A stretch of 64,000 bases of DNA from Filomicrobium sp. (lineage in GTDB: Bacteria > Pseudomonadota > Alphaproteobacteria > Rhizobiales > Hyphomicrobiaceae), in NCBI GenBank assembly GCA_017792465.1, contig CP051234.1, positions 3,814,501 to 3,878,500 of the forward strand. The letters run 5' to 3'. Position 1 is the first letter of the stretch, and each line of letters starts with the position of its first letter. Of this stretch, positions 1 to 64,000 are shown in pieces. Under the pieces are notes generated by a model, which saw only the letters and a list, made by a program, of their open reading frames with translations, was not told where the DNA came from and did no database searches. Both the position numbers and the translations under genes were made by a program.

Positions 1-131
1 GTCGGAAAGGCGCGTGGGCCAAAGTTGCCTGGTTTCCCCTAGGTTATTGATTTTTCTCTAATTCTCCGTTTGGCATCCAAGTTGCTCAGTGCTGATTTTG
101 AACTCTGAGTGAAGCCTGGGAGCCGCCTGCA

Positions 132-692
132 ATGTTGTTTGACACCTACAAGAATGAAGAACGGATCTGGTTGACCACCATCGGTGCGAAAACGAGTTCA
201 GGAAAATATGCCTTTCGTGGCGACCTTATCGTCAAGCAGGGTACGATGAATGAGGCGGCTAACAAGCGCAATCCGCCGGAAGCCATCATCAAGGAAGGGG
301 TCATCCTGGCCGAGGATGACAAGCTGCTGATGGTTGTTGGCAACTTTGCCAGCGTGACGGAGCTGCCCGAATTCATCGAACGTTTCACCCCGGATCTGGC
401 CGATGACTGCCGGCCGGTCTTCTACATCGATAACTTGAAAGAGAACGCCGTCGTCGACATCGATGGACGTCCTTACACCCTCATCTCTTTCAGCTCCGGT
501 ATGATCTGGAATGAGCTTCTGGAGCTTTGCTACATTGAGAAAGCCGATCTCAAGGGACAGAAGACGGAAGACAAGGTTGAAACGGTTTATGAAGCGCTGA
601 AATCCTTCAAGCCCAAGTTCCCTCAGGCGACGCTTGAAGAGGTCATCGCGAACCGCACCGAGAACAAGCGCGAAGCTTGGGGCGCTGTTTGA
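132..692 (+). CDS. Hypothetical protein, 186 aa
   Basis: I do not recognise this family. The product has no signal peptide or membrane segment and is acidic, with mixed alpha/beta character (for example VVDIDGRPYTLISFSSGM near residues 107-124), so it is probably a soluble cytosolic protein. The start is the ATG at 132, with a GGGAG run about ten bases upstream. The C-terminal third is lysine- and glutamate-rich and probably helical. It stands alone: the next gene is convergent and belongs to an efflux operon, so context gives no functional clue. Codon use resembles the neighbours, so I believe it is a real gene. Confidence 0.75.
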   Translation: MLFDTYKNEERIWLTTIGAKTSSGKYAFRGDLIVKQGTMNEAANKRNPPEAIIKEGVILAEDDKLLMVVGNFASVTELPEFIERFTPDLADDCRPVFYIDNLKENAVVDIDGRPYTLISFSSGMIWNELLELCYIEKADLKGQKTEDKVETVYEALKSFKPKFPQATLEEVIANRTENKREAWGAV

Positions 693-699
693 TCAATCA

Positions 700-744
700 A
701 GAGGCCGGGCGGGCGATGATGCCAACGCTGCCAGCTCGGCCTCT
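700..744 (+). terminator. Hairpin between convergent genes
   Basis: An 8-bp inverted repeat (AGAGGCCG at 700-707, CGGCCTCT at 737-744) is followed on the plus strand by CTTCTTT. It lies just after the stop of the 186-aa gene and before the stop of the convergent RND pump gene. The 29-nt loop is long, so this is a moderate candidate for an intrinsic terminator. Confidence 0.4.
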
Positions 745-749
745 CTTCT

Positions 750-3700
750 TTAGGTCTGGGGGGCGTCCGTATGGGCGACGGGTTGAGTTGCCCGGTTGCC
801 GTAGCCGATGAGCGCAAGCTTGCGGCACAGGACGTAGAACACGGGTGTGAAGATCAACCCGAAGAACGTCACGCCAAGCATGCCGGAGAAGACCGCGACA
901 CCGAGGGCCTGGCGCATTTCGGCGCCCGCGCCTTCGGCCATCACCAGCGGGACGACGCCGAGGATGAAGGCGAAGGACGTCATCAGGATCGGGCGCAAGC
1001 GAAGGCGGCTCGCTTCGACGGCGGCTTCCCAACGATTGCGGCCTTGTGTTTCCAATTCGCGGGCGAATTCGACGATCAGGATTGCGTTCTTGGCAGCCAG
1101 GCCGACGAGCACGACAAAGCCGATCTGCGTGAGGATGTTGTTGTCCATGCCGGCCAGGGCAACGCCGCAGATCGATGACAAGAGACACATCGGAACGATG
1201 AGAATAATCGACAGCGGCAACGTCCAGCTTTCGTACTGGGCAGCAAGCAGCAGGAATACGAAGACAACCGCTAGAAGGAACGCGAGGATGGCTGTGTTCC
1301 CGGTTGATTTCTGCTGGTAGGCGATTTCGGTCCATTCATAGCCAAAGCCTTCGGGCAGGACCTCGTCGGCCAAGCGTTCCATCGTCGCCAGGGCTTCGCC
1401 GGAGCTGAACCCCGGAGCAGCGCCGCCGATGACGGCTGCGGCCGGATAAAGATTATAGCGCGGCACGCGCGAGGGGCCAGCGATGGACTTGATCGTCGCG
1501 ATAGAGCCAAGCGGAACCATGTGCCCGTCGGTGCTGCGCAGTTTAAGGCGTAGTGCATCGTCCGGGCTCAAGCGATAAGGCGCGTCGGCCTGAGCGGTGA
1601 CGCGGAACGTGCGCCCGAGATAGTTGAACTCGTTGACAAAGGCCGAGCCAATGAAGACTTCGAGTGCTTCGAATACGCGGGCGACCGGGACGTTCAAGCG
1701 CTCGGCCTGCTCGCGGTTGATGTCGAGATAGATTTGCGGCGTGTCGGTATCGAAGAAGGTGAAGACCGATGCCGTGGCCGGGTTTTCCGGCGAGTTTGCA
1801 GCGTGGGCGATTGCGCGAGCTGCATCCTTGAGCGCATTGAGGCCGCGGCCGCCGCGATCCTGGATCATCATGCGGAAGCCGCCGGCGTTGCCGATGCCGC
1901 GGACAGGCGGCGGCTTGATGACGATCGCGGCAGCGCCTTTGATGGAACCCATGGCGGCGCGCATGTCCTGGGTTATCTTTTCAAGCGTGATGCCTTTCTT
2001 GTCCCGTTCCTCGAAGGGTTCCAGCACGGGGAAGATCGCCGCGGCGTTCGACGCGTTGGCGCGGGTGGCGCCGGAGAAGCCTGAAAAGCCGACCGTGTTT
2101 TTGACGCCTTTGATCGCCAACAGCTTGTTGGTTGCAGTGCTGACGACCTTGTCGGTTTCTGACAACGCGGCGCCGGGTGGCAATTGCAGTGAGACGATCA
2201 GGTAACCCTGGTCTTGGGCCGGGATGAAGCCGGTCGGCACCTGGGTAAAGACCCAGCCTGCAAAGCCCATCAGTCCAGCGTAAACAACAAGCATGAAGAC
2301 CGGCATGCGCACCAGCTTGCCGACAAGCCAGGCGTAGGCATCCGAAACCCAATCCAGAACGGTATTGAAGCCGGCGAAGAAATAGCGCATCGGGTTTTTA
2401 TACAACTTGACCGGTTCGTCGGATTGATGGGCGTGGCTCTTCATCAGGATGGCGGCCATGGCTGGCGACAACGTCAGCGAGACGGCGACAGAGATCATCG
2501 TCGCGACGGCAACGGTGATGCCGAAGGCCTGATAGAACTTTCCTGAGATGCCGCCGAGAAATGTCGTCGGCAGGAAGACGGCAACGAGCACGAGCCCCAT
2601 GGCGACGAGCGCGGAGCCGACCTCGTCCATGGATTTTCGGGCAGCCTCGATCGGCGACAGGCCGGCGCGCATGTTGCGCTCCATGTTTTCGACCACGACG
2701 ATGGCGTCGTCGACGACGATCCCAATTGCAAGCACGAGGCCGAAGAGCGTCAGGTTGTTCAGCGAATACCCTAAGCCCGCCATGACGGCGAACGTACCGA
2801 TCAGCGAGACGGGTATGGCGATGATCGGTATGATTGCCGCACGCCATGTCTGCAGGAACGCGATAATGACGATGACGACCAGGAAGACGGCTTCATAGAC
2901 CGTATGCTGGACGGCAATGACGGACTCTTCGATGAATTGCGTGGGGTTGTAGACGATGTCGTATTTGAGGCCGGGCGGGAACTCGCGCGACAGCTCCTTC
3001 ATCTCGCCAATGATGGCTTTTGCCGTGTCGAGTGCGTTGGTGCCGGGGCGCTGGTAGACTGGGACGGCAACGGCTGGATTCTTGCCGAGATATCCGCGCG
3101 TCACATAATCCTGTGCGCCAATCTCGATGCGTGCGACGTCGCGCAATCTGACGATGCGGCCATCCTCGCCCGACTTCACGATCACTTTCCCGAACTCTTC
3201 AGGAGCGCGCAGGCGGCCTTGCGTCTGGACGGAATATTCGAAGTAGTTCTGCTTGGGTTGCGGCGACTGGTTGAGCGTGCCGCTGGCGACCTGCACGTTC
3301 TGGGCGCGCAACGACGTCAGGATATCGCCGGCGGTGAGCCCATAGGACTGGATCAGATCGGGATCGAGCCAGATGCGCATGGCGTATTCGGAGGCGCCAA
3401 AAAGGCGCACGGCGCCGACGCCATCAATGCGGCTGATCCGGTCGCGGATATTGAGGACCGCGTAGTTGCCGATATAGGTCTGATCGTACGTGCCGTCGGG
3501 CGAGAAGAGATTGATGACGAGCATCAAGTCAGGCGTATTCTTCTGCGTCGTGACGCCGACACGACGCACTTCTTCAGGCAGGCGCGGTTCGGCAATCGCG
3601 ACGCGGTTTTGCACGAGGACCTGGGCCGTCTCCAGATCGGTGCCGAGATCGAATGTGATGGTCAGCGTCATGCGGCCATCAGACGTTGACTGCGAGAACA

Positions 3701-3938
3701 TGTAGAGCATGCCCTCGACGCCGTTGATTTCCTGCTCGATCGGCGTCGCGACGGTGGCGGCAACGGTTTCGGCATTGGCGCCGGGATAGGTTGCGGTGAC
3801 CTGGATCGTCGGTGGAGCGACCTGTGGGTATTGTTCGACAGGCAGCGTGAAGTAGGCGATGCCGCCGACGATCATGGTGATGATCGACAAGACGGTGGCA
3901 AAGATCGGCCGGTCGATGAAAAACCTTGCGATGCTCAT
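750..3938 (-). CDS. RND multidrug efflux pump permease (HAE1/AcrB family)
   Basis: Inner-membrane proton-driven pump, 1062 aa, the usual AcrB-family length. It starts MSIARFFIDRPIFATVLSI, the typical first transmembrane helix of the family. It has two large periplasmic loops and about twelve membrane helices. The proton-relay aspartate pair is present in GIVVDDAIVVVENM of TM4. The start overlaps the adaptor stop by four bases (ATGA), so the two are co-translated. No outer-membrane channel gene follows, so the pump must use a TolC/OprM-type protein encoded elsewhere. A LysR gene lies divergently upstream of the adaptor and is the likely regulator. Substrates cannot be read from the sequence. 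Family assignment is secure; any specific name such as acrB or mexF would be a guess. Confidence 0.96.
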   Translation of the reverse strand: MSIARFFIDRPIFATVLSIITMIVGGIAYFTLPVEQYPQVAPPTIQVTATYPGANAETVAATVATPIEQEINGVEGMLYMFSQSTSDGRMTLTITFDLGTDLETAQVLVQNRVAIAEPRLPEEVRRVGVTTQKNTPDLMLVINLFSPDGTYDQTYIGNYAVLNIRDRISRIDGVGAVRLFGASEYAMRIWLDPDLIQSYGLTAGDILTSLRAQNVQVASGTLNQSPQPKQNYFEYSVQTQGRLRAPEEFGKVIVKSGEDGRIVRLRDVARIEIGAQDYVTRGYLGKNPAVAVPVYQRPGTNALDTAKAIIGEMKELSREFPPGLKYDIVYNPTQFIEESVIAVQHTVYEAVFLVVIVIIAFLQTWRAAIIPIIAIPVSLIGTFAVMAGLGYSLNNLTLFGLVLAIGIVVDDAIVVVENMERNMRAGLSPIEAARKSMDEVGSALVAMGLVLVAVFLPTTFLGGISGKFYQAFGITVAVATMISVAVSLTLSPAMAAILMKSHAHQSDEPVKLYKNPMRYFFAGFNTVLDWVSDAYAWLVGKLVRMPVFMLVVYAGLMGFAGWVFTQVPTGFIPAQDQGYLIVSLQLPPGAALSETDKVVSTATNKLLAIKGVKNTVGFSGFSGATRANASNAAAIFPVLEPFEERDKKGITLEKITQDMRAAMGSIKGAAAIVIKPPPVRGIGNAGGFRMMIQDRGGRGLNALKDAARAIAHAANSPENPATASVFTFFDTDTPQIYLDINREQAERLNVPVARVFEALEVFIGSAFVNEFNYLGRTFRVTAQADAPYRLSPDDALRLKLRSTDGHMVPLGSIATIKSIAGPSRVPRYNLYPAAAVIGGAAPGFSSGEALATMERLADEVLPEGFGYEWTEIAYQQKSTGNTAILAFLLAVVFVFLLLAAQYESWTLPLSIILIVPMCLLSSICGVALAGMDNNILTQIGFVVLVGLAAKNAILIVEFARELETQGRNRWEAAVEASRLRLRPILMTSFAFILGVVPLVMAEGAGAEMRQALGVAVFSGMLGVTFFGLIFTPVFYVLCRKLALIGYGNRATQPVAHTDAPQT

Positions 3939-5152
3939 CTGATTTCGCCCGTCTGTGTTCTGATCGGCGTCGTCGAGGTGCGCGCCTTGGTCGATTGCGC
4001 TTCACTCTTCATTGCGGCGATGCTTGGAAATGTGCTCGGGTCGGGCATGGCTTTGAGTTCCTGCCACGTCAGTGTCGTCTCTTTGGGCGCGACGGTCTGA
4101 CCGACCTGGCGAATGCGCTGGATGCCATCGACCACGATGCGCTCGGTTCCATCGAGCCCCTCTTCGATAATGACGAGGCCGTTGTCGAGCATGGATGAGG
4201 GCTTGATGTATTTTCGTTCCGCTTTGCCCTCGTCGTTGACGACGTAGACGTACTTGCGATCCTGATCGGTGTTGATGACCTTCTCCGGCAGCAGCGTCGC
4301 TTCAAAATTCGAACGGCCCATCAAGCGGGCGCGGCCGAACAGGCCTGGATAGATCAGCGTCGTCTTGTTTTCGACGAGGGCGCGGGCGCGAATTGTGCCG
4401 GTTCCGGAATCGACGATGTTATCGACGAAATTCATGCGCCCTCGATGCTCGAAGCGCGTTTCGTCCAGAAGCTTGATGGCGATTGGGTTTGGCGCGTGAT
4501 CGCTGCTCGGCCTCTCGCCCTTGCGGTCCAGCCGGAGATATTTCAGCAGTGAGGCTTGCGAGCCTTCAAACTCGAAATAGATCGGATCAACCGAAACGAT
4601 GCGCGTCAGGATGGTGTCGTTTTCGCGGACAAGGTTTCCGACGTCGATGAAGTCATTGCTGATTTTGCCGCTGATCGGAGCTGTTACCTTGGTGAAGCCG
4701 AGATTGAGTTTGGCAACATTCAAGGCAGCTTGGGCGGTTTCCAATTCCTTGAGGCGGCGGTCGTATTCTTCTTCCGAAATGACCTGCCTCTCGCGCAGAC
4801 TGTCCGCACGGCTATACGAGCGCTTTGCGGCGTCGAATTGGGCTCGAGACCGCTGTACCTCGAACTCGAACGAGCGCGGGTCAATGGCGTAAAGGACGTC
4901 GCCTTTTTTGACGAACTGACCGTCCTTGAACTTCTTTTCCTGCAGATAACCGGTCACGCGGGCGCGCACGTCGACGCGCTGCACGGCTTGGAAGCGACCG
5001 GTGAAGTCTTCCCATTCGGTGATGCGATGCTTCAAAGGCTTGGCCACATCCACTTCGGGCGGGGCCGGAGCTGCGATGGCTTGCTTTTCCTCACGGCAGG
5101 CTGCGAGCGTGAACGGCAAAAGCAGCAGGATGAGCCAAATTCGGTCTCTCAT
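3935..5152 (-). CDS. RND efflux periplasmic adaptor (membrane fusion) lipoprotein
   Basis: HlyD/AcrA-type adaptor that links the RND pump to an outer-membrane channel. I chose the ATG at 5152 (405 aa) because a GGA lies nine bases upstream and the product then begins MRDRIWLILLLLPFTLAAC, a lipoprotein signal with lipobox LAAC (Cys19). The reading frame stays open upstream to 5341, and an in-frame ATG at 5161 has no spaced ribosome site. The body shows the barrel-sandwich lipoyl halves (RARVTGYLQEKKFKDGQFVK, then ITAPISGKI-like VTAPISGKIS), a helical hairpin, and a beta-barrel/membrane-proximal region ending in KPSSMLDNGLVIIEEGLDG. It is the first gene of a two-gene operon with the pump. Confidence 0.93.
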   Translation of the reverse strand: MRDRIWLILLLLPFTLAACREEKQAIAAPAPPEVDVAKPLKHRITEWEDFTGRFQAVQRVDVRARVTGYLQEKKFKDGQFVKKGDVLYAIDPRSFEFEVQRSRAQFDAAKRSYSRADSLRERQVISEEEYDRRLKELETAQAALNVAKLNLGFTKVTAPISGKISNDFIDVGNLVRENDTILTRIVSVDPIYFEFEGSQASLLKYLRLDRKGERPSSDHAPNPIAIKLLDETRFEHRGRMNFVDNIVDSGTGTIRARALVENKTTLIYPGLFGRARLMGRSNFEATLLPEKVINTDQDRKYVYVVNDEGKAERKYIKPSSMLDNGLVIIEEGLDGTERIVVDGIQRIRQVGQTVAPKETTLTWQELKAMPDPSTFPSIAAMKSEAQSTKARTSTTPIRTQTGEIR

Positions 5153-5478
5153 AAATGACATTCCAATTGCGTGGATGAGCTGCCGGTCATTGTTGGGTCC
5201 GGTCGTTGGGGAACGCGTGAAGAGCTGAGTTGGGACGGGTCGGCGCGGTGAAACGGCAACTCTGGTCCGGCAAGATAGTGCTTTAGAGCCAAGCGGCAGA
5301 AGGAAACGTAAGAAAGCGCTCGGGGTTGGCCGCGCGCCCATATTCCGGCGATTTGGGCGCTTTGCCCTGAGAAAGATTGGGCCGAGCGATTAGGTGACTT
5401 TGCAGATCGGAAAATATGTCGTTTGATTTTTCATATTAGAGGGTGTTTTTTTGATGTGTTTATATTGGAGATTCATGA

Positions 5479-6378
5479 ATGAGGCGCGACGAGCTGGGCG
5501 ATCTGCAGGTTTTTCTGGCAGTCTGCGAAGAACGCAGCTTCACCCGGGCAGCAGCGCGACTGGGCACTTCGCAGTCGGCACTGAGCTATACGGTCAAGCG
5601 GCTTGAGGAGCGCTTGGGGCTTCGGCTCTTAACGCGCACGACCCGAAATGTATCGCCGACCGAAGTGGGCGAACAGCTGGCGGCGACGTTGCGCCCGGCC
5701 TTCGACGACATCGAAACGCATCTCGACAGCTTGAACGTTTTTCGCGAGAAACCCGCCGGCACTATTCGGATTACGTCGAGCCGCATTGCGGCACGCGACA
5801 TCCTTTATCCGAAGGTTGCGCAATTGATGGCGGAATATCCCGACATCAAAATCGAGATTTCGCTCGATCAACGGCTGACGGACATTGTCGCGGAGCGGTT
5901 CGATGCTGGTGTGCGTCTGGGCGAGCGCGTCGAGAAGGACATGATTGCCGTTCCCATCGGTCCGGAAATGCGGTTGGCTGTGGCGGGCTCGCCCGATTAC
6001 ATCAAGCGATATGGTCAGCCTAAATCACCACACGAGTTGACGGATCACCGGTGCATCAACATGCGCTTGCCGACGCTTGGCGGATTGTACGTCTGGGAGT
6101 TCGAGAAGAAGGGGAGGCCGATCAATGTTCGGGTGGACGGTCAATTTATTTGCGATGATCCGGAGATGGTCATCGAAGCCGCGCGTGACGGTCTTGGACT
6201 GTGCTGCATGCCCTACAGTCATATCGAGGCGTTGATCGAGCGCGGAGAATTGGTTTCCGTTCTGGAGGACTGGCTGCCGCCGTTTCCGGGATATCACCTC
6301 TACTATCCGAGCCGCCGTCAGACTTCGCCGGCGTTCGCCCTCCTGCTGAAAGCGCTTCGGTATCGGGCTAAGCGTTGA
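5479..6378 (+). CDS. LysR-family transcriptional regulator
   Basis: 299 aa. The N-terminal winged helix-turn-helix spans about residues 1-60 ([18 protein letters not shown], then [17 protein letters not shown]), typical of LysR proteins of the one-cysteine CrgA/PA2206-like group. The C-terminal periplasmic-binding-protein-like effector domain spans about 90-295. GGAG eight bases before the ATG sets the start. It is divergent from the RND efflux operon across a ~325-bp gap, the classic layout for a LysR regulator acting on its neighbour and itself. The AT-rich stretch 5400-5470 probably holds the promoter and operator. The effector ligand is unknown. Confidence 0.93.
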
Positions 6379-6416
6379 GGCGGCGGGTTTTGGTTATCGA
6401 GGCTGAGCCAGCAAAA

Positions 6417-6441
6417 AAGGCGGCGTCTCAGACGCCGCCTT
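6417..6441. terminator. Strong bidirectional intrinsic terminator
   Basis: A perfect 11-bp stem (AAGGCGGCGTC / GACGCCGCCTT) with a three-base TCA loop is flanked by an A-run on the left and TTTATTAGTTT on the right. It sits between the convergent LysR gene (stop at 6378) and katG (stop at 6496) and can serve both. Confidence 0.85.
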
Positions 6442-6495
6442 TATTAGTTTGTCGTTGAGGCAGGCTGCAGGAAGCGAAGGTCCTGCAGTCTCCTA

Positions 6496-9332
<2,837 letters not shown>

Positions 9333-10514
9333 ATGATTGAACCGGAGCATCTCGACATTCTGTTGCTCGAAGATGAGCCTGCGGACGTTCGGTTGATCGA
9401 AAGAACGCTGCGTGAAGTTCAAGGTTTTAGCACAGATCTGGTCGTTGCCGATACGGTCGAAACGGCTCTTCAACATTTGCGCGATCGGCACTTCGATGTG
9501 GCTCTGGTCGATTTCTTTGTCGATTCAGATTGCGGTCCTGAAATCGTCCCGGAACTGATTGCTCAAAATCCAATGTGTGCGCCAATTCTGCTGACCGGTC
9601 ACCTGACGCCGGAAACCCATCATCACGCAATCTTGAATGGGGCCATCGCGAGCCTCAGCAAGATGAAGCTCGATCCCTGGCAGCTGGAAGTGACGATGCG
9701 TCATGCGATCATTCAGCGGTATCGTATGTGCAAAGGGCTGAATGGCGAGAGCCAGGAGCAGGCAAACCCCAACCTTCAGCCGACGATCTACAGGCATATT
9801 CAAACCGCACTCGGGGATTTGATGTCTGCAGCGGAAGCTTTCGAACAGGGTCTGGCAAGCGGGAGCGATGCGGTTGCGGTCCGGTCCGCTCGGGATATTC
9901 GCTTTATCGCAGATGACCTGAAGAGCTTCTTTGCGGACAGCCTTGCTCTTAGCGGCGCCGACGCCACGGCGGACGATCCGCCTTTTGACGATGCAGGCTG
10001 TGATCTGCAGTCGGTTCTCCTAGACGTTTCCAAGTTTCTTGCGCCCAGTTGCAGAGAATTCAAGCAGAGCCTGGAGATCGAGTTAGCTGAGAGCCCGTTG
10101 ATGGTCGACATTCCCGCGTGCGTCTTGCGGCGGGCTCTGACCGATTTTGTCGTCGGCTGCATGTCGATTTCAGGCGATCGAGGTCGGACGTCAGTTTCGG
10201 CTGAGAGCGTGAACGATCTCGTGGTCGTAAGCATTCGATCGCAGATTTCTCCGGGTGTCGCCACGGACGGGAGCGCAGTTGTCGAGTTCAACCGACTGAC
10301 TGCAAGTGCGTTGGCCCTGCTTGATCCATTCGGTGTCGAGTTAAGCGAAGCGTCTGACATCGGCGATGATGCTTCGGGGTCTGCTTTCCAGCTACGCTTT
10401 GCAGCACGAGATGACGGACGGCATGCCTCTGACGGGGGCGTCGCTTCGGTGGCATGTGGTTGTTCGAGTGCGGTTGGGAAGCAACCGCATAGAGATACCG
10501 AACCCGCTATTTAA
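9333..10514 (+). CDS. Response-regulator receiver protein with degenerate kinase-like C-terminal region
   Basis: 393 aa from the ATG at 9333, chosen because GGAG lies six bases upstream; the frame is open further upstream without a ribosome site. Residues 5-125 form a CheY-like receiver: acidic pocket LLLEDEP, probable phospho-Asp in VALVDFFVDS, Thr in ILLTGH, Lys in SLSKMKLD. The remainder resembles a dimerising helical bundle plus a degenerate GHKL-like fold (about 155-370): it has no clear H-box and no N or G1 boxes, so kinase activity is unlikely. That layout recalls ChpT-like or pseudo-kinase phosphotransfer proteins, but this is inference. The receiver is similar to the stand-alone one at 11356-11862. 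Confidence 0.75.
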   Translation: MIEPEHLDILLLEDEPADVRLIERTLREVQGFSTDLVVADTVETALQHLRDRHFDVALVDFFVDSDCGPEIVPELIAQNPMCAPILLTGHLTPETHHHAILNGAIASLSKMKLDPWQLEVTMRHAIIQRYRMCKGLNGESQEQANPNLQPTIYRHIQTALGDLMSAAEAFEQGLASGSDAVAVRSARDIRFIADDLKSFFADSLALSGADATADDPPFDDAGCDLQSVLLDVSKFLAPSCREFKQSLEIELAESPLMVDIPACVLRRALTDFVVGCMSISGDRGRTSVSAESVNDLVVVSIRSQISPGVATDGSAVVEFNRLTASALALLDPFGVELSEASDIGDDASGSAFQLRFAARDDGRHASDGGVASVACGCSSAVGKQPHRDTEPAI

Positions 10515-10532
10515 TTGGAGGCAGTCCAAGGA

Positions 10533-10577
10533 ATGTCCGCTTGGTTCTTGCGGCGGGCCTGTCTGCGGGCGGAATGA
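10533..10577 (+). CDS. Possible 14-aa leader peptide
   Basis: A very short frame, MSAWFLRRACLRAE, is preceded by GGAGG and AAGGA and overlaps the next small frame by ATGA. Such size alone proves nothing. I list it because strong ribosome sites precede several tiny frames in a row here, directly upstream of the hairpin array. Confidence 0.2.
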   Translation: MSAWFLRRACLRAE

Positions 10578-10666
10578 GAAAAGTTCGAAGGTTGTTGCGT
10601 AGCGTTTGTATGAGTTGGTTCAGTCGTAAGCGTTGTTGCGTTGAGTTGGTTTGGAAGTGTTTGTAA
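10574..10666 (+). CDS. Possible 30-aa Arg/Cys-rich small protein (DUF1127-like?)
   Basis: The frame begins MRKVRRLLRSVCMSW and continues with an SRKRCCVEL segment. It overlaps the preceding 14-aa frame by ATGA. The RLLRS-x4-W-x2-RKR-x3-EL pattern resembles the N-terminal part of the small arginine-rich DUF1127 proteins of alphaproteobacteria, but the conserved DIGL end is missing, so it may be a decayed or divergent copy. Weak evidence; the position directly upstream of C-rich hairpins is the reason to note it. Confidence 0.25.
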   Translation: MRKVRRLLRSVCMSWFSRKRCCVELVWKCL

Positions 10667-10691
10667 CGCGTAGCCAGGAGAAGGTTTCGTC

Positions 10692-10793
10692 ATGATTTCA
10701 CCAGTCGAACCCCCCAAGATTTCGCTGGTAGATCATGGCGAAGCTCAAGGAAAAAAAGAGCGGCCTGTGCAGGCCCACAGCATAGGCCAATAG
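10692..10793 (+). CDS. Possible 33-aa small protein
   Basis: The frame starts MISPVEPPKISLVDHG at the ATG at 10692. An AGGAGAAGG purine run seven to ten bases upstream is a good Shine-Dalgarno. I recognise no family. It ends 68 bases before the first hairpin of the array at 10861, so it could be the coding head of the same transcript. Confidence 0.3.
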   Translation: MISPVEPPKISLVDHGEAQGKKERPVQAHSIGQ

Positions 10794-10860
10794 GGAGGAA
10801 CCTTGTTACGTCGTACTTGCACGAAAGCTAAATTGCGCCTGGTCGATTGATTTTCGACAG

Positions 10861-11317
10861 CTGCGAACAATCCAAAGCCCCCTCTCGTTCGCAGTCATCT
10901 TGGTGGTCTATTCGGTCCCTCTCAAGAGATCACCAAGTTCAATGGCGCATCCTCTGCGGCCCACCTTATGCCCCCGCAATACAGGTGGGCCGCAGCCTCA
11001 CGGATGAACACTTCTCGTGTCCTTGCGGAAGCGCCCAAATCGCTTGATCATGAAAACCGTCCGCCGGGTGTGTTGGCACCGAAATAGGCGGCTTGAAATC
11101 TTTCCCGACAGGACTTGTCCTACGTTTGTGAAGCCCGTTGAGCATATGGCTCTTTGTGCAAATGGCTGCGGCTCGCTAGCCCCCCGCCGTTCAGCGAGCC
11201 GCAGCTGATTGACGGTCGCTGGCGTTTGAAGGCAGACCGCCTGTTCCGGCGAGCGCAATGGAGTGCGATCTCGTCGGTGGTTCGAATTTTTTCGGTGCCT
11301 TAAGCACCGGCCTTTTT
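10861..11317 (+). ncRNA. Candidate structured RNA array: hairpins with C-rich loops
   Basis: Four strong stem-loops lie in an 840-bp gene-free gap. H1, 10861-10894: perfect 8-bp stem CTGCGAAC/GTTCGCAG with loop containing GCCCCCTC. H2, 10899-10937: 11-bp stem with one G-U pair, CTTGGTGGTCT/AGATCACCAAG, loop containing TCCCTC. H3, 10954-10995: perfect 13-bp stem CTGCGGCCCACCT/AGGTGGGCCGCAG, loop containing GCCCCCGC. H5, 11165-11205: perfect 13-bp stem GCTGCGGCTCGCT/AGCGAGCCGCAGC, loop containing CCCCCCGC. H1, H3 and H5 share the CTGCG base while their inner stems differ with pairing kept, as expected for selected RNA structure. A terminator with a T-run on the plus strand closes the region at 11293-11317, which favours plus-strand transcription. 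C-rich loops exposing sequence complementary to ribosome-binding sites are known from alphaproteobacterial sRNAs such as CcsR. Family membership is not shown. Confidence 0.55.
11293..11317 (+). terminator. Intrinsic terminator closing the hairpin region
   Basis: The stem CGGTGC/GCACCG (11293-11298, 11304-11309) with a CTTAA loop is followed by GCCTTTTT. The T-run is only on the plus strand, so it stops plus-strand transcription although no recognised plus-strand gene lies within 500 bases upstream. This is indirect support for a non-coding transcript here. Confidence 0.6.
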
Positions 11318-11355
11318 CATGTGTGGCAACACGTTTGAAGCGATAGGCCTGACGG

Positions 11356-11862
11356 CTAGGTCGGAACTCCGACACGCGTCATTTGCGTGATGACGTTTTG
11401 CAGCTTTTTCTCAACGTGCTGCGCATATCGCGCGGCTCGGATCGTTGAGGCGAGAAGGGTGGGCGAAATGTCGGCTTTATCGATAAGCCCGACAGCTCCT
11501 GCTTTGAGCGCGTTATTTTGAACGTCTGCTTCTTTGAGACCGGTCACGAGGATGGGGATGATCTCACTGTCCCGGCCGCCGATCTCCTGCAGAAAACGGA
11601 CACCCGATTCCAAACCCAGATCGTAATCGATGAAGGCGACGTCGACTTGTCCCTCCGAGCAAGCCAAGCGGGCTTCCTCGATGGTTTTGGCGCGCTTGAC
11701 CGACGCACTGAATACATCAACCCGATTAAGCGCCCGACGCAGCGCATCGAAGTCCGCATAACTGTCATCTAGGATGAGTATATTCAGTCGGCTGGCTGCT
11801 TCTTCATCGACCGATGAAGGAGAGTCTTGGGCGCCGTCAAAGTGATTTAATTGATTTATCAT
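11356..11862 (-). CDS. Stand-alone response-regulator receiver protein
   Basis: 168 aa. After a ~25-residue acidic N-terminal extension comes a full CheY-like receiver: ILILDDSYADF acidic pocket, phospho-Asp in VAFIDYDLG, Thr in ILVTGL, Lys in GLIDKADI. A short C-terminal helix (RAARYAQHVEKKLQNVI) replaces an output domain, so it probably acts through protein contacts or phosphotransfer. The start is the ATG at 11862 preceded by a G-rich GGGGGGAT run. It resembles the receiver of the gene at 9333. It is oriented toward that gene across the hairpin array. No cognate kinase is adjacent on the same strand. Confidence 0.9.
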   Translation of the reverse strand: MINQLNHFDGAQDSPSSVDEEAASRLNILILDDSYADFDALRRALNRVDVFSASVKRAKTIEEARLACSEGQVDVAFIDYDLGLESGVRFLQEIGGRDSEIIPILVTGLKEADVQNNALKAGAVGLIDKADISPTLLASTIRAARYAQHVEKKLQNVITQMTRVGVPT

Positions 11863-11864
11863 GA

Positions 11865-11925
11865 TCCCCCCCAGGGGTCCTCAGAGTACACCAAGTGCCT
11901 ACCGCTGAGCTAGAGGAGTGAATCA
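11865..11925 (-). other. tRNA 5'-half-like sequence upstream of receiver gene
   Basis: Read on the minus strand, this segment contains TAGCTCAGCGGTAGGCACTT, a near-match to the tRNA D-arm and start of the anticodon arm, followed by ~25 bases and then the ribosome site of the receiver gene. The D-stem is imperfect (bases corresponding to AG are lost) and there is no T-arm or CCA end, so it is not a functional tRNA. It may be a decayed tRNA fragment or chance. Confidence 0.3.
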
Positions 11926-12057
11926 ACAAATGTCGCAGGAGCGCAAGTAATACATTATTGCTAACTGTGGAAGAGGAGGGTGGACGATAAACAATATATA
12001 AATTGTTTAAGCATTATTAGCGCCGATAAAAAAAGCGTGAGAAAACAAGCGCAAAAG

Positions 12058-12082
12058 ACCGAGCAGAATGCTCCCCCTCGGT
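12058..12082 (-). terminator. Terminator of the 70-aa gene
   Basis: The stem ACCGAG/CTCGGT (12058-12063, 12077-12082) is followed on the minus strand by CTTTTG. It lies 31 bases past the stop of the small gene at 12113-12325, which supports that gene being transcribed. Confidence 0.5.
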
Positions 12083-12112
12083 TTCTCCCAAAAAGTATCA
12101 ACTGAGATGGAG

Positions 12113-12325
12113 CTATTCGTAGGCGCGTGTCGCTCTCGCCATGGAGCGTGTCTTTGCTGAAATTTCGCGGATCGTTCTGCTGAGTTCCAGGAGCTCTTTG
12201 GTATGAGCGTGAGGATGGTGGTTCGATGTTTGGCGTTCGCGCTTTAGACGCTGGAGCCGGCCAAAGACTTCTTCCCATTGCAATTCGACAATGCGTTCAT
12301 CACACAAAGACTCGTGCTCGTGCAT
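12113..12325 (-). CDS. Small helical protein, 70 aa, unknown function
   Basis: The product begins MHEHESLCDERIVELQWEEV and is charged and probably all-helical, with a His-rich central stretch (HHPHAH). It has no signal peptide or membrane segment. GTGGAG and GGGA purine runs precede the ATG, and a terminator follows. A longer overlapping frame in another phase (11961-12278) looks like a shadow. I do not recognise the family; its place among receiver and kinase genes hints at a regulatory role, but that is only context. Confidence 0.5.
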   Translation of the reverse strand: MHEHESLCDERIVELQWEEVFGRLQRLKRERQTSNHHPHAHTKELLELSRTIREISAKTRSMARATRAYE

Positions 12326-12397
12326 GATCCCACGAACTCCACTAATCGTTGAGCTATCCAGTTTGTAGTTATTAGTTTCTAGTTAGAAGACACTACG

Positions 12398-12553
12398 ATG
12401 AGAGAGGGCTCATTTGCCATAGTCCATACGGCTGCATCAAGCAGAAATTCCGAAAAAAAATGTGCATATTGCGGCGGCGAAATCGACGTTGAATTTGCTC
12501 TTCAGTCTCGGCGTAATTTAAAGAGACGACAACCTTTGGTTATCAAAATCTGA
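12398..12553 (+). CDS. Small CxxC (zinc-ribbon-like) protein, 51 aa
   Basis: A 51-codon frame with start MREGSFAIVHTAASSRN, a single CAYCGGEID motif at residues 22-30 and a basic C-terminal half (SRRNLKRRQPLVIKI). The CxxCGG-E/D pattern is typical of tiny one-knuckle metal-binding proteins that may dimerise to complete a site. An AGAAGA purine run about eight bases upstream is a modest ribosome site. It is divergent from the 70-aa gene and 91 bases upstream of the large CheB-CheR kinase gene, so it could share its transcript. Confidence 0.45.
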   Translation: MREGSFAIVHTAASSRNSEKKCAYCGGEIDVEFALQSRRNLKRRQPLVIKI

Positions 12554-12644
12554 ATTTTCTGGTCAGAAATTAGTTGCGGTGCTAGCGTTTATGCTCCACC
12601 GCGGCAATTCTGCCTGCTCTCATTTCCAATAGCTCTCAATTCAA

Positions 12645-15600
12645 ATGGCAAGACCGTCTTCGAAGGCGAAACCCAAGAGCACGAAGAAAAGTTCTGGGCG
12701 AGCTGCTCCCAGTAAGAGGCGCCGGAAGAGCGCACCTGCGGCTGATCTTCGGATTGTTGCCATTGGCGCATCAGCTGGCGGGCTTGAGCCGATCGAGCAG
12801 TTCTTCGACGCCAACCCGCCGCGCGGCGGAGGGTTGTGTTATGTGATCGTCCAGCATCTCTCGCCCGACTTCAAAAGCATGATGCCCGAATTGCTGAGCC
12901 GACATTCCACGCTCAAAATTCGACGGGTCGAAAATGGCATGCGGATCGAGCCCGACGTTATCTATCTCAATCCGCCTCGCTCCTCGATTGAGATTGAAGG
13001 GGATACCTTCAAGCTGCACAGTGAGGCTGATCCGCGGGAATTCAATCTTCCAATCAACAGCTTCTTTGAATCGCTGGCCAAGCATGCGGGGCCGCGGGCG
13101 ATCTCGATCGTGATGTCAGGCACTGGCTCGGATGGAACGATCGGTTCGCAGGCGGTGGCGGCGACCGGCGGCACGGTCATGGCCCAGGATCCGATCACGG
13201 CGCGGTTCGAGAGTATGCCGAGATCGGTCGTAGAGAACGTGACGGGGAGCCTTTTTGCGTCGCCCGCGCAACTCGCCAGATTGGTTGAACGCGTCATTGG
13301 CGGGGAAGTGATCGAAACGCTTCCCGACCAAGTCAACGTGAACTTGAGTGCGCCGGAACGAGAGATTATCCGGCAGCTTCAATCTCGGTTCGGGCTGGAT
13401 TTCGGGTACTACAAGACAACGACGGTCGGTCGGCGTATCAAGCGGCGCTCGCAGTTGGCCAAACATGACACCCTGGCCCAATATGCGATCGCGCTGGCAC
13501 ACGATCCGGAAGAGCTTGAGGCGCTCTATATCGATTTGCTGATCGGTGTCACCGCGTTTTTCCGAGACAAAGCCGCCTTCGAAATCCTCGGTGCCAAGGT
13601 CATTTCGGAACTTGGGACGCGGATGGCGAAGGGCAGTGAAGTCCGGGTGTGGGTTCCAGGTTGTGCGAGTGGAGAAGAAGTCTACTCGATCGCGATTCTT
13701 TTGGCTGAACGGGCGCGTATTGTCGGCTGCGAGACGAAACTGCGGATTTTCGCCACCGATATTCACCCACGCTCATTGCAGGTTGCCAGCCGCGGCGTTT
13801 ATTCGACTGCCAGTCTGCAAACTGTTCCAGCTGAGCTGCAAGAGCGATATTTCCAGCCGTTGGGGGATCAATGGCAGCTCAAGAAGAGCATTCGAGAAGC
13901 GGTTGTCTTTTCAAAGCACAATCTGATCAGGGATCCGCCGTTCACGCGGATGGACCTTGTGAGTTGCCGCAATCTTCTGATCTATTTCGATGACGAGGCG
14001 CAGCGAAAAGCGATCGCGATGTTTCACTTTTCGCTTCGTCAAGGCGGCACGCTTTTTCTGGGCCCGAGCGAGGCGCTGGGTGAACTTTCTGACGAGTTCG
14101 ACACTATCGATTCACGCTGGCGCCTTTTCCGCAAACGCCGGAATGTCCGGCTCGTGGAAGCAACACGCCTGCTGCCATTGTCGTCCGGCTCGCACTATGA
14201 GGTGGACGACAGCAAAGGTGGCGGCGGGCAACCTCCACACCTGACGACGGCTGCGGGCCTGCAACGGCAATCGATCTACCGGGTTTACGATGCCGTCCTT
14301 TCCAAGATCGTCGGAACGTGTCTGTTGGTTGCCAGCAACGGTGACGTGCAGCACGTATTCGGTGATGCGGGGCGGTTTCTGACTTTCAGAAGCGGACAGT
14401 TTTCTCGTCATTTGAGTGATCTGATCGATAGCCAGCTCAGGCTCACGGTGAATGCCGGTTTCGACCGTATTGCCAAGCACGACGAGGAGGATTTCAGTCG
14501 TTTCGTTGCCTTCAAGCGCGAGGAGCATGATCATGAAATCATGGTCAACGTCACCATCAGTCGTGTCGATCCCGGTGGGCCAACGTCAGACAGACCGGTT
14601 CTGATTACCTTTACTGAAGTCAAGCCGAATCAGAACACCGAAGATGTGGAAGTGGAAGCCGGGCCGGCGCACTCCTCGGATTTGCTGGTCAAGCGGATTG
14701 GCGAGCTTGAACGCGATCTCAGGTTCTCCGAAGAGACGTTGCAGACAACGATCGAGGAGTTGGAGACCTCGAACGAAGAGCTGCAGGCGACCAACGAGGA
14801 ACTGCAGGCGACCAACGAAGAAATGATGGCGGCGAACGAAGAGCTGCAGACCGTCAACGAGGAACTGCATGCGGTCAACGAGGAGCTCTATACCGTCAGT
14901 TCCGAGCACCAGACCAAGATCACCGAGCTGACAAGCCTGACGGGTGACCTCGACAACCTGCTCGCGAGCACCAATATCGGCGTGTTGTTCCTGGATGCGC
15001 AGCTCCAGATACGCCGCGTTACGCCGGCCGTTTCCGACGCCTTCAATATTCTGGAGCGCGACATCGGTCGACCGATCGAGCATGTGACGTCCAGGTTCGA
15101 GTTCCCGGATTTTGTCGAGACCGTCAGGCGTGTCATTGAAAGTGGCAGCGTCGTGGAACGAAACGTCCAGGTCGAGGGCCGGGATTTTCAGCTTCGCGTT
15201 CTACCCTATCTCAAGGAAGATGCGATCGATGGCGCTGTCATGACGTTCGTCGACATCAGCGAAATCGCAAGGGCCAACAGGAGTTTGGCGCAGTTTGCCG
15301 ATATCGTCAGCCACGATCTCAGAGCGCCTTTGCGCGCCATCCGCAATGCTGGCCAGTGGATCATTGAGGATTTGCGCGATGATCCGGGGCCGGAAATCAA
15401 AGAGCACGTGTCGATGCTGGTCGAGCATACCGAGCGTCTTGATCGGATGTTATCGGATCTGCGCGAATTTTCGCACATGCAAGGCGCTGTCGGTCGCACG
15501 GAAGTCGTTGACGTTAAAGCGGAACTGGAAGAAATCGGCCGGCTCTACAATCCCGAACTTCTCAATCTTGAGCTTGATCCCGGACTGCCTGAATTGGAGA

Positions 15601-15935
15601 CGACGCGCACCGCTTTGCGGCTCGTCTTCCAGAATATTATCGACAATGCGGTGAAGCATACCGACCGCAAGCCGGTGCAGGTGAAGATTGTCTCCGATAT
15701 TGAGCATGGAGTTTCGCAATTCACGATCAGTGATGATGGACCGGGTATCCACCCGCGCCATCACGAGCGCGTTTTCCTACCATTCAGGAAGCTCAAGGCA
15801 GACGGGGCTGCCGGGAGTGGGATTGGACTGGCTCTGGTGAAGAAAGCCATTACCGATCGCGGCGGCACGATCGAAATCATCTCGGATCCGGCCGAAGGTC
15901 GTGGCACGGTCTTCCGGTTTACCTGGCCAGGCTAG
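12645..15935 (+). CDS. CheB-CheR-PAS-histidine kinase fusion protein
   Basis: 1096 aa, cytosolic. A basic Lys/Ser/Arg-rich N-terminus of ~30 residues precedes a CheB methylesterase domain (about 35-225) with the catalytic triad visible as Ser43 (GASAGG), His71 (VQHLSPD) and Asp163 (SGTGSDGT). A CheR methyltransferase domain follows (about 235-500) with the SAM site [15 protein letters not shown] long coiled coil made of near-identical EELQATN heptads (about 690-775) links to a PAS domain. A HisKA H-box ([15 protein letters not shown]) and a HATPase with [10 protein letters not shown] and [11 protein letters not shown] complete it. No CheB-type receiver is present and no chemoreceptor or cheA gene is nearby, so the role is probably signalling unrelated to flagellar chemotaxis. 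No clear Shine-Dalgarno precedes the ATG. It ends nine bases from the convergent receiver gene. Confidence 0.92.
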
Positions 15936-15944
15936 AACGGCGAA

Positions 15945-16349
15945 TTATTTTGTTTCCGATTCAGATTCTGATTGTTCTTGTGTTCTGGTCAGGCGGTCTA
16001 CGAGGCGGCTTAGTTCATTGATATCGACGGGCTTTTGCAGAACGTGCTTGACGCCGATGTTGGTTAGAAATTCACGCTTAGCCTTGCCGCTGATGTCGTT
16101 GAAGTATCCAGATACCGCGATTACGGAGGCTGAAGACAAGTGTATTCTGGCCATGCCGCTTACGACGATTCCACCGGACTTCGGCATGATGACGTCGGTG
16201 ATCACGACGTCGTAAGGTGATTGGGTCAGCTTCTCTATTGCGGCTGATCCGTCGTTGACAACGGTGACCTCGTGACCATCGGTTTGCAGCGCACGGCGCC
16301 AAGCATCTGCTAAATCCTGGTTGTCGTCGGCAATCAGCACGGAGGCCAT
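15945..16349 (-). CDS. Response-regulator receiver protein (CheY-like)
   Basis: 134 aa, a single receiver domain: MASVLIADDNQDLADAW acidic pocket, phospho-Asp in VVITDVIMPKSGG, Ser in VIAVSGY, Lys in HVLQKPVDI. A Glu/Ser-rich tail follows the last helix. It begins 18 bases after the stop of the hybrid kinase gene on the same strand, so it is the last gene of a receiver/kinase/receiver operon and a likely phosphoryl acceptor of that kinase. Confidence 0.92.
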   Translation of the reverse strand: MASVLIADDNQDLADAWRRALQTDGHEVTVVNDGSAAIEKLTQSPYDVVITDVIMPKSGGIVVSGMARIHLSSASVIAVSGYFNDISGKAKREFLTNIGVKHVLQKPVDINELSRLVDRLTRTQEQSESESETK

Positions 16350-16367
16350 CCAAACACTCTCCTTGTT

Positions 16368-18332
16368 CTATTTCTTCGCGTTGATGACTTGATGGAGGGT
16401 CGCCGCGATTTTTTCGTATTCGAGAGGCTTTTTGAGTATCGGACCGGGAAGTCCTTCTTCCATGCCTTCCAGTTGGTTTGAGAAGCCTGTGAAGAGTATA
16501 ACGCGAAGATGTGGATAGCTGTCCATCAGCTCAGAAGCCAACTTTATTCCATCCTCATGATCGGCAAGCGAAATATCGCATAGTATGATGTCGATCGGTA
16601 GTCCAGATTGCAGCGCGGCGAACGCTTCTTCGCTGTTGTGTGCCCCAACGGCCTGGTGGCCAAGCGACTGGAGCAGGCGGGTTGTGGACGGCAGCACATC
16701 GGCATCGTCGTCAATGACTAGAATTCCCAAGGTGCGGTCGGTGTCAAAGGCCTGCGGGTTGGACTGAGTCTGCTGTTCTGTCGTGGCTTCATCGGTGTTC
16801 GCGCGCGGGAGCAGAATTGTAACCGTCGTTCCTTCGTTCGGTGTGCTGGCGATCGCCAGGTGGCCGTTGGCCCGGTCGACGAAGGCTGACACGATGGACA
16901 AACCCAGGCCGGTGCCGGCCCCTGCCGGTTTTGTTGTGAAAAACGGTTGGGTCGCGTCTTCAGACGTTTGATGATCCATGCCACAACCGTTGTCTCTGAC
17001 GCTCAGCTCGACGAAATCGCCTTTTGCGCCGGAAGGAGGCTCAGCCAGATCGGATTCGGCGTAGTTGACGCTGCGCGCCTTAATTTCGATGCGTCCAGTG
17101 GCTCGTTCGCCAATTGCGTCGCGGGCGTTGGCAACAAGGTTGAGCAGAGTCGCTTCAAGTTCAGCGATATCACATTGGATCGCCAGATCCTCCTCGCTGT
17201 CTTCGATGACGATCTCGGTACTGGATGGCACGGCGAGCTTGATCAATTGTCGGAGGTCGCGCGTCATATCCCAGATTCTCGTCGTGGAGATGCGCGATTG
17301 CTGGAGCCTTGTGAACGTCAAAAGGCGTCGGGTTAGTTCGGCGCCGCGGCGGGTGGCCTTCAAGGCACCGTCCAAACATTCCGATACTGCGGGCTTATCG
17401 AACGGCCCCTGGCGTTCGATAAGCTGCAGGTTGGCAAGTATGGCCGAGAGGATGTTGTTGAAATCATGTGCTATGCCGCTCGTCATACGGCCGATGGCAT
17501 CGATGCGCTGGGCGTGCGCCAGTTGATCGCGAACCTTTTGCTCCTGGCTGACATCGCGGATTGATGCGCAGACAATCTGTGGCCCATCTCCGTGCGAAAT
17601 TGGTCCAAGGTTGGCTTCGATTGGGAATTCAGTGCCATCGGCGCGCAAGCCCATGACTTCGCGGGTCGAACTGCCCATTCTCTGTTGAAGGGCGTCTTTG
17701 GCATAGTCCTGTCGTGCCGTTACGTGATCCATGCGGAATCGTTTCGGCATTAGATTTTCGACCTGCATGCCTTGCAGTTTGTCGTTTGCGTAGCCGAAAA
17801 TGTCTGCGGCCCGTTGGTTGGAGCGTGTAATTCGCCCGTTGCAGTCGACCATGACAATCGCGTCGGGGCCGTGTTCGAACAGAGTTTGAATTTCGGCGAG
17901 TGCGCGCTCATTGGCCGCCAATGCCCGTCGCAGTTTATCGTTGGTGGCAGCCAGTTCGGTGGGCGAGGGCCAGGTGACGACTTGCGAGGCAATCGGCCAG
18001 AACGCGATGGCTGTCGCCGCCGACACGCCTGCTGTTGCCAATTTGACGAGGCCATGAGCTCCGTAAAACGGGAACCACATTGTGATTAGGCCCATCAGAT
18101 GGGTTAAGCCGCACAATGAGATGAAGGCGGCAAACAGCCAAATGACCCAACGATGTTCGAGATCCTTGCGCTGGCTGGAAATGCTGTAAAGGGAGATGGA
18201 AATAGCGAAGTATGCAGCCGCGATGAGGCCGTCTGAAATAGCGTGTAAGGCGACGAGATCGGGTCGCCATAAAAGGCAATAGCCATGAGGCACGAACGAC
18301 GCCGCGCCGAATATATATTCCAAAAACGACAC
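16368..18332 (-). CDS. Hybrid histidine kinase with ethylene-receptor-like membrane domain
   Basis: 654 aa: three N-terminal membrane helices (~25-125), PAS (~145-265), HisKA with H-box SGIAHDFNNILSAIL, HATPase (~375-505; GTGLGLSIVSAF), and a C-terminal receiver (~535-650; LVIDDDADV, phospho-Asp in IILCDIS, Lys in PILKKPLE). The membrane domain matches the copper/ethylene site of plant ETR1 residue for residue: Asp34, Tyr41, Ile44, Phe70, Ile71, Cys74 and His78 correspond to ETR1 Asp25, Tyr32, Ile35, Phe61, Ile62, Cys65 and His69 with identical spacing; the ETR1 Pro36 equivalent is Ser. Cys and His are the known copper ligands. So it can probably bind Cu(I) and perhaps ethylene, but the natural ligand is unproven. 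The operon order is receiver, this kinase, receiver. Confidence 0.9.
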   Translation of the reverse strand: MSFLEYIFGAASFVPHGYCLLWRPDLVALHAISDGLIAAAYFAISISLYSISSQRKDLEHRWVIWLFAAFISLCGLTHLMGLITMWFPFYGAHGLVKLATAGVSAATAIAFWPIASQVVTWPSPTELAATNDKLRRALAANERALAEIQTLFEHGPDAIVMVDCNGRITRSNQRAADIFGYANDKLQGMQVENLMPKRFRMDHVTARQDYAKDALQQRMGSSTREVMGLRADGTEFPIEANLGPISHGDGPQIVCASIRDVSQEQKVRDQLAHAQRIDAIGRMTSGIAHDFNNILSAILANLQLIERQGPFDKPAVSECLDGALKATRRGAELTRRLLTFTRLQQSRISTTRIWDMTRDLRQLIKLAVPSSTEIVIEDSEEDLAIQCDIAELEATLLNLVANARDAIGERATGRIEIKARSVNYAESDLAEPPSGAKGDFVELSVRDNGCGMDHQTSEDATQPFFTTKPAGAGTGLGLSIVSAFVDRANGHLAIASTPNEGTTVTILLPRANTDEATTEQQTQSNPQAFDTDRTLGILVIDDDADVLPSTTRLLQSLGHQAVGAHNSEEAFAALQSGLPIDIILCDISLADHEDGIKLASELMDSYPHLRVILFTGFSNQLEGMEEGLPGPILKKPLEYEKIAATLHQVINAKK

Positions 18333-18412
18333 TTAGCACCTCGTCCTGTTGGTGTCTTGGCAAGATAGTGTAGCCAGCAGGACGGCTGCATTGGAATAAT
18401 TTTGATTGGCTG

Positions 18413-18841
18413 CTAAGTCTTGAAAGTTACGGCACCGCAATAGTGTCGTAGCATCCGAACGCTTTCGTCGAGTGCAATTCCTGCTGCGTCTTTGACGATA
18501 TAGCCTGCGACACAGTTTGAATACGCGCGACGGATGTCGGTTTCCAAGTCGGACGTGGATACGACGAACACAACCGTGTCCTGGAGGTTGGGGTCGTGGC
18601 GGATTTCTTCGATCAGCTCATGGCCGGTCATGCCGGGCATGTTGATATCGGTTAGCAGGAGGATCGGTCGAGATATCGTCGCCGATTTGGTTTTGCGCAG
18701 GAACGCCAGAGCTGCGTCCGCGTTCTCGAAAACCTCTATCTGATTGGGCAGTTCATGCTTTTTTGCAAGGCGCTTGAAATGCCTGACGTCCATAGCTTCG
18801 TCTTCGACGAGCGCGATCAGTGGACGTTCCATTGTTGCCAT
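18413..18841 (-). CDS. Rcp1-type response-regulator receiver protein
   Basis: 142 aa. A receiver of the Rcp1 type often paired with photoreceptor-like or membrane-sensor kinases: PLIALVEDEAMDVRHFKR, phospho-Asp in ILLLTDINMPGMTGHE, Thr/Ser in VFVVSTSD, Lys in YIVKDAAG. The conserved VEDE-x2-D-x6-K and INMPGM patterns support this subgroup. It lies 80 bases upstream of the ethylene-receptor-like kinase on the same strand and is probably the first gene of that operon. Confidence 0.9.
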   Translation of the reverse strand: MATMERPLIALVEDEAMDVRHFKRLAKKHELPNQIEVFENADAALAFLRKTKSATISRPILLLTDINMPGMTGHELIEEIRHDPNLQDTVVFVVSTSDLETDIRRAYSNCVAGYIVKDAAGIALDESVRMLRHYCGAVTFKT

Positions 18842-19250
18842 GTGTCACCGGTACTCAATTCTCGACACCGAGAGTTCTAACATCCCTTGCTCTCGTGAAA
18901 CAATTCAACTCGTCTCAAGAATTCTGCAATTCTTTCAATCAATGAAATGTCGGGAAATTGGCCTCTCGGCAGGTGACGCCAGTTTGTACGACGGCGCGAT
19001 CGGACCTGTGATCGGCGGGATGCTTAGCCCGAATTTATCAAGAACAGAAGGCCAGCGGAAGCAGCGCTTTCGGCCCAGGTCCCACATCGTTCAGTGTGGG
19101 ATTGCGTTCGGCTGACTACGGGTTTGGGCATTGCGTGGAGCAATACAAGCTGCCCGTCACTTGGCGCAAATCCGCGATGAGCCAGTAAAAACAAGGTCGA
19201 AATTGATCAACGACAGAAGTGCGCGCCAGCGATCGGAATATGAGGCGACC
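18842..19250. other. Intergenic region with one hairpin
   Basis: About 410 bases lie between the Rcp1-type receiver gene and the outer-membrane protein gene. The only structure I see is a perfect 7-bp stem (TCCCACA 19080-19086, TGTGGGA 19095-19101) without a T-run. The short frames here have no ribosome sites or family-like sequence. Confidence 0.4.
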
Positions 19251-20297
19251 TCAATCGAGGCTGAGCGTCAGCCGGGCCCCGGTGCGCAGTTCCCACATGT
19301 CGTCAGTTTCGATGCGCGATGGCGTGCCATCTGTCGGGCTGGCGTTTGAGAACACGCCATAAGCGACGGTGGAGAAGTAGTCGGCTTCTGCGAAGGTCTC
19401 AAACCGGGTTGATGGCGTGATGACGAACTTCAGCGACGCCCCGAGCGAGCCGCGGAAGCCGACGCCCGACGCATCGTCGGTGACGCTTGCAGCAAATGGA
19501 TCCGGGTTGGTGGGGCTTTGCGAATATGAGCGGAAATGGCCGTCTGAGTCATAGCCATAGAAACCGACGCCAGCGCGGCCGACGATGGCCATGCCTGAGT
19601 TAAACCAATATTCGGGCTCGATGGCGACGATCACGCCGACCATCCGATTGTCGACGTCGGCATTGCGGTAGGCGGTGCAGCAGTTGGTGACCGCGGTATC
19701 GGTATCCTCGTCCATGAAGCGCAAGAACGGCTGGAAAACCCAGGTCACGTTGGTCTGTGGGTCAAGTGCGACATCGCGCTCGAAACGTAGGCCACCCTCG
19801 TAAGTGCGCCGTTCGACGGTGGTTTTGCCGTAACGTCCGCCGACGACGTTGACCCCGCCATCGACTGTTTTCAGCGTCAGATCGCTGGAGGGAGGTACGG
19901 AAGAAGAGACGCTATCTTCGGTTCTGCCAAAAAGCAGGTAGCCTTCGATCCGCGTGAATTGGAAGAGCATGGGCTGCTGGCTGGCGTAGCCGATCATGCT
20001 GCCGGTAAACCAGCCGGTTTCGGGGGACACCATCGCCTCGCCAATCGGTCCGCCAAGTGGGCGAACGCCATGACCGTTGATGTCTTCCAGGCTCTGAAAG
20101 AGGAAGCCGCCTTCGCTTCCGACAATAATTCCTTGGGTGACTGGCGCCGTGCCCATATCGGCCTGCGCTGTTGTCGAAGCCAGCGCAACTGCGCCGCAAG
20201 CCATGAGAATGCCAGTAAACCGCCCTAAGCGCATTGCCTTAACCCCGTTCGATCCGCTGCGTGTTTTTTTGCCGTACTTGGTCGTCGTGCGAATCAT
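19251..20297 (-). CDS. Predicted outer-membrane beta-barrel protein
   Basis: Up to 348 aa. The start at 20297 has GAAGG closely upstream; the in-frame ATG at 20234 gives a cleaner signal peptide (MRLGRFTGILMACGAVALAS, cleavage after AQA) and may be the true start. The mature part alternates polar and aromatic residues in beta-strand-like stretches (EYWFNSGMAIVGRAGVGFYG, FRGSLGASLKFVI, RFETFAEADYF) and ends in LRTGARLTLSLD, consistent with a porin-like barrel, although the last residue is not Phe. A Cys-Cys pair (VTNCCTAYRN) lies in a predicted loop. I do not recognise a specific family. It stands next to a giant adhesin gene, on the same strand and downstream of it. Confidence 0.7.
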   Translation of the reverse strand: MIRTTTKYGKKTRSGSNGVKAMRLGRFTGILMACGAVALASTTAQADMGTAPVTQGIIVGSEGGFLFQSLEDINGHGVRPLGGPIGEAMVSPETGWFTGSMIGYASQQPMLFQFTRIEGYLLFGRTEDSVSSSVPPSSDLTLKTVDGGVNVVGGRYGKTTVERRTYEGGLRFERDVALDPQTNVTWVFQPFLRFMDEDTDTAVTNCCTAYRNADVDNRMVGVIVAIEPEYWFNSGMAIVGRAGVGFYGYDSDGHFRSYSQSPTNPDPFAASVTDDASGVGFRGSLGASLKFVITPSTRFETFAEADYFSTVAYGVFSNASPTDGTPSRIETDDMWELRTGARLTLSLD

Positions 20298-20775
20298 TTG
20301 CCTTCAATTCAAAGAATAAGGTGACACGAACCTGTCGTGAGCAATGATTCGCTGGTTGCAAGCAAGATCTTTTCGGGACTATTGGCACGAACGACACGAA
20401 ATCCCGCCAAATCCTGGAACCATCCACTGCGGGGTGTGGAAAACTTTGTTTTTGCCGTGAGAACGCGAGGCCTGAAAATGGATCCAGATTCTTCAGCAAA
20501 TTCTATTTCGGGAATGATTTTGCTGCGCGCGCACTTGCCGAGCCACGCATTGGTGGCGCGTTTTGCGGCGGTGTGGATCTTTAAAGGGGGGCGTTTCAAT
20601 CAGCCTACAACGATGCCGGTCGGGAACGGTTGCGCCGTATGCAATTGCATGAACAGGCGCTGTTCCGGGATGCGGTTGCCGCAGCTCGCCATCGCTTCAG
20701 AAAGTTTTCCGGCGCGCGCCCTCCCCTGCCGGGCTATTTGTTGGACAGGGTAACCGCGCGCCGAGATCGTTTGAG
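20298..20775. other. Intergenic region, nothing recognised
   Basis: About 480 bases downstream of the adhesin gene. A plus-strand frame of ~138 codons (20337-20753) is open, but it has no ribosome site, and its composition (alternating basic and hydrophobic without a family pattern) looks random. I see no strong terminator, repeat or RNA structure. Confidence 0.35.
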
Positions 20776-23700
20776 TTAGGCCTGCATGATGTCCGGGTTC
20801 ACCGTGATATCGATCTGGCCGATCAGCGCGGCGGCGTCGCTGTCGGAGTCCTGCAGTGCGAGATCGAAACTCATATCGACCGAGCTGCCTTGGTCCACTG
20901 TTTCGACGGAGAATTCGCTGACCGAGAATTTACCGTCACTGCTGTATCTGGAGCCGGACCCGCCGTTGAGGATTTCCAGGCGGTCGTAACCGTTTGCGGT
21001 CTTGGTTAAGACCGAATAGCCCTCCAGAAGGTTGTCGATTTCCACAGTTCCGGCGAGGGGACCGCCAGTTCGGAAATCAACAGAGATGAAACCGAAGTTC
21101 GTATCGCCTGTAGCGGTGCCAATGAGATTACCCATGGCATTGAAGATTTGAACCTCGGTGATCGCCACGCGGGGGTCGTTATTGAAGTTATGCATGCCGC
21201 CTGGTGCCGACGAGTTAATCGGCGATTGGTTGGGACCGCCTTCGCCGGCGTCGTATGCAGCCAAGATAATTTCGGCAGTTGAACCTTGAGCGACCTGGTC
21301 AATCGTGAACTTGAACCCGTTCACAGTCTCATGGTCGTTGATCGTGAAACCGTTGTTGCTTGGGCCGCCGCCGTTACCATGGAAGGTGAAGTCACCGAAG
21401 TCGATGCGTAGACCTTCATCGGGGTTGGCGATGTCAATGAATTGGCCGCCAACGCCGACATCATCGTTGTCGCTGTTGATGGAGTCTTCATTGATCGGGG
21501 TGAACAGCAGCTCAAGACTGGTGCCGGACTCCCCGATGATGGCAAACGGCGGGTTGCCGGGCTGGCCATCGTTGAGGTTCGTAAACGTCACCCCTGCGCC
21601 GGTGTCGATCGGTTCGAAGATCTTGACGGTATATTTGTCGTTCGATTGGTTCAGATCGCCGTCGAGGTTCAAGGTGACCGAGAAGATCCTGGTGCCGCCC
21701 ATCATGGGATTGCCGGTCCAGCCTTCTACCACCGTGTCATTGTTTGACACGTAAAGGATGATCGGATCGCCATCTGAAGTTAGCTCGACGGTCTGCCCAT
21801 CGATTTCGCCGGTTGCGTGGGTGACACCGCTGACGACATTGGCGAATGTCAGTGTGCCGGGCTGATCTGCGCCGACGTTATCGTCGATGTTGCCGTCGGT
21901 ATCGAGGGCTGCCATCGCTATCGCGTAGCTGGAGTTCGCCAGCGATGTTGAATATGGATTGATGGCGATCGGAAGGTCATCATCGACGGAGAGGTTGATC
22001 GTCCCCATCGCGGGCATGACGTCGTCAGCATCACGAACTTCATAGTTGAGGGTGAAGTCGAGATTGTCCTCAGTGCCTGATGATGGGTGATCCAAGTTTG
22101 TCAGCAGCGTCACGAAGTAGGCGCCAGTGGTGGTGTTGACCGTGACGTTGAAGACGTCTTTCGTACCGTCGTTTGCGGTTAAAATGCTACCGTCCATGTT
22201 GGGGGTGAAGGTGTATCCGGCAGGACCCGAACCGCCCGTCAGCTTGATGGACCCGGCACCGTCGGGACCGAAGTCATGAGGAAGGGTGCCCGAAACGTTT
22301 TGTGGTGCATCGTCTCCTGCGGCGTTGTCCATATTGCCGGCGGGCAGGTCGTCTTCGTCGATGACGACGTCGATTGTGCCAGCCGTTGCGGTTGTTTCCA
22401 AATCGAGGTCGAGCTTGATTTGAGTCGTTGCCGTGTCGCCGTCGCCATCCTTGATGGAGACATCAAAGATGAACTCGATCGGGTTCATCATGACAGGGTC
22501 GACCGTACCGATTTGCGAGATGACGTAGTTGCCGCTCGCTGGATCCAGCGTCACCTTCAAAATCGCGTCAGTCCCCTGCTTGACGATGAGATCGGCGCCG
22601 GAGAGCTCATAGGTGAAGCCAGCCGGAGCTCCCGTTACCAGCAGGGCTGCCATTTCGCCGTTCCCATCTGCGCCATAGTCGGCGACGATGGTTCCGGCTG
22701 CCAGTTGGCCCGAAACCGTCGAGACGAGAGTGCTTGAAAGTTGGTTCAAGTCGGTGACGATAACCGCGTTGTCTTCGGCGGGCGTAACACCATTGTAGGC
22801 GATTGGGTTGAGGTCTGTTGCCGAAATCCCGGTCCCCATGCCCAGAGCAAGCGACACGATGTCGTTTGCATCGAGGAAGCTTTCCCAAGCCACTTCTTCG
22901 CCGCTGTCAATGCCGGTTGAATTCGGATTCGGATCACCATCCGACAGGAAGTATGAAACGTTCTGGCCACCGACGATCTTACCCGCATCAGCAAATGCCG
23001 ATTGGGCCTCTGCGAGGGCATCATCGAAATTGGTGCTGCCTCCAGGTCCGCCGAGTGTTGTATTGATCAACGTCTTTGCGGCATCAGCCGTTGTCCAGAC
23101 TGGTCCAAGCTCCTGGCCGCTGCTGTTGAAGCTGATGATACGCACCATGACGTCGCCGAGCGCATCGTACTGATCGATTAGGTCAACCATCGCCAACTTC
23201 GCCGCGTCAAGGCGGTTCAGCATGCCTATCCCTGAGGGATCATTCATGCTGCCAGAGTTGTCGATGATCAACATCAGGTTGGTTGAGATTGATCCGGCTG
23301 TTGCCGTTTCTTCTGCGCAGCCGCCGACCGGGATATCGTCGTCGATGACGGCTTGGAAAGAGGTTGTCGCTTCTTCCATGCAGTCATCGGTGATGGTCAC
23401 GCCGACGTTGAAGGTCAGGTCGTCTTCGTAACCTGGATTGCTGCCATGGTGTTCGACGGCTTGTTCGAGGCTCAGTTCGTAATCGAAGCCGGTTGCCGTC
23501 AGGTTGGTGACGGCGATGGTGAAGACCACATCCATCGGATCGGTGCCATAACCGGTTAACGTGTTGGACATGGCGTCCCAGGTGGTGGTGATGGCCGTGC
23601 CGTCGAGCTTGGTGAAGTTGGGGGCGGCATCAAGAACGACGGTTGCCGTCGTCGCACCTGCGCTCAGCGTATAGGCGATCGAACCGGTCGGGACCGGCAT

Positions 23701-26304
23701 TGCGAGGTCACCGTTCGCGCTGTCGTTGTTGCCGATCATCGGCAGATCGTCTTCATCCACGGACACGTTCGTCGGTGCGGTGTCAACGACGATGTCGCTG
23801 CCCGTGACAGTGATCGTGAAGGTAGATTCGACGAGGTCGCCCTCGCTGTCTGTGATGTAGTATTGGAAAGTTTCGACCAGCGTTTCGCCAATATCTAGAT
23901 CGGCTGCAGCCGTTGCGTTCTGGTACGTGAACAAACCGCCGTTAACGCGGGTGAGCGTTCCGCCCATGTCGCCTGTTCCGGCGATGCCTGCGCCGCCGAC
24001 CATGTCGGCGCCAAAATCGTTATTGTAGAGAGACCCGAAATCGATGTCGTAGCCGTCCTTGGCATCGCATTCGGTGATCGATGCGAAATCCGGGAATGGC
24101 GTTGGAGCCGGGATGTCGTCATCGATCAGGGCCTGGAACGAGGTCGTCGCTTCTTCGTTGCAGTCGTCGGTGATGGTGACATTGACGTCGAACGTCAAAT
24201 CATCTTCGAAGCCCAGGTCGGTGCCCAAGTGTTTGACGGCCTGGGAGAGCGATAATTCGTAATCGAAGCCGGTTGCCGTCAGATTGGTGACGGCAATGGT
24301 GAAGACGACGTCCATCGGGCTCGTGCCATAACCCGTCAACGTGTTGGTCATGGCGTCCCAGACGGCGGTGATGGCTGTGCCGTCGAGTTTGGTGAAGGTT
24401 GGCGTTGCCGCAAGAACGACGGTTGCCGTCGTTGCGCCTGCGCTCAGCGTGTAGGCGATTGAGCCCGTCGGGACCGGCGTCAGGAGATCGCCGTCCGCGT
24501 TGTCGCCAACGCCTTTTGGCAGGTCGTCTTCGTCGACCGAGACGTCGGTCGGTGCCGTGTCGATGACGATATCCGTGCCGGAGGTCGTTACCGAAAATGT
24601 GGCCTGCGATGAATCGTTGTCGCCATCGTAGATCGTATAGGTAAAGGTCTCATAAAGAGAGTCGCCGATGTCGAGGTCGGCGGCGGCCGTCGTGTTGGTG
24701 TAGGTGATGTTGCCCATCATATCGATGGTCACCGTACCGCCCATGTCGCCCGTCGGGCTGACGACGATCGCCGGATTGCCCTGCTCGTCGGATCCGAACG
24801 TGTCGTTGGCCAGAAGGTCTGAGATGTTGCCGATGACAACGCCAGTGTTGGTGTCGCATTCGCCGACAGAGGCGAAGTCGTCGTCATCGTTGGCCATCAG
24901 GCCGTCGTCTTCGAACTTGATGACGCCGTTGAGGCTGACGTAGGCGACGTCGGTGTCGCCGACGCTATCACCGTCTGTGACGGTAAGCTTGACCTGGATG
25001 AGGTCGTCGGCGAGGACGGCGGGAGAGGTCGCTTCGTCGTGGTCCATCGGGTCGTCGTGGTAGACGGCGCGGAACTGGGTCAGCTTAGTCGTGCCCGTGT
25101 CGACGTCGATCTCCAGGCGGAAGGAGACCGGCCCCATGGCTCCACCGACGCGGCCCTCGATGGTGTAATCGTCGACTGCGTAAAGCAGGATGCTCGTCAT
25201 GGAGCCGTGGTCGTCGAGGCCACTATCACTGCCGTCTCCCATGGCGAGGAGAAGTTCAAATTTTTTCGAACCCATGGCGGCGGGGCCATCGGCGCCGAAC
25301 GTGGAGGCGTCGTCGAAAAGCTGAGCTGCCGTGAGCGTCGACATGCCCAGATCGCCGCCTGGCGCATCGGTCTCGTTCATGTCGGCGGCGACGCCGTCGG
25401 TTTCGTCGACGAGCAGCATGGCGCCGGGTTTGAGGGTCAGCGCGGCGGTCGGAACATCATCCTTGACGGAGATATCGATGGTGTCGCTGGCGTGGCTGCC
25501 GTCTTCGTCTTCGAGTTCGACCGATACGCTTTCAAAGACAAAGTCCTTGTCTTGGGTCGTGTGATCCAGCGTGTTGTCGGTCAACTCGAACTTATACTCG
25601 ATGACGTACGTGTCGAAGGCCGTCTTCGTCAGCCCGGTGATGGTGATTTGACCGTACTGGGTATTGATTGGCGTGCCGATGATGCCGGGGACGGCGCCAT
25701 TTCCGTCGATGACGGTGACGCCAGCGATCTTGAGGAACTTGAACCCGTCGCGTGCCGTCACTTCAAACGAGTTCGGTGAGGTCAGAAGTTTGTCGTCCGG
25801 ATTGGACCCGTCGGGAAGGTTTTCCTCACAGACCAAATGGTTGGCGCCTTGCACGCCGAGACCATTGATCTCGACATCGTCGTCGGTGCCGAAGATCTTG
25901 ATCCGGAGCGCCGAAAATTTCTTGAGAAAGCCGTTGGTGACTTTGTAACGGAAGACTTCACGCAGCATTTCGCCTTCGCTCAGGCCTTGGACGGCGGCAA
26001 AAGCATTCGGGCGCTGTTTTTCGCCATAGAGCTTGTATTTGTAGACGCCGTTTTTGCGCAAGACGAGGGCGCCGAACTTCCCGTAATAGATCCCCGGTTT
26101 ATCGACCTTGAGATGTACACCGACATCGGCTCGGTCGGCGAATTTGCCAAATGGAGCGCCGTTATGGGGGATCGTCTTGAAGACGTTGCCCATCGCCATT
26201 TCCGGGCCATCTTCTTTGACCCAGTTTGAGTCGACCTTAGTAAAGATTTTTTTGAAGAGCGGATTCCGCTCGCACAGTTCCTTGAACGTCAGCCTGCGAA
26301 CCAT
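20776..26304 (-). CDS. Giant secreted adhesin, VCBS/T1SS-143-type repeats with VWA domain
   Basis: 1842 aa, acidic and Asp/Gly/Thr-rich, no Sec signal, as in type-I-secreted surface adhesins. The basic N-terminus (MVRRLTFKELCERNPLFKKI) is followed by cadherin/VCBS-like beta domains, each containing VDEDDLP and DDDIP signatures. Two ~260-residue tandem copies occupy about 470-730 and 735-990. A von Willebrand factor A domain follows (about 1005-1180) with an intact MIDAS start DNSGSMN and SDGDPN. More VCBS-like domains lead to a C-terminus ending GQIDITVNPDIMQA, a probable ABC-transporter secretion region. It probably mediates surface attachment. No LapBCE-type exporter genes are nearby. Unusually for this class it has about seven cysteines, several at equivalent places in the repeats (ECD, DDC). 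Confidence 0.88.
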   Translation of the reverse strand: MVRRLTFKELCERNPLFKKIFTKVDSNWVKEDGPEMAMGNVFKTIPHNGAPFGKFADRADVGVHLKVDKPGIYYGKFGALVLRKNGVYKYKLYGEKQRPNAFAAVQGLSEGEMLREVFRYKVTNGFLKKFSALRIKIFGTDDDVEINGLGVQGANHLVCEENLPDGSNPDDKLLTSPNSFEVTARDGFKFLKIAGVTVIDGNGAVPGIIGTPINTQYGQITITGLTKTAFDTYVIEYKFELTDNTLDHTTQDKDFVFESVSVELEDEDGSHASDTIDISVKDDVPTAALTLKPGAMLLVDETDGVAADMNETDAPGGDLGMSTLTAAQLFDDASTFGADGPAAMGSKKFELLLAMGDGSDSGLDDHGSMTSILLYAVDDYTIEGRVGGAMGPVSFRLEIDVDTGTTKLTQFRAVYHDDPMDHDEATSPAVLADDLIQVKLTVTDGDSVGDTDVAYVSLNGVIKFEDDGLMANDDDDFASVGECDTNTGVVIGNISDLLANDTFGSDEQGNPAIVVSPTGDMGGTVTIDMMGNITYTNTTAAADLDIGDSLYETFTYTIYDGDNDSSQATFSVTTSGTDIVIDTAPTDVSVDEDDLPKGVGDNADGDLLTPVPTGSIAYTLSAGATTATVVLAATPTFTKLDGTAITAVWDAMTNTLTGYGTSPMDVVFTIAVTNLTATGFDYELSLSQAVKHLGTDLGFEDDLTFDVNVTITDDCNEEATTSFQALIDDDIPAPTPFPDFASITECDAKDGYDIDFGSLYNNDFGADMVGGAGIAGTGDMGGTLTRVNGGLFTYQNATAAADLDIGETLVETFQYYITDSEGDLVESTFTITVTGSDIVVDTAPTNVSVDEDDLPMIGNNDSANGDLAMPVPTGSIAYTLSAGATTATVVLDAAPNFTKLDGTAITTTWDAMSNTLTGYGTDPMDVVFTIAVTNLTATGFDYELSLEQAVEHHGSNPGYEDDLTFNVGVTITDDCMEEATTSFQAVIDDDIPVGGCAEETATAGSISTNLMLIIDNSGSMNDPSGIGMLNRLDAAKLAMVDLIDQYDALGDVMVRIISFNSSGQELGPVWTTADAAKTLINTTLGGPGGSTNFDDALAEAQSAFADAGKIVGGQNVSYFLSDGDPNPNSTGIDSGEEVAWESFLDANDIVSLALGMGTGISATDLNPIAYNGVTPAEDNAVIVTDLNQLSSTLVSTVSGQLAAGTIVADYGADGNGEMAALLVTGAPAGFTYELSGADLIVKQGTDAILKVTLDPASGNYVISQIGTVDPVMMNPIEFIFDVSIKDGDGDTATTQIKLDLDLETTATAGTIDVVIDEDDLPAGNMDNAAGDDAPQNVSGTLPHDFGPDGAGSIKLTGGSGPAGYTFTPNMDGSILTANDGTKDVFNVTVNTTTGAYFVTLLTNLDHPSSGTEDNLDFTLNYEVRDADDVMPAMGTINLSVDDDLPIAINPYSTSLANSSYAIAMAALDTDGNIDDNVGADQPGTLTFANVVSGVTHATGEIDGQTVELTSDGDPIILYVSNNDTVVEGWTGNPMMGGTRIFSVTLNLDGDLNQSNDKYTVKIFEPIDTGAGVTFTNLNDGQPGNPPFAIIGESGTSLELLFTPINEDSINSDNDDVGVGGQFIDIANPDEGLRIDFGDFTFHGNGGGPSNNGFTINDHETVNGFKFTIDQVAQGSTAEIILAAYDAGEGGPNQSPINSSAPGGMHNFNNDPRVAITEVQIFNAMGNLIGTATGDTNFGFISVDFRTGGPLAGTVEIDNLLEGYSVLTKTANGYDRLEILNGGSGSRYSSDGKFSVSEFSVETVDQGSSVDMSFDLALQDSDSDAAALIGQIDITVNPDIMQA
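23332..24100 (-). repeat. Adhesin tandem repeat, second copy
   Basis: Encodes the second of two ~260-residue units of the adhesin. Stretches such as GSIAYTLSAGATTATVVL and NLTATGFDYELSL are nearly identical to the first copy, and the DNA is also highly similar. This suggests a recent duplication or ongoing gene conversion. Confidence 0.75.
24112..24893 (-). repeat. Adhesin tandem repeat, first copy
   Basis: Encodes the first ~260-residue unit, from the ECDTNTGV region through QALIDDDIPAP. The period relative to the second copy is about 780 bases. The last ~150 residues of the units are far more similar than the first ~90, so conversion may have acted on part of the unit only. Confidence 0.75.
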
Positions 26305-26731
26305 TTGACAACACCTTCGCGCGGGGGAGGAGACAACTGAAAGCCCGGCCGCCAGTGGCTGATCGTTTCTGCGAATGAGTGTGGAAACTCGTGCTTCTTC
26401 AAGCCGCTGTGCGGCCGCGCGAATACCGCGACCTAAAACAGGGCTAGCATTTATCGCTTGTTAAGATTGGGGTAAGCGTCTGTTTAGCTTAACGAGAAAT
26501 ATTGATTATCGACCGGTTTCTGGGCCGCATTTTTCGGGGGCTTTCCACTTAAATTCAGAAGGCTTCACAGCTGAATATTTGGCTGATTTTATGCTCTATT
26601 CTTCAGCGCGATTTGAATAGATTTTTGCTCTTAACCCAGATGCAAGTTGCGCGGCATTGCGCGCTTCTGTTTCGATTTGGGACAAGGCAATTTCGAACCA
26701 TGATTAACACAGAGCCGCTGCAACCCATGGC
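26305..26731. other. Intergenic region upstream of the adhesin
   Basis: About 430 AT-richer bases that must contain the adhesin promoter (minus strand). GAAGG about ten bases before the adhesin ATG is its likely ribosome site. A 6-bp inverted repeat GTTAAG/CTTAAC flanks 26460-26492. I see no gene or RNA in it. Confidence 0.4.
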
Positions 26732-27244
26732 TTAGCTGCGAGCGCAGATTTCGATGAGCGCTTTGAGGGTATTCATGTTGCGGGCGGTGCCTTCTCTCGC
26801 AGCGGGGATTTTCAATTTCGACCGTCCCATCCCGCTGGGGTAGAAGACATAGATCTCGCGTTTGCCGAGGTGCAATTGTTCGTCACTCTCGCCGGTTGAG
26901 CTTTCGATGGCGTCGCCTGCCGGGGGCTTGTCCAGAAAGATCGCATAAGTGTGTTTTGGGTTTGCGGTCGGGAATGGATTGGCGGCTAGAACTGCGGCCA
27001 TTTCTTTTGCGGTTCTGACAATGACGGCAACAGGCTTGCCTGCATATTTGAGAAGTCTCTTCTCCAGTTCCTTCTTGACCGACCCCGCACTCTTCGAAGT
27101 TGAAAATACGACGTTGCCGCTTGCGATATAGGTTGTCGCGTCGGTGAAGCCCGCGTCAGCGCACATGGCGCGCAATTCGGACATGGGAAGCTTACCGGTT
27201 CCGCCAACGTTTACGGCTCTGAGCAATGCGACGTATATGGTCAT
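26732..27244 (-). CDS. DUF1697 family protein
   Basis: 170 aa, soluble. It starts MTIYVALLRAVNVGGTGKLP, the signature opening of DUF1697 proteins (Y-x-ALLR-x-VNVGG), and has the family's later ASGNVVF and YPSGMGRSKL motifs. The biochemical function of the family is unknown. The gene is complete, stands alone, and is divergent from the dicarboxylate symporter gene. Confidence 0.9.
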   Translation of the reverse strand: MTIYVALLRAVNVGGTGKLPMSELRAMCADAGFTDATTYIASGNVVFSTSKSAGSVKKELEKRLLKYAGKPVAVIVRTAKEMAAVLAANPFPTANPKHTYAIFLDKPPAGDAIESSTGESDEQLHLGKREIYVFYPSGMGRSKLKIPAAREGTARNMNTLKALIEICARS

Positions 27245-27427
27245 CCGTCCAATCCATAGCGTTGCAGGGCGGGCCGTTTCTGCCTGTTATGGTAGCGTAT
27301 GCGCGTTTCGATTGCCCTATTATTTGGCGGGGCAAAAATTTGGTCGGAAGTTTTTGTCAGCTGCTGCTGTTCGTGCCATGCTCCGTTCTAAGAAAATCGA
27401 TCGAAATTCATAGCAGGAGCAAGCCCC

Positions 27428-28795
27428 GTGGCAACGAGCGTCGCACAGGAAGGGCCGAAGCCGGGAATGTCTCTTACAACAAAGATCGTGATCGGGATGG
27501 TCGCGGGGCTTGTTGTCGGCATTCTCTTCAACGCGCTGAAAATCCCGTTCATTGACCAGCATATCGTCGGCGGTCTGTTCGCCATGATCGGCAAGATGTT
27601 CGTCAACGCCTTGAAAATGCTGGTCGTGCCGCTCGTGATATTTTCGTTGATCTGCGGTGTGACCGGCATTGGCGACATTCGCCTGCTCGGGCGCGTGGGC
27701 GGCAAATCCTTCGTGCTCTACCTGAGTACGACGGCGATTGCGATCTCGGTTGCCATTTTGCTGGCGCTGATTGTCGGGCCCGGCAAGGGGTTCGAAATGG
27801 AAGGCGTCAATGTGACGGGCGTGTCCGGCAAAGAAGCGCCAAGTGTCTGGGATGTCTTCGCCGGGATTGTGCCAACCAACCCCATTGCAGCGTTCGCGAA
27901 TGGCGAAATGCTGCAGATCATCTTTTACGTGATCCTGGTTGGGATCGCGGCGCTGATGTTGGGAGACAAGTCGCACGGCTTTGTTGAGGCGTGCGAATAT
28001 ATGAACGAGCTCATGATGAAAGTCGTTGAGATCGTCATGGCGTTTGCGCCTTATGGCGTGTTTTGTCTCATTGCGAAGACGTTCGCCGAACAGGGTATTG
28101 AGCTCTTCATCCCGGTGCTTGCCTATGTCTTCACGCTCGTCAGTGCGCTGCTGTTGCACCTTTTCGTGACGTTGATGGTCATGTTGAAGGTATTTACCGG
28201 GCTCGACCCGATCATGTTCCTGCGCAAGATCCGTCCAGCGCAGATCTTCGCTTTCTCGACGGCCAGTTCGAACGCGACCATTCCGGTGACGTTCCGGTGT
28301 GTGACACAAAGGATGGGGGTGGACAACTCGGTTGCTTCCTTCACCGTTCCTTTCGGCGCAACGATCAACATGGACGGCACCGCCATCATGCAGGGCGTGG
28401 CGACGGTTTTCCTGGCCAATGTCTATGGGATCGAATTGGGGCTCGTCGGCTATGTGACGGTGATCGGCATGGCAGTGCTCGCGTCAATCGGTACCGCCGG
28501 CGTACCCGGTGTCGGGCTCGTCATGTTGACGATGGTGCTCGGGCAGGTCGGACTTCCCATCGAAGGGATCGCGCTGATCCTGGGCGTCGATCGGCTGATG
28601 GATATGATCCGCACGGTGGTCAACATTTCCGGCGACGCGGTTGTGACGACGATTGTCGCCAAGACGGAAGGTCAGGTGGACCTCGCTGTCTACCAAGATC
28701 CCGAGGCCGGGACGCAGCACGAGGGTGAGCTTGATATCGACGAAGGCGCCGAAGAGCGGCTTGCCAAGATCGTGCATCACGAAAAAGCCGATTAA
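27428..28795 (+). CDS. Sodium/proton:dicarboxylate symporter (DAACS family)
   Basis: 455 aa inner-membrane carrier of the GltP/DctA family for C4-dicarboxylates or acidic amino acids. The GTG at 27428 is chosen because AGGAG lies eight bases upstream. Eight membrane helices are visible, with the serine-rich re-entrant loop as STASSNATIPVTFRC and the substrate and cation motif FGATINMDGTAIMQG. The second hairpin GTAGVPGVG and the substrate-binding helix with DRLMDMIRTVVNISGD, whose Arg and Asp coordinate acidic substrates, are present. It lies next to a two-component pair but is convergent with the regulator gene, so co-regulation is not implied. Confidence 0.93.
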   Translation: MATSVAQEGPKPGMSLTTKIVIGMVAGLVVGILFNALKIPFIDQHIVGGLFAMIGKMFVNALKMLVVPLVIFSLICGVTGIGDIRLLGRVGGKSFVLYLSTTAIAISVAILLALIVGPGKGFEMEGVNVTGVSGKEAPSVWDVFAGIVPTNPIAAFANGEMLQIIFYVILVGIAALMLGDKSHGFVEACEYMNELMMKVVEIVMAFAPYGVFCLIAKTFAEQGIELFIPVLAYVFTLVSALLLHLFVTLMVMLKVFTGLDPIMFLRKIRPAQIFAFSTASSNATIPVTFRCVTQRMGVDNSVASFTVPFGATINMDGTAIMQGVATVFLANVYGIELGLVGYVTVIGMAVLASIGTAGVPGVGLVMLTMVLGQVGLPIEGIALILGVDRLMDMIRTVVNISGDAVVTTIVAKTEGQVDLAVYQDPEAGTQHEGELDIDEGAEERLAKIVHHEKAD

Positions 28796-28882
28796 ATCCG
28801 GCTGCGTGAGAAGTCCAACTCGGCGGGTCGATGTTCGTGCCGTTCCGGTTGTGAGCTTGGATTGGTGTTTGGGCGTTGGCCG

Positions 28883-29620
28883 TCAGGAGGCTTCGTCACG
28901 GTAGCGTGTGACGTCTTCGGCCAGGCAATATCCGGCACCGTGGATGGTCTTGATCAGCTTAGGTTGGGCTGGGTCGGTTTCGAGCTTCTTGCGCAAGCGC
29001 ATGATGTGAACGTCGACGGCGCGATCGCTGACGCAGGCTGATGGCCCGCGGGCCAGATCGAGCAGGCGGTCACGGGTCAGGACCGTGCGCGGCTGCTCGA
29101 CGAAAGCACGCAGCATATCGAATTCGGTGCTGGTCAGGCCGGGATCGGCGTCGGTCTCGTGATGGAAGACCGTGCGGGTTGCCATATTCATGATCCAATC
29201 CCCGAATTGCAGGATCGTCTGGCCGGGTTCGGCCTGATGGCGCGCGAGGGCTTCACGTTTGGTTCGCCTCAGCACCGTGCGGATGCGCGCGACCAGTTCG
29301 CGTGGTTCGAAGGGCTTGGTGACATAGTCGTCGGCGCCAAACTCCAGGCCGAGGATCTTGTCGTAGGTTTCATTGCGGATCGACAGGACGATGACGGGAA
29401 TGTCGGAGTCGCGCCGCAGTTCGCGCGTCAGGTCGAAGCCATCGGCATCAGGCAATCCGACATCCAGGACGCACAGATCAACCTGGTTGGAAGCGAGCAC
29501 CTCCCGCATTTCGCGTCCGCTGGCGGCACAAAGCGGTTCGAAGCCTTGCGATCCCAGATAGCGTTCCAGCAGCGAAGTGATTTGGGGATCGTCATCGACG
29601 ACCAAGATGCGCGGGTTCAT
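28883..29620 (-). CDS. OmpR/TorR-type response regulator
   Basis: 245 aa from the ATG at 29620 (MNPRILVVDDDPQITSLLER), with GGA eight bases upstream; the open frame extends far upstream without support. The receiver is at about 4-120 (phospho-Asp in LCVLDVGLPDADG, Lys in DDYVTKPFE). The OmpR winged helix at about 145-235 has LTSTEFDMLRAF and a recognition-helix region VDVHIMRLRKKLE. It is divergent from the hybrid kinase gene 159 bases away, its likely partner. The downstream target may be the multihaem cytochrome operon, because phased direct repeats resembling TorR boxes precede it. Confidence 0.93.
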   Translation of the reverse strand: MNPRILVVDDDPQITSLLERYLGSQGFEPLCAASGREMREVLASNQVDLCVLDVGLPDADGFDLTRELRRDSDIPVIVLSIRNETYDKILGLEFGADDYVTKPFEPRELVARIRTVLRRTKREALARHQAEPGQTILQFGDWIMNMATRTVFHHETDADPGLTSTEFDMLRAFVEQPRTVLTRDRLLDLARGPSACVSDRAVDVHIMRLRKKLETDPAQPKLIKTIHGAGYCLAEDVTRYRDEAS

Positions 29621-29779
29621 GCGAAGTCCACTTTTTTGTGTCCCAACGCTTTTTACCGGATGGCGCAGGCCGAGCCAATGCGTCTTTGTTGGAGGGCAGG
29701 GACCGGTGTCGTCGTATGGCGTGTTAATCTTGATATATAGAGGGACGTCGTCAAGAGCGACCGATGGTATTGTCGATTT

Positions 29780-32023
29780 ATGGACGCTGAAACTCCGCGC
29801 CAGCCCCCGCACTCCGCGGATGGGCGCCGGACACCGGTCAGGTTGCTGATTTCCGGTGCGGCTGCAGCGTTGCTTTTGGCCTCGACTGTTCTGACCGGCC
29901 TTTATCTCGGTCTTGAGACGCAAGAGCGCTTCCAGCATATCGAGCAGAACTGGCGTACCTATGCCACCGAGGCGGATCAGCGCGGCGAGCTTCTAAGCCG
30001 GCTGCGCAGCTACCTTGGGTATGGTGGGATCATCCACGATTTCAAGAATTACGTCCTGCGCCAGGACGACATCTATCTGGAGCGGCTCGAAACGCGATTT
30101 GCCGATTTCCGTTCGACGCTTGCAGAATATCGCAGCACCAGTCCGAGCGCGACTGAGCTTGGATACCTGACCGCCATCGAAGCGACCTTTGATGAGTACC
30201 AGAGGAAACTCGCGATCGCGATAAAGGCGGCCAAAGAAGGCTGGGACAGGGCTCATACGGACAGTCTGGTCAAGGTCGATGACACCCAGGCGCTTGCGGC
30301 TTTGACGGCGCTTGATCAGTTCTGGCAGGCGAAGCGTCGGGAGAGCACCGAGGCGATTGCGCGGTCGGTCCTTGAAGGCCGGTCATTGGTGATGATCGGC
30401 TTCTGGTTTCTGGCCGGCCTGCTGATCGTCGCCCTCATCCTGTTTGCCATGTTCTATGCGCTGCAGGACGAGTTGCGCCAAACCATCTGGCAGCTTTCAG
30501 AGGAGCTTGCCGAGCGCAAGGCTGCCGAGCACGAGGCAACCAAATTTCTGCGCGCTGCCGAGCAAAGCCCGTCGACGATCATGATCACCGATACGAAGGG
30601 GCATATCGAGTACGTCAATCTCAAGTTCACAGAGCTGACCGGCTATGAGCTTGATGAAGTCATCGGGCACACACCACAGCTTTTGCAATCGGGGGAAACG
30701 CCGCCGGAGACCTATCAGGACCTGCGCAACAAATTGAGTGCATGCGAAGAGTGGCGCGGAAACTTTCGCAATTTGCGCAAAGACGGAACGACCTATTGGC
30801 AAAGTACGGCGATCTTTCCCTTGCGCGATGAGACCGGTCAGGTGACGCATCTGATCGGTGTCGGGGAGGATCTGACCGAACGGCAGAAGGCGCAGGATCA
30901 GATCCGCAAGGCGCAAAAGCTGGAGGCTGTCGGCCTGCTCGCCAGTGGGGTCGCGCACGACTTCAACAACATCCTGACGACGATTATCGGCAATGCGCAT
31001 TTGGCGCTTGTGGATCAGAAGTCGGGCGAAGGTTCGCGTCAGGAAGTCGAGCAGATCGATATCGCCGCCAGGCGGGGGCGCAATCTGGTGGCACAGTTGC
31101 TGGCCATTGCCCGGCGGCAGCCCGGCAAGCCGCTGGCAGTCAATGTCGCCGATATTGTTGATGAAGTCTCGCGATTGATGCGCGCCTCCATCTTGCGGAA
31201 TATTTCGCTCAAAGGGCTGGTTTCCAACGATGATCTTGCAGTCTTTGTCGACCCGACGCGGCTGCATCAAGTGCTGATGAACCTGTGTGCGAATGCGGCC
31301 GAAGCGATGGGGGCGGATGGCGGATCGATCACGATTAGCGCTGAGCCGGCAATTTCCCAAGTGGGTGCCGGAGAGATCGTGTGCATCACGGTCAGCGATA
31401 CCGGACCAGGCATCTCTGCAGAAAACATCGACAAGATTTTTGAACCCTTCTTCACGACGAAGGCGGCGGGCAAGGGAACGGGGCTTGGCCTTGCCGTTGT
31501 TAAAGGACTGGTCGCCGAGATGAAAGGCGAGATCAGCGTCAAGAGCGAGCCTGGCCAAGGTACGACGTTCGAAATCCAACTGCTGCAGTGTCAGCCTGTT
31601 ACGCGTTCGAGCGTCGTTTCACAACGTGTCGTCGGCGGGCAGGAGCGGATACTGCTCGTCGATGACGAAGCCGAAGTGGTCGAGACGTTGCGCAAGCTGC
31701 TTGAGCATTCGGGCTATTCGGTTGAGGCTTTCACCGATCCGTTGGCGGCTGTCTCTATGTTTGAGACAGAACCTGAACGTTACGATCTTGTGATGACGGA
31801 CTTCGTGATGCCGGACATGAACGGGCAGGAGGTTGCAATTGCCGTGCGCGCGGCCCATGTCAGTTGCCCGATCCTGATCTGCACCGCTTATCAGCCCGCG
31901 ACTCTCGATTTGAATGCGCTGCAGCCCATCAGTCTCATCGAAAAGCCGGTGGATCCGGTGAGGCTCGATCGCGATATTCGCAAACTTTTATCTGCGAAGT
32001 CTGTTGCTTCGGCGGCGCCGTAA
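29780..32023 (+). CDS. Membrane-bound hybrid histidine kinase (PAS-HisKA-HATPase-REC)
   Basis: 747 aa. The N-terminus has TM1 (about 23-45), a ~155-residue helical periplasmic sensor, and TM2 (about 205-228). A PAS domain (~255-375; NLKFTELTGYELDEVIGHTP) is followed by a HisKA H-box (SGVAHDFNNILTTI), HATPase (CANAAEAM; GTGLGLAVVKGL) and receiver (LLVDDEAEVV; phospho-Asp in LVMTDFVMPDMNG; Lys in LIEKPVD). The H-box type DFNNIL is shared with the kinase at 16368. No strong ribosome site precedes the ATG. The gene ends four bases before the direct-repeat array and 216 bases before the twelve-haem cytochrome gene, so kinase, regulator and cytochrome form one functional locus. Confidence 0.93.
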   Translation: MDAETPRQPPHSADGRRTPVRLLISGAAAALLLASTVLTGLYLGLETQERFQHIEQNWRTYATEADQRGELLSRLRSYLGYGGIIHDFKNYVLRQDDIYLERLETRFADFRSTLAEYRSTSPSATELGYLTAIEATFDEYQRKLAIAIKAAKEGWDRAHTDSLVKVDDTQALAALTALDQFWQAKRRESTEAIARSVLEGRSLVMIGFWFLAGLLIVALILFAMFYALQDELRQTIWQLSEELAERKAAEHEATKFLRAAEQSPSTIMITDTKGHIEYVNLKFTELTGYELDEVIGHTPQLLQSGETPPETYQDLRNKLSACEEWRGNFRNLRKDGTTYWQSTAIFPLRDETGQVTHLIGVGEDLTERQKAQDQIRKAQKLEAVGLLASGVAHDFNNILTTIIGNAHLALVDQKSGEGSRQEVEQIDIAARRGRNLVAQLLAIARRQPGKPLAVNVADIVDEVSRLMRASILRNISLKGLVSNDDLAVFVDPTRLHQVLMNLCANAAEAMGADGGSITISAEPAISQVGAGEIVCITVSDTGPGISAENIDKIFEPFFTTKAAGKGTGLGLAVVKGLVAEMKGEISVKSEPGQGTTFEIQLLQCQPVTRSSVVSQRVVGGQERILLVDDEAEVVETLRKLLEHSGYSVEAFTDPLAAVSMFETEPERYDLVMTDFVMPDMNGQEVAIAVRAAHVSCPILICTAYQPATLDLNALQPISLIEKPVDPVRLDRDIRKLLSAKSVASAAP

Positions 32024-32026
32024 CAA

Positions 32027-32076
32027 CTTTTCATATCTGCTCATATTTCGTCACGCCTTATCACAAATCTTCATGG
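32027..32076 (+). promoter_or_regulatory. Five phased 10-bp direct repeats (TorR-box-like operator)
   Basis: Consecutive decamers CTTTTCATAT, CTGCTCATAT, TTCGTCACGC, CTTATCACAA and ATCTTCATGG all fit xTxxTCAYxx. The second differs from the E. coli TorR box CTGTTCATAT at one base. A one-turn spacing of direct repeats is what OmpR-family regulators bind. The array lies between the kinase stop and the cytochrome start. Confidence 0.6.
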
Positions 32077-32239
32077 CATTTGGCGGCCTTCGAAATGGCT
32101 GCGTTACATCGCTTGCCTAGGATGACTTGCCGATCTTCGTTAACCGAGCCGATGGGTTCGCTTTGCGCGCGGAAGGACAGGCCACTGGCGTGTGCGGGCA
32201 GGCAGGAAACCGGCTTTTTGAGATCCTGGGGAAACTACA

Positions 32240-34648
32240 ATGAGATCGTGGTCGTTTATCCTTGCCTTTGTTCTCGCCGTCTGCGGAAGCGCGTCCGCAT
32301 TTGCCGCTGAGGATGCGAAGAAAACCGAAGAAGCCAAGTTCGAGAAGGTTTCCAAGGAACTCGCAGCCAAGAAGGGCTGCTTGAGCTGCCATGACGGGAT
32401 CAAAGAGATCCGCGAAGAAGGCAGTGAGATGCTCAGCCAGATCAAGGCCTTCGGTGAGAACGCCGGTGATCCGAATGGCTGCGTGACCTGCCACGGCGGC
32501 AACCCCAAGGCGACGACCAAGAGTGAAGCGCATTCCGGTTCGCCCAAAGAACTGATGGAAGCCGACGGGCCGCAGACCTTCTATCCCGATCCGGGCAGTA
32601 TCTGGATTGCCAAGAACACCTGCGGTCAGTGCCACGACGGTTACGCGGAGCGGCTGCAGAAGGCTTTGATGAATACCGAAGCCGGTAAGATTCAGGGCAA
32701 CCTGCATACCTGGGGCGTCAAGGAAGTCCAGAACTACAAGGTTCCGTGGGGCAACTATGACGTCAAAGACGAAGACGGGCTTACGCCAGACGTCGGTACG
32801 GACGACTACAAGAAATACATGACGGCGATGATTGCCGAGCATCCCGATCAGTTCCCGACCGAGTTGAAACAGATCCCGTTGCCGAGTGTTGATGAGATCG
32901 AAAAGGATCCCAAGCTTGCTGGTTTCACCTATCAGCGTCAGCAATGTCAGCGCTGCCATACGGCGGTGAAGGGGCGTGAAAAGCGCGGTGACTATCGCGG
33001 CATGGGCTGTTCATCGTGCCACATCCTTTATGGCAACGAAGGCATCTACGAGGGCAACGACCCGACGATTTCGAAAAGCCAGAAAGGTCACATGCTGACG
33101 CACCGAATTCACGGTACGCGCAAAGCCGGCAACGGCATCCCGGTCGAGACCTGCAACTCGTGCCACAACCGCGGCAAGCGCATCGGCGTCACCTATCAGG
33201 GTCTGATGGAATTCCCTTACGGTAGCCCGTATAATGCAAAGGGCGAGAAGCAGCCCAAGCTGCATACCAAGAAGTATCTCTTCATCTCCGATGACTTGCA
33301 CCATCAGATCCAAAGTCGGCCGGAGAATCCGAAGGGTGGCATGCTCTGCCAGGACTGCCACACCACCGTCGACATGCATGGCGATGGCAACATCTTCGGC
33401 ACGACGCTGGCTCAGGTCGAAATCGAATGTCAGGACTGCCACGGGACGACGAATAAATATCCCTGGGAGTTGCCGCTCGGGTTCTCTGAGGAGTTCGGCA
33501 AGAAGTTGCCGCAGACGGCGCGTGGCCTGACCGATGAACTTCTCGAACAGACCGAGCTATTTGCCACCACCTACGAGAAGAAGGACGGCTACCTGAAGAC
33601 CGCGCGCGGCAACCCGTTCGGCAACGTCGTGAAAGATGGCGACAATGTCATCATGCATTCGGCAACCGGCAACGATTTCAAAGTGCCGCTGTTGAAGTCG
33701 CTGGCTGAGACCGACACCTGGAAGAGCCCGGACGCCAAGGTCGCCATGAGCAGCGTCGACAAGCACAACGACAATCTGGAGTGCTATGCTTGCCACGCGT
33801 CCTGGGTTCCGCAGTGCTACGGCTGCCACGTCAAGGTCGACTACTCCAACGACAAGGACGGTAAGCCGAAGATGGATGCTGACTGGATCGCCGGAGGCAG
33901 CAAGATCTTCAAGAACGGTCAGACGGCGGAATCGCCTCTGGGTACGCACGGCATCAAGAGCCCGGGCAAGGTTTCTGAGACGCGCTCCTATCTTCGCTGG
34001 GAAGATCCGGTTCTCGGGATCAACGGTGAAGGCCGCGTCACGCCGCTGATGCCAGGCTGTCAGGTTGTTTGGACCGTGATCGATCGCAAGGGCAAGACCA
34101 TTGCGCTCAACCAGATCGCTGTGTCTGAAGACGAGCAGGCCGAGCTTGGTCAGACGCGGACGCCGCTTGGCATCGACATGGCTCCGGTTCAGCCGCACTC
34201 CGCACAGCGCAAAGCGCGCACCTGCGAAAGCTGCCACAACGATCCGAAAGCCATGGGCTACGGCATCGGCGGCGGCGTCTTCCAGACCCGTTATGTCGAA
34301 GATATCGTCGAAGACCTGATTGATCAGAAGACCGGCAAGCCCATTCCGAAGAACTATCAGGTCCAGATTCCAAAGATCGAAGCGCTCGACTTCGATTGGT
34401 CGGTGATCGTCAAGGACGGTCAGCAGGTGCAGACGGTTGGCACGCACTGGCCGCTGTCCAAGGCGCTGCCCAAGGAAGTTCGCGATGGCATGAAGCGGAC
34501 GGGACTGTGCATGGGTTGCCACCAGGAGATGACCAACAAGGAGCTTTGGGACACCGTTGCGACCAAGGGCATCCTGAACGACGCCCAGCACATCGAACTG
34601 ATGAACAAGATGATCAAAGCTTACGCGGCGAGCCTCAAGAAGAAGTAG
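32240..34648 (+). CDS. Secreted dodecahaem c-type cytochrome
   Basis: 802 aa with a signal peptide (MRSWSFILAFVLAVCGSASA, cleavage near AFA-AED). I count twelve CXXCH haem c motifs: CLSCH, CVTCH, CGQCH, CQRCH, CSSCH, CNSCH, CQDCH twice, CYACH, CYGCH, CESCH and CMGCH. There is no C-terminal membrane anchor, so it is periplasmic or exported. It probably carries or stores electrons, or is the catalytic cytochrome of a respiratory reaction; I cannot assign a substrate and it is not a recognised nitrite reductase, hydroxylamine oxidoreductase or MtrA type. GGGGAA about seven bases before the ATG is the ribosome site. It heads an operon with a TPR lipoprotein-like/secreted protein and a periplasmic protein, preceded by a tor-box-like operator and a kinase gene. 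Confidence 0.9.
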   Translation: MRSWSFILAFVLAVCGSASAFAAEDAKKTEEAKFEKVSKELAAKKGCLSCHDGIKEIREEGSEMLSQIKAFGENAGDPNGCVTCHGGNPKATTKSEAHSGSPKELMEADGPQTFYPDPGSIWIAKNTCGQCHDGYAERLQKALMNTEAGKIQGNLHTWGVKEVQNYKVPWGNYDVKDEDGLTPDVGTDDYKKYMTAMIAEHPDQFPTELKQIPLPSVDEIEKDPKLAGFTYQRQQCQRCHTAVKGREKRGDYRGMGCSSCHILYGNEGIYEGNDPTISKSQKGHMLTHRIHGTRKAGNGIPVETCNSCHNRGKRIGVTYQGLMEFPYGSPYNAKGEKQPKLHTKKYLFISDDLHHQIQSRPENPKGGMLCQDCHTTVDMHGDGNIFGTTLAQVEIECQDCHGTTNKYPWELPLGFSEEFGKKLPQTARGLTDELLEQTELFATTYEKKDGYLKTARGNPFGNVVKDGDNVIMHSATGNDFKVPLLKSLAETDTWKSPDAKVAMSSVDKHNDNLECYACHASWVPQCYGCHVKVDYSNDKDGKPKMDADWIAGGSKIFKNGQTAESPLGTHGIKSPGKVSETRSYLRWEDPVLGINGEGRVTPLMPGCQVVWTVIDRKGKTIALNQIAVSEDEQAELGQTRTPLGIDMAPVQPHSAQRKARTCESCHNDPKAMGYGIGGGVFQTRYVEDIVEDLIDQKTGKPIPKNYQVQIPKIEALDFDWSVIVKDGQQVQTVGTHWPLSKALPKEVRDGMKRTGLCMGCHQEMTNKELWDTVATKGILNDAQHIELMNKMIKAYAASLKKK

Positions 34649-34674
34649 GGCGTAAGCCCTGCTTCTTCCTTTTT
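34641..34674 (+). terminator. Intrinsic terminator/attenuator after the cytochrome gene
   Basis: An 11-bp stem with one G-U pair (AGAAGTAGGGC 34641-34651, GCCCTGCTTCT 34656-34666) is capped by a GTAA tetraloop and followed by TCCTTTTT. It overlaps the cytochrome stop codon. It would reduce read-through into the TPR gene, giving the cytochrome in excess. Confidence 0.7.
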
Positions 34675-34729
34675 CATCAGGAACGACGCTTGTCGTGCCA
34701 AGGCATCCATTCAATTGGGATTATGTCAC

Positions 34730-35575
34730 ATGAAGTTTGATCGTTGGTTTTTTGCCGGAGTGGGTTTGTTTCTGAGCTGTGCGGTTGTCGATTCACAGCT
34801 AGCCAGCGCCGGCTCAGGCAGCGGCTCGGATGCGGATGTTTCAGCGTTGCGCCGCTACTATGACTCGAAGGTCAATGGCGGCAAGCCGCTCGCGCAAACG
34901 CCGATCCCGAACTATTCGAAGGCGCATGGCAAGGGCGATCCCCATTCTGCACTTGGGCCTGAGAAACTTGTCAAAGTGGCCTTGCAGCACATCAGCGAAG
35001 GCCGCCAGGAACAGGCCCTGCTGACGCTGACGAGCGGTTTGGAAAAGTTTCCCGAAGCCACCAGGCTGATGGGCGTGCGCGGCGTTCTTTATCTGCAGGC
35101 CGGCAAGGTCGCTGAGGCGTTAAAGGATTTCGAAGCCGCTCTGGCGATCACGCCTGATGATGTTTTGCTGCTCGTCAATCGTGCGCAGGCTTATCGCCAA
35201 TTCGGCCGTCGCGACGAAGCGCTGGCAGACCTTAACAAGGTGATCGGACTGAAGCCGGATTTTGTCGCGGCGCTTTTCAATCGTGGCGCGATCTATCTCA
35301 AGGGAGCGAAGTTCGAGGAGGCGCGCAAGGATTTCGAAAAGTGCGTGGCGATCGATCCGCATGCGGCTGCGCCTCGCTTCAATCTGGCGATGGCGCTTGA
35401 TGGTCTGGGCCGCCGCCCGGATGCCATCAGCGAGATGGAACAGTTCACCAAGGCCACTGACAAGGATACCTGGCGGGACATCGGCGAAAAGCAGCTCGTT
35501 TCTTGGAAGAAGACAGCGCAGGCTGAAACCGCTGGCGCAACCGATGCCAACGCCGAGAAAAAAGCAACGCCATGA
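34730..35575 (+). CDS. Secreted TPR protein of the cytochrome operon
   Basis: 281 aa from the ATG at 34730; the frame opens 15 bases earlier at a TTG. The signal sequence MKFDRWFFAGVGLFLSCAV precedes a mature region that begins near GSGSGSDAD. Residues ~80-240 contain five or so tetratricopeptide repeats (for example AQAYRQFGRRDEALADLNKV, FNRGAIYLKGAKFEEARKDF). The Ala/Lys-rich tail ends EKKATP. TPR proteins in cytochrome operons often help assemble haem proteins or scaffold complexes (as NrfG and CcmI do), so a maturation or docking role for the twelve-haem cytochrome is plausible. The stop overlaps the next start by ATGA. Confidence 0.82.
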   Translation: MKFDRWFFAGVGLFLSCAVVDSQLASAGSGSGSDADVSALRRYYDSKVNGGKPLAQTPIPNYSKAHGKGDPHSALGPEKLVKVALQHISEGRQEQALLTLTSGLEKFPEATRLMGVRGVLYLQAGKVAEALKDFEAALAITPDDVLLLVNRAQAYRQFGRRDEALADLNKVIGLKPDFVAALFNRGAIYLKGAKFEEARKDFEKCVAIDPHAAAPRFNLAMALDGLGRRPDAISEMEQFTKATDKDTWRDIGEKQLVSWKKTAQAETAGATDANAEKKATP

Positions 35576-36222
35576 AGGGGACATCCGTTTTGAGGATTGC
35601 CCTTCTGGGTGTGTCGGGGGCGCTGGCGATGATCGTTGCGCCATTGCTGGCGCTCGCGACACCTTCTGCCCAGCCGACGCAAGACGAAGCCGCAGCGCCT
35701 GCGCTAGAGAAGGTTCAGGACTTCGGCGCACTGCTTGATGAAGCCGGCCTCGTTCTAGAGCGAGGCGATGACTATGACGACGTGGCCGTTCCGCAAACGC
35801 CGCTCTACGGGTTCGAGAAGGCGCTCAAGCATCGCCAGTTGCCGCTTAAGATCTACTTTGCTGTGCGTCCGCTGGCGCGCATGAAGATCGAATATGAGGA
35901 CCCGCACAGCAACGCGCCGAACCCGGATCATATCTTTCCGATGGTTTTCCAATCGCTGATCGGGCGGCTTGCCAAAAGCGGATCGAGCCCGAGCCGCGTT
36001 TACCGTGCGCAAAAGGCCAAGCAGCTCTTCAATGCCGATTGGGCGGCGGCGGCGATGTTCGATACCGAGGCGGACCTCAACTCGGGTTTTGGCTCGGCTC
36101 TCCTCATTGCCATTCACAAGAGCAAGCTGGCGGACGCCTATTACTTGTTCGTGTTCGATGATCCCAAGCCGCTGAAGCCGGCCATCGATGCTGCGATCGG
36201 CGCGTTGCGCTTTTCCAAATAA
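35572..36222 (+). CDS. Periplasmic protein of unknown function, cytochrome operon
   Basis: 216 aa with an N-terminal signal or anchor (RIALLGVSGALAMIVAPLLA). The mature part is alpha/beta with no cysteines or haem motifs and contains IYFAVRPLARMKIEYEDP and YYLFVFDDPKPLKPAID. I do not recognise the family. The four-base overlap with the TPR gene shows that it belongs to the cytochrome operon and is made in step with the TPR protein, so the three products probably act together in the periplasm. Confidence 0.75.
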   Translation: MKGTSVLRIALLGVSGALAMIVAPLLALATPSAQPTQDEAAAPALEKVQDFGALLDEAGLVLERGDDYDDVAVPQTPLYGFEKALKHRQLPLKIYFAVRPLARMKIEYEDPHSNAPNPDHIFPMVFQSLIGRLAKSGSSPSRVYRAQKAKQLFNADWAAAAMFDTEADLNSGFGSALLIAIHKSKLADAYYLFVFDDPKPLKPAIDAAIGALRFSK

Positions 36223-36295
36223 CGATCCACAAATGCAAACCAACCGCGCAGGACGCGGACTTACCCTTGGAAATCAAAAAAGGGATGGTTTGAGC

Positions 36296-36580
36296 ATGGC
36301 AGAACGTAGTCAAATTCATGTGTGCATCAAAGGTCGTGTGCAAGGGGTGGGCTATCGGGCCTGGACCCAGCAGCGCGCAATTGAACTGAACTTGACGGGC
36401 TGGGTGCGCAACCGCAGCGATGGGTCGGTTGAAGCCCTGTTCGAGGGAGAGCCTGAACGTGTCGGTGAAATACTGGAAGACTGCAAGAGCGGGCCGCGTC
36501 ATGCGCAGGTGACGTCGGTTGAACTGCTGGGCGAAGGGGGCGATCGCCACGATAGGTTTGTGGTCCTGCCGACCACGTGA
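36296..36580 (+). CDS. acyP: Acylphosphatase
   Basis: 94 aa from the ATG at 36296 (MAERSQIHVCIKGRVQGVGY). It contains the acylphosphatase signature GRVQGVGYRAWTQQRA with the catalytic Arg, the catalytic Asn in GWVRNRSDGSVEA, and the typical length of the family. It hydrolyses acyl phosphates such as carbamoyl phosphate or 1,3-bisphosphoglycerate. It lies 73 bases after the periplasmic protein gene on the same strand and could be co-transcribed, although its role is unrelated to haem proteins. Confidence 0.93.
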   Translation: MAERSQIHVCIKGRVQGVGYRAWTQQRAIELNLTGWVRNRSDGSVEALFEGEPERVGEILEDCKSGPRHAQVTSVELLGEGGDRHDRFVVLPTT

Positions 36581-36643
36581 GCGGACCGAGTTGGTGGGGC
36601 TTATTGGAAGCGAATTTTGCTCCTCCCGGCGATGATGCAGACG

Positions 36644-36666
36644 GTGAAACCGGTCACTCTTTTTTT
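36644..36666 (+). terminator. Probable terminator after the acylphosphatase gene
   Basis: A small stem GTGA/TCAC (36644-36647, 36654-36657) is followed by TC and seven T residues. A second hairpin without a long T-run, CTGTTCC/GGAACAG (36684-36690, 36695-36701), lies just downstream and before the TPR gene. Confidence 0.5.
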
Positions 36667-36789
36667 CTCCCGTTTCGGCCGCGCTGTTCCTAAGGGAACA
36701 GTTTCAAATCCCATGCTCGATATGGTTGTCACCCAGGAAATAGCAGACAAGTAATTTCGGTTTCAGCTTTTCATCTGGGGAAGTGGCTT

Positions 36790-37731
36790 ATGCAAAAAGC
36801 ACTTGTCGTGATCGGCATTGCTGTTGCTCAGCTCGTGTTCGGAGTGCCGGCATTCGCAGGGCTCAATAGCGACTTGGCGAAGTGTGCGAAGGCGACCGGG
36901 ATATCGGGAGCGCATGCTTGCACCCGGGTTCTTAATAGCGGCCGACTGCGGCGCTCTCATTATTACATCGCTTACTACAATCGCGGCTGGGCGCATCGCA
37001 ACGCCGGCAAACTCGATCGCGCGCTTTCCGACTTTGGCAAGTCGCTGAAATATAATTCGCGCTATGCCGATACGTACTACAGCCGCTCGGTCGTGCAGTT
37101 CGAGCGCGGGAGGCGTGACGCGGCGTTCGATAATCTGGATCGCTACATCAAATTGAAGGGCAAGTCCTGGCAGGCGCATTATAAGCGTGCGCTGATGTTG
37201 CGGCGGTTGGGTAAGGCGGAGCGCGCTTTGGTGAGCGTCAACAAGGCCATCGAGATGAAGCCGGACAAAAAGACGCCCGCCTATCTCAAAGCGATGCTTT
37301 TGTCGGATCTTGGGCGGCATGACGAGGGTCTCGATCTCGTCGGCGGAAAGGCGGATCAGGACTGCAAAGGCGTGCAGAAGTGCTACAGCCGGGCGATCAT
37401 TCTGGATCGTAAAGGGCGTTATGACGAGGCGCTCAGTACGCTCGATGCAACGCTCAAGAGTGATAAGCATCTTGCGGCTGCCGAACTGCAGCGCGGCCGG
37501 GTTTTGGAGAACCTTGGGCGTCGCACGGATGCGATGGATGCTTACAAGAAATCGAGCCGCGTCAAGGCTGATGCAGTGGAGGAACTTCTCTCGCAGGTCG
37601 AAGCCCGCGACCGTTTGGCAAAGCTTGAAGCTTCCGATGGAATTCCGGTTGCGAAGTCCGAAATCGAGCGCGACTGCCGTTTGTTTGTTCCGACAAGCAA
37701 TACTACGATTGCCGTTCCGTGCGCGAATTGA
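36790..37731 (+). CDS. Secreted TPR protein with terminal DCR...VPC motif
   Basis: 313 aa. A signal peptide (MQKALVVIGIAVAQLVFGVP, cleavage after AFA) precedes an N-terminal two-Cys segment (KCAKATGISGAHACTRVL). Six or so TPR units follow between ~55 and 260, beginning YYNRGWAHRNAGKLDRAL. The last 19 residues, DCRLFVPTSNTTIAVPCAN, closely match the end of the protein at 42854-43855. Paired cysteines near both ends suggest disulfides, consistent with periplasmic location. Function unknown; TPRs imply a protein-binding scaffold. A stand-alone gene, with the CBS gene 180 bases further on. Confidence 0.82.
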   Translation: MQKALVVIGIAVAQLVFGVPAFAGLNSDLAKCAKATGISGAHACTRVLNSGRLRRSHYYIAYYNRGWAHRNAGKLDRALSDFGKSLKYNSRYADTYYSRSVVQFERGRRDAAFDNLDRYIKLKGKSWQAHYKRALMLRRLGKAERALVSVNKAIEMKPDKKTPAYLKAMLLSDLGRHDEGLDLVGGKADQDCKGVQKCYSRAIILDRKGRYDEALSTLDATLKSDKHLAAAELQRGRVLENLGRRTDAMDAYKKSSRVKADAVEELLSQVEARDRLAKLEASDGIPVAKSEIERDCRLFVPTSNTTIAVPCAN

Positions 37732-37911
37732 TGGTGGTCGGTTTAAGGCTGCGGCTTGCGGCCTGACACGCCGTCAGTTGCGTGCGGACGTTCTGCGCGG
37801 CGCACCCGGATCAATTTCGAACACGACAGACGTCGGCAAATGCAGTAAAGTGCATGGCTATTCGTGAAGGGAAGGCTGTTCGGTGGGCTAGCGAGAAAGG
37901 ATTGCGGTCTC

Positions 37912-38355
37912 ATGTATACAGCTCGACATATCATCGACATCAAAGGCCATGACGTCTGGGCCGTCTCGCCGCATCACACCGTCTATCAGGCTATCGCGAC
38001 GATGGCCGACAAGGATGTCGGATCGTTGCTCGTGCTCGATGGCAGGAAGCTGATCGGTATTATTACCGAGCGGCATTACGCTCGAAATATTGTGCTCAAG
38101 GGCAAGGCCTCGCCGAGCACGCTGGTCAGCGAAATTATGACCCGGAAGGTTGTGTGCGCGCGGCCGGAATATACGGTCGATCGCTGCATGGATCTGATGA
38201 CGCGGCATTGCGTGCGTCATTTGCCGGTGCTTGAGAAGGGGCGCGTGATCGGCGTGATTTCGATCGGCGATCTGGTCAAGAGCATTATCGAGGATCAGAA
38301 CTTCATTATCTCCGCACTGGAGAACTTCATCGCCGGAGAGACGCGGGTTCATTGA
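37912..38355 (+). CDS. Tandem CBS-domain protein
   Basis: 147 aa from the ATG at 37912 (MYTARHIIDIKGHDVWAVSP); the frame is open upstream to a GTG at 37864. Two CBS domains form one Bateman module: TVYQAIATMADKDVGSLLVL with IGIITERHYARNIVL, and TVDRCMDLMTRHCVRHLPVL with IGVISIGDLVKSII. Such stand-alone pairs bind adenine nucleotides and act as energy sensors for a partner protein that is not encoded next to it. The type is common in alphaproteobacteria. Confidence 0.92.
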   Translation: MYTARHIIDIKGHDVWAVSPHHTVYQAIATMADKDVGSLLVLDGRKLIGIITERHYARNIVLKGKASPSTLVSEIMTRKVVCARPEYTVDRCMDLMTRHCVRHLPVLEKGRVIGVISIGDLVKSIIEDQNFIISALENFIAGETRVH

Positions 38356-38382
38356 GCGCGGGGTTTGCTGCTGCGGTGACGC

Positions 38383-38847
38383 CTAGCGCTTCTGTCTGAC
38401 CGGTTGTTTTCTGGCTGGTTTGCTGGCGGGCTTTTTGACCGGCTTTGCGAGCTTGAGGGCGTCGCGGAGAACCTGATTGTGATCGAAAGCCAGCGGCAGC
38501 TTGAGTGGGTTGGTGACCCACTCAGCAGTTGCCGCATCATCGCCGGCAATTGGTTTTGCGCCCCTGATCCGCGTTAGAAAGACGACCGAGCAGGTATGCC
38601 GGCGTGGATCGCGCTTGGGGTCGGAGTAGACGCCGACGAGCTGCAATTTGCCGGCCTTCAGACCGGTTTCCTCCATCAATTCGCGCCGGCAGGCATCTTC
38701 GACACTCTCGCCTTGGTCGACGAAACCTCCGGGTAGCGCATAAGAGCCTTTGAACGGCTGATTTTTTCGTTGGATGAGGACGACGCGCCCGGTGCTGTCG
38801 ATGACGACACAGTCGGTGGCGAGGAGGGGTGTTTTGGGTGGCGGCAT
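38383..38847 (-). CDS. NUDIX hydrolase
   Basis: 154 aa. The Nudix box is intact: GGFVDQGESVEDACRRELME followed by ETGL, matching Gx5Ex7REUxEExGU. The opening LLATDCVVIDSTGRVVLIQR and the YALPGGFVDQGES region are typical of ADP-ribose pyrophosphatase-like or general nucleotide-cleaning enzymes; the exact substrate is not predictable. A Lys/Arg/Pro-rich tail of ~30 residues follows the domain. It is convergent with the CBS gene and divergent from the TIR-WD40 gene. Confidence 0.9.
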   Translation of the reverse strand: MPPPKTPLLATDCVVIDSTGRVVLIQRKNQPFKGSYALPGGFVDQGESVEDACRRELMEETGLKAGKLQLVGVYSDPKRDPRRHTCSVVFLTRIRGAKPIAGDDAATAEWVTNPLKLPLAFDHNQVLRDALKLAKPVKKPASKPARKQPVRQKR

Positions 38848-39078
38848 GGGCGGGTGTTTCGGTCGGTGAATGACTTTTCGGGTGCTCGATGTTAACCGCT
38901 ATTTTGTGGGCGTGGAAGTTCGAGCGCTGTCGGCATGTCGCTTTGCGGGGCTTGTAAACTTTTCGAATTCAGAACGCCAATGGTCTTGGCTCACTGCCAT
39001 GTCAGTTCCCGGTGTAACAATCGACATCCTGCGCGCATATTAGGTTGCCTCGAATCTCAGCTTCAAGCGGAGCATTTC

Positions 39079-42000
39079 ATGGAAACCGGCGATCGGCTGC
39101 GCGTCTTTATCTCGTACTCGCGAAAAGATGGCGACTTTGCACTGCGGCTGCACGGGCTCTTAAAGGCTGCGGGCTTCGATGCCTATCTGGATGTGCACGA
39201 CATTGCCGCCGGTGAGGATTGGCGGGCGCGGTTGAGCGGTCTTATCGAGGCGGCGGATTGCGTCGTTTTTATTTTGTCGCCTGACAGTTTGGCGTCGCAA
39301 ACCTGCGCCTGGGAAGTCGAGCGGACAGAGGAGTTGGCCAAGCGGTTATTGCCTGTCGTCTATCGCGAAGCCGGTTCTATCGAAATTCCGGGCGCTCTTG
39401 CCAAGCGTAATTTTGTCTTCATGCGGAGTCAGGCAGAAGAGGAGGCCTCGCTAGAAGCTCTTTGTGCTGCCATCGCTGTCGATGTTGAGTGGCTGCGGCG
39501 TCATACGCGTTACGGGGAACGTGCGCTTGAATGGGATCGTGCTTCCCGCGCCTCACGCCTGCTGCTACGTGGCGACGATATTCGCATAGCCGAAGCGTGG
39601 CGCGATGCAAGGCCCTCGGCTGCGGAGATTACCGAACTTCAAAGTGTGTATGTGACCGACAGCCGACGCGCGTCGACGCGGCGGCAGCGCGGTTGGATTT
39701 TCGGATCAAGCATCATTGCGACCGGTGCTATCGGTCTGGCGACTTTTGCGGTTGTCAAAAGCATCGAGGCACAGACGAAAGAGCGCGCGGCGACCGAGGA
39801 GCGCAACCGCGCGCTGATGACGGAATCACGTTTTTTGGCCGACGCTTCGCAAAAGCGCCGCGAGGCAGGCGACGCAGCGGGCGCAGTCGAATTGGCTCTG
39901 TGGGGGCTGCCGAAGACTCCTGCGGCGCCGGATGCGCGTCCGCTTTCGCTAGAGGCAAGGCGTGCGCTTTACGACGGTCTGCTGACGCTGCGTGAGACGG
40001 CGGCGCTGACAGGGCACCAGAAAACGGTTGGGCACGTCGCTTTCTCACCCGATGGACAGCATGTCCTGACAGCGTCGCAAGACGGATTTGCAGCGTTGTG
40101 GCGCGTCGACGGTGGTCGTGAAGCGTCTTTTGGAGATCATCGTGGAGCTCTCCATCGCGCTTTGTTTGTCGGCGACGGGTCTAAGGTTTTGACGACGGCT
40201 GAGGGTGGCCTTGCGGCGCTTTGGCGGGCTGACGGAAAGCTTATTGTTCAGCTGCAAGGGGATGACGGTGCGTTGGCCCCTTATGTCGCCGCATCGCGCG
40301 ATGGCCGTTGGATTGCGACCGGCGGGGCGAGCGGACAAGTCCGTATCTGGTCGTCCGATGGGCAATTGAAGCAAACGCTTGTCGGGCATGAGAAGTCGAT
40401 TGGAGGACTGGAATTTGCGCCGGACGGGGCCATCCTGGCGAGCGGTTCGAGTGACGGGACGATCAAGCTTTGGTCGCTGGCAGACGGAGAGTGGACTTCC
40501 GCCGCCACACTCAGCGACTTGGGTTCCACCGCGAACCACATCGCTTTCAACGCGACCGGGGATCTGCTTGCCGCCGCCGATCTTAGCGATAACATTGCGA
40601 TTTGGCGGCGCTCGGCAGGCGAAGGCTGGCGTCTCGTCAAGACAGTGAAGGCGCATGCCAGTGGATCATTGCTGTCGGGTGCGTTGGCGCTCGGCTGGCA
40701 TCCGTCGCAAGAAATTATTTTGTCAGCTGGCTATGACGACGTCGCGCAGCTTTGGAATGCTGACGGGACATTGCTCAGGACGTTGCGCGGCCATACCGGC
40801 GATGTCGTTGCTGCTGAGTTCAGTCCCGATGGGCGCATTGTTCTGACGGCGTCGCGTGATGGTTCGGCGATGATTTGGGATATGTCCGGCCGGCGGTTGT
40901 TGACGCTGGGCGGGGGAGACGTGCCGCTCGAAGATGCTGGCTTTAGCCCGGATGGGAAGTCCGTGGCCCTCGCGCGAGATGATGGAGCGGTTCGGCTGTT
41001 TTCGCTTCTGCCTCGCGGCGTGGCGCGTCTGTCAGGAGGTGCCGGCCCGCTTCGAAAGGTCGAATTCTCGCCGGAAGGCAGAACGTTGGCGATTGCTGGC
41101 AACGATGCTTCGGCACGTGTTTGGCAACGCGAAGATCCATCTGCCGGTGAGGCAGCGCAAACGCTTTTCGACCAGACCGGCCAATGGGTCGTCCAACCGC
41201 TGCTTGCTGCGCATCAACCCGGCAACGTGTTTTTCAAAGGCGCCGCTGCGCTTGCCGTCTCGCCGGATGGACAGCAAGTACTGACCGGAGGCTTCGATGG
41301 AATAACGAAGATTCACGACATCAAAACGCAAAGCGCGCAGGATCTAACCGGGCATTCGAACAGTATTGTTTCGGCGGCATTCGCTCCAACGGGTGATGTG
41401 GCGGCGACGGCATCCCGCGATGGCACGGTCCGGCTTTGGCGAAACGGACTGTCGGATGCGACGTCAGGATGGAGCCTGGCCTCGGAGATCAAGCTCGGTA
41501 GCACGTCGGCCCGGGAAGTTGTCTTCATGCCTGATGGTCTGGGCCTCGTAACGCTCGCCCAGGACAAATTTCTTGATCCTTCGGCCTCGGTGATCGAAGT
41601 TTGGAAGTTTAGCCCTGGCGATATGTCTGTGACGCGAAGTGCGCGCATTGCGATCGAGGCGCGCGGGGCGATGGATATCGATCTTGATCCTCCAGGAAAG
41701 CGGATCGGCGTTGCCAGAATGGATGGGTCGATCGAGGTCTATGAGTTGTCGGGAAGGCTGGTTGCCAGGTCGCAGAGAGCTCATGGCGGACAGCCCGTCC
41801 TCAAAGTTGTTTTCTCAAAGGACGCCGATATTTTCGCAAGTGTTGCCGGTGATGCGGTCGCGCGGATCTGGCGTATCGATGCCGGCGAGGTGCAGGGGGG
41901 CCACTCGCTCAATCGTATTACCGAGCTTATTGGTCATCAAAGTGGCGGACTTCTGCAAGGTGGCATTCAGTCAGGAATTGCCGATATCGATTTCGCTCAG

Positions 42001-42753
42001 GATAACCGGATGATTGCCACTGCGGGTCGCGACGGTACCGTGAAGGTCTGGACGATGGACGGCAGTGTTTTGGGTGTCCTGAGAGGTGGCGGAACGGCGG
42101 AAGATGTGACTTTCAACGCTAAAGGTTCTTTGATTGCGACGGCGTGGAGTGATGGCTTCGCGCGCGTTTTTCCCGCTCCGCCGCCGATCGCGGGTTTGCT
42201 CTCTTCGGGGCGTCAAGTTGTCGAGCGGTTGCGACCGCTTTCGGCGATCGATCGCTGCCTTGTCTTTCTGCAGACCTCGCCTTGCGATCAGAGTTTTCGC
42301 AACGCAGAGGAGGCACGCGCTGCTGGCGACTATGCGGCGGCCGCGCAACATATGGTTTCCAGGATTGCAGCCGCCGAGCGTTTGACGCCCGCTGCGCGAG
42401 CGGTCCTTGCCACGGATTATGGGGTGCTGGCTTTCGATTATCTCTTTGCGCGCGAATTCGCAAAAGCCGAAGCGGCTGCGCGGCAGGGACTGACCTACAA
42501 CCCAGATGCTCATTGGATCGCGGGGAACCTGGCGCATGCGGCGTTGCTGCAAGGGCAGGTCAAAGAGGCAAAGGCGATTTACATGCAGAATGCTGGGCGC
42601 CAGCTCGAAATCGGGATGCGCTGGGAAAGTGCGGTCGCCGACGATTTCGCAAAACTGACTGCAGCGGGGATCAAGCGGCCTGAGTTTCGCGACGTCTTGC
42701 AAGAGCTGGGCGTCTTCAAAGCGAATGCTTCAGGTGGCGACGAGACAAACTAG
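39079..42753 (+). CDS. TIR domain - transmembrane - WD40 propeller protein
   Basis: 1224 aa from the ATG at 39079, with GGAG six bases upstream; an upstream open stretch lacks such a site. The TIR domain spans ~5-135 (LRVFISYSRKDGDFALRL, then SPDSLASQTCAWEVE). Glu79 sits at the catalytic position of NAD-cleaving TIRs. A single membrane helix (~206-226) follows, then a short helical linker (NRALMTESRFLADASQKRRE). About sixteen WD40 units (~280-1040), each with FSPDG-like and DG-x3-W endings, would make two propellers. A C-terminal TPR-like helical region ends it. There is no NTPase domain. TIR then faces the cytosol if the N-terminus is inside, leaving the propellers outside, or the reverse. 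Possible roles are NADase-based defence or a signalling scaffold; neither is shown. Confidence 0.88.
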   Translation: METGDRLRVFISYSRKDGDFALRLHGLLKAAGFDAYLDVHDIAAGEDWRARLSGLIEAADCVVFILSPDSLASQTCAWEVERTEELAKRLLPVVYREAGSIEIPGALAKRNFVFMRSQAEEEASLEALCAAIAVDVEWLRRHTRYGERALEWDRASRASRLLLRGDDIRIAEAWRDARPSAAEITELQSVYVTDSRRASTRRQRGWIFGSSIIATGAIGLATFAVVKSIEAQTKERAATEERNRALMTESRFLADASQKRREAGDAAGAVELALWGLPKTPAAPDARPLSLEARRALYDGLLTLRETAALTGHQKTVGHVAFSPDGQHVLTASQDGFAALWRVDGGREASFGDHRGALHRALFVGDGSKVLTTAEGGLAALWRADGKLIVQLQGDDGALAPYVAASRDGRWIATGGASGQVRIWSSDGQLKQTLVGHEKSIGGLEFAPDGAILASGSSDGTIKLWSLADGEWTSAATLSDLGSTANHIAFNATGDLLAAADLSDNIAIWRRSAGEGWRLVKTVKAHASGSLLSGALALGWHPSQEIILSAGYDDVAQLWNADGTLLRTLRGHTGDVVAAEFSPDGRIVLTASRDGSAMIWDMSGRRLLTLGGGDVPLEDAGFSPDGKSVALARDDGAVRLFSLLPRGVARLSGGAGPLRKVEFSPEGRTLAIAGNDASARVWQREDPSAGEAAQTLFDQTGQWVVQPLLAAHQPGNVFFKGAAALAVSPDGQQVLTGGFDGITKIHDIKTQSAQDLTGHSNSIVSAAFAPTGDVAATASRDGTVRLWRNGLSDATSGWSLASEIKLGSTSAREVVFMPDGLGLVTLAQDKFLDPSASVIEVWKFSPGDMSVTRSARIAIEARGAMDIDLDPPGKRIGVARMDGSIEVYELSGRLVARSQRAHGGQPVLKVVFSKDADIFASVAGDAVARIWRIDAGEVQGGHSLNRITELIGHQSGGLLQGGIQSGIADIDFAQDNRMIATAGRDGTVKVWTMDGSVLGVLRGGGTAEDVTFNAKGSLIATAWSDGFARVFPAPPPIAGLLSSGRQVVERLRPLSAIDRCLVFLQTSPCDQSFRNAEEARAAGDYAAAAQHMVSRIAAAERLTPAARAVLATDYGVLAFDYLFAREFAKAEAAARQGLTYNPDAHWIAGNLAHAALLQGQVKEAKAIYMQNAGRQLEIGMRWESAVADDFAKLTAAGIKRPEFRDVLQELGVFKANASGGDETN

Positions 42754-42853
42754 CGACTGACTCATTAACGGGCGGCCATTCTAGACGTTTGACCGGTCAG
42801 TCCTACCGCCGATGTCCCTGAGAATTTCTGCGGCGGCGTTGGATATCTTCGCC

Positions 42854-43855
42854 CTAGCTTCCGCACGGAACGACGACGGTCGCAGCAGCCGAAGGGATGT
42901 AGCGACGGCAATCCTGCGCGACTTCAAGCTCGGCTCGTCCGGTGCGTTTCACTAGTTTCTTGGAGACTGGTCGGGAGACTTTGGAGTTCGAGCCTTTGAG
43001 GCCGTTGGCGCGATGGTCGAGTTCGTTGAGGCGCCGTTGGGCGTAGTCCTGCGAAGTCTCCCGATCGAGCGTCGGTCCGCCATTCTTCAAGGACATTCGA
43101 TAGGCCCGCTTGGCCTCTTCTTTTTCTCCGCGGCCGTCGAGGATTAGTCCGCGCAACGCGTAGGCGGCTGGAAACAGACTGCTCCGGTTCAAGGCTTTCT
43201 TGAGGTCAGCCATTGCGTTTTGGGTTGCGCCTCGCTGGTTGGCGACGACGGCGCGGACGTAGAAGCTGACGGGATCGCTGCGACGGGATGCAACGAGGCT
43301 TTCGGCTTCCTTGACGGCTTCGGTCAAGCGGCCAACATCGAGAAGGACGAGAGCATAAAGCGGTTTGAGGTCGCGCTCGAAGGGTTTCAGCTCGATGGCC
43401 TTGAGCAGCGGTTTCAAGGCTTGATCGGGTTTACCCATCTGTCTGAAGACGAGCGCGCGCTGGAAATAACCGTTCCAGTCCTTGGGTTGGTGAATGACGT
43501 AGATGTCGAGATCTTCCAATGCGCCTTGAAGGTCGCGCTGCTCGCGTTTCAGCATGCCTCTACTCAGATAGAGGTTGGCGAAGTCACGGTCGACGCGTTC
43601 GGCGGCGTTGAAATCGGCGAGCGATTTGTCGAGCTCTCCGCCGCGGCGATAGTACCAGCCGCGATTGTAATAGGCCATGAAGCGGTCAGCGGGTTTGGTC
43701 GTTGGATTTCTGATGATGCGCGTGCAGGCCGCTTCAGCATTTTTTCTGACTGTGATGCCGCAGGTGATCCTGTCGGAAGGAGACGCGTGGGCCGTCAGCG
43801 CGGTTGCGGCGATTGACAGGAACGTCAATCCAATTCGCGAGAGTGAGCGCTGCAT
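42854..43855 (-). CDS. Secreted TPR protein with terminal DCR...VPC motif, paralogue
   Basis: 333 aa from the ATG at 43855 (AAGGA nine bases upstream). A signal peptide (MQRSLSRIGLTFLSIAATAL, cleavage near AHA) precedes an N-terminal Cys pair (ITCGITVRKNAEAACTRII) and TPR units from FMAYYNRGWYYRRGGELDKS onward. The C-terminus DCRRYIPSAAATVVVPCGS is alignable without gaps to that of the protein at 36790-37731. The two are clearly paralogous but on opposite strands, bracketing the CBS, NUDIX and TIR-WD40 genes. Convergent with the TIR-WD40 gene. Function unknown. Confidence 0.82.
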   Translation of the reverse strand: MQRSLSRIGLTFLSIAATALTAHASPSDRITCGITVRKNAEAACTRIIRNPTTKPADRFMAYYNRGWYYRRGGELDKSLADFNAAERVDRDFANLYLSRGMLKREQRDLQGALEDLDIYVIHQPKDWNGYFQRALVFRQMGKPDQALKPLLKAIELKPFERDLKPLYALVLLDVGRLTEAVKEAESLVASRRSDPVSFYVRAVVANQRGATQNAMADLKKALNRSSLFPAAYALRGLILDGRGEKEEAKRAYRMSLKNGGPTLDRETSQDYAQRRLNELDHRANGLKGSNSKVSRPVSKKLVKRTGRAELEVAQDCRRYIPSAAATVVVPCGS

Positions 43856-44096
43856 CTTATCGGTCCTTGTCCCTTGGCTGGTGATGCCGCAGGCCATCGG
43901 CAATCTGTCGTGAGGGCGGCGGGGCGCTGTGACGCGCTGCCTGTATCGATTGGATCGCGAAGCCTGTTTGCTGTTTCGCAAAATGTAACGGGATTTGATG
44001 TCCGGCGGCGTTCCCACAGGAACAGCCAGGCGTTCGAAAATGCGTGGTGCAGGAATTAAGGAGAGAGGTGGTTCGAGGCTCGTGAGGCTGAGGAGC

Positions 44097-45272
44097 CTAG
44101 CGGCCGAAGAACTTTTGCAGACGCGAGCGGAAGGCCGCCTTTTCAGTTGGATTGGGAAGCTGCTCTTCCAGGAATTCGATCAACTCCGTGACGGAAGACG
44201 CCGTCTTTGCCATGCGGTTCACCATGACCTTGGCGACTGGCCCTGCGTAGACGGCCAGCGCTTCGGCGACCTGTGCGATTTCGCTTTCGGCTATTTGGGC
44301 CGGAGCCGGTTTGGCGACTGGTGGTGCGGGTGTTTTAGGCTTGGGGGTCGGCTTCGGCTCGGGTGGGGGAGCGGCCACAGGCGGAGGCGGTTCTGTCTTG
44401 GGCGGTGGAGGCGAGACCGGTGGTGCTTTCTCCGTCTGTGGAGCGGGTGGAGATGCCGGCGGCGACTGAGGTGGAGTTTGCACCTCCTGGGTCGGGATGG
44501 GATCGGCCTGTGTTGCTTCAGTGTCCTCCTCGGTCGGCGTTCCAAAGCGCGCAACGGATATCGCCTCCTGAAGGCTGACGCGCGGCGCGGACTTTGGCGG
44601 TTCGGGTTCCGGTTGTACGGGCGCTTTCGGCGCATCCAGCTTTTTTCCAACGAGATGCATCGTACTGTCGAGAGCAGGGCGTTTTGGCGCTCCAAGATCG
44701 GTGTCGGACAGACGTTCGGCGGCGTGAACGGCATAGGTGGTGATTCGGCGTGGGATATTCTTGAGGCGCGGGACGCCGCGCTCTTCGAACGTCGCCTGAA
44801 TTCTGGCGGAGACAGAGTCGACGACGGTTCCGGAGATCAATATCCCGCCAGGGTCGGCGAGGCTTTCCAATCTCGCGGCGATGTTGAGGGTTTCGCCGAA
44901 GGGTAGATCGCCTTCAAACAGGACGTCGCCGACGTGAATGCCGATGCGCAGTTTCATGCCGCCGAGATTGGTTTCCTGGCCGAGGCGTTCCTGGATGGCG
45001 AGCGCGCATTGAACGGCGTCGACGGCGCTTTCGAATAACGCAAACAGGCCATCTCCCGGCATGCCGATCAGCTTGCCATCGTGCCGGTCGAGTTCTTCCT
45101 GGCCGATTTTCAGGACGGTCGACAGGTTGCCGAAGGCGCGCGTCTCGTTGACGGAAACGCGTCCGCTGAAGTTGGCGATGTCGGCGGCAAAGGCGGCGCG
45201 CAAGCGGCGCTTGCGTTTGGGTTGGGTCTCGGCGGTGTTATCGTCGATGGGCGGCGACATGCTGACGTTCAA
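44097..45272 (-). CDS. Class III adenylate/guanylate cyclase with Pro-rich linker and C-terminal module
   Basis: 391 aa, soluble. The cyclase domain spans ~25-185: metal-binding Asp31 (AADIANFSG) and Asp74 (MPGDGLFALF), and transition-state residues Asn130 and Arg134 (GETLNIAARLE), so it is probably active. A ~110-residue Pro-rich linker (~225-325) connects to a ~53-residue C-terminal module (339-391; AGPVAKVMVNRMAKTA) that is also present twice in the kinase encoded immediately upstream. The start overlaps the kinase stop by four bases (ATGA), so translation is coupled. The product nucleotide is most likely cAMP but is not proven. It is the last gene of the haem-sensor/kinase/cyclase operon. 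Confidence 0.9.
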   Translation of the reverse strand: MNVSMSPPIDDNTAETQPKRKRRLRAAFAADIANFSGRVSVNETRAFGNLSTVLKIGQEELDRHDGKLIGMPGDGLFALFESAVDAVQCALAIQERLGQETNLGGMKLRIGIHVGDVLFEGDLPFGETLNIAARLESLADPGGILISGTVVDSVSARIQATFEERGVPRLKNIPRRITTYAVHAAERLSDTDLGAPKRPALDSTMHLVGKKLDAPKAPVQPEPEPPKSAPRVSLQEAISVARFGTPTEEDTEATQADPIPTQEVQTPPQSPPASPPAPQTEKAPPVSPPPPKTEPPPPVAAPPPEPKPTPKPKTPAPPVAKPAPAQIAESEIAQVAEALAVYAGPVAKVMVNRMAKTASSVTELIEFLEEQLPNPTEKAAFRSRLQKFFGR

Positions 45273-46681
45273 TCATTCAATTTCGGACGGTTTGCCGAAA
45301 GAAATTTCTCCCGGTCGGCGTCATTGGTGATGCGCCGTGCAATGTGGTCGTAAAAATCGGCTATTCCTATTGCTGACTTGGCTTCGCGGTCGACGATCAA
45401 TCGCGCCATCGGGCCGATGAGCGGCAGGAGTGCTTCGGCGGCCTTATGGCGTTCGGCATCCGATATGATTGCGCTCATTTGTGCCCCGGTGACGCCTCTG
45501 TCTGTTTCCAGCCACGCCTGGGCGGCTTTGCGAAAGCGTTCGGCTTGTGTCTCGCCAGGGATCTGGCTGGCGAGTTGGCTGACGAGCTTGTCGGGATCGG
45601 TTGCGCTTTTGGCTTCGCGTGAGACGACGACGCGTGCGATCGGGCCGATCTCGCGGGCCAGCGTCGATTCCAAGCCTTGAAGCGTCGCAGGCGCCAGTCG
45701 ATCCGCCATGGTCTGGCTTAGGTCGCTGCGGGAGGTTTCGTTTGCACCTTGTGCCGGGCGCACCGCGAGGCCGGTCAGATCCACTCTGGCAACCGGGGCG
45801 GACGGCGTTGCGTTGAAGGACGCTTCGAGCCCGCTGATGAAGGCTTCGGCGTTCGCGAAGCGGTCGGTTGGGTTGCGGGCCAGCGCTTTTCGCATCAGCG
45901 CGTCGATTTCGGGCTGCAATTCGGGCCGTAGCTGGGTGACAGGAACCGGGTCCTCGTTTAGCAGCTTGTGCATGAGGCTCGGGATGTCGTTGGCCGGAAA
46001 CGGTTTGGCGCCGGTCAGCAGCTGATAGAGGATGATCGCGGCGGCGAACAAGTCCGAGCGGCCATCGACTTCGCGGCCCAGAAACTGTTCCGGCGACATG
46101 TAATTGGGCGTGCCGACGGCCCCACCGCCGCCGTCGCGGGTCAGGCTGAGATTTTCGAAACGGGCGACGCCAAAGTCGGTGACCTTGATCGAGGTTGCGG
46201 CCGGGCACAGGATGTTGGCGGGTTTGACGTCGCGATGGATGACGCTGTTTTCGTGCGCGTGGCCCAAAGCTGAGAGCAACTGAACCATGACTTCGCAGAC
46301 CTGCGGAAGCGGAAGCAGGGTGCCGGAGCGCGTGACATTTTCGAGCGTACCGGCTTCGACGAACTCCATGATGATGTAAGGGGAGTGGTCCTGCTCGACG
46401 TAATCGAACACGGTGACGATGTTAGGGTGCTGACAACGCCCGGCCGAGCGCGCTTCGCTGGCGAAGCGGGCCAGAAGGGCGGCCTGGTCCTGAACCTCGG
46501 CAAGGACTTCCTTGCGCAGCGATTTGATTGCAACCGGCCGGCAGATCTGCGGGTCGAAGCCCTTATAGATCACGCCGATCGCGCCGCGTCCGATGATGCC
46601 ATCGATGCGATATTTGCCGACATGCTCCGGGGCGGCGTCGGATTGGGCTGCCGCAGGGTTGTCGGAATTTTCGGCGCTCAT
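45269..46681 (-). CDS. Hanks-type Ser/Thr protein kinase with duplicated C-terminal module
   Basis: 470 aa, cytosolic (no membrane helix, unlike PknB-type kinases). The kinase domain spans ~24-285: glycine loop IGRGAIGVIYKG, Lys53 (VAIKSLRKE), catalytic loop HRDVKPANIL (Asp151), DFG (169-171), activation segment GTPNYMSPEQF. All catalytic residues are present. The C-terminal part has two ~51-residue modules (341-391 with IGPIARVVVSREAKSA and 417-467 with IGPMARLIVDREAKSA) that match the end of the downstream cyclase. GAGGA nine bases before the ATG is the ribosome site. It lies 76 bases after the haem-HAMP sensor gene. It probably phosphorylates or recruits the cyclase. Confidence 0.93.
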   Translation of the reverse strand: MSAENSDNPAAAQSDAAPEHVGKYRIDGIIGRGAIGVIYKGFDPQICRPVAIKSLRKEVLAEVQDQAALLARFASEARSAGRCQHPNIVTVFDYVEQDHSPYIIMEFVEAGTLENVTRSGTLLPLPQVCEVMVQLLSALGHAHENSVIHRDVKPANILCPAATSIKVTDFGVARFENLSLTRDGGGGAVGTPNYMSPEQFLGREVDGRSDLFAAAIILYQLLTGAKPFPANDIPSLMHKLLNEDPVPVTQLRPELQPEIDALMRKALARNPTDRFANAEAFISGLEASFNATPSAPVARVDLTGLAVRPAQGANETSRSDLSQTMADRLAPATLQGLESTLAREIGPIARVVVSREAKSATDPDKLVSQLASQIPGETQAERFRKAAQAWLETDRGVTGAQMSAIISDAERHKAAEALLPLIGPMARLIVDREAKSAIGIADFYDHIARRITNDADREKFLSANRPKLND

Positions 46682-46757
46682 TGGCTACCATCCTCAACTT
46701 GGCAGGCCCAGATTGCCGGCGCGGACAATCCGCACCGGCGAGGCTCAAGGCTTGCTC

Positions 46758-47630
46758 TTAAGATTCCAGCATTTTCATTGCGTTGTCGAGACTGCGGCGC
46801 ATTCGGTTGAACGATTGCGATAGCGAGGCAATCTCGTCGGAGCCTGGATGCTCATACTCAGGCTGTGAACTGTCGCCCATGCTGACCTGCTCGGCGATGT
46901 GTGCCATCTTGATGACCGGGGAGACGACCATCCAGCGCAAGAGAACGTTGATCAGGATGAGCAAGACGAGGAAGATCGCGCTCATGGAGCCGATCAACAA
47001 CTTCAGGTTCTGCCAGGTCTGCTCTTCTGCAACCTTCAAAGGCACCGAGAAGATTTGCGCGCCGACGATTTCGTCGAGCTGCCAGCCGAATCCGTTCTTG
47101 TCGCCGTAAAGCGCGACCATCGAGGCGGGCGCGCGATCCGGCGTCGAGTGGCACGAGAGGCAGCTTTCGGCTTTGATTTGCAGGGGGAAGGCAACGGTAT
47201 ACTGGGGGCCGTCCTTGCCGTCGCGGACCTTGACAACTTCTTTCAGCGAGGTGTTGTCGCGCAATTGGTCAATCAGTTCCTTTTCCCAGTCGGAGGCCAG
47301 GTCCGAGGGGTTGGTCGGGTTAAGGACCGCCTCCTTGTAGTAGAAGTCGGGGAAATGATCGCGGAAGTTGCTGAAGGCGGTCTGGGCTGAGAACGAGGGC
47401 ACGGTCTGTGGCAGGAACTGCACGTCAGACATGTCGCTCAACAGCGGGCGGACTTCTTCGGACGTATAGCGCCTGACGGCCAGGGCCTGTGCGCGCAAGA
47501 CGCCGATCTGCGCATGCAGCTGCTCAAGTGCGTTTTCCTTGGAGACCTGATAGAACACCGCCGAAGAGGCAATCAGGCCGATGATAAAGCAAAGTGCTAA
47601 GATTAGATTGAACTTCAGCCTCAGTCCCAT
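46758..47630 (-). CDS. Membrane haem-c sensor (Tll0287-like/DUF3365) with HAMP domain
   Basis: 290 aa. TM1 (~7-27), a periplasmic Tll0287-like domain (~35-200) with one CXXCH haem c motif at 157-161 (ESCLSCHSTPDRAP), TM2 (~211-232), then HAMP (~233-285). The protein ends right after HAMP, with no methyl-accepting, kinase or cyclase output of its own. Family members bind haem c and are thought to sense redox state or gases such as NO. The signal must therefore pass to a partner; the Ser/Thr kinase encoded 76 bases downstream is the obvious candidate. AGAGGGA lies about seven bases before the ATG. Cytochrome c maturation is needed for haem attachment. Confidence 0.9.
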   Translation of the reverse strand: MGLRLKFNLILALCFIIGLIASSAVFYQVSKENALEQLHAQIGVLRAQALAVRRYTSEEVRPLLSDMSDVQFLPQTVPSFSAQTAFSNFRDHFPDFYYKEAVLNPTNPSDLASDWEKELIDQLRDNTSLKEVVKVRDGKDGPQYTVAFPLQIKAESCLSCHSTPDRAPASMVALYGDKNGFGWQLDEIVGAQIFSVPLKVAEEQTWQNLKLLIGSMSAIFLVLLILINVLLRWMVVSPVIKMAHIAEQVSMGDSSQPEYEHPGSDEIASLSQSFNRMRRSLDNAMKMLES

Positions 47631-47719
47631 GGACGATCCCTCTTCTTCGTCTTAAACATGGCCATGCCTCGAATTGAGGTGGCACTTTTACTGTAAACTT
47701 TCATATCCAGGCAGTTAAG

Positions 47720-49012
47720 ATGACAGCTCGCAAATCATTTCGGTTTAATTTTCTTCTGTCGGGTTTGTGCACGCTGCGCTGTTTCCCAGGGATCAATCGT
47801 CAAATCAAAGGTGCGGCTCTTCGCGTCGGCCCTGTTTTACTGTCGGTTCTGGCCCTCGGGTTTGCCATTAGCGCGCCGGCTGTTGCTGCTGCCGATCGAG
47901 TTGCGCTGGTGCTTGGCGTTGAAGACTACTCAAGCTACGCGAAATCTGCGATCAACGGCCAGACGCTCGAAAAAATCGGCAATGCCCTGAAAGAGAAGGG
48001 CTTCGAAGTTGAGGTTGCGTCCAACGTCAACAATGCTAACTCTCGCGCTATGCTGCGGGAGTTCGCCGGTAAAGCCGACGGGGCGCGCGTGGCGATCGTC
48101 GTCCTGGCCGGGCATGGTGTGGCTTCGGCGGGGCGGGCGTATCTGCTGCCGTCGAACTCGAAAATCCGCCGGGCCAGCGACCTGCTTTCGCGTGGGGTTT
48201 CGGTTTCGAGCGTTGCGCAAATCGCGGCGAAGGCGAAGCATGGGGCTGTTTTCTTTTTCGCGACGGTCGCGGATATTCCATCGACCCTGCAGAGCATCTC
48301 CCCGCGTCCCTCGATCAAGACGGTGCCGCATGACAATGTCATCGTCGTCTTCTCGACCTCCGACAAAATTCCAGTTTCTCGTGTGGGAAGCGTCTCGCGG
48401 CAGGCGGCGCTTGATTTCGCAGATGCTGCAACTGACACCCCGCTGACGCTTGAGACACTCGTTGGGGCTGGGTCGGCTGGCGATGTCGGCAAGGTCGTCG
48501 GTACGGTCGCGGATGTGGATCTCACCAAGGCTCCGGAGCCGGCTGCTCCGCCGCAAACCGCGCAGAACGATCTACAGACGGAGCAGGAGACCGCTGCCCG
48601 CGAGGAGGCCGAGCGGCGCGCGCGCGAAGCCGAACAGCGCGCCCGCGAAGCTGAGGCCAGGGCGAAGGAAGCAGAAGAGCGGGCTCGCCTGGAAGCTGAA
48701 AAGGCGGAAGAGGCGCGGAACGAGGCAGAAGCGAACCAAGTTGCAAATCAAGTCGAGGAGCCGCCGAAGCCTGCTGCCGAGCCGGAACCGGCGAATGTCG
48801 AAGCGCTGAAGCTCGTCGAAGCCTTGCTTGGGCGTTCGAAAAAGAAAGATCTGCAGCGTGAGCTGGCAAAGCGTGGGTTCTACAAGGGGCCGATCGATGC
48901 GATCTTCGGGGATCTGACACGTCAGGGGATCCGGGATTTCCAATCGGATGCCGGGGCGGCGGTGACGGGCTATCTGACGCCCGAGCAGATTCAGAAGCTC
49001 ATCGAAGGCTGA
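47720..49012 (+). CDS. Secreted caspase-fold pseudo-enzyme with peptidoglycan-binding-like domain
   Basis: 430 aa. A signal peptide (~35-58; VLLSVLALGFAISAPAVAAA) directs it to the periplasm. A caspase-like peptidase C14 fold spans ~59-250 (DRVALVLGVEDYSSY; His132 in VLAGHGVAS). Where active caspases have DAC-R/Q, this protein reads FFFATVADIP, placing Val183 at the Cys position, so it should be catalytically dead. An Ala/Glu/Arg coiled coil (~285-350) and a C-terminal peptidoglycan-binding-like domain (~365-430; LQRELAKRGFYKGPIDAIFG, then LTPEQIQKL) follow. It is divergent from the haem-sensor/kinase/cyclase operon across 89 bases, so a shared control region is likely. Confidence 0.82.
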   Translation: MTARKSFRFNFLLSGLCTLRCFPGINRQIKGAALRVGPVLLSVLALGFAISAPAVAAADRVALVLGVEDYSSYAKSAINGQTLEKIGNALKEKGFEVEVASNVNNANSRAMLREFAGKADGARVAIVVLAGHGVASAGRAYLLPSNSKIRRASDLLSRGVSVSSVAQIAAKAKHGAVFFFATVADIPSTLQSISPRPSIKTVPHDNVIVVFSTSDKIPVSRVGSVSRQAALDFADAATDTPLTLETLVGAGSAGDVGKVVGTVADVDLTKAPEPAAPPQTAQNDLQTEQETAAREEAERRAREAEQRAREAEARAKEAEERARLEAEKAEEARNEAEANQVANQVEEPPKPAAEPEPANVEALKLVEALLGRSKKKDLQRELAKRGFYKGPIDAIFGDLTRQGIRDFQSDAGAAVTGYLTPEQIQKLIEG

Positions 49013-49020
49013 AAAAAGAA

Positions 49021-49043
49021 ACGGCGCCTGTTTGGCGCCGTTT
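49021..49043 (+). terminator. Intrinsic terminator after the caspase-like gene
   Basis: A perfect 8-bp stem ACGGCGCC/GGCGCCGT with a TGTTT loop is preceded by AAAAAAGAA and followed by TTGAGTTTC. It lies just past the stop at 49012 and may also serve the convergent ThDP-enzyme gene. Confidence 0.75.
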
Positions 49044-49114
49044 GAGTTTCTGTGCGCGCAAGCGTTGGAGCGGGATGCACAGGGGAACCTTTGAATACTT
49101 CTGTCGCCGGGTGA

Positions 49115-50734
49115 TCAGTGACCCGGGACGATCGGGGCGGGCAGCCCGGCCATTCTGACATTGACACAGGCGGGTTTTCCGGACGCGATCGCACGTTCGA
49201 TGGCGCCGTTGAGCTCGCTTAGTTCGGTGACGAATTCGCCATGTCCGCCAAGTCCCGCGACGGCCAAGTCGTAGCGGGCTTCTGACAGCATGCAGCCAAC
49301 GAGGCGTTCGGGTCCGTACTCGCGAAGCTGGATTTGATGCTCGGCGTTCCAGCAGGCGTCATTGCCGATGACGAGGACGAATGGCAGTTTTTCGCGGGCT
49401 GCCGTCTCGAACTCGGCGAATTGGAAACCGACGGTGCCATCGCCCATCATCGCGAAGATGGTGGAGTTCGGCCGCGCGTATTTGGCGCCGAGGGCATAGG
49501 GTAGACAACCGCCGATTGCACCGGCGGGGCCGTTGATCACGCGTTCCTTGGCCGAGAGCACGGCCTGGGACCATTGGCCGAACTCGCCGCCATCGCAAAT
49601 CAACAGCGGTTCGTCGGCATTCTCGATCGCGCTCTTGACGGCTTCGCACAGCGCGAGGGGCGAGATCGACCCTTCAGGCACGCTCTGGGCGCTGGCGAAA
49701 TCGCGCGATGCGGTCAGTTCGGTGACCTTGGCGAGCCAGGTCTTGCGATCTGCCGAGGCGGTATGCATATGAGCGCTCAGAAGCGCGCGGGCATACGCGG
49801 TGGCGTTGCCGTCAAACAGGTGCTGCAGGCGATCTGCAAGGTTCAAGTTGGCCTGCGTGCGTGCTTCGGGCTCGGGGTCGACGACGATCCACTTGCAGCT
49901 TGGCGCGAAGTTCTGCGGCTTGCCAAAGCCGAGCGTGAAGTCGACTCGCTTGCCAAGATTAACGATCAGATCGGCTTCGGCGAAGACCTTCGGCAGGCTG
50001 CCAAGCGAAGGGTCTTTCAGCCCGCGCGGGCTTTCAAGCGCCAGGACGGGCACTTGGGCGGCGTCCTGCAATTCGTTCAACAGCGTTCCGGAGCGGGTCT
50101 TGTTCAGCGCTGGTCCGGTGATGATGACCGGTGTATGCGCGGATGCCAGTGCCGCAACGACAGTTTCGATATCCTCGGATTTCGGCGCGGCTGGCGCGTT
50201 GTCGTTGGCGCTGGCCACCTGACTGTCGGATGCCGTGGCCTGGGCATTCAGTACGTCGAACGGTAACGCCAGGTGGACCGGGCCGGGGCGCCCCGATTTG
50301 GCAATTTCGATCGCCTGCTGGACGTCGGCTGCCATATCGTCGGCTGACATGATCCGCTTGGAAAATTTCGTGAACGGGCTTGAGGCTGCAACCTGATCGA
50401 ATTCCTGGAATGCGCCATGTCCGTCCTGGGCGACGGGAGAGTCTCCAGACAGGAACAGCACCGGAGTTTCAGAGCTCCAGGCTGTGAACAACGGTGCCAG
50501 CGCGTTGCCGAAGCCGGGGGCGGCCGTGACGAGTGCGACGCCGAGTTCGCCGGTCAATTGCGCGTAGGCGTCGGCCATGAAGACGGTTGAAGCTTCGTGG
50601 CGCGTGTGGGTGATCTTGATGTCGCTATCGATTGAGGCATCGTAGACCGGCATGATCTGGTTGCCGGACAGTGAGAAGAGATGCCTGACGCCCGATTGCG
50701 CCAGGGTCTTGATCAATACGTCTGCGCCTCGCAT
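49115..50734 (-). CDS. Thiamine-diphosphate-dependent enzyme, acetolactate-synthase-like
   Basis: 539 aa with the three-domain fold of the family. The N-terminal Pyr domain has the cofactor-activating Glu in THTRHEASTVFMADAYA. A central domain lies at ~190-320. The C-terminal PP domain has the ThDP/Mg motif GDGTVGFQFAEFETAAREKL ending in VIGNDACWN. It is shorter than IlvB/IlvI and has no regulatory subunit gene nearby, so a catabolic decarboxylase or carboligase role (as in oxalyl-CoA, sulfopyruvate or benzoylformate-type enzymes) is more likely than branched-chain amino acid synthesis. It is the last gene of the GntR-TctCBA-DUF3604 strand and may act on the imported acid. Confidence 0.88.
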   Translation of the reverse strand: MRGADVLIKTLAQSGVRHLFSLSGNQIMPVYDASIDSDIKITHTRHEASTVFMADAYAQLTGELGVALVTAAPGFGNALAPLFTAWSSETPVLFLSGDSPVAQDGHGAFQEFDQVAASSPFTKFSKRIMSADDMAADVQQAIEIAKSGRPGPVHLALPFDVLNAQATASDSQVASANDNAPAAPKSEDIETVVAALASAHTPVIITGPALNKTRSGTLLNELQDAAQVPVLALESPRGLKDPSLGSLPKVFAEADLIVNLGKRVDFTLGFGKPQNFAPSCKWIVVDPEPEARTQANLNLADRLQHLFDGNATAYARALLSAHMHTASADRKTWLAKVTELTASRDFASAQSVPEGSISPLALCEAVKSAIENADEPLLICDGGEFGQWSQAVLSAKERVINGPAGAIGGCLPYALGAKYARPNSTIFAMMGDGTVGFQFAEFETAAREKLPFVLVIGNDACWNAEHQIQLREYGPERLVGCMLSEARYDLAVAGLGGHGEFVTELSELNGAIERAIASGKPACVNVRMAGLPAPIVPGH

Positions 50735-50794
50735 GGATCATTTTCCTTCTATGGGTCTTGCGGGCGCCGAGCGCCGTCGCAAATGGCTTGCGCC

Positions 50795-53059
50795 TCAGCG
50801 GAAGAGGTAGATGGGGCTCGTCCAGGCTTTGTGTCCGTCGACCTGCGTCACCCGAACGTAGATGGGTGTGTCGCCTTTGGCCGCAACAGGCACCGTCATG
50901 CTATGGGTCATGCGTGTTGTCTCAGGGGCTTCGGGGAGTCGATAGACTTTCAATTTCCGGTCCAGCCCGCCAGCTTCGAAAACGGTTTCTTCCAAACCGA
51001 TGTCCGAGATCTTGAGGGTAGGTGAGACGTGCGGTGTTTCGATTTTCATTTCGCCGCTTGAGGCATCGTCGAGCCAAAGATCGATGCCGCAGGTGTTGCC
51101 GGTTGTGACGGCTTTCCAGCCAATCGCATCGGCGGCTTCACGCTTGATTCCGCGATCGAGATTCCAGTTGTTGAACATGGCCGATTTCTGGATGCGGTTG
51201 TCTTTCACGGACAGTTCGCCATCCCAAACGGTGGTGCGGGCGCGGCCACGATACTCGGCCCCTTCCATGGTGACGCGGACACGCTTGCCGAGGTCGTCTT
51301 TCGCGTAAGGCCGGATGGTTTCGATGAGCTCGCGACCTGTGAAGATGTCGAGGCGCTCGATTGGCGCTGAGCCGACGACCTCAACATTCAATTCGACGCT
51401 TGCGTCTTTGACCCGGGCGATGTCGCCCATGATCAGACGATTGGTTTCGACTGCGCCGCCGACATCCATGTTGTTCTTGTCGGGGAACATTTCCGCGGCG
51501 GTCGGTGTCGTGACGCTGACGTCAAGCAACATGCGGTTGCCGGTTGTGCCGTAGTGATGGCGCCGGCGCATGCTGTCGAAGATCGCGTCGCGGTCGAGGG
51601 TAGGCGCGAGGAAGCAGGTGAGGCCACCTTGGCTGCCAAAGAAGCTGGCGCCGGGATAGGACGCGCCGGGGCGCCCTTTGTGGCCGTCGGAGTTGGCAAC
51701 GATGCCGACGCGGTAGCCTTTATCGAAGGCGTCCCAGACGATCCATTCAAAGGTGCCCCAGTCGGAGTGGACTTCGACGGCGGATTCCATCAGTTCATCG
51801 TGCGCGTAGGTGATATCGGCGTAGCGACCGCCGACGTGGGCCATGACGACACAATCCTTGCCGCGCAATTTGTCGAAGAGTTCGGCCGCCGTGTGAGCGT
51901 CGCTCTCCTCGTCAACCATGTCGGTGGGGTCGGCAATTTGCGCGTGGCTGGAGCGGTGGATGGTTTCGCCTTCGTGGCGGTAGTGCACGTTGCGGTCGCC
52001 GCCGACAGCGGTGTTGGCCGACCACTCGTAGCCGGGGATGCAAACGAATTTGCCGGGTTCGTCGAGTTCGGCGGTGAGTTTGTTCAGGTCCTTCCAGAAG
52101 GAGCCGGTGATCTGGAAGTCGTTGCCCTGGTGCCCCATGACGTCGAGGAATGCCCGATCGCGGCCGAAAAGCATGTAGTCGCGCGCGTCGTTGGTGCCGA
52201 GGGTTTCGTTGGACTGGCCGTGGGTGTCGCCCCAGAAGTGGACCAGCTGCTCTTCCGTTTCGTCGGCAATGGCGCGGATCGGGTTGGAGCGGCAGAGTTC
52301 CTTACCGCTTCCGTCAGATACGATGACGATGGCGTCGCCGGGTTCCTTCATCGTCAGGCCGTCGACCATTTGTGCAAACTTGCCGGGTTCGCAGGTCACT
52401 GTTTCGGGCAGGCCATCGATGATCGCTGGCTGGGCTGTGAGCTTGAGGGTGCCGTTCAGCTTGTCGGTTGGGTTGCCCCAGGCGTCGTTGGCCTTGATGC
52501 CGAGCTTGAAGGGCGATCCGGTGCGGATCATCGAAGGGGCAACCGCGAGCCATTCGCTACCCGGACCCGGGACAATTGAGATCTTCGGACTGACCGGCAG
52601 GGCGACATAATCGTAGGTGGCGATGACGTCGGTGAAGACGCGGAACTCGAATTCCTTTTCGCAGAAGGTCTGCATGCGAATGCCGGGCGAGCCTTGGCGG
52701 CGGTCGCCGAAGCGGATCGTGATCGTATCGCCGGGTTTGAGGAAGTGCTTCATGATGCCGATATACAAGGATCGACTCCACGGGCGGATGTTGCGCTTGA
52801 ATTCCCAGCGGCATTCGAGCTTTGCGCCGTTGGATGCTTCTACCGTGGTGTAGCCAGGGGCTTGCGGATCGTCGAACTGGACGGGTCCGAAGTCGGTGGC
52901 GAAGCGGAAGCCGATCTTGATGGAGCCGGTATCGTCAATTCCGAACGGTCCGGCGGTATAGACGAGCGTGAAGCTTTGGTAGGAACCTGCTTCCACGGGG
53001 CCGTTCGGTTCTAGTGTTGCGCTCCCCATCAGTTCGGGGCGGTAGTCGGAATAAGGCAC
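50795..53059 (-). CDS. DUF3604 family protein (PHP-like metal-dependent hydrolase fold)
   Basis: 754 aa, no signal peptide. The N-terminal ~270 residues are beta-rich (immunoglobulin-like). The DUF3604 core spans ~275-600 with HFWGDTHGQSNET, IPGYEWSANTA, VMAHVGGRYADI and VANSDGHKGRPGAS; the His and Asp residues in these would bind metals as in PHP phosphoesterases. A beta C-terminal part follows. The reaction is uncharacterised as far as I know. It lies 61 bases upstream of the ThDP-enzyme gene and downstream of tctA on the same strand, so it likely belongs to the same acid-catabolic operon. Confidence 0.85.
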   Translation of the reverse strand: MPYSDYRPELMGSATLEPNGPVEAGSYQSFTLVYTAGPFGIDDTGSIKIGFRFATDFGPVQFDDPQAPGYTTVEASNGAKLECRWEFKRNIRPWSRSLYIGIMKHFLKPGDTITIRFGDRRQGSPGIRMQTFCEKEFEFRVFTDVIATYDYVALPVSPKISIVPGPGSEWLAVAPSMIRTGSPFKLGIKANDAWGNPTDKLNGTLKLTAQPAIIDGLPETVTCEPGKFAQMVDGLTMKEPGDAIVIVSDGSGKELCRSNPIRAIADETEEQLVHFWGDTHGQSNETLGTNDARDYMLFGRDRAFLDVMGHQGNDFQITGSFWKDLNKLTAELDEPGKFVCIPGYEWSANTAVGGDRNVHYRHEGETIHRSSHAQIADPTDMVDEESDAHTAAELFDKLRGKDCVVMAHVGGRYADITYAHDELMESAVEVHSDWGTFEWIVWDAFDKGYRVGIVANSDGHKGRPGASYPGASFFGSQGGLTCFLAPTLDRDAIFDSMRRRHHYGTTGNRMLLDVSVTTPTAAEMFPDKNNMDVGGAVETNRLIMGDIARVKDASVELNVEVVGSAPIERLDIFTGRELIETIRPYAKDDLGKRVRVTMEGAEYRGRARTTVWDGELSVKDNRIQKSAMFNNWNLDRGIKREAADAIGWKAVTTGNTCGIDLWLDDASSGEMKIETPHVSPTLKISDIGLEETVFEAGGLDRKLKVYRLPEAPETTRMTHSMTVPVAAKGDTPIYVRVTQVDGHKAWTSPIYLFR

Positions 53060-53168
53060 GATCAGTCATCCTTGCGGGTGGATTTTAAAACAACGGAATA
53101 GCGCGGGGCCGAACCCGTTCAGGTCTGCTCAGAATTTTGAGTGTCCTATCCGGTGGCCCGGCGCGTAG

Positions 53169-54683
53169 TCATTCCATGAGCTGGTCTTTCAGCGCTTTTG
53201 CTTCTGCTCGCTGTTGGAGACCGGTGCGAACCAGGGCGACAATGGTCAATGCCGTTGCGCCCCAGAAGAACCAGGTGATCCAGCTTCTGAACAAAATCGC
53301 GCCGTCGCCATTCGACATGAGCATCGCCTGCCGGAAATTGTCTTCCAGCAGAGGTCCGAGAATGAAAGCGATGAGGAATGGCGCTGCGGGGATGTCGAAA
53401 CGCATCATGAAGTAGCCAAGCCATCCCATGGCGAACATGACGATGATGTCGAAGACGTTGTTATTGACCGCGTAGACGCCATAGACGCAGAGGATCAAGA
53501 CGCTGGGCAGCAGTACGGAGCGTGGAACGTCAACGATGTACCGGAAAATCCGGATCGCGAAAGAGCCGACAATCAGCAGGAGCACCGAACTCAGGATCAG
53601 ACCGATGAAGAGCGCGTAGATGATGTTGGCGTTGGCGACGAACATCATTGGTCCGGGTTGGAGGCCGTGGACCATGAAGGCGCCGATCACGATGGCGGTG
53701 ATGACATCGCCGGGGACGCCCAACGCCAGCAGCGGTATCAACGTCGCGCCGCAGACGCCGTTATTGCCGGCTTCCGAGGCGGCCACGCCTTCGATCTCTC
53801 CCTTGCCGAAATTTTTCTTATTTGGAGAACGCCGGCGGGCTTCGCTGTAAGACAGGAACGCAGCGGGTGCTGCGCCGATGCCGGGAATGCTGCCGAGGAT
53901 GACGCCGATGAAGCTGCCTCGGATGATGGACCGGAAGCAGCGGCGGTATTCGGCGAATGTCACGTGTTGCTCGCCGAGCGAACGCACGGTGCCGTCGCCT
54001 GTGCGCGGTTGCCAGACGTAGGCAAGGATTTCTGGCAGGGCGAACAGCCCGATGAGTACGGCGATGAAATTGAGGCCGCCCATCAGGTTGGCATCGTTGA
54101 AGTTGAACCGATTGGTTCCGTAAACCAGGTCGAGCCCGACGGTTGCCAGCAGCAGTCCGAAGCTGGCCGACAAGAGGCCTTTGATCAAGCTGTCGGAGGA
54201 GACGCCGGCGATGATCGACAAGGAGAACAAGATCAGCGTGAAGAATTCCGGCGGTCCGAAGCTCAGAGCGAACGAGGCCAGCCAGCCAGCGAACAAGATG
54301 AGCGACAAGTTGGATATGACGTCGGCCGTGCAAGATGCATAAAGCGCCATGCCGAGGGCTTTGCCGGCCTGGCCTTTGTCGGCCATCGGGTAGCCATCGA
54401 GGATGGTGGCGCTTGAGGCCGGCGTGCCCGGCGTCTTGATCAAAATGGCGGGAATAGAGCCGCCGAAGATCCCGCCTTTATAGACCCCCAGCAGCAGCAG
54501 AATGCCGGTGATCGGTTGCAGCGCGAAGGTGAAGGGAAGTGTCAGGGCGACTGCCATCGTGGCAGACATTCCCGGGATGGCTCCGGCGATGACGCCGATA
54601 GCTACGCCCGCAAACAGTGCGGCGAAGCTTTCCAAGTTGGCGACAAGCGGCCAAGCGTTGGCGATGTTTTCGAAAAGGTTCAT
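53169..54683 (-). CDS. tctA: Tripartite tricarboxylate transporter, large membrane subunit TctA
   Basis: 504 aa from the ATG at 54683 (MNLFENIANAWPLVANLESF); upstream open sequence lies within tctB. It is the ~12-helix permease of the TTT family, with the conserved IGVIAGAIPGMSATMAVALT motif near the N-terminus, its internal repeat GVILGSIPGIGAAPAAFLSY, and GALTLIPLLALGVPGD-like ATLIPLLALGVPGD. It works with TctB and the binding protein TctC to import a carboxylate with the ion gradient. The start overlaps the tctB stop (ATGA). Confidence 0.95.
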   Translation of the reverse strand: MNLFENIANAWPLVANLESFAALFAGVAIGVIAGAIPGMSATMAVALTLPFTFALQPITGILLLLGVYKGGIFGGSIPAILIKTPGTPASSATILDGYPMADKGQAGKALGMALYASCTADVISNLSLILFAGWLASFALSFGPPEFFTLILFSLSIIAGVSSDSLIKGLLSASFGLLLATVGLDLVYGTNRFNFNDANLMGGLNFIAVLIGLFALPEILAYVWQPRTGDGTVRSLGEQHVTFAEYRRCFRSIIRGSFIGVILGSIPGIGAAPAAFLSYSEARRRSPNKKNFGKGEIEGVAASEAGNNGVCGATLIPLLALGVPGDVITAIVIGAFMVHGLQPGPMMFVANANIIYALFIGLILSSVLLLIVGSFAIRIFRYIVDVPRSVLLPSVLILCVYGVYAVNNNVFDIIVMFAMGWLGYFMMRFDIPAAPFLIAFILGPLLEDNFRQAMLMSNGDGAILFRSWITWFFWGATALTIVALVRTGLQQRAEAKALKDQLME

Positions 54684-55189
54684 GGCAGCGTAATGAACCT
54701 TCCTTGTGGGACCGAGACGCCTGCAACATGGTTGAAGAAGGCGTAAAGGACGAGTGGGAGAGCGATTGCGACGATGAGGGCCGTTACCGGTTTTGGCGTC
54801 TTGACGAGAAGCGCAATCGCGATGAAGGCGATCATGGAGCTCCACACCATTCCCAGAACGGGAATTGCCACGATCAAGGCAACCATGACGATCGCGATGC
54901 CGAGGAGGCGGAGCCAGGGATAGCTTGGATCTTCGAATTCAACACCAGTGGACGTGGATTCTTCGAAGGATGTGGGAGCGACTGTGCCGAAAATTCGGCT
55001 GATTGTCAGCACGGCGCCGAGAATCAGGATGAGGTAGGCGACGATGTCCGGCCAGAAGCGTGGCGAAAGGACAATTTTGGGCACGTTGCTGGGCGTCGAG
55101 ACGTAGTCGGGGATGGCGAAGATCAAAAGCATGATGCCGAAGAGCATTGTGCCGATTCCAAGCCAAACATCTGAATGTCGGAAATTCAT
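54680..55189 (-). CDS. tctB: Tripartite tricarboxylate transporter, small membrane subunit TctB
   Basis: 169 aa from the ATG at 55189 (MNFRHSDVWLGIGTMLFGIM). It has four predicted membrane helices with a hydrophilic central loop, the normal size and layout of TctB. It is poorly conserved in sequence, as usual for this subunit; the identity rests mainly on position between tctC and tctA and on topology. The longer frame upstream to 55372 overlaps tctC and lacks support. Confidence 0.9.
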   Translation of the reverse strand: MNFRHSDVWLGIGTMLFGIMLLIFAIPDYVSTPSNVPKIVLSPRFWPDIVAYLILILGAVLTISRIFGTVAPTSFEESTSTGVEFEDPSYPWLRLLGIAIVMVALIVAIPVLGMVWSSMIAFIAIALLVKTPKPVTALIVAIALPLVLYAFFNHVAGVSVPQGRFITLP

Positions 55190-55276
55190 GGGCGGTGCGC
55201 GGCCTTGTTCGCCTCCTACGCTGCGTTCAAGTTCGCGCGGGATGAGGCTTTGCCTGTCTATAGTGTGAAGGAAGAA

Positions 55277-55302
55277 AGGCGGACGGCACCTGCCGCCCGC
55301 CT
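55277..55302 (-). terminator. Attenuator-like hairpin between tctC and tctB
   Basis: A 12-bp stem with one mismatch (AGGCGGACGGCA 55277-55288, TGCCGCCCGCCT 55291-55302) is followed on the minus strand by TTTCTTCC. It lies in the 133-base gap after tctC. Partial termination here would give more binding protein than membrane subunits, as commonly needed for such importers. Confidence 0.55.
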
Positions 55303-55322
55303 CTTCGAGGCTAAAGAGAATG

Positions 55323-56336
55323 TCAGCCTTCAATCCGCATTCCGAGATCGTCAACCAGCTTGCGGAACACATTGTACTGGTTGTCGATGAATTCTTTCGA
55401 CTCGGCGGGGTCCATCAACCGGATCACGGAACCGCGCGTCGTCATCTTGTCGAGGAAGCCCTTGTCGGTTGTCGCCTTGGCGAGCCATTCCTTCCATTTG
55501 GTCTTCACTTCTTCAGGAATGCCTTTGGGACCGGCGATGCCAGACCAGCCGACGAGCTGGTTCAGATTCGGCTTGCCAAGGTCGTTGGCGGTCGGGCAGT
55601 CGAATCCGGGGACGGGATCCTTGGTGGTGACCATCAGCGGGCGCAGCTGCTTGTTGGCGACAAAGCTCGCCAGAGCCGAAGAGTTGGTGCAGATGAACGT
55701 TGCCGTGCCGGACAAGACGGCCGTCGCAGCAGCTCCGCCGCCCTTCAGCGGGATATGGACAAGTTCTTCGACCGGGTTCTCGATGCCGAACTCGCGCATG
55801 GCCATCGCGCCGGCGATGTGGAGCAGAGAACCGACGCCCGAAGAGCTGTAGCTGATGGATTTCGGTTTTGCCTTGATGCGCGAGACAAGGTCTTCCATCG
55901 ACTTGATGTCAGAATTCGCGGCAACGGCGCAGGCGACGGGGTTGATTTCATAGACGCCGACGAAATCGAATTCTTCAAGCTTGTATGGAAGCGTTGCTTT
56001 CATCGCCGGGTTGACGGTGTGCGAACCGACACGTGCGATCATCATGGTGTAGCCGTCAGGATCCGCATTGCGGACGGTGACCGTGCCCGTTGCACCACCG
56101 GCACCGGTGCGGTTAACCGTCAGGACTGGCTGTGGGACGAGCTTGCCGAGCGGAACAGCGAGCGTGCGTCCGGAAATGTCGGTTGCGCCGCCTGGGCCGT
56201 ATGGGATGACGACCGTGATCGGGCGTTCTGGGTATTCGGCATGAGCAGCTGTCGTGAGTGCTGCTGACGCTCCCATTGCGAGCGTCATGGCCGCCAAGGC
56301 GGCGCCGTTCAAACGTGATTTGAGCAGTCTACGCAT
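55323..56336 (-). CDS. tctC: Tripartite tricarboxylate transporter binding protein TctC (Bug family)
   Basis: 337 aa with a Sec signal peptide (LAAMTLAMGASAALTTAAHA). The mature protein has the Bug-family opening YPERPITVVIPYGPGGATD, GGATGTVTVRNADPDGYT in the ligand-binding region, and the late GWSGIAGPKGIPEE motif. It captures a carboxylate in the periplasm; the Bug fold is used for very diverse acids, so the ligand cannot be named. It starts directly after the GntR stop (TAATG overlap), so regulator and binding protein are co-translated. Confidence 0.95.
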   Translation of the reverse strand: MRRLLKSRLNGAALAAMTLAMGASAALTTAAHAEYPERPITVVIPYGPGGATDISGRTLAVPLGKLVPQPVLTVNRTGAGGATGTVTVRNADPDGYTMMIARVGSHTVNPAMKATLPYKLEEFDFVGVYEINPVACAVAANSDIKSMEDLVSRIKAKPKSISYSSSGVGSLLHIAGAMAMREFGIENPVEELVHIPLKGGGAAATAVLSGTATFICTNSSALASFVANKQLRPLMVTTKDPVPGFDCPTANDLGKPNLNQLVGWSGIAGPKGIPEEVKTKWKEWLAKATTDKGFLDKMTTRGSVIRLMDPAESKEFIDNQYNVFRKLVDDLGMRIEG

Positions 56337-57121
56337 TAGTTTCCTCCTGTGCCCCGTTTGGGCTTTTTGCGTTTCAGCTTTTTTTCCACCCCTTCTTTTG
56401 GGGGTGATAAATCCATATCGAGATGAATGACGTCGCTACGGTACAGCGCATCGGCGACGTAGAGAACGCTACCTTCGCTATCGGTTATTGATCTTCGAAC
56501 TCTTGCAATCGGATTGGCAAGAGGTATGTCGAGATGTTTAGCAGTTTCTGTGTCCGCAGCGTCAATATCAATCGTCTGCTTAACGCGATCAATATCGATA
56601 TCCTTCATTGAGGCGAGCACTGGGATCACGGTCTGCATTCGAAACTGCTTGGGTGATCTAAGGTAAATTTCTGCGGAGAGGTAGAATTCGATCACGCAGA
56701 AAGGTTCGTCGTTAGAGTAGTGGACGCGTTTGACATATTTATAGGCACTCAGCGCCCGGCCATCGTTTTCATGCAGCTTCGGCATACGGTCTGAAGCTTC
56801 GACGAGCATGACGCGCACGTCGAGCTTGTCCAGCATGCCGACAAGCGACGTCCAGTCGGTCGGCAGGCGCAGCCATTGCAAATCGCGCGGATGGTTTTGA
56901 ACGATGGTTCCGAAGCCTTGGCGTCTTAGCACCAGACCTTCTGCTTCCAACAGGCTTAACGCCTGACGCATTGTCTGGGCGGCGACTCCGAAGCGGTCCG
57001 CCAAAAGATTTATCGCCGGCAGCTTGGCCCCAACAGGCCAGGTCCCCGTCTCGATCTCATGGCGCAAAGACGCAGCGATCTGCGTGTATAGCGGAATGGC
57101 ACTTCTTCTGAGGTTGGCCAA
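56336..57121 (-). CDS. GntR-family (HutC-type) transcriptional regulator
   Basis: 261 aa. The N-terminal winged helix (~8-75; IAASLRHEIETGTWPVGAKL, then LADRFGVAAQTMRQALSLLE) is followed by a UTRA ligand-binding domain (~95-245), the HutC subfamily layout. It is the first gene of the tct operon and faces the dehydratase/aconitase X operon across a 129-base gap, so it most likely controls both arms and responds to the substrate or an intermediate. The Lys/Arg-rich tail (KLKRKKPKRGTGG) is odd and may add DNA affinity. Confidence 0.92.
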   Translation of the reverse strand: MANLRRSAIPLYTQIAASLRHEIETGTWPVGAKLPAINLLADRFGVAAQTMRQALSLLEAEGLVLRRQGFGTIVQNHPRDLQWLRLPTDWTSLVGMLDKLDVRVMLVEASDRMPKLHENDGRALSAYKYVKRVHYSNDEPFCVIEFYLSAEIYLRSPKQFRMQTVIPVLASMKDIDIDRVKQTIDIDAADTETAKHLDIPLANPIARVRRSITDSEGSVLYVADALYRSDVIHLDMDLSPPKEGVEKKLKRKKPKRGTGGN

Positions 57122-57201
57122 CCGTGAAGCTCCTTGCTTGGCTTCTGTCTTGAAAATAAAGTCATATATAAATACAGATGTCTAGTGGTATGTGTCGGTT
57201 A

Positions 57202-57213
57202 TCTTACATAAGA
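57202..57213. promoter_or_regulatory. Candidate operator in the GntR/dehydratase divergent gap
   Basis: The inverted repeat TCTTA-CA-TAAGA lies in the AT-rich gap between the two divergent operons, ~40 bases upstream of the dehydratase start. The size fits a GntR half-site pair. A promoter-like AT-rich run (57155-57180) lies beside it. Assignment is by position and symmetry only. Confidence 0.35.
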
Positions 57214-57250
57214 CTCACCACGAAGGCAGTTGCGGGAGGTTGCAAAGGGC

Positions 57251-58399
57251 ATGATGGACAGCGTGGTAATCAAACGCCTTGAAGCCTTTGTATTCCGTCA
57301 CCCCATCGGGGTTCCCGTCGCGACATCGTTCGGCGTTATGCACAATCGTCCGGCCGTTTTCGTGAGAATCGAAGACGCAGACGGCGCGTTTGGCTGGGGT
57401 GAGATTTTTGCCAACTGGCCGGCGGCCGGCGCGGAGCACAGAGCGCGTCTGCTTGAACTTGATATCGCGGATCTGGTGCTCGGCGTGCGCTTCAATGCGC
57501 CAGGTGAATTGTTTTCAAAGCTCGAAGAAGAAACGCAGATCAGAGCAATCCAATGCGGCGAACTCGGGCCATTTCGCCAAGTTATCGCCGGTCTTGATAC
57601 GGCCATGTGGGATCTTTTTGCACGACGTGCCGAGCTTCCTCTGCGGCGCTTGCTCGACGAACAGGCGCCAGACAGCGTACCCGTCTACGCCAGCGGTATT
57701 GCGATCCATCGGGCGAAAGGCGACGTGCCAGAATCGCGCTCAAAAGGATTTCGTGCGTTCAAGGTCAAGGTTGGCTTTGATTTGCAAGATGATGTGGCGG
57801 GCGTTCGCGAGATCGCCAACGCTCTTGAAGACGGCGAAGAGTTGTTTTGCGATGCCAATCAGGCGTGGGGGACTGGCTGCGCCACTTATTTTGTCGACCG
57901 TTTGAAAGACGTTTCGATTGGCTGGCTTGAAGAGCCACTGCGCGTCGACGCGCCGGATGCGGATTGGAAGCAACTGGCTGACGCTACATCCATCCCGCTT
58001 GCTGGCGGCGAAAACATCGCGACGGTCGCAGATTTTGCAGGCGCAATTGAGAGCGGGTTTTTGCAGGTTGTGCAACCCGACGTTGCCAAATGGGGCGGTT
58101 TGACCGGCTGTAAGGAAGTGGCGTCGAAAGTGTTGAACGCCGGCCGCAGGTATTGTCCGCATTTCCTGGGGGGCGGTCTGGGCCTCCTGGCATCGGCGCA
58201 TTTGCTGGCCGCGGTTGGCGGCGATGGGTTGCTGGAAGTCGACGTCAATCCCAATCCGTTGCGCGATGCATTTTTACCGCCCGGCGGCGGGTTCAACGAA
58301 TCCAAATTTTCAATGTCGGAGGCGGCGGGGCTCGGGGTCGAGCGATTGCCCGAAGAGATCCTTCCGTTGAAGACGCTGGAAATAGAACGACACGTTTAA
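57251..58399 (+). CDS. Enolase-superfamily enzyme, mandelate racemase/muconate lactonizing type
   Basis: 382 aa from the ATG at 57251 (GGGAGG upstream). The N-terminal capping domain (~1-125) precedes the barrel with all expected residues: Lys171 and Lys173 (AFKVKVGF), metal ligands Asp201 (CDANQAW), Glu227 or Glu228 (GWLEEPL) and Glu254 (AGGENIA), Asp277 (VQPDVAKWGG), and His304 (YCPHFLGGGLG). The Lys-x-Lys plus His set is that of mandelate-racemase-like acid-sugar dehydratases. It probably dehydrates or epimerises a hydroxy acid. Enolase-superfamily and aconitase X enzymes are both known to act on cis-3-hydroxy-L-proline, which makes their pairing here notable, but no proline genes are nearby. 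Confidence 0.9.
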   Translation: MMDSVVIKRLEAFVFRHPIGVPVATSFGVMHNRPAVFVRIEDADGAFGWGEIFANWPAAGAEHRARLLELDIADLVLGVRFNAPGELFSKLEEETQIRAIQCGELGPFRQVIAGLDTAMWDLFARRAELPLRRLLDEQAPDSVPVYASGIAIHRAKGDVPESRSKGFRAFKVKVGFDLQDDVAGVREIANALEDGEELFCDANQAWGTGCATYFVDRLKDVSIGWLEEPLRVDAPDADWKQLADATSIPLAGGENIATVADFAGAIESGFLQVVQPDVAKWGGLTGCKEVASKVLNAGRRYCPHFLGGGLGLLASAHLLAAVGGDGLLEVDVNPNPLRDAFLPPGGGFNESKFSMSEAAGLGVERLPEEILPLKTLEIERHV

Positions 58400-58436
58400 G
58401 GGTAGGAAGCGAGCAAGATTTGAGGCAGGACCATCA

Positions 58437-59678
58437 ATGAAACTATCACCTCATGAAGAAGCGATGCTGGCCGGCGAAATGGGCGCGGCGCGAAAGTGGG
58501 CCGTCGAGCACCAGCTTCAGATCGGGCGCATGTTTGACGCCGAAGACATGGTCGTCGTCAGTCAGGCGCACATGATGGCGGATCCGGAATCGCTGGGTGA
58601 GGCGGGCGTCTCGTTTTTTGAGAAGTTTGCCGAGTTGCCCGCGGACGAGCGCCGCGTTGCCATCCCGCTTTTGACCGATCCTCGCGGTGTTGATCTGTCC
58701 TACTACGACAAGCTTGGTCAGACCGAAGAGATGGCCAATCTCGAGCGCCGGTTCGTTGCCGCGTGCTTGAAGATGAGCGTCATGATGACGGACACGTGCA
58801 TCAACTATCAGACGATCATGCCGCCGGTTTATGGTGACCATGTCGCTTTCGGCGATACGGGCGTCGTGATTTACGCAAATAGCGTCTGCGGGGCGCGTTC
58901 CAATTTCGAAGGCGGACCGTCAGCCCTGGCAGCGGCCTTGACCGGGCGGACGCCGCGCTACGGTTTGCATCTTGATCGCAACCGGCAGGCGACGCGCCGC
59001 TATCGTGTCGACTTCAAGCTTGAAGGTCTGACTGAATGGGGTGTGTTGGGCGCCGTTATCGGGCGCAAGGCCGGATCTTATTGGGAAGTGCCGGTGATCG
59101 AGGGCATCGAGCAGGTGCCGACCTCCGATGAGATCAAGCACATGGGCGCGGCGATGGCGAGCTACGGTTCAACGCCGCTGTTCCACATGGTCGGCATTAC
59201 GCCGGAATGCCAGAGCCTGGTCGACGTTGGCGGCGACAAACTCGATTGCGAAGTCGTGAGCCGGGCCGACTTCGACACCTTGAAGAAGCCGTTCGGTGCC
59301 AAAGGCGAGAAAGTCGACGTCGTGGTTTTTGCCGCACCGCAATTGTCGCTTGTCGAAATGCAACAGGTCGCGGATTTGTGCCGCGGCAAGCAGCGCAATT
59401 CGGGGACGTCGTTGATTGTGTGTACGTCGCCGAGCGTGGTCGCGGATGCCAAGCGGCTCGGTTTCATCTCCGACATCGAGAACTTTGGCGGCAAGGTTCT
59501 GGAGGGCACCTGCTTTTATCAGCAGTATGCGCGCGAGGTCGGTGAAGCGAACGGCTGGAAGCGCCTCCTTTCGAACTCGACAAAGATCGTCAACATTCTG
59601 GGCGGGTACGGCTATCAGCCGGCTCTGGCTTCGATGGAAGATTGCATCGCCTCGGCGATCCAAGGGGAGGTCGTCTGA
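58437..59678 (+). CDS. Aconitase X large (catalytic) subunit
   Basis: 413 aa. It matches the AcnX catalytic domain, with cysteines that can hold an iron-sulfur cluster in MTDTCINYQTIMPP, YANSVCGARSNFEGGP and LEGTCFYQQYA. The N-terminus LSPHEEAMLAGEMGAARKWA is typical of the family. Characterised AcnX enzymes dehydrate cis-3-hydroxy-L-proline or phosphomevalonate; this one's substrate is unknown. It overlaps the small subunit start (TGATG), and together they make the full enzyme that is a single chain in some bacteria. It lies 37 bases after the enolase-superfamily gene. Confidence 0.93.
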   Translation: MKLSPHEEAMLAGEMGAARKWAVEHQLQIGRMFDAEDMVVVSQAHMMADPESLGEAGVSFFEKFAELPADERRVAIPLLTDPRGVDLSYYDKLGQTEEMANLERRFVAACLKMSVMMTDTCINYQTIMPPVYGDHVAFGDTGVVIYANSVCGARSNFEGGPSALAAALTGRTPRYGLHLDRNRQATRRYRVDFKLEGLTEWGVLGAVIGRKAGSYWEVPVIEGIEQVPTSDEIKHMGAAMASYGSTPLFHMVGITPECQSLVDVGGDKLDCEVVSRADFDTLKKPFGAKGEKVDVVVFAAPQLSLVEMQQVADLCRGKQRNSGTSLIVCTSPSVVADAKRLGFISDIENFGGKVLEGTCFYQQYAREVGEANGWKRLLSNSTKIVNILGGYGYQPALASMEDCIASAIQGEVV

Positions 59679-60088
59679 TGGAACAGGTTTTGAAATGTCA
59701 TGTCGGCATCGGTGGCGTCGTCGAAGGCGAGGCGCTGGTTGCGACGGATAACTTTTCGGCGCGCTATGACTTGAACCGCATCAAGGGCGTTTTCTCACGA
59801 CCCGATCATGCATTGGCGGGGCAGTCCTATAAGGATAAGATCCTCGTGTTCAATACGGCCAAGGGCGGCGTTGCAAGCGCCTGGATGCTGCATGAAATGG
59901 TTTCACGCGGAATTGCGCCGCGGGCAATTCTTTTCAACACCGCCAATACGATCCTCGCGCAGGGGGCGGCACTCGCCAACATGGCCATGTGCGACCGCTT
60001 CGAAGATGGCGATGTGACGGCGCTTATCAAGAGCGGTCAGCAATTGATCGTCGACCCTGTGAAGGGTCAGGTGACGATCAAAGGATAA
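59678..60088 (+). CDS. Aconitase X small (swivelling) subunit
   Basis: 136 aa from the ATG at 59678 (GAGG seven bases upstream). The swivel domain of aconitase X, with FSRPDHALAGQSYKDKILVF, TAKGGVASAWMLHEM and a Gly-Ala-rich loop. The domain closes over the active site of the large subunit. The stop/start overlap with the large subunit shows 1:1 coupled translation. Confidence 0.93.
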   Translation: MEQVLKCHVGIGGVVEGEALVATDNFSARYDLNRIKGVFSRPDHALAGQSYKDKILVFNTAKGGVASAWMLHEMVSRGIAPRAILFNTANTILAQGAALANMAMCDRFEDGDVTALIKSGQQLIVDPVKGQVTIKG

Positions 60089-60204
60089 GTCAGAAATCAA
60101 CGTGGCAGGGTAGCCGGATTGCCGGCTGCCGCCTGGCTGCGATTGCGACAGTGAAATCGAGAGACATGGTGTTATCGTTGTCATCCAGGGAGCCGAGCGC
60201 TTAA

Positions 60205-60933
60205 GTGGAAAACATAAACCGTAAACTCAAGGTCAGGGTCTGGCGTGGAACGCAAGGAGACGGCACTTTCAGCACTTATGAAGTGCCGGCCCAGGAAAGC
60301 CAGACGATCCTCGATGTCGTGACCTGGATCCAGCAGTACGCTGAGCCGACGCTCGCCTACCGGTTTGCGTGCCGGGTCGGGATGTGTGGCTCGTGTGCGA
60401 TGAACGTCAATGGCATCCCGCGCTGGACTTGCCGCACGCACGTTCAGAAAGTGTTGGAGGACGGGGAGCTCGAAATCGCGCCGTTGCGCAATCTGCCGGT
60501 GGTCAAGGATCTCGTCACCGACATGAGTGAGTTCTTCGACAAATGGGTCGGGGCCGAGGGAAGGTTTCACCCTTCGGCGACGCGCGATGATGAGATTGCC
60601 GCGATCTCGCCGGCCGATCCCAAGCGCGCCAATGCCAACGCGGCGATTGAGTGCATCAATTGCGCGGTTTGCTATTCGGCTTGCGATACCATTGCGCAGA
60701 ACCCAGCCTACTTCGGACCGGCCGCGCTTAACCGGGCGTGGACGCTGCAAAACGACGAGCGCGATACGGCTTTCAAGTCGCGGCTTGAGACGATTTCGGG
60801 CCGCGGCGGCTGTACGAATTGCCACTCGCACCAAAGCTGCATGACCTATTGCCCCAACGAACTCAACCCGACCGAGTCGATTGCGGGGCTCAAGCGCATG
60901 ACGACGCGGTCGTTCTTGTTTGGAGGAAGGTGA
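60205..60933 (+). CDS. Succinate dehydrogenase/fumarate reductase-like iron-sulfur subunit
   Basis: 242 aa from a GTG at 60205. The N-terminal plant-type ferredoxin domain binds [2Fe-2S] (CRVGMCGSCAMNVNGIPRWTC holds four Cys within residues ~53-73). The C-terminal part binds [4Fe-4S] and [3Fe-4S] (CINCAVCYSAC; CTNCHSHQSCMTYCP). It transfers electrons from the flavoprotein to the membrane quinone site. It is the first gene of the block in unusual order B-C-D-A; alphaproteobacterial respiratory operons are normally sdhCDAB. That and the flavoprotein changes suggest a second, specialised complex rather than the housekeeping Sdh. Confidence 0.92.
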   Translation: MENINRKLKVRVWRGTQGDGTFSTYEVPAQESQTILDVVTWIQQYAEPTLAYRFACRVGMCGSCAMNVNGIPRWTCRTHVQKVLEDGELEIAPLRNLPVVKDLVTDMSEFFDKWVGAEGRFHPSATRDDEIAAISPADPKRANANAAIECINCAVCYSACDTIAQNPAYFGPAALNRAWTLQNDERDTAFKSRLETISGRGGCTNCHSHQSCMTYCPNELNPTESIAGLKRMTTRSFLFGGR

Positions 60934-60937
60934 GGAG

Positions 60938-61267
60938 ATGATTGGAGCGCGGCTCTATCTATTACAGCGCTTGAGCGCCTTGGTCATGGCACCGCTTGTT
61001 CTAGGTCATCTGGCGACGATGATCTACGCGGTGCAGAACGGCCTGAGTGCAGTCGAAATTCTCTCACGAACGCAAGGCAGCATCTTGTGGGGTTTGTTCT
61101 ACGGTCTGTTCGTCATTGCGGTTTCCATCCACGCGGCCATCGGCTTGCGGATTGTTCTGTTCGAATGGGGTGTGTTGCCGGTCCGCCGGCTTGATCTTTT
61201 TACCTGGGGTGCTGGCCTGTTGTTGTTCTTTTTGGGAGCCCGCGCGATCGTCGCGGTGGTGATGTGA
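60938..61267 (+). CDS. Sdh/Frd-like membrane anchor subunit C
   Basis: 109 aa from the ATG at 60938, with a dense purine leader (GGAGGAAGG, GAGGAG). Three membrane helices: ~5-30 with a His in LGHLATMIYAV, ~45-70 with IHAAIGLRIVLFEWG, and ~82-107. The conserved SIHAAIGLR-type segment is typical of haem b/quinone anchors. Its stop overlaps the next start (TGATG). Confidence 0.85.
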   Translation: MIGARLYLLQRLSALVMAPLVLGHLATMIYAVQNGLSAVEILSRTQGSILWGLFYGLFVIAVSIHAAIGLRIVLFEWGVLPVRRLDLFTWGAGLLLFFLGARAIVAVVM

Positions 61268-61608
61268 TGATGCGGTATCGCAAAGGTGACGACTTGCGGA
61301 TCGCGTCGTTGATCCACCGGTTTTCGGGCGTCGTGCTGGCGGTCTTCCTGCCCGTCCACTTCTACGTCCTGGGCCTAGCGCTGTCGGATGCGGCGCAGCT
61401 CGACGGTTTCCTCAAGTGGACCGATCTGGCCATCGTGAAGATCGCCGAAGCCGGTCTGGTGCTCTTATTGGCGCTGCATATGTTCGGTGGCCTGCGGCTG
61501 CTGGCCATCGAGTTTCTGCCCTGGTCTCCCCGACAGAAGACATTTGCGGCAGCGGCGATCGCGATTTCGTTCTTCGTGTCGGCCAGTTTCTTCTTAAGCG
61601 CGGTGTAG
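61267..61608 (+). CDS. Sdh/Frd-like membrane anchor subunit D
   Basis: 113 aa from the ATG at 61267. It resembles cytochrome b556 subunits: LIHRFSGVVLAVFLPVHFYV (the S-x-HR-x-SG motif in the form SLIHRFSG) and a second His in LLLALHMFGGLRLL, candidates for haem b ligands. Three helices. Stop and start overlaps place it firmly in the operon. Confidence 0.87.
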   Translation: MMRYRKGDDLRIASLIHRFSGVVLAVFLPVHFYVLGLALSDAAQLDGFLKWTDLAIVKIAEAGLVLLLALHMFGGLRLLAIEFLPWSPRQKTFAAAAIAISFFVSASFFLSAV

Positions 61609-61613
61609 GAAAA

Positions 61614-63377
61614 ATGTTCGAACGACACGATACCGACGTTCTCATTATCGGGGCTGGCGGCGCGGGGCTGTTTTCAGCGCTGCATGCCAAGAAGGCGGCT
61701 CCCGATCTGAAGGTGACGATTGCCGTCAAGGGCCTCCTGGGCAAGTGCGGTTGCACGCGCATGGTGCAGGGGGGCTACAACGTGGCTCTTGGCAAAGGCG
61801 ACTCGGTTGAGCGCCACTTCATGGATACGATCATCGGCGGCAAGTGGTTGCCGCATCAAGCGATGGCCTGGCGTCTTTGCGAGCAAGCCGTTGTGCGTGT
61901 GCGCGAGTTGGAAAACGAGATCGGCTGCTTCTTCGACCGGATGCCGGATGGCTCGCTGCATCAAAAAGCGTTTGCCGGTCAGACCTACGACCGCACTGTT
62001 CACAAGGGCGATTTGACCGGCATCGAGATCATCAATCGTCTGATGGAGCAGGTGCTCTCGCGCGATGTTGAGAAGCTTGAAGAGCACCGGGCGCTGGCGT
62101 TCATCAAGTCAAAATCCGGCGATGAGCTGGCGGGTGTCTTGTTCGTCGATATGCGCCGCGGCGTCTTTCGTTTTGTGCGCGCCAAATCGGTTTTGATGGC
62201 AACCGGCGGCGGGCCGACGATGTACCGCTATCATACGCCGTCGGGCGACAAGTCGATGGACGGGCTTGCCATGGCTTCGCGCCTTGGCTTGCCGCTTCGA
62301 GACATGGAGATGGTGCAGTTCCATCCGACCGGGCTTTTGGGCGGCGAGGGCACGCGCATGACCGGAACGGTTCTCGAAGAAGGCTTGCGTGGAGCCGGCG
62401 GACATCTGCTAGATGGCAACGGCCGCCGCTTCATGTTCGACTACGACGAAAAAGGCGAGCGGGCCACGCGCGATATCGTCAGCCGGGCGATCTACGATGA
62501 AATGCGCAAAGGCCATACCACGCCAAACGGCGGCGTTTATATCGCCATGAGCCATCTGGGTCCGGAAGACGTGCGTAAGCGCTTCAAGGGCATGGTGAAG
62601 CGCTGTGCGGATTGCGGTTTCGATCTGGCCGGTGGTCGCGTCGAAGTTGTGCCGACGGCGCATTACCTGATGGGCGGTGTGATTTGCGATCCGGATACGC
62701 GCACGGAAATACCGGGTCTGCATGTGGCTGGCGAAGATGCAGGCGGTGCGCATGGTTCGAACCGTCTGGGCGGTAACGGTGTCGCCAACTCAACCGTGTA
62801 CGGCGGCATATCCGGCGACGTGATGGCTGCCGACGTGACGGCGCGCGGCGATCAATCACTCAGCGGTTTGCGCGATCCCGATGAAGACGCCATCAAGTTC
62901 GAAATCGACCGGGCGCTCCATCCCTTCATGAAAAAGCCGGGCGATGTGCATGCCTTGCGGCGTCAGCTCATGGACCTGATGTGGGATGACGTTGGTGTGA
63001 TGCGGACCAGTGAAGGTTTGCAGCGCGGCATGGATCGCCTCAAGGATGTTCGGGCGGAGCTTCTCGAAACAGGGTTGGCCGATAGCGAAACGCGCTACAA
63101 CATGACCTGGCATGATTGGCTCAACCTGCGCAGCTTGGTCGAGATGTCGCAAGTGATCGCTTCGGCTGGGATGTGGCGGGAAAACTCCCGCGGCGCCCAC
63201 TTCCGGGAGGACTTCCCCGACAGTGGCGATCTTGAAAGTTCATATTTCACGGTGGCGCGGTTCGATGAGACCGGCGACCTCGCAATCTCCCGGGAGCCGG
63301 TCGACTTTTCGATCGTCAAGCCCGGTGAAACCCTTTTGAAGGACGAGCCGGAGACGCTCGTTGGCCAAAGCAATTAG
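61614..63377 (+). CDS. Succinate dehydrogenase/fumarate reductase-like flavoprotein subunit
   Basis: 587 aa from the ATG at 61614 (AGGA upstream). The FAD-binding N-terminus DVLIIGAGGAGLFSALHA, the substrate-site motif FHPTGLLGGEGTRMTGT, catalytic-Arg region ERATRDIVSRAIYDEM and HYLMGGV are present. Odd: where SdhA/FrdA has the FAD-anchoring His (S-H-T-x-A-A-Q-G-G), this protein has GCTRMVQGG with Cys47 in its place, so FAD is probably not covalently bound through His, which would lower its potential and may alter substrate or direction. Gene order B-C-D-A with a fumarase-like gene ten bases on suggests oxidation of a dicarboxylate followed by hydration. Confidence 0.9.
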   Translation: MFERHDTDVLIIGAGGAGLFSALHAKKAAPDLKVTIAVKGLLGKCGCTRMVQGGYNVALGKGDSVERHFMDTIIGGKWLPHQAMAWRLCEQAVVRVRELENEIGCFFDRMPDGSLHQKAFAGQTYDRTVHKGDLTGIEIINRLMEQVLSRDVEKLEEHRALAFIKSKSGDELAGVLFVDMRRGVFRFVRAKSVLMATGGGPTMYRYHTPSGDKSMDGLAMASRLGLPLRDMEMVQFHPTGLLGGEGTRMTGTVLEEGLRGAGGHLLDGNGRRFMFDYDEKGERATRDIVSRAIYDEMRKGHTTPNGGVYIAMSHLGPEDVRKRFKGMVKRCADCGFDLAGGRVEVVPTAHYLMGGVICDPDTRTEIPGLHVAGEDAGGAHGSNRLGGNGVANSTVYGGISGDVMAADVTARGDQSLSGLRDPDEDAIKFEIDRALHPFMKKPGDVHALRRQLMDLMWDDVGVMRTSEGLQRGMDRLKDVRAELLETGLADSETRYNMTWHDWLNLRSLVEMSQVIASAGMWRENSRGAHFREDFPDSGDLESSYFTVARFDETGDLAISREPVDFSIVKPGETLLKDEPETLVGQSN

Positions 63378-63386
63378 GAGACGGCC

Positions 63387-64000
63387 ATGATCCCACTCGA
63401 CATCCTGGAAAAGACGGCTGTCACCTTAATGGAAAAGGCGGCCATCGAAATTCCGGAAGACTATTTGGAAGGCTTGAAGAAGGCTGCAGACGTTGAAGAC
63501 GGCGACCTGTCGTCGTTCGTTTTGCAGGCGATGCTGGAGAATTACGAAGCCGCCAAGGAAGACCGGCGCGCGATGTGCGGCGATACCGGATGTCCGCGCT
63601 GGTACGTTAAAATGGGCAACGAAGCGCAGGTCGAAGGCGGGCCGGTTGCTTTGGAGACCTCTCTGCGCCGGGCGACGGCACAGGCGACCAACGGCGTGCC
63701 GCTGCGGCCGAACCGGGTGCATCCTTTATGGCGGACGGACCACGACAACAATGTCGGCATCAATGCGCCGGAGATCGAGTTTGCGTTCGAGCCCGAAGGC
63801 GATTGGGTGGAGCTGACGACGGTGCACAAGGGCGGGTTGTTCGGCACTGATTATCGCATGCTGTTTCCCTCAGACGGCATCGAAGGGATCAAGCGGTTCT
63901 ACCTCGACAGTCTGGTTGCCTTCGGCAAGCGCGGTTTGTCCTGCCAGCCGGCGATCATCGGTATTGGGCTTGGTGGTTCGAAAGACACCTGCATGGTGCT
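63387..64000 (+). CDS. Class I fumarate hydratase-like enzyme, N-terminal part (cut by window)
   Basis: 204 residues visible; the frame runs off the window end. AGGAG six bases before the ATG. It matches the alpha (N-terminal) region of iron-sulfur class I fumarases and tartrate dehydratases: a cluster Cys in RRAMCGDTGCPRWYVKMG, the RPNRVHPLWRTDHDNNVG segment, VHKGGLFGTDYRMLFP, and IIGIGLGGSKDTCM. The CGDTGCP motif differs from the common CQDTG-T/A form, which hints at a relative acting on a substrate other than fumarate. Last visible gene of the operon. Confidence 0.87.
   Translation, partial: MIPLDILEKTAVTLMEKAAIEIPEDYLEGLKKAADVEDGDLSSFVLQAMLENYEAAKEDRRAMCGDTGCPRWYVKMGNEAQVEGGPVALETSLRRATAQATNGVPLRPNRVHPLWRTDHDNNVGINAPEIEFAFEPEGDWVELTTVHKGGLFGTDYRMLFPSDGIEGIKRFYLDSLVAFGKRGLSCQPAIIGIGLGGSKDTCMV

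Follow-up and report, generated by a model that had tools for sequence, protein, structure and literature searches.

We found that a membrane-bound haem-c sensor ending in a HAMP domain is encoded beside soluble enzymes that carry a small helical module, and that the pairing of such a sensor with the module is found again in many bacteria, where the outputs are swapped. It is likely that these proteins constitute a modular split transmembrane receptor, in which the HAMP-ended sensor docks soluble effectors tagged with STAC-like modules. In the window (the whole 64-kb stretch of Filomicrobium sp. DNA that was analysed), the haem sensor, the kinase and the cyclase are encoded by three co-directional genes of the minus strand (S, K and C). 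These genes, their modules and the neighbouring genes are as follows:

46758..47630, minus strand: S, membrane receptor, TM - haem-c Cache (Tll0287-like/sCache_heme) - TM - HAMP (PF11845, HAMP, CLSCH)
45269..46681, minus strand: K, soluble Ser/Thr kinase of the Hanks type, with two STAC-like modules at the C terminus (Pkinase, E = 1.3e-49)
45512..45682, minus strand: module 1 of K (STAC-like)
45281..45451, minus strand: module 2 of K (STAC-like)
44097..45272, minus strand: C, class III nucleotide cyclase with a Pro-rich linker and one C-terminal STAC-like module (Guanylate_cyc, E = 2.4e-9)
44109..44279, minus strand: module of C (STAC-like)
47720..49012, plus strand: divergent caspase-fold protein with a peptidoglycan-binding domain (Peptidase_C14, E = 2e-10; PG_binding_1, E = 1e-13)
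42854..44017, minus strand: TPR protein, downstream of C

Gene layout, sensor and enzymes

The initial annotation placed sensor, kinase and cyclase genes at 44097-47630, and the three genes are indeed present there with matching Pfam domains. It also described K and C as coupled by ATGA, which needs correction: the junction is TTGA, where the TTG start of C overlaps the TGA stop of K. The in-frame ATG of C lies 12 nt past the TTG start, and the ATGA string at the junction is in a different frame.

S matches PF11845 (Tll0287-like; E = 8e-36; 124.1 bits; curated cut-off 24.1) and its HAMP domain covers residues 230-281 of 290 (Pfam; E = 7e-10). The protein stops 9 residues beyond the HAMP match and HAMP is its sole cytosolic domain, in agreement with the earlier description of a sensor without output of its own. 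The haem-c motif CXXCH takes the form CLSCH (residues 157-161). C157, C160 and H161 are kept in 70/70 aligned S proteins (that of the window and 69 from the 80 loci surveyed below, namely those in which a kinase motif lies downstream), and residues 31-205 contain only two Cys in all 70. S is probably dimeric.

Haem-c sensing by an sCache_heme domain is already in print (PMC12889525, preprint), and NO binding was shown there for Target 2 of P. azotoformans, a HAMP-type sCache_heme protein. Target 2 resembles S in its haem-c Cache, two TM helices, HAMP as the cytoplasmic part that is named and lack of an axial Cys; by this likeness, the signal of S is probably NO. It is quite conceivable that S senses redox state or another ligand instead, since stand-alone members of the sCache_heme family act as redox proteins (PMC12889525) and a search of the window genome for Cu nitrite reductase found no match. 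The membrane-HAMP architecture of S, whose sensor Cys are found only in CxxC as in the NO-binding Target 2, argues against this alternative. The main text of PMC12889525 does not mention serine, threonine, operon or genomic context, and therefore names no kinase partner.

The soluble Hanks kinase and the class III cyclase described earlier were both recovered by Pfam (E = 1e-49 and 2e-9, respectively). K presents the Gly loop, Lys, Glu, HRD Asp and DFG Asp of Hanks-type kinases, all of which presumably play their usual catalytic roles. Lys53 and Glu76 are kept in 103 and DFG Asp169 in 104 of 104 aligned kinases; these were selected by their HRD motif, so that HRD conservation reflects the selection rule. 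C retains Asp31 and Asp74, which we take to be the metal-binding residues, as well as Asn130 and Arg134, presumably the transition-state residues. Its substrate-specifying residues appear non-canonical by eye.

The shared module

K and C share a helical module of ~57 residues, with two copies in K and one in C (blastp; E = 4e-7 and 2e-6). The common C-terminal module reported earlier is thus real, and K holds it twice. In the source genome, three copies were found, all of them in K and C. An alignment of 70 rows revealed the motif [LI]GPxA, where G17 is invariant, L12, P18 and A20 are conserved at ≥90%, and the residue preceding G17 is usually I or L. No Pfam family gave a significant match to any of the 45 members compared (lowest E = 0.011, for a single member), which distinguishes the module from effector-associated domains (EADs), for which Pfam presumably contains models. 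EADs are likewise small non-catalytic adaptors on effector domains (PMC7159879, PMC8195603), and neither text mentions HAMP.

An AF2 model of residues 320-470 of K predicted four helices for module 1 (12-26, 30-40, 44-52 and 58-74); in the model of a single module, helices 1 and 2 were merged into one. In STAC domains, the motif LGPx(x)A sits between helices 1 and 2 (PMC4834066, in excerpt), and the module agrees with STAC in size, predicted number of helices and motif position (about 60-90 residues, four helices, LGPx(x)A motif at h1-h2). The STAC protein Af1502 ranked 3 of 11 rows by sequence (E = 0.42), and in a Foldseek search of 350,542 chains it ranked first with both models (5A1Q; prob 0.85; E = 0.4). 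VIA comparison to Af1502 gave Z scores of 4.6 and 5.2 (for the latter, rmsd 3.1 over 60 aligned residues), with several unrelated helical rows scoring equal or higher. Motif and predicted fold, neither score being significant alone, together point to a STAC-like module. We consider it rather unlikely that the module is a separate helical adaptor which converged on the same arrangement. Four-helix bundles are common, E-values to Af1502 exceed 0.1 by both sequence and fold, and the VIA scores are no better than those of some unrelated helical rows, all of which would fit convergence; against it stand the Foldseek and sequence ranks of Af1502, the h1-h2 motif common to both, and the finding that the S profile has its top PDB match in the HAMP of Af1503, encoded by the gene neighbour of Af1502.

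Distribution of the pairing across genomes

We surveyed the best 80 of 190 confirmed S relatives, using a scan with two S-specific peptide patterns, which covers the S clade only. A module-bearing partner adjoins S in 75 of these 80 loci: 44 kinase-cyclase fusions (kinase, cyclase and two modules in a single protein), 23 kinases, six kinases with a separate cyclase and two cyclases only. The co-occurrence that the initial annotation had proposed as a check is therefore found in other genomes. Among the other five loci, four end at contig ends (with the start of a kinase visible in three) and one (L035) has no adjacent partner; a two-module kinase is present elsewhere in the genome of the latter. 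Kinase-motif genes were found within 700 bp of S in 74 cases and elsewhere in two (861 genes ≥200 aa), and one of these two (L053) is an adjacent gene with a wrong start. Since 74 kinase-motif genes adjoin S versus two elsewhere, chance adjacency was rejected. Only one module protein is present in 69 of the 75 loci, and the receptor tree implies at least eight changes of partner type by parsimony. In four loci overall (L056, L060, L156 and L171), a cyclase with two modules directly follows S and the neighbourhood contains no kinase; the genome of L156 encodes a two-module kinase elsewhere (L166). One HAMP-type Tll0287 protein (L224) has no module within 2.5 kb. No module match was detected in the genomes of L029 (G909) and L076 (G910), and only a weak match in that of L058 (G912).

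The fusions were counted with our own profile (57 matches already in the first round from nine seeds). We observed metal Asp losses among related cyclases (D31 in 42/57, D74 in 48/57), and Pfam detected the cyclase domain in one of three fusions scanned (L064, not L033 or L054). Based on these two observations, the cyclase may often be inactive.

Starting from the module, matches were found in at least 7 of 397 and at least 37 of 399 genomes; these counts are lower bounds because at most 16 candidates per genome were scored. The loci of the two surveys overlap (L043 and L151, for example, lie on contigs of equal length) and many are related. A receptor ending at an S-type HAMP adjoins the module gene in 39 of 48 testable loci. 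In 37 of them, the receptor terminates within 6 residues of the point where the HAMP model match stops; in L192 and L193, it continues for 14 and 17 residues. Nine of the 39 receptors lack CxxCH, and four present dCache_1, dCache_3 or Cache_3 sensors. TIR is among the module-bearing outputs, and an S-type receptor and a caspase with three modules are both encoded on a plasmid of a cyanobacterium. Some proteins consist of little but modules (L179, L180, L183, L184, L186 and L188). No receptor adjoins the module gene in the remaining nine of the 48 loci (L160, L164, L166, L176, L178 and L185-L188); for six of these, the genome contains a further module locus that does lie next to a receptor, and two (L176 and L185, both in genome G740) are in a genome without one.

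A probable split receptor with interchangeable outputs

In the split receptor that we favor, the periplasmic haem-c Cache of S would sense a small ligand, for which NO is the likeliest candidate, and the cytoplasmic part of S would consist of only HAMP and a conserved C-terminal tail. The modules of the soluble K and C would dock on the HAMP end or on the membrane-proximal face of S, and a conformational change of HAMP would switch kinase and cyclase. Effectors would be swapped by plugging into HAMP-ended receptors through the same module, whether kinase, cyclase, kinase-cyclase fusion, TIR or others.

The initial annotation proposed a relay from the sensor through the kinase to cyclic nucleotide production. 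Its separation of sensor and output, its connection of the sensor with both enzymes and the significance it gave to the shared module are supported, whereas its fixed order of kinase then cyclase is not. A strictly linear relay, where S activates K, C is phosphorylated and controlled by K, and nothing but the cyclic nucleotide serves as output, appears unlikely. Such a relay would suit the S-K-C order with a module-bearing cyclase (six of the 80 loci and the window), the 44 kinase-cyclase fusions and the two-module kinase encoded elsewhere in the genome of L156, a cyclase-only locus. But 23 of the 80 loci have a kinase without a module-bearing cyclase and the four loci named above have a cyclase without a neighbouring kinase, so the outputs look interchangeable or parallel; the loss of metal-binding Asp in some cyclases also speaks against the relay. 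The cyclase is best read as an interchangeable output and not as an obligatory third step.

It is also improbable that the module serves self-association, building homo- or hetero-complexes of kinases and cyclases without receptor contact, with synteny to S reflecting only shared regulation. The tandem modules of K, the proteins made of little but modules and a death-effector-domain chain among the weak Foldseek rows are consistent with self-association, and homotypic contacts have been proposed for the effector-associated domains of other systems (PMC7159879, in excerpt). Yet across outputs the recurrent neighbour of the module is a HAMP-ended receptor, including receptors with unrelated sensors, and 69 of the 75 loci contain a single module protein.

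We lean towards extending the split receptor to a general class of HAMP-terminated receptors with interchangeable sensors, which would signal in trans via one STAC-like plug to soluble partners, namely Ser/Thr kinases, class III cyclases, fusions of the two, TIR and caspase proteins and possibly an MscS-type channel. Effectorless Af1503-type receptors would therefore represent half of a split receptor, with the enzyme on the other half. If true, Ser/Thr kinases and class III cyclases of bacteria would receive their input in trans, from a receptor whose haem lies in the periplasm and probably responds to NO. For HAMP-ended receptors, the pairing supplies a partner with a probable docking module as well as natural output swaps, which makes their way of passing on the signal directly testable with small soluble proteins.

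Comparison with known systems

The system had been presented as possibly new. Haem-c sensing by this domain (PMC12889525) and effectorless HAMP receptors with a small partner (PMC4834066, in excerpt) were already known. The latter are described in archaea: Af1503 of Archaeoglobus fulgidus is a HAMP-ended effectorless receptor beside Af1502, a small helical LGPx(x)A protein. Af1502 is stand-alone and without enzyme, whereas the module here forms part of a kinase, cyclase or TIR protein. An enrichment of transporters is described around Af1503-like receptors. In the SLC5-STAC histidine kinases CbrA and CrbS, STAC was similarly proposed to couple the membrane part to the kinase (PMC13022988, in excerpt); it lies there within one histidine-kinase polypeptide, unlike the tag on separate Ser/Thr kinases and cyclases observed here. 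The 830-aa SLC5 protein of L265 has no module match, and the SLC5-type proteins of L268 and L269 (H-box present) show no clear one. Among the matches listed, no title or opening of an abstract connects Ser/Thr kinases or cyclases with STAC or with HAMP-only receptors, and we found no answer to how a HAMP-ended receptor relays its signal in the literature consulted on Af1503-like or HAMP-type sCache_heme proteins.

Type VI secretion and neighbouring genes

PpkA is the kinase of the threonine-phosphorylation pathway of type VI secretion (T6SS). In Skermanella, two Caballeronia and L118, S-K pairs adjoin T6SS genes or lie among them, and in L162 the distance to TssM is about 4 kb; TssM was present in 5 of 133 loci scanned. 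This adjacency recalls PpkA and suggests a similar receptor input for some T6SS, with the difference that TssM has no match in the window genome.

The TPR gene downstream of C occupies this position in L024, L027 and L028 as well, and its product is a possible member of the system. The initial annotation was silent on the caspase-fold gene (47720-49012, plus strand), whose product, judged by eye, lacks a Cys where the active site would be expected. A homologue of this gene adjoins S in 9 of the 80 loci and, outside these, in L116, and this synteny suggests that it may be a member of the system.

The S-K-C locus

The genome that contains the window consists of one contig of 4.47 Mb. As described in the initial annotation, three genes of the window lie together on the minus strand:

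46758-47630 (-), S: haem-c Cache membrane receptor, 290 aa
45269-46681 (-), K: Hanks-type Ser/Thr kinase, 470 aa
44097-45272 (-), C: class III cyclase, 391 aa, with a Pro-rich linker

S carries a PF11845 Tll0287-like domain (E 8e-36) containing CLSCH, followed by HAMP at 230-281 and only 9 further residues, in agreement with the claim that the sensor stops right after HAMP. S and K are separated by 76 nt. The ATGA coupling proposed for K and C was incorrect: the true junction is TTGA, and the local ATGA is out of C's frame. In contrast, the C-terminal segment reported as common to K and C was confirmed by blastp (E 4e-7 and 2e-6). This helical module of ~57 residues is present twice in K and once in C, and these are the only three copies found in the genome (45-row profile; all 78 candidates scored). 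No significant Pfam family was found for the module across the 45 members scanned (best E 0.011, in one member). It was detected in at least 7 of 397 Pseudomonadota genomes and at least 37 of 399 genomes within a single order, both lower bounds with at most 16 candidates scored per genome.

S was found in 6 of the 9 genomes of the genus, and its nearest relatives in the genome scan and receptor tree are S proteins of Filomicrobium-type MAGs. Two more Tll0287-like proteins (L002 and L003; L-numbers denote loci outside the window) are encoded in the window genome; at ~195 aa they are too short to include HAMP, and one of them adjoins a CxxCH-rich ORF.

Association of receptor and module across genomes

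We scanned species genomes with an S alignment via two S-specific peptide patterns. This confirmed 190 relatives, and the best 80, mainly from Alpha-, Beta- and Gammaproteobacteria, were used. To classify neighbors, we combined ORF calls and our own HMMs with blastp to the proteins of the window. A module-bearing protein adjoins S in 75 of these best 80 loci: a kinase-cyclase-module-module fusion (44/80), a two-module kinase (23/80), a two-module kinase followed by a separate one-module cyclase (6/80) or a two-module cyclase without kinase (2/80). Contig ends cut four loci (L029, L052, L058 and L076), three of them with a visible kinase start, and L035 has no partner adjoining S and a two-module kinase elsewhere in its genome. 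In these 80 loci, 74 kinase-motif genes lie within 700 bp of S versus 2 elsewhere among 861 genes of 200 aa or more; one of these two belongs to L053, whose S-adjacent kinase ORF begins too early.

The module-first set, comprising 49 loci (all listed module places except those of the window), overlaps with the S-first set, and both include related strains. Kinases make up 31 of its outputs (30 recognized by motif and L116 by blastp) and cyclases 4 (L156, L171, L187 and L178, the last not recognized by Pfam). The rest are 2 TIR proteins (L117 and L181), 6 proteins with little beyond modules, the MscS-like protein of L192 and 5 proteins carrying N-termini of other kinds. For the latter N-termini, Pfam gave weak, sub-cut-off matches in L193 (response regulator) and L190 (DUF4388). 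With L167 cut by a contig end, 48 loci remained, and in 39 of these the module gene adjoins that of a receptor whose S-type HAMP is located at the C-terminus or close to it. A receptor paired with a module-bearing partner, the kind of co-occurrence in other genomes that the initial annotation had proposed to check, recurs in both search directions. No such adjoining receptor was found in 9/48 loci, and for 6 of these 9 the same genome also has a module locus beside a receptor.

CxxCH is absent from 9 of the 39 receptors: the haem motif is lost in L120, other sensors occur in L121 (Cache_3-Cache_2), L189 and L190 (dCache_1) and L191 (dCache_3), and the remainder are L179, L180, L183 and L184, with only HAMP found by domain scan of the first two. 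Because these receptors lack CxxCH and outputs vary, the invariant element is the HAMP-ended receptor plus module, neither haem nor kinase. Partner type switches at least 8 times (minimum possible 5) on a FastTree of 106 receptors in which 29 of 98 inner branches are well supported.

The small proteins of L179, L180, L183, L184, L186 and L188 hold hardly more than two modules each, and the first four adjoin the HAMP-ended receptors without CxxCH. The L192 protein (5672-7354), which adjoins an S-type receptor, is of mechanosensitive-channel type and matches the module weakly (E 4e-7).

Limits of the pairing

PF11845 is present in 105/397 Pseudomonadota genomes, apparently the same sample as for the module. 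As a reciprocal check, we considered 12 further receptors from 11 of these genomes, picked mainly by ORF length. Five did not match our sensor model; none of the 7 that did showed a module within 2.5 kb. These receptors include L224, a 305-aa HAMP-type protein for which no module partner was found within that distance, L223 and L225, which run on into other domains, and L226, L227, L228 and L232, without HAMP by our model. The pairing rule is therefore valid for the S-type clade and not for all PF11845-HAMP proteins.

S relatives were found on 9 plasmid records, 7 of which were examined. A two-module kinase adjoins S on plasmids of Rhodovulum, Skermanella and two Caballeronia. On the Rippkaea orientalis plasmid (pP880101) no module gene adjoins the S-type receptor, but this plasmid also codes for a caspase-domain protein that has three modules (L285 2889-5276; SGHG and DACH motifs). 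Our model found no module in the Kovacikia (L274) or Sphaerospermopsis (L276) loci, whose receptors do not end at HAMP.

Probable relationship of the module to STAC

An AlphaFold2 model of K 320-470 presents module 1 as four helices (pLDDT 89), and module 1 by itself was modeled confidently (pLDDT 95.6). With both models, Foldseek ranked Af1502 (5A1Q) first of 350,542 PDB chains (prob 0.60, E 1.8 for K 320-470; prob 0.85, E 0.4 for module 1 alone, the next entry being at prob 0.25). VIA Z to Af1502 was 4.6 and 5.2, with unrelated helical rows scoring in the same range. A sequence profile placed Af1502 third of 11 rows (E 0.42), aligned over its IGPIA segment, and a narrower profile fourth of 10 (E 0.64). 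According to PMC4834066, STAC proteins have 60-90 residues and four helices, with an LGPx(x)A motif between the first two; Af1502 is a STAC whose gene neighbors that of Af1503, a HAMP-terminated receptor without effector. The top PDB match of the S profile was the HAMP of Af1503. Taken together, fold rank, sequence rank, the STAC description and the Af1503 match make homology of the module to STAC probable, though not proven.

The system is best read as a split HAMP receptor akin to Af1503 with its STAC: both receptors end at HAMP, but here the effector enzyme is part of the STAC-like partner. Among the titles and abstract openings listed in literature searches, which did not take in the original STAC paper, none described such a system.

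Sensing and signaling

The sensor region of S has no Cys beyond CxxC in 70/70 aligned sequences. PMC12889525 reports that a HAMP-type sCache_heme protein lacking axial Cys, dimeric in detergent, shows tight NO binding and gives no stable oxy form. Because of this likeness, we infer that S senses NO. Ligand on the periplasmic haem would alter the S dimer, and HAMP plus the conserved S tail (R276, R278 and R279 kept in 99-100% of 70 aligned) would switch state; the STAC-like K and C modules, docked at HAMP/tail, would then relay the change to their enzymes. A pair of modules in each kinase would match a two-fold receptor. Docking and enzyme control, like the rest of this mechanism, extend beyond the sequence facts.

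The initial annotation proposed a relay from sensor through kinase to cyclase. The link of S to K and C is supported, but kinase and cyclase each also occur alone with the receptor, which fits parallel, plug-in outputs better than a fixed relay.

The DFG Asp is present in all 104 kinases that were selected by their HRD motif; the catalytic Lys and the catalytic Glu are each retained in 103, with a gap in the remaining one. Window C retains D31, D74, N130 and R134, which are conserved in 42, 48, 28 and 48, respectively, of 57 cyclases; this partial loss suggests that some cyclases are probably inactive. Fusion cyclase domains were detected with our own profile built from 9 cyclases (57 matches in the first round), and Pfam Guanylate_cyc matched one of three fusions scanned (L064; not L033 or L054). 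By eye, the window-type cyclase is unlike that of the fusions, so recruitment of a cyclase output may have happened repeatedly.

Genomic context

In Skermanella, two Caballeronia and L118, type VI secretion genes surround or flank the S-K pair, and in L162 the pair is 4 kb away from TssM (loci L273, L272, L275, L118 and L162). This proximity hints that the kinase may have a target within type VI secretion at those loci. TssM was seen in 5/133 loci scanned, and the window genome gave no TssM match. In L275, a PP2C phosphatase gene comes after the kinase.

Two other window genes lie close to the operon:

47720-49012: divergent caspase-fold and peptidoglycan-binding protein, expected active-site Cys absent (by eye)
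38935-42753: TIR and WD40-repeat protein, 1272 aa

None of the related Filomicrobium-type loci examined had the TIR-WD40 protein next to S. A caspase-fold gene adjoins S in the window and in 9/80 S-first loci, and lies upstream of S in L116; the GHG motif of the caspase-fold protein is also lost in L032 and L116. Finally, L070, from a MAG titled Bordetella parapertussis, closely resembles the betaproteobacterial MAG L071 in receptor tail and gene order, and its species label appears doubtful.
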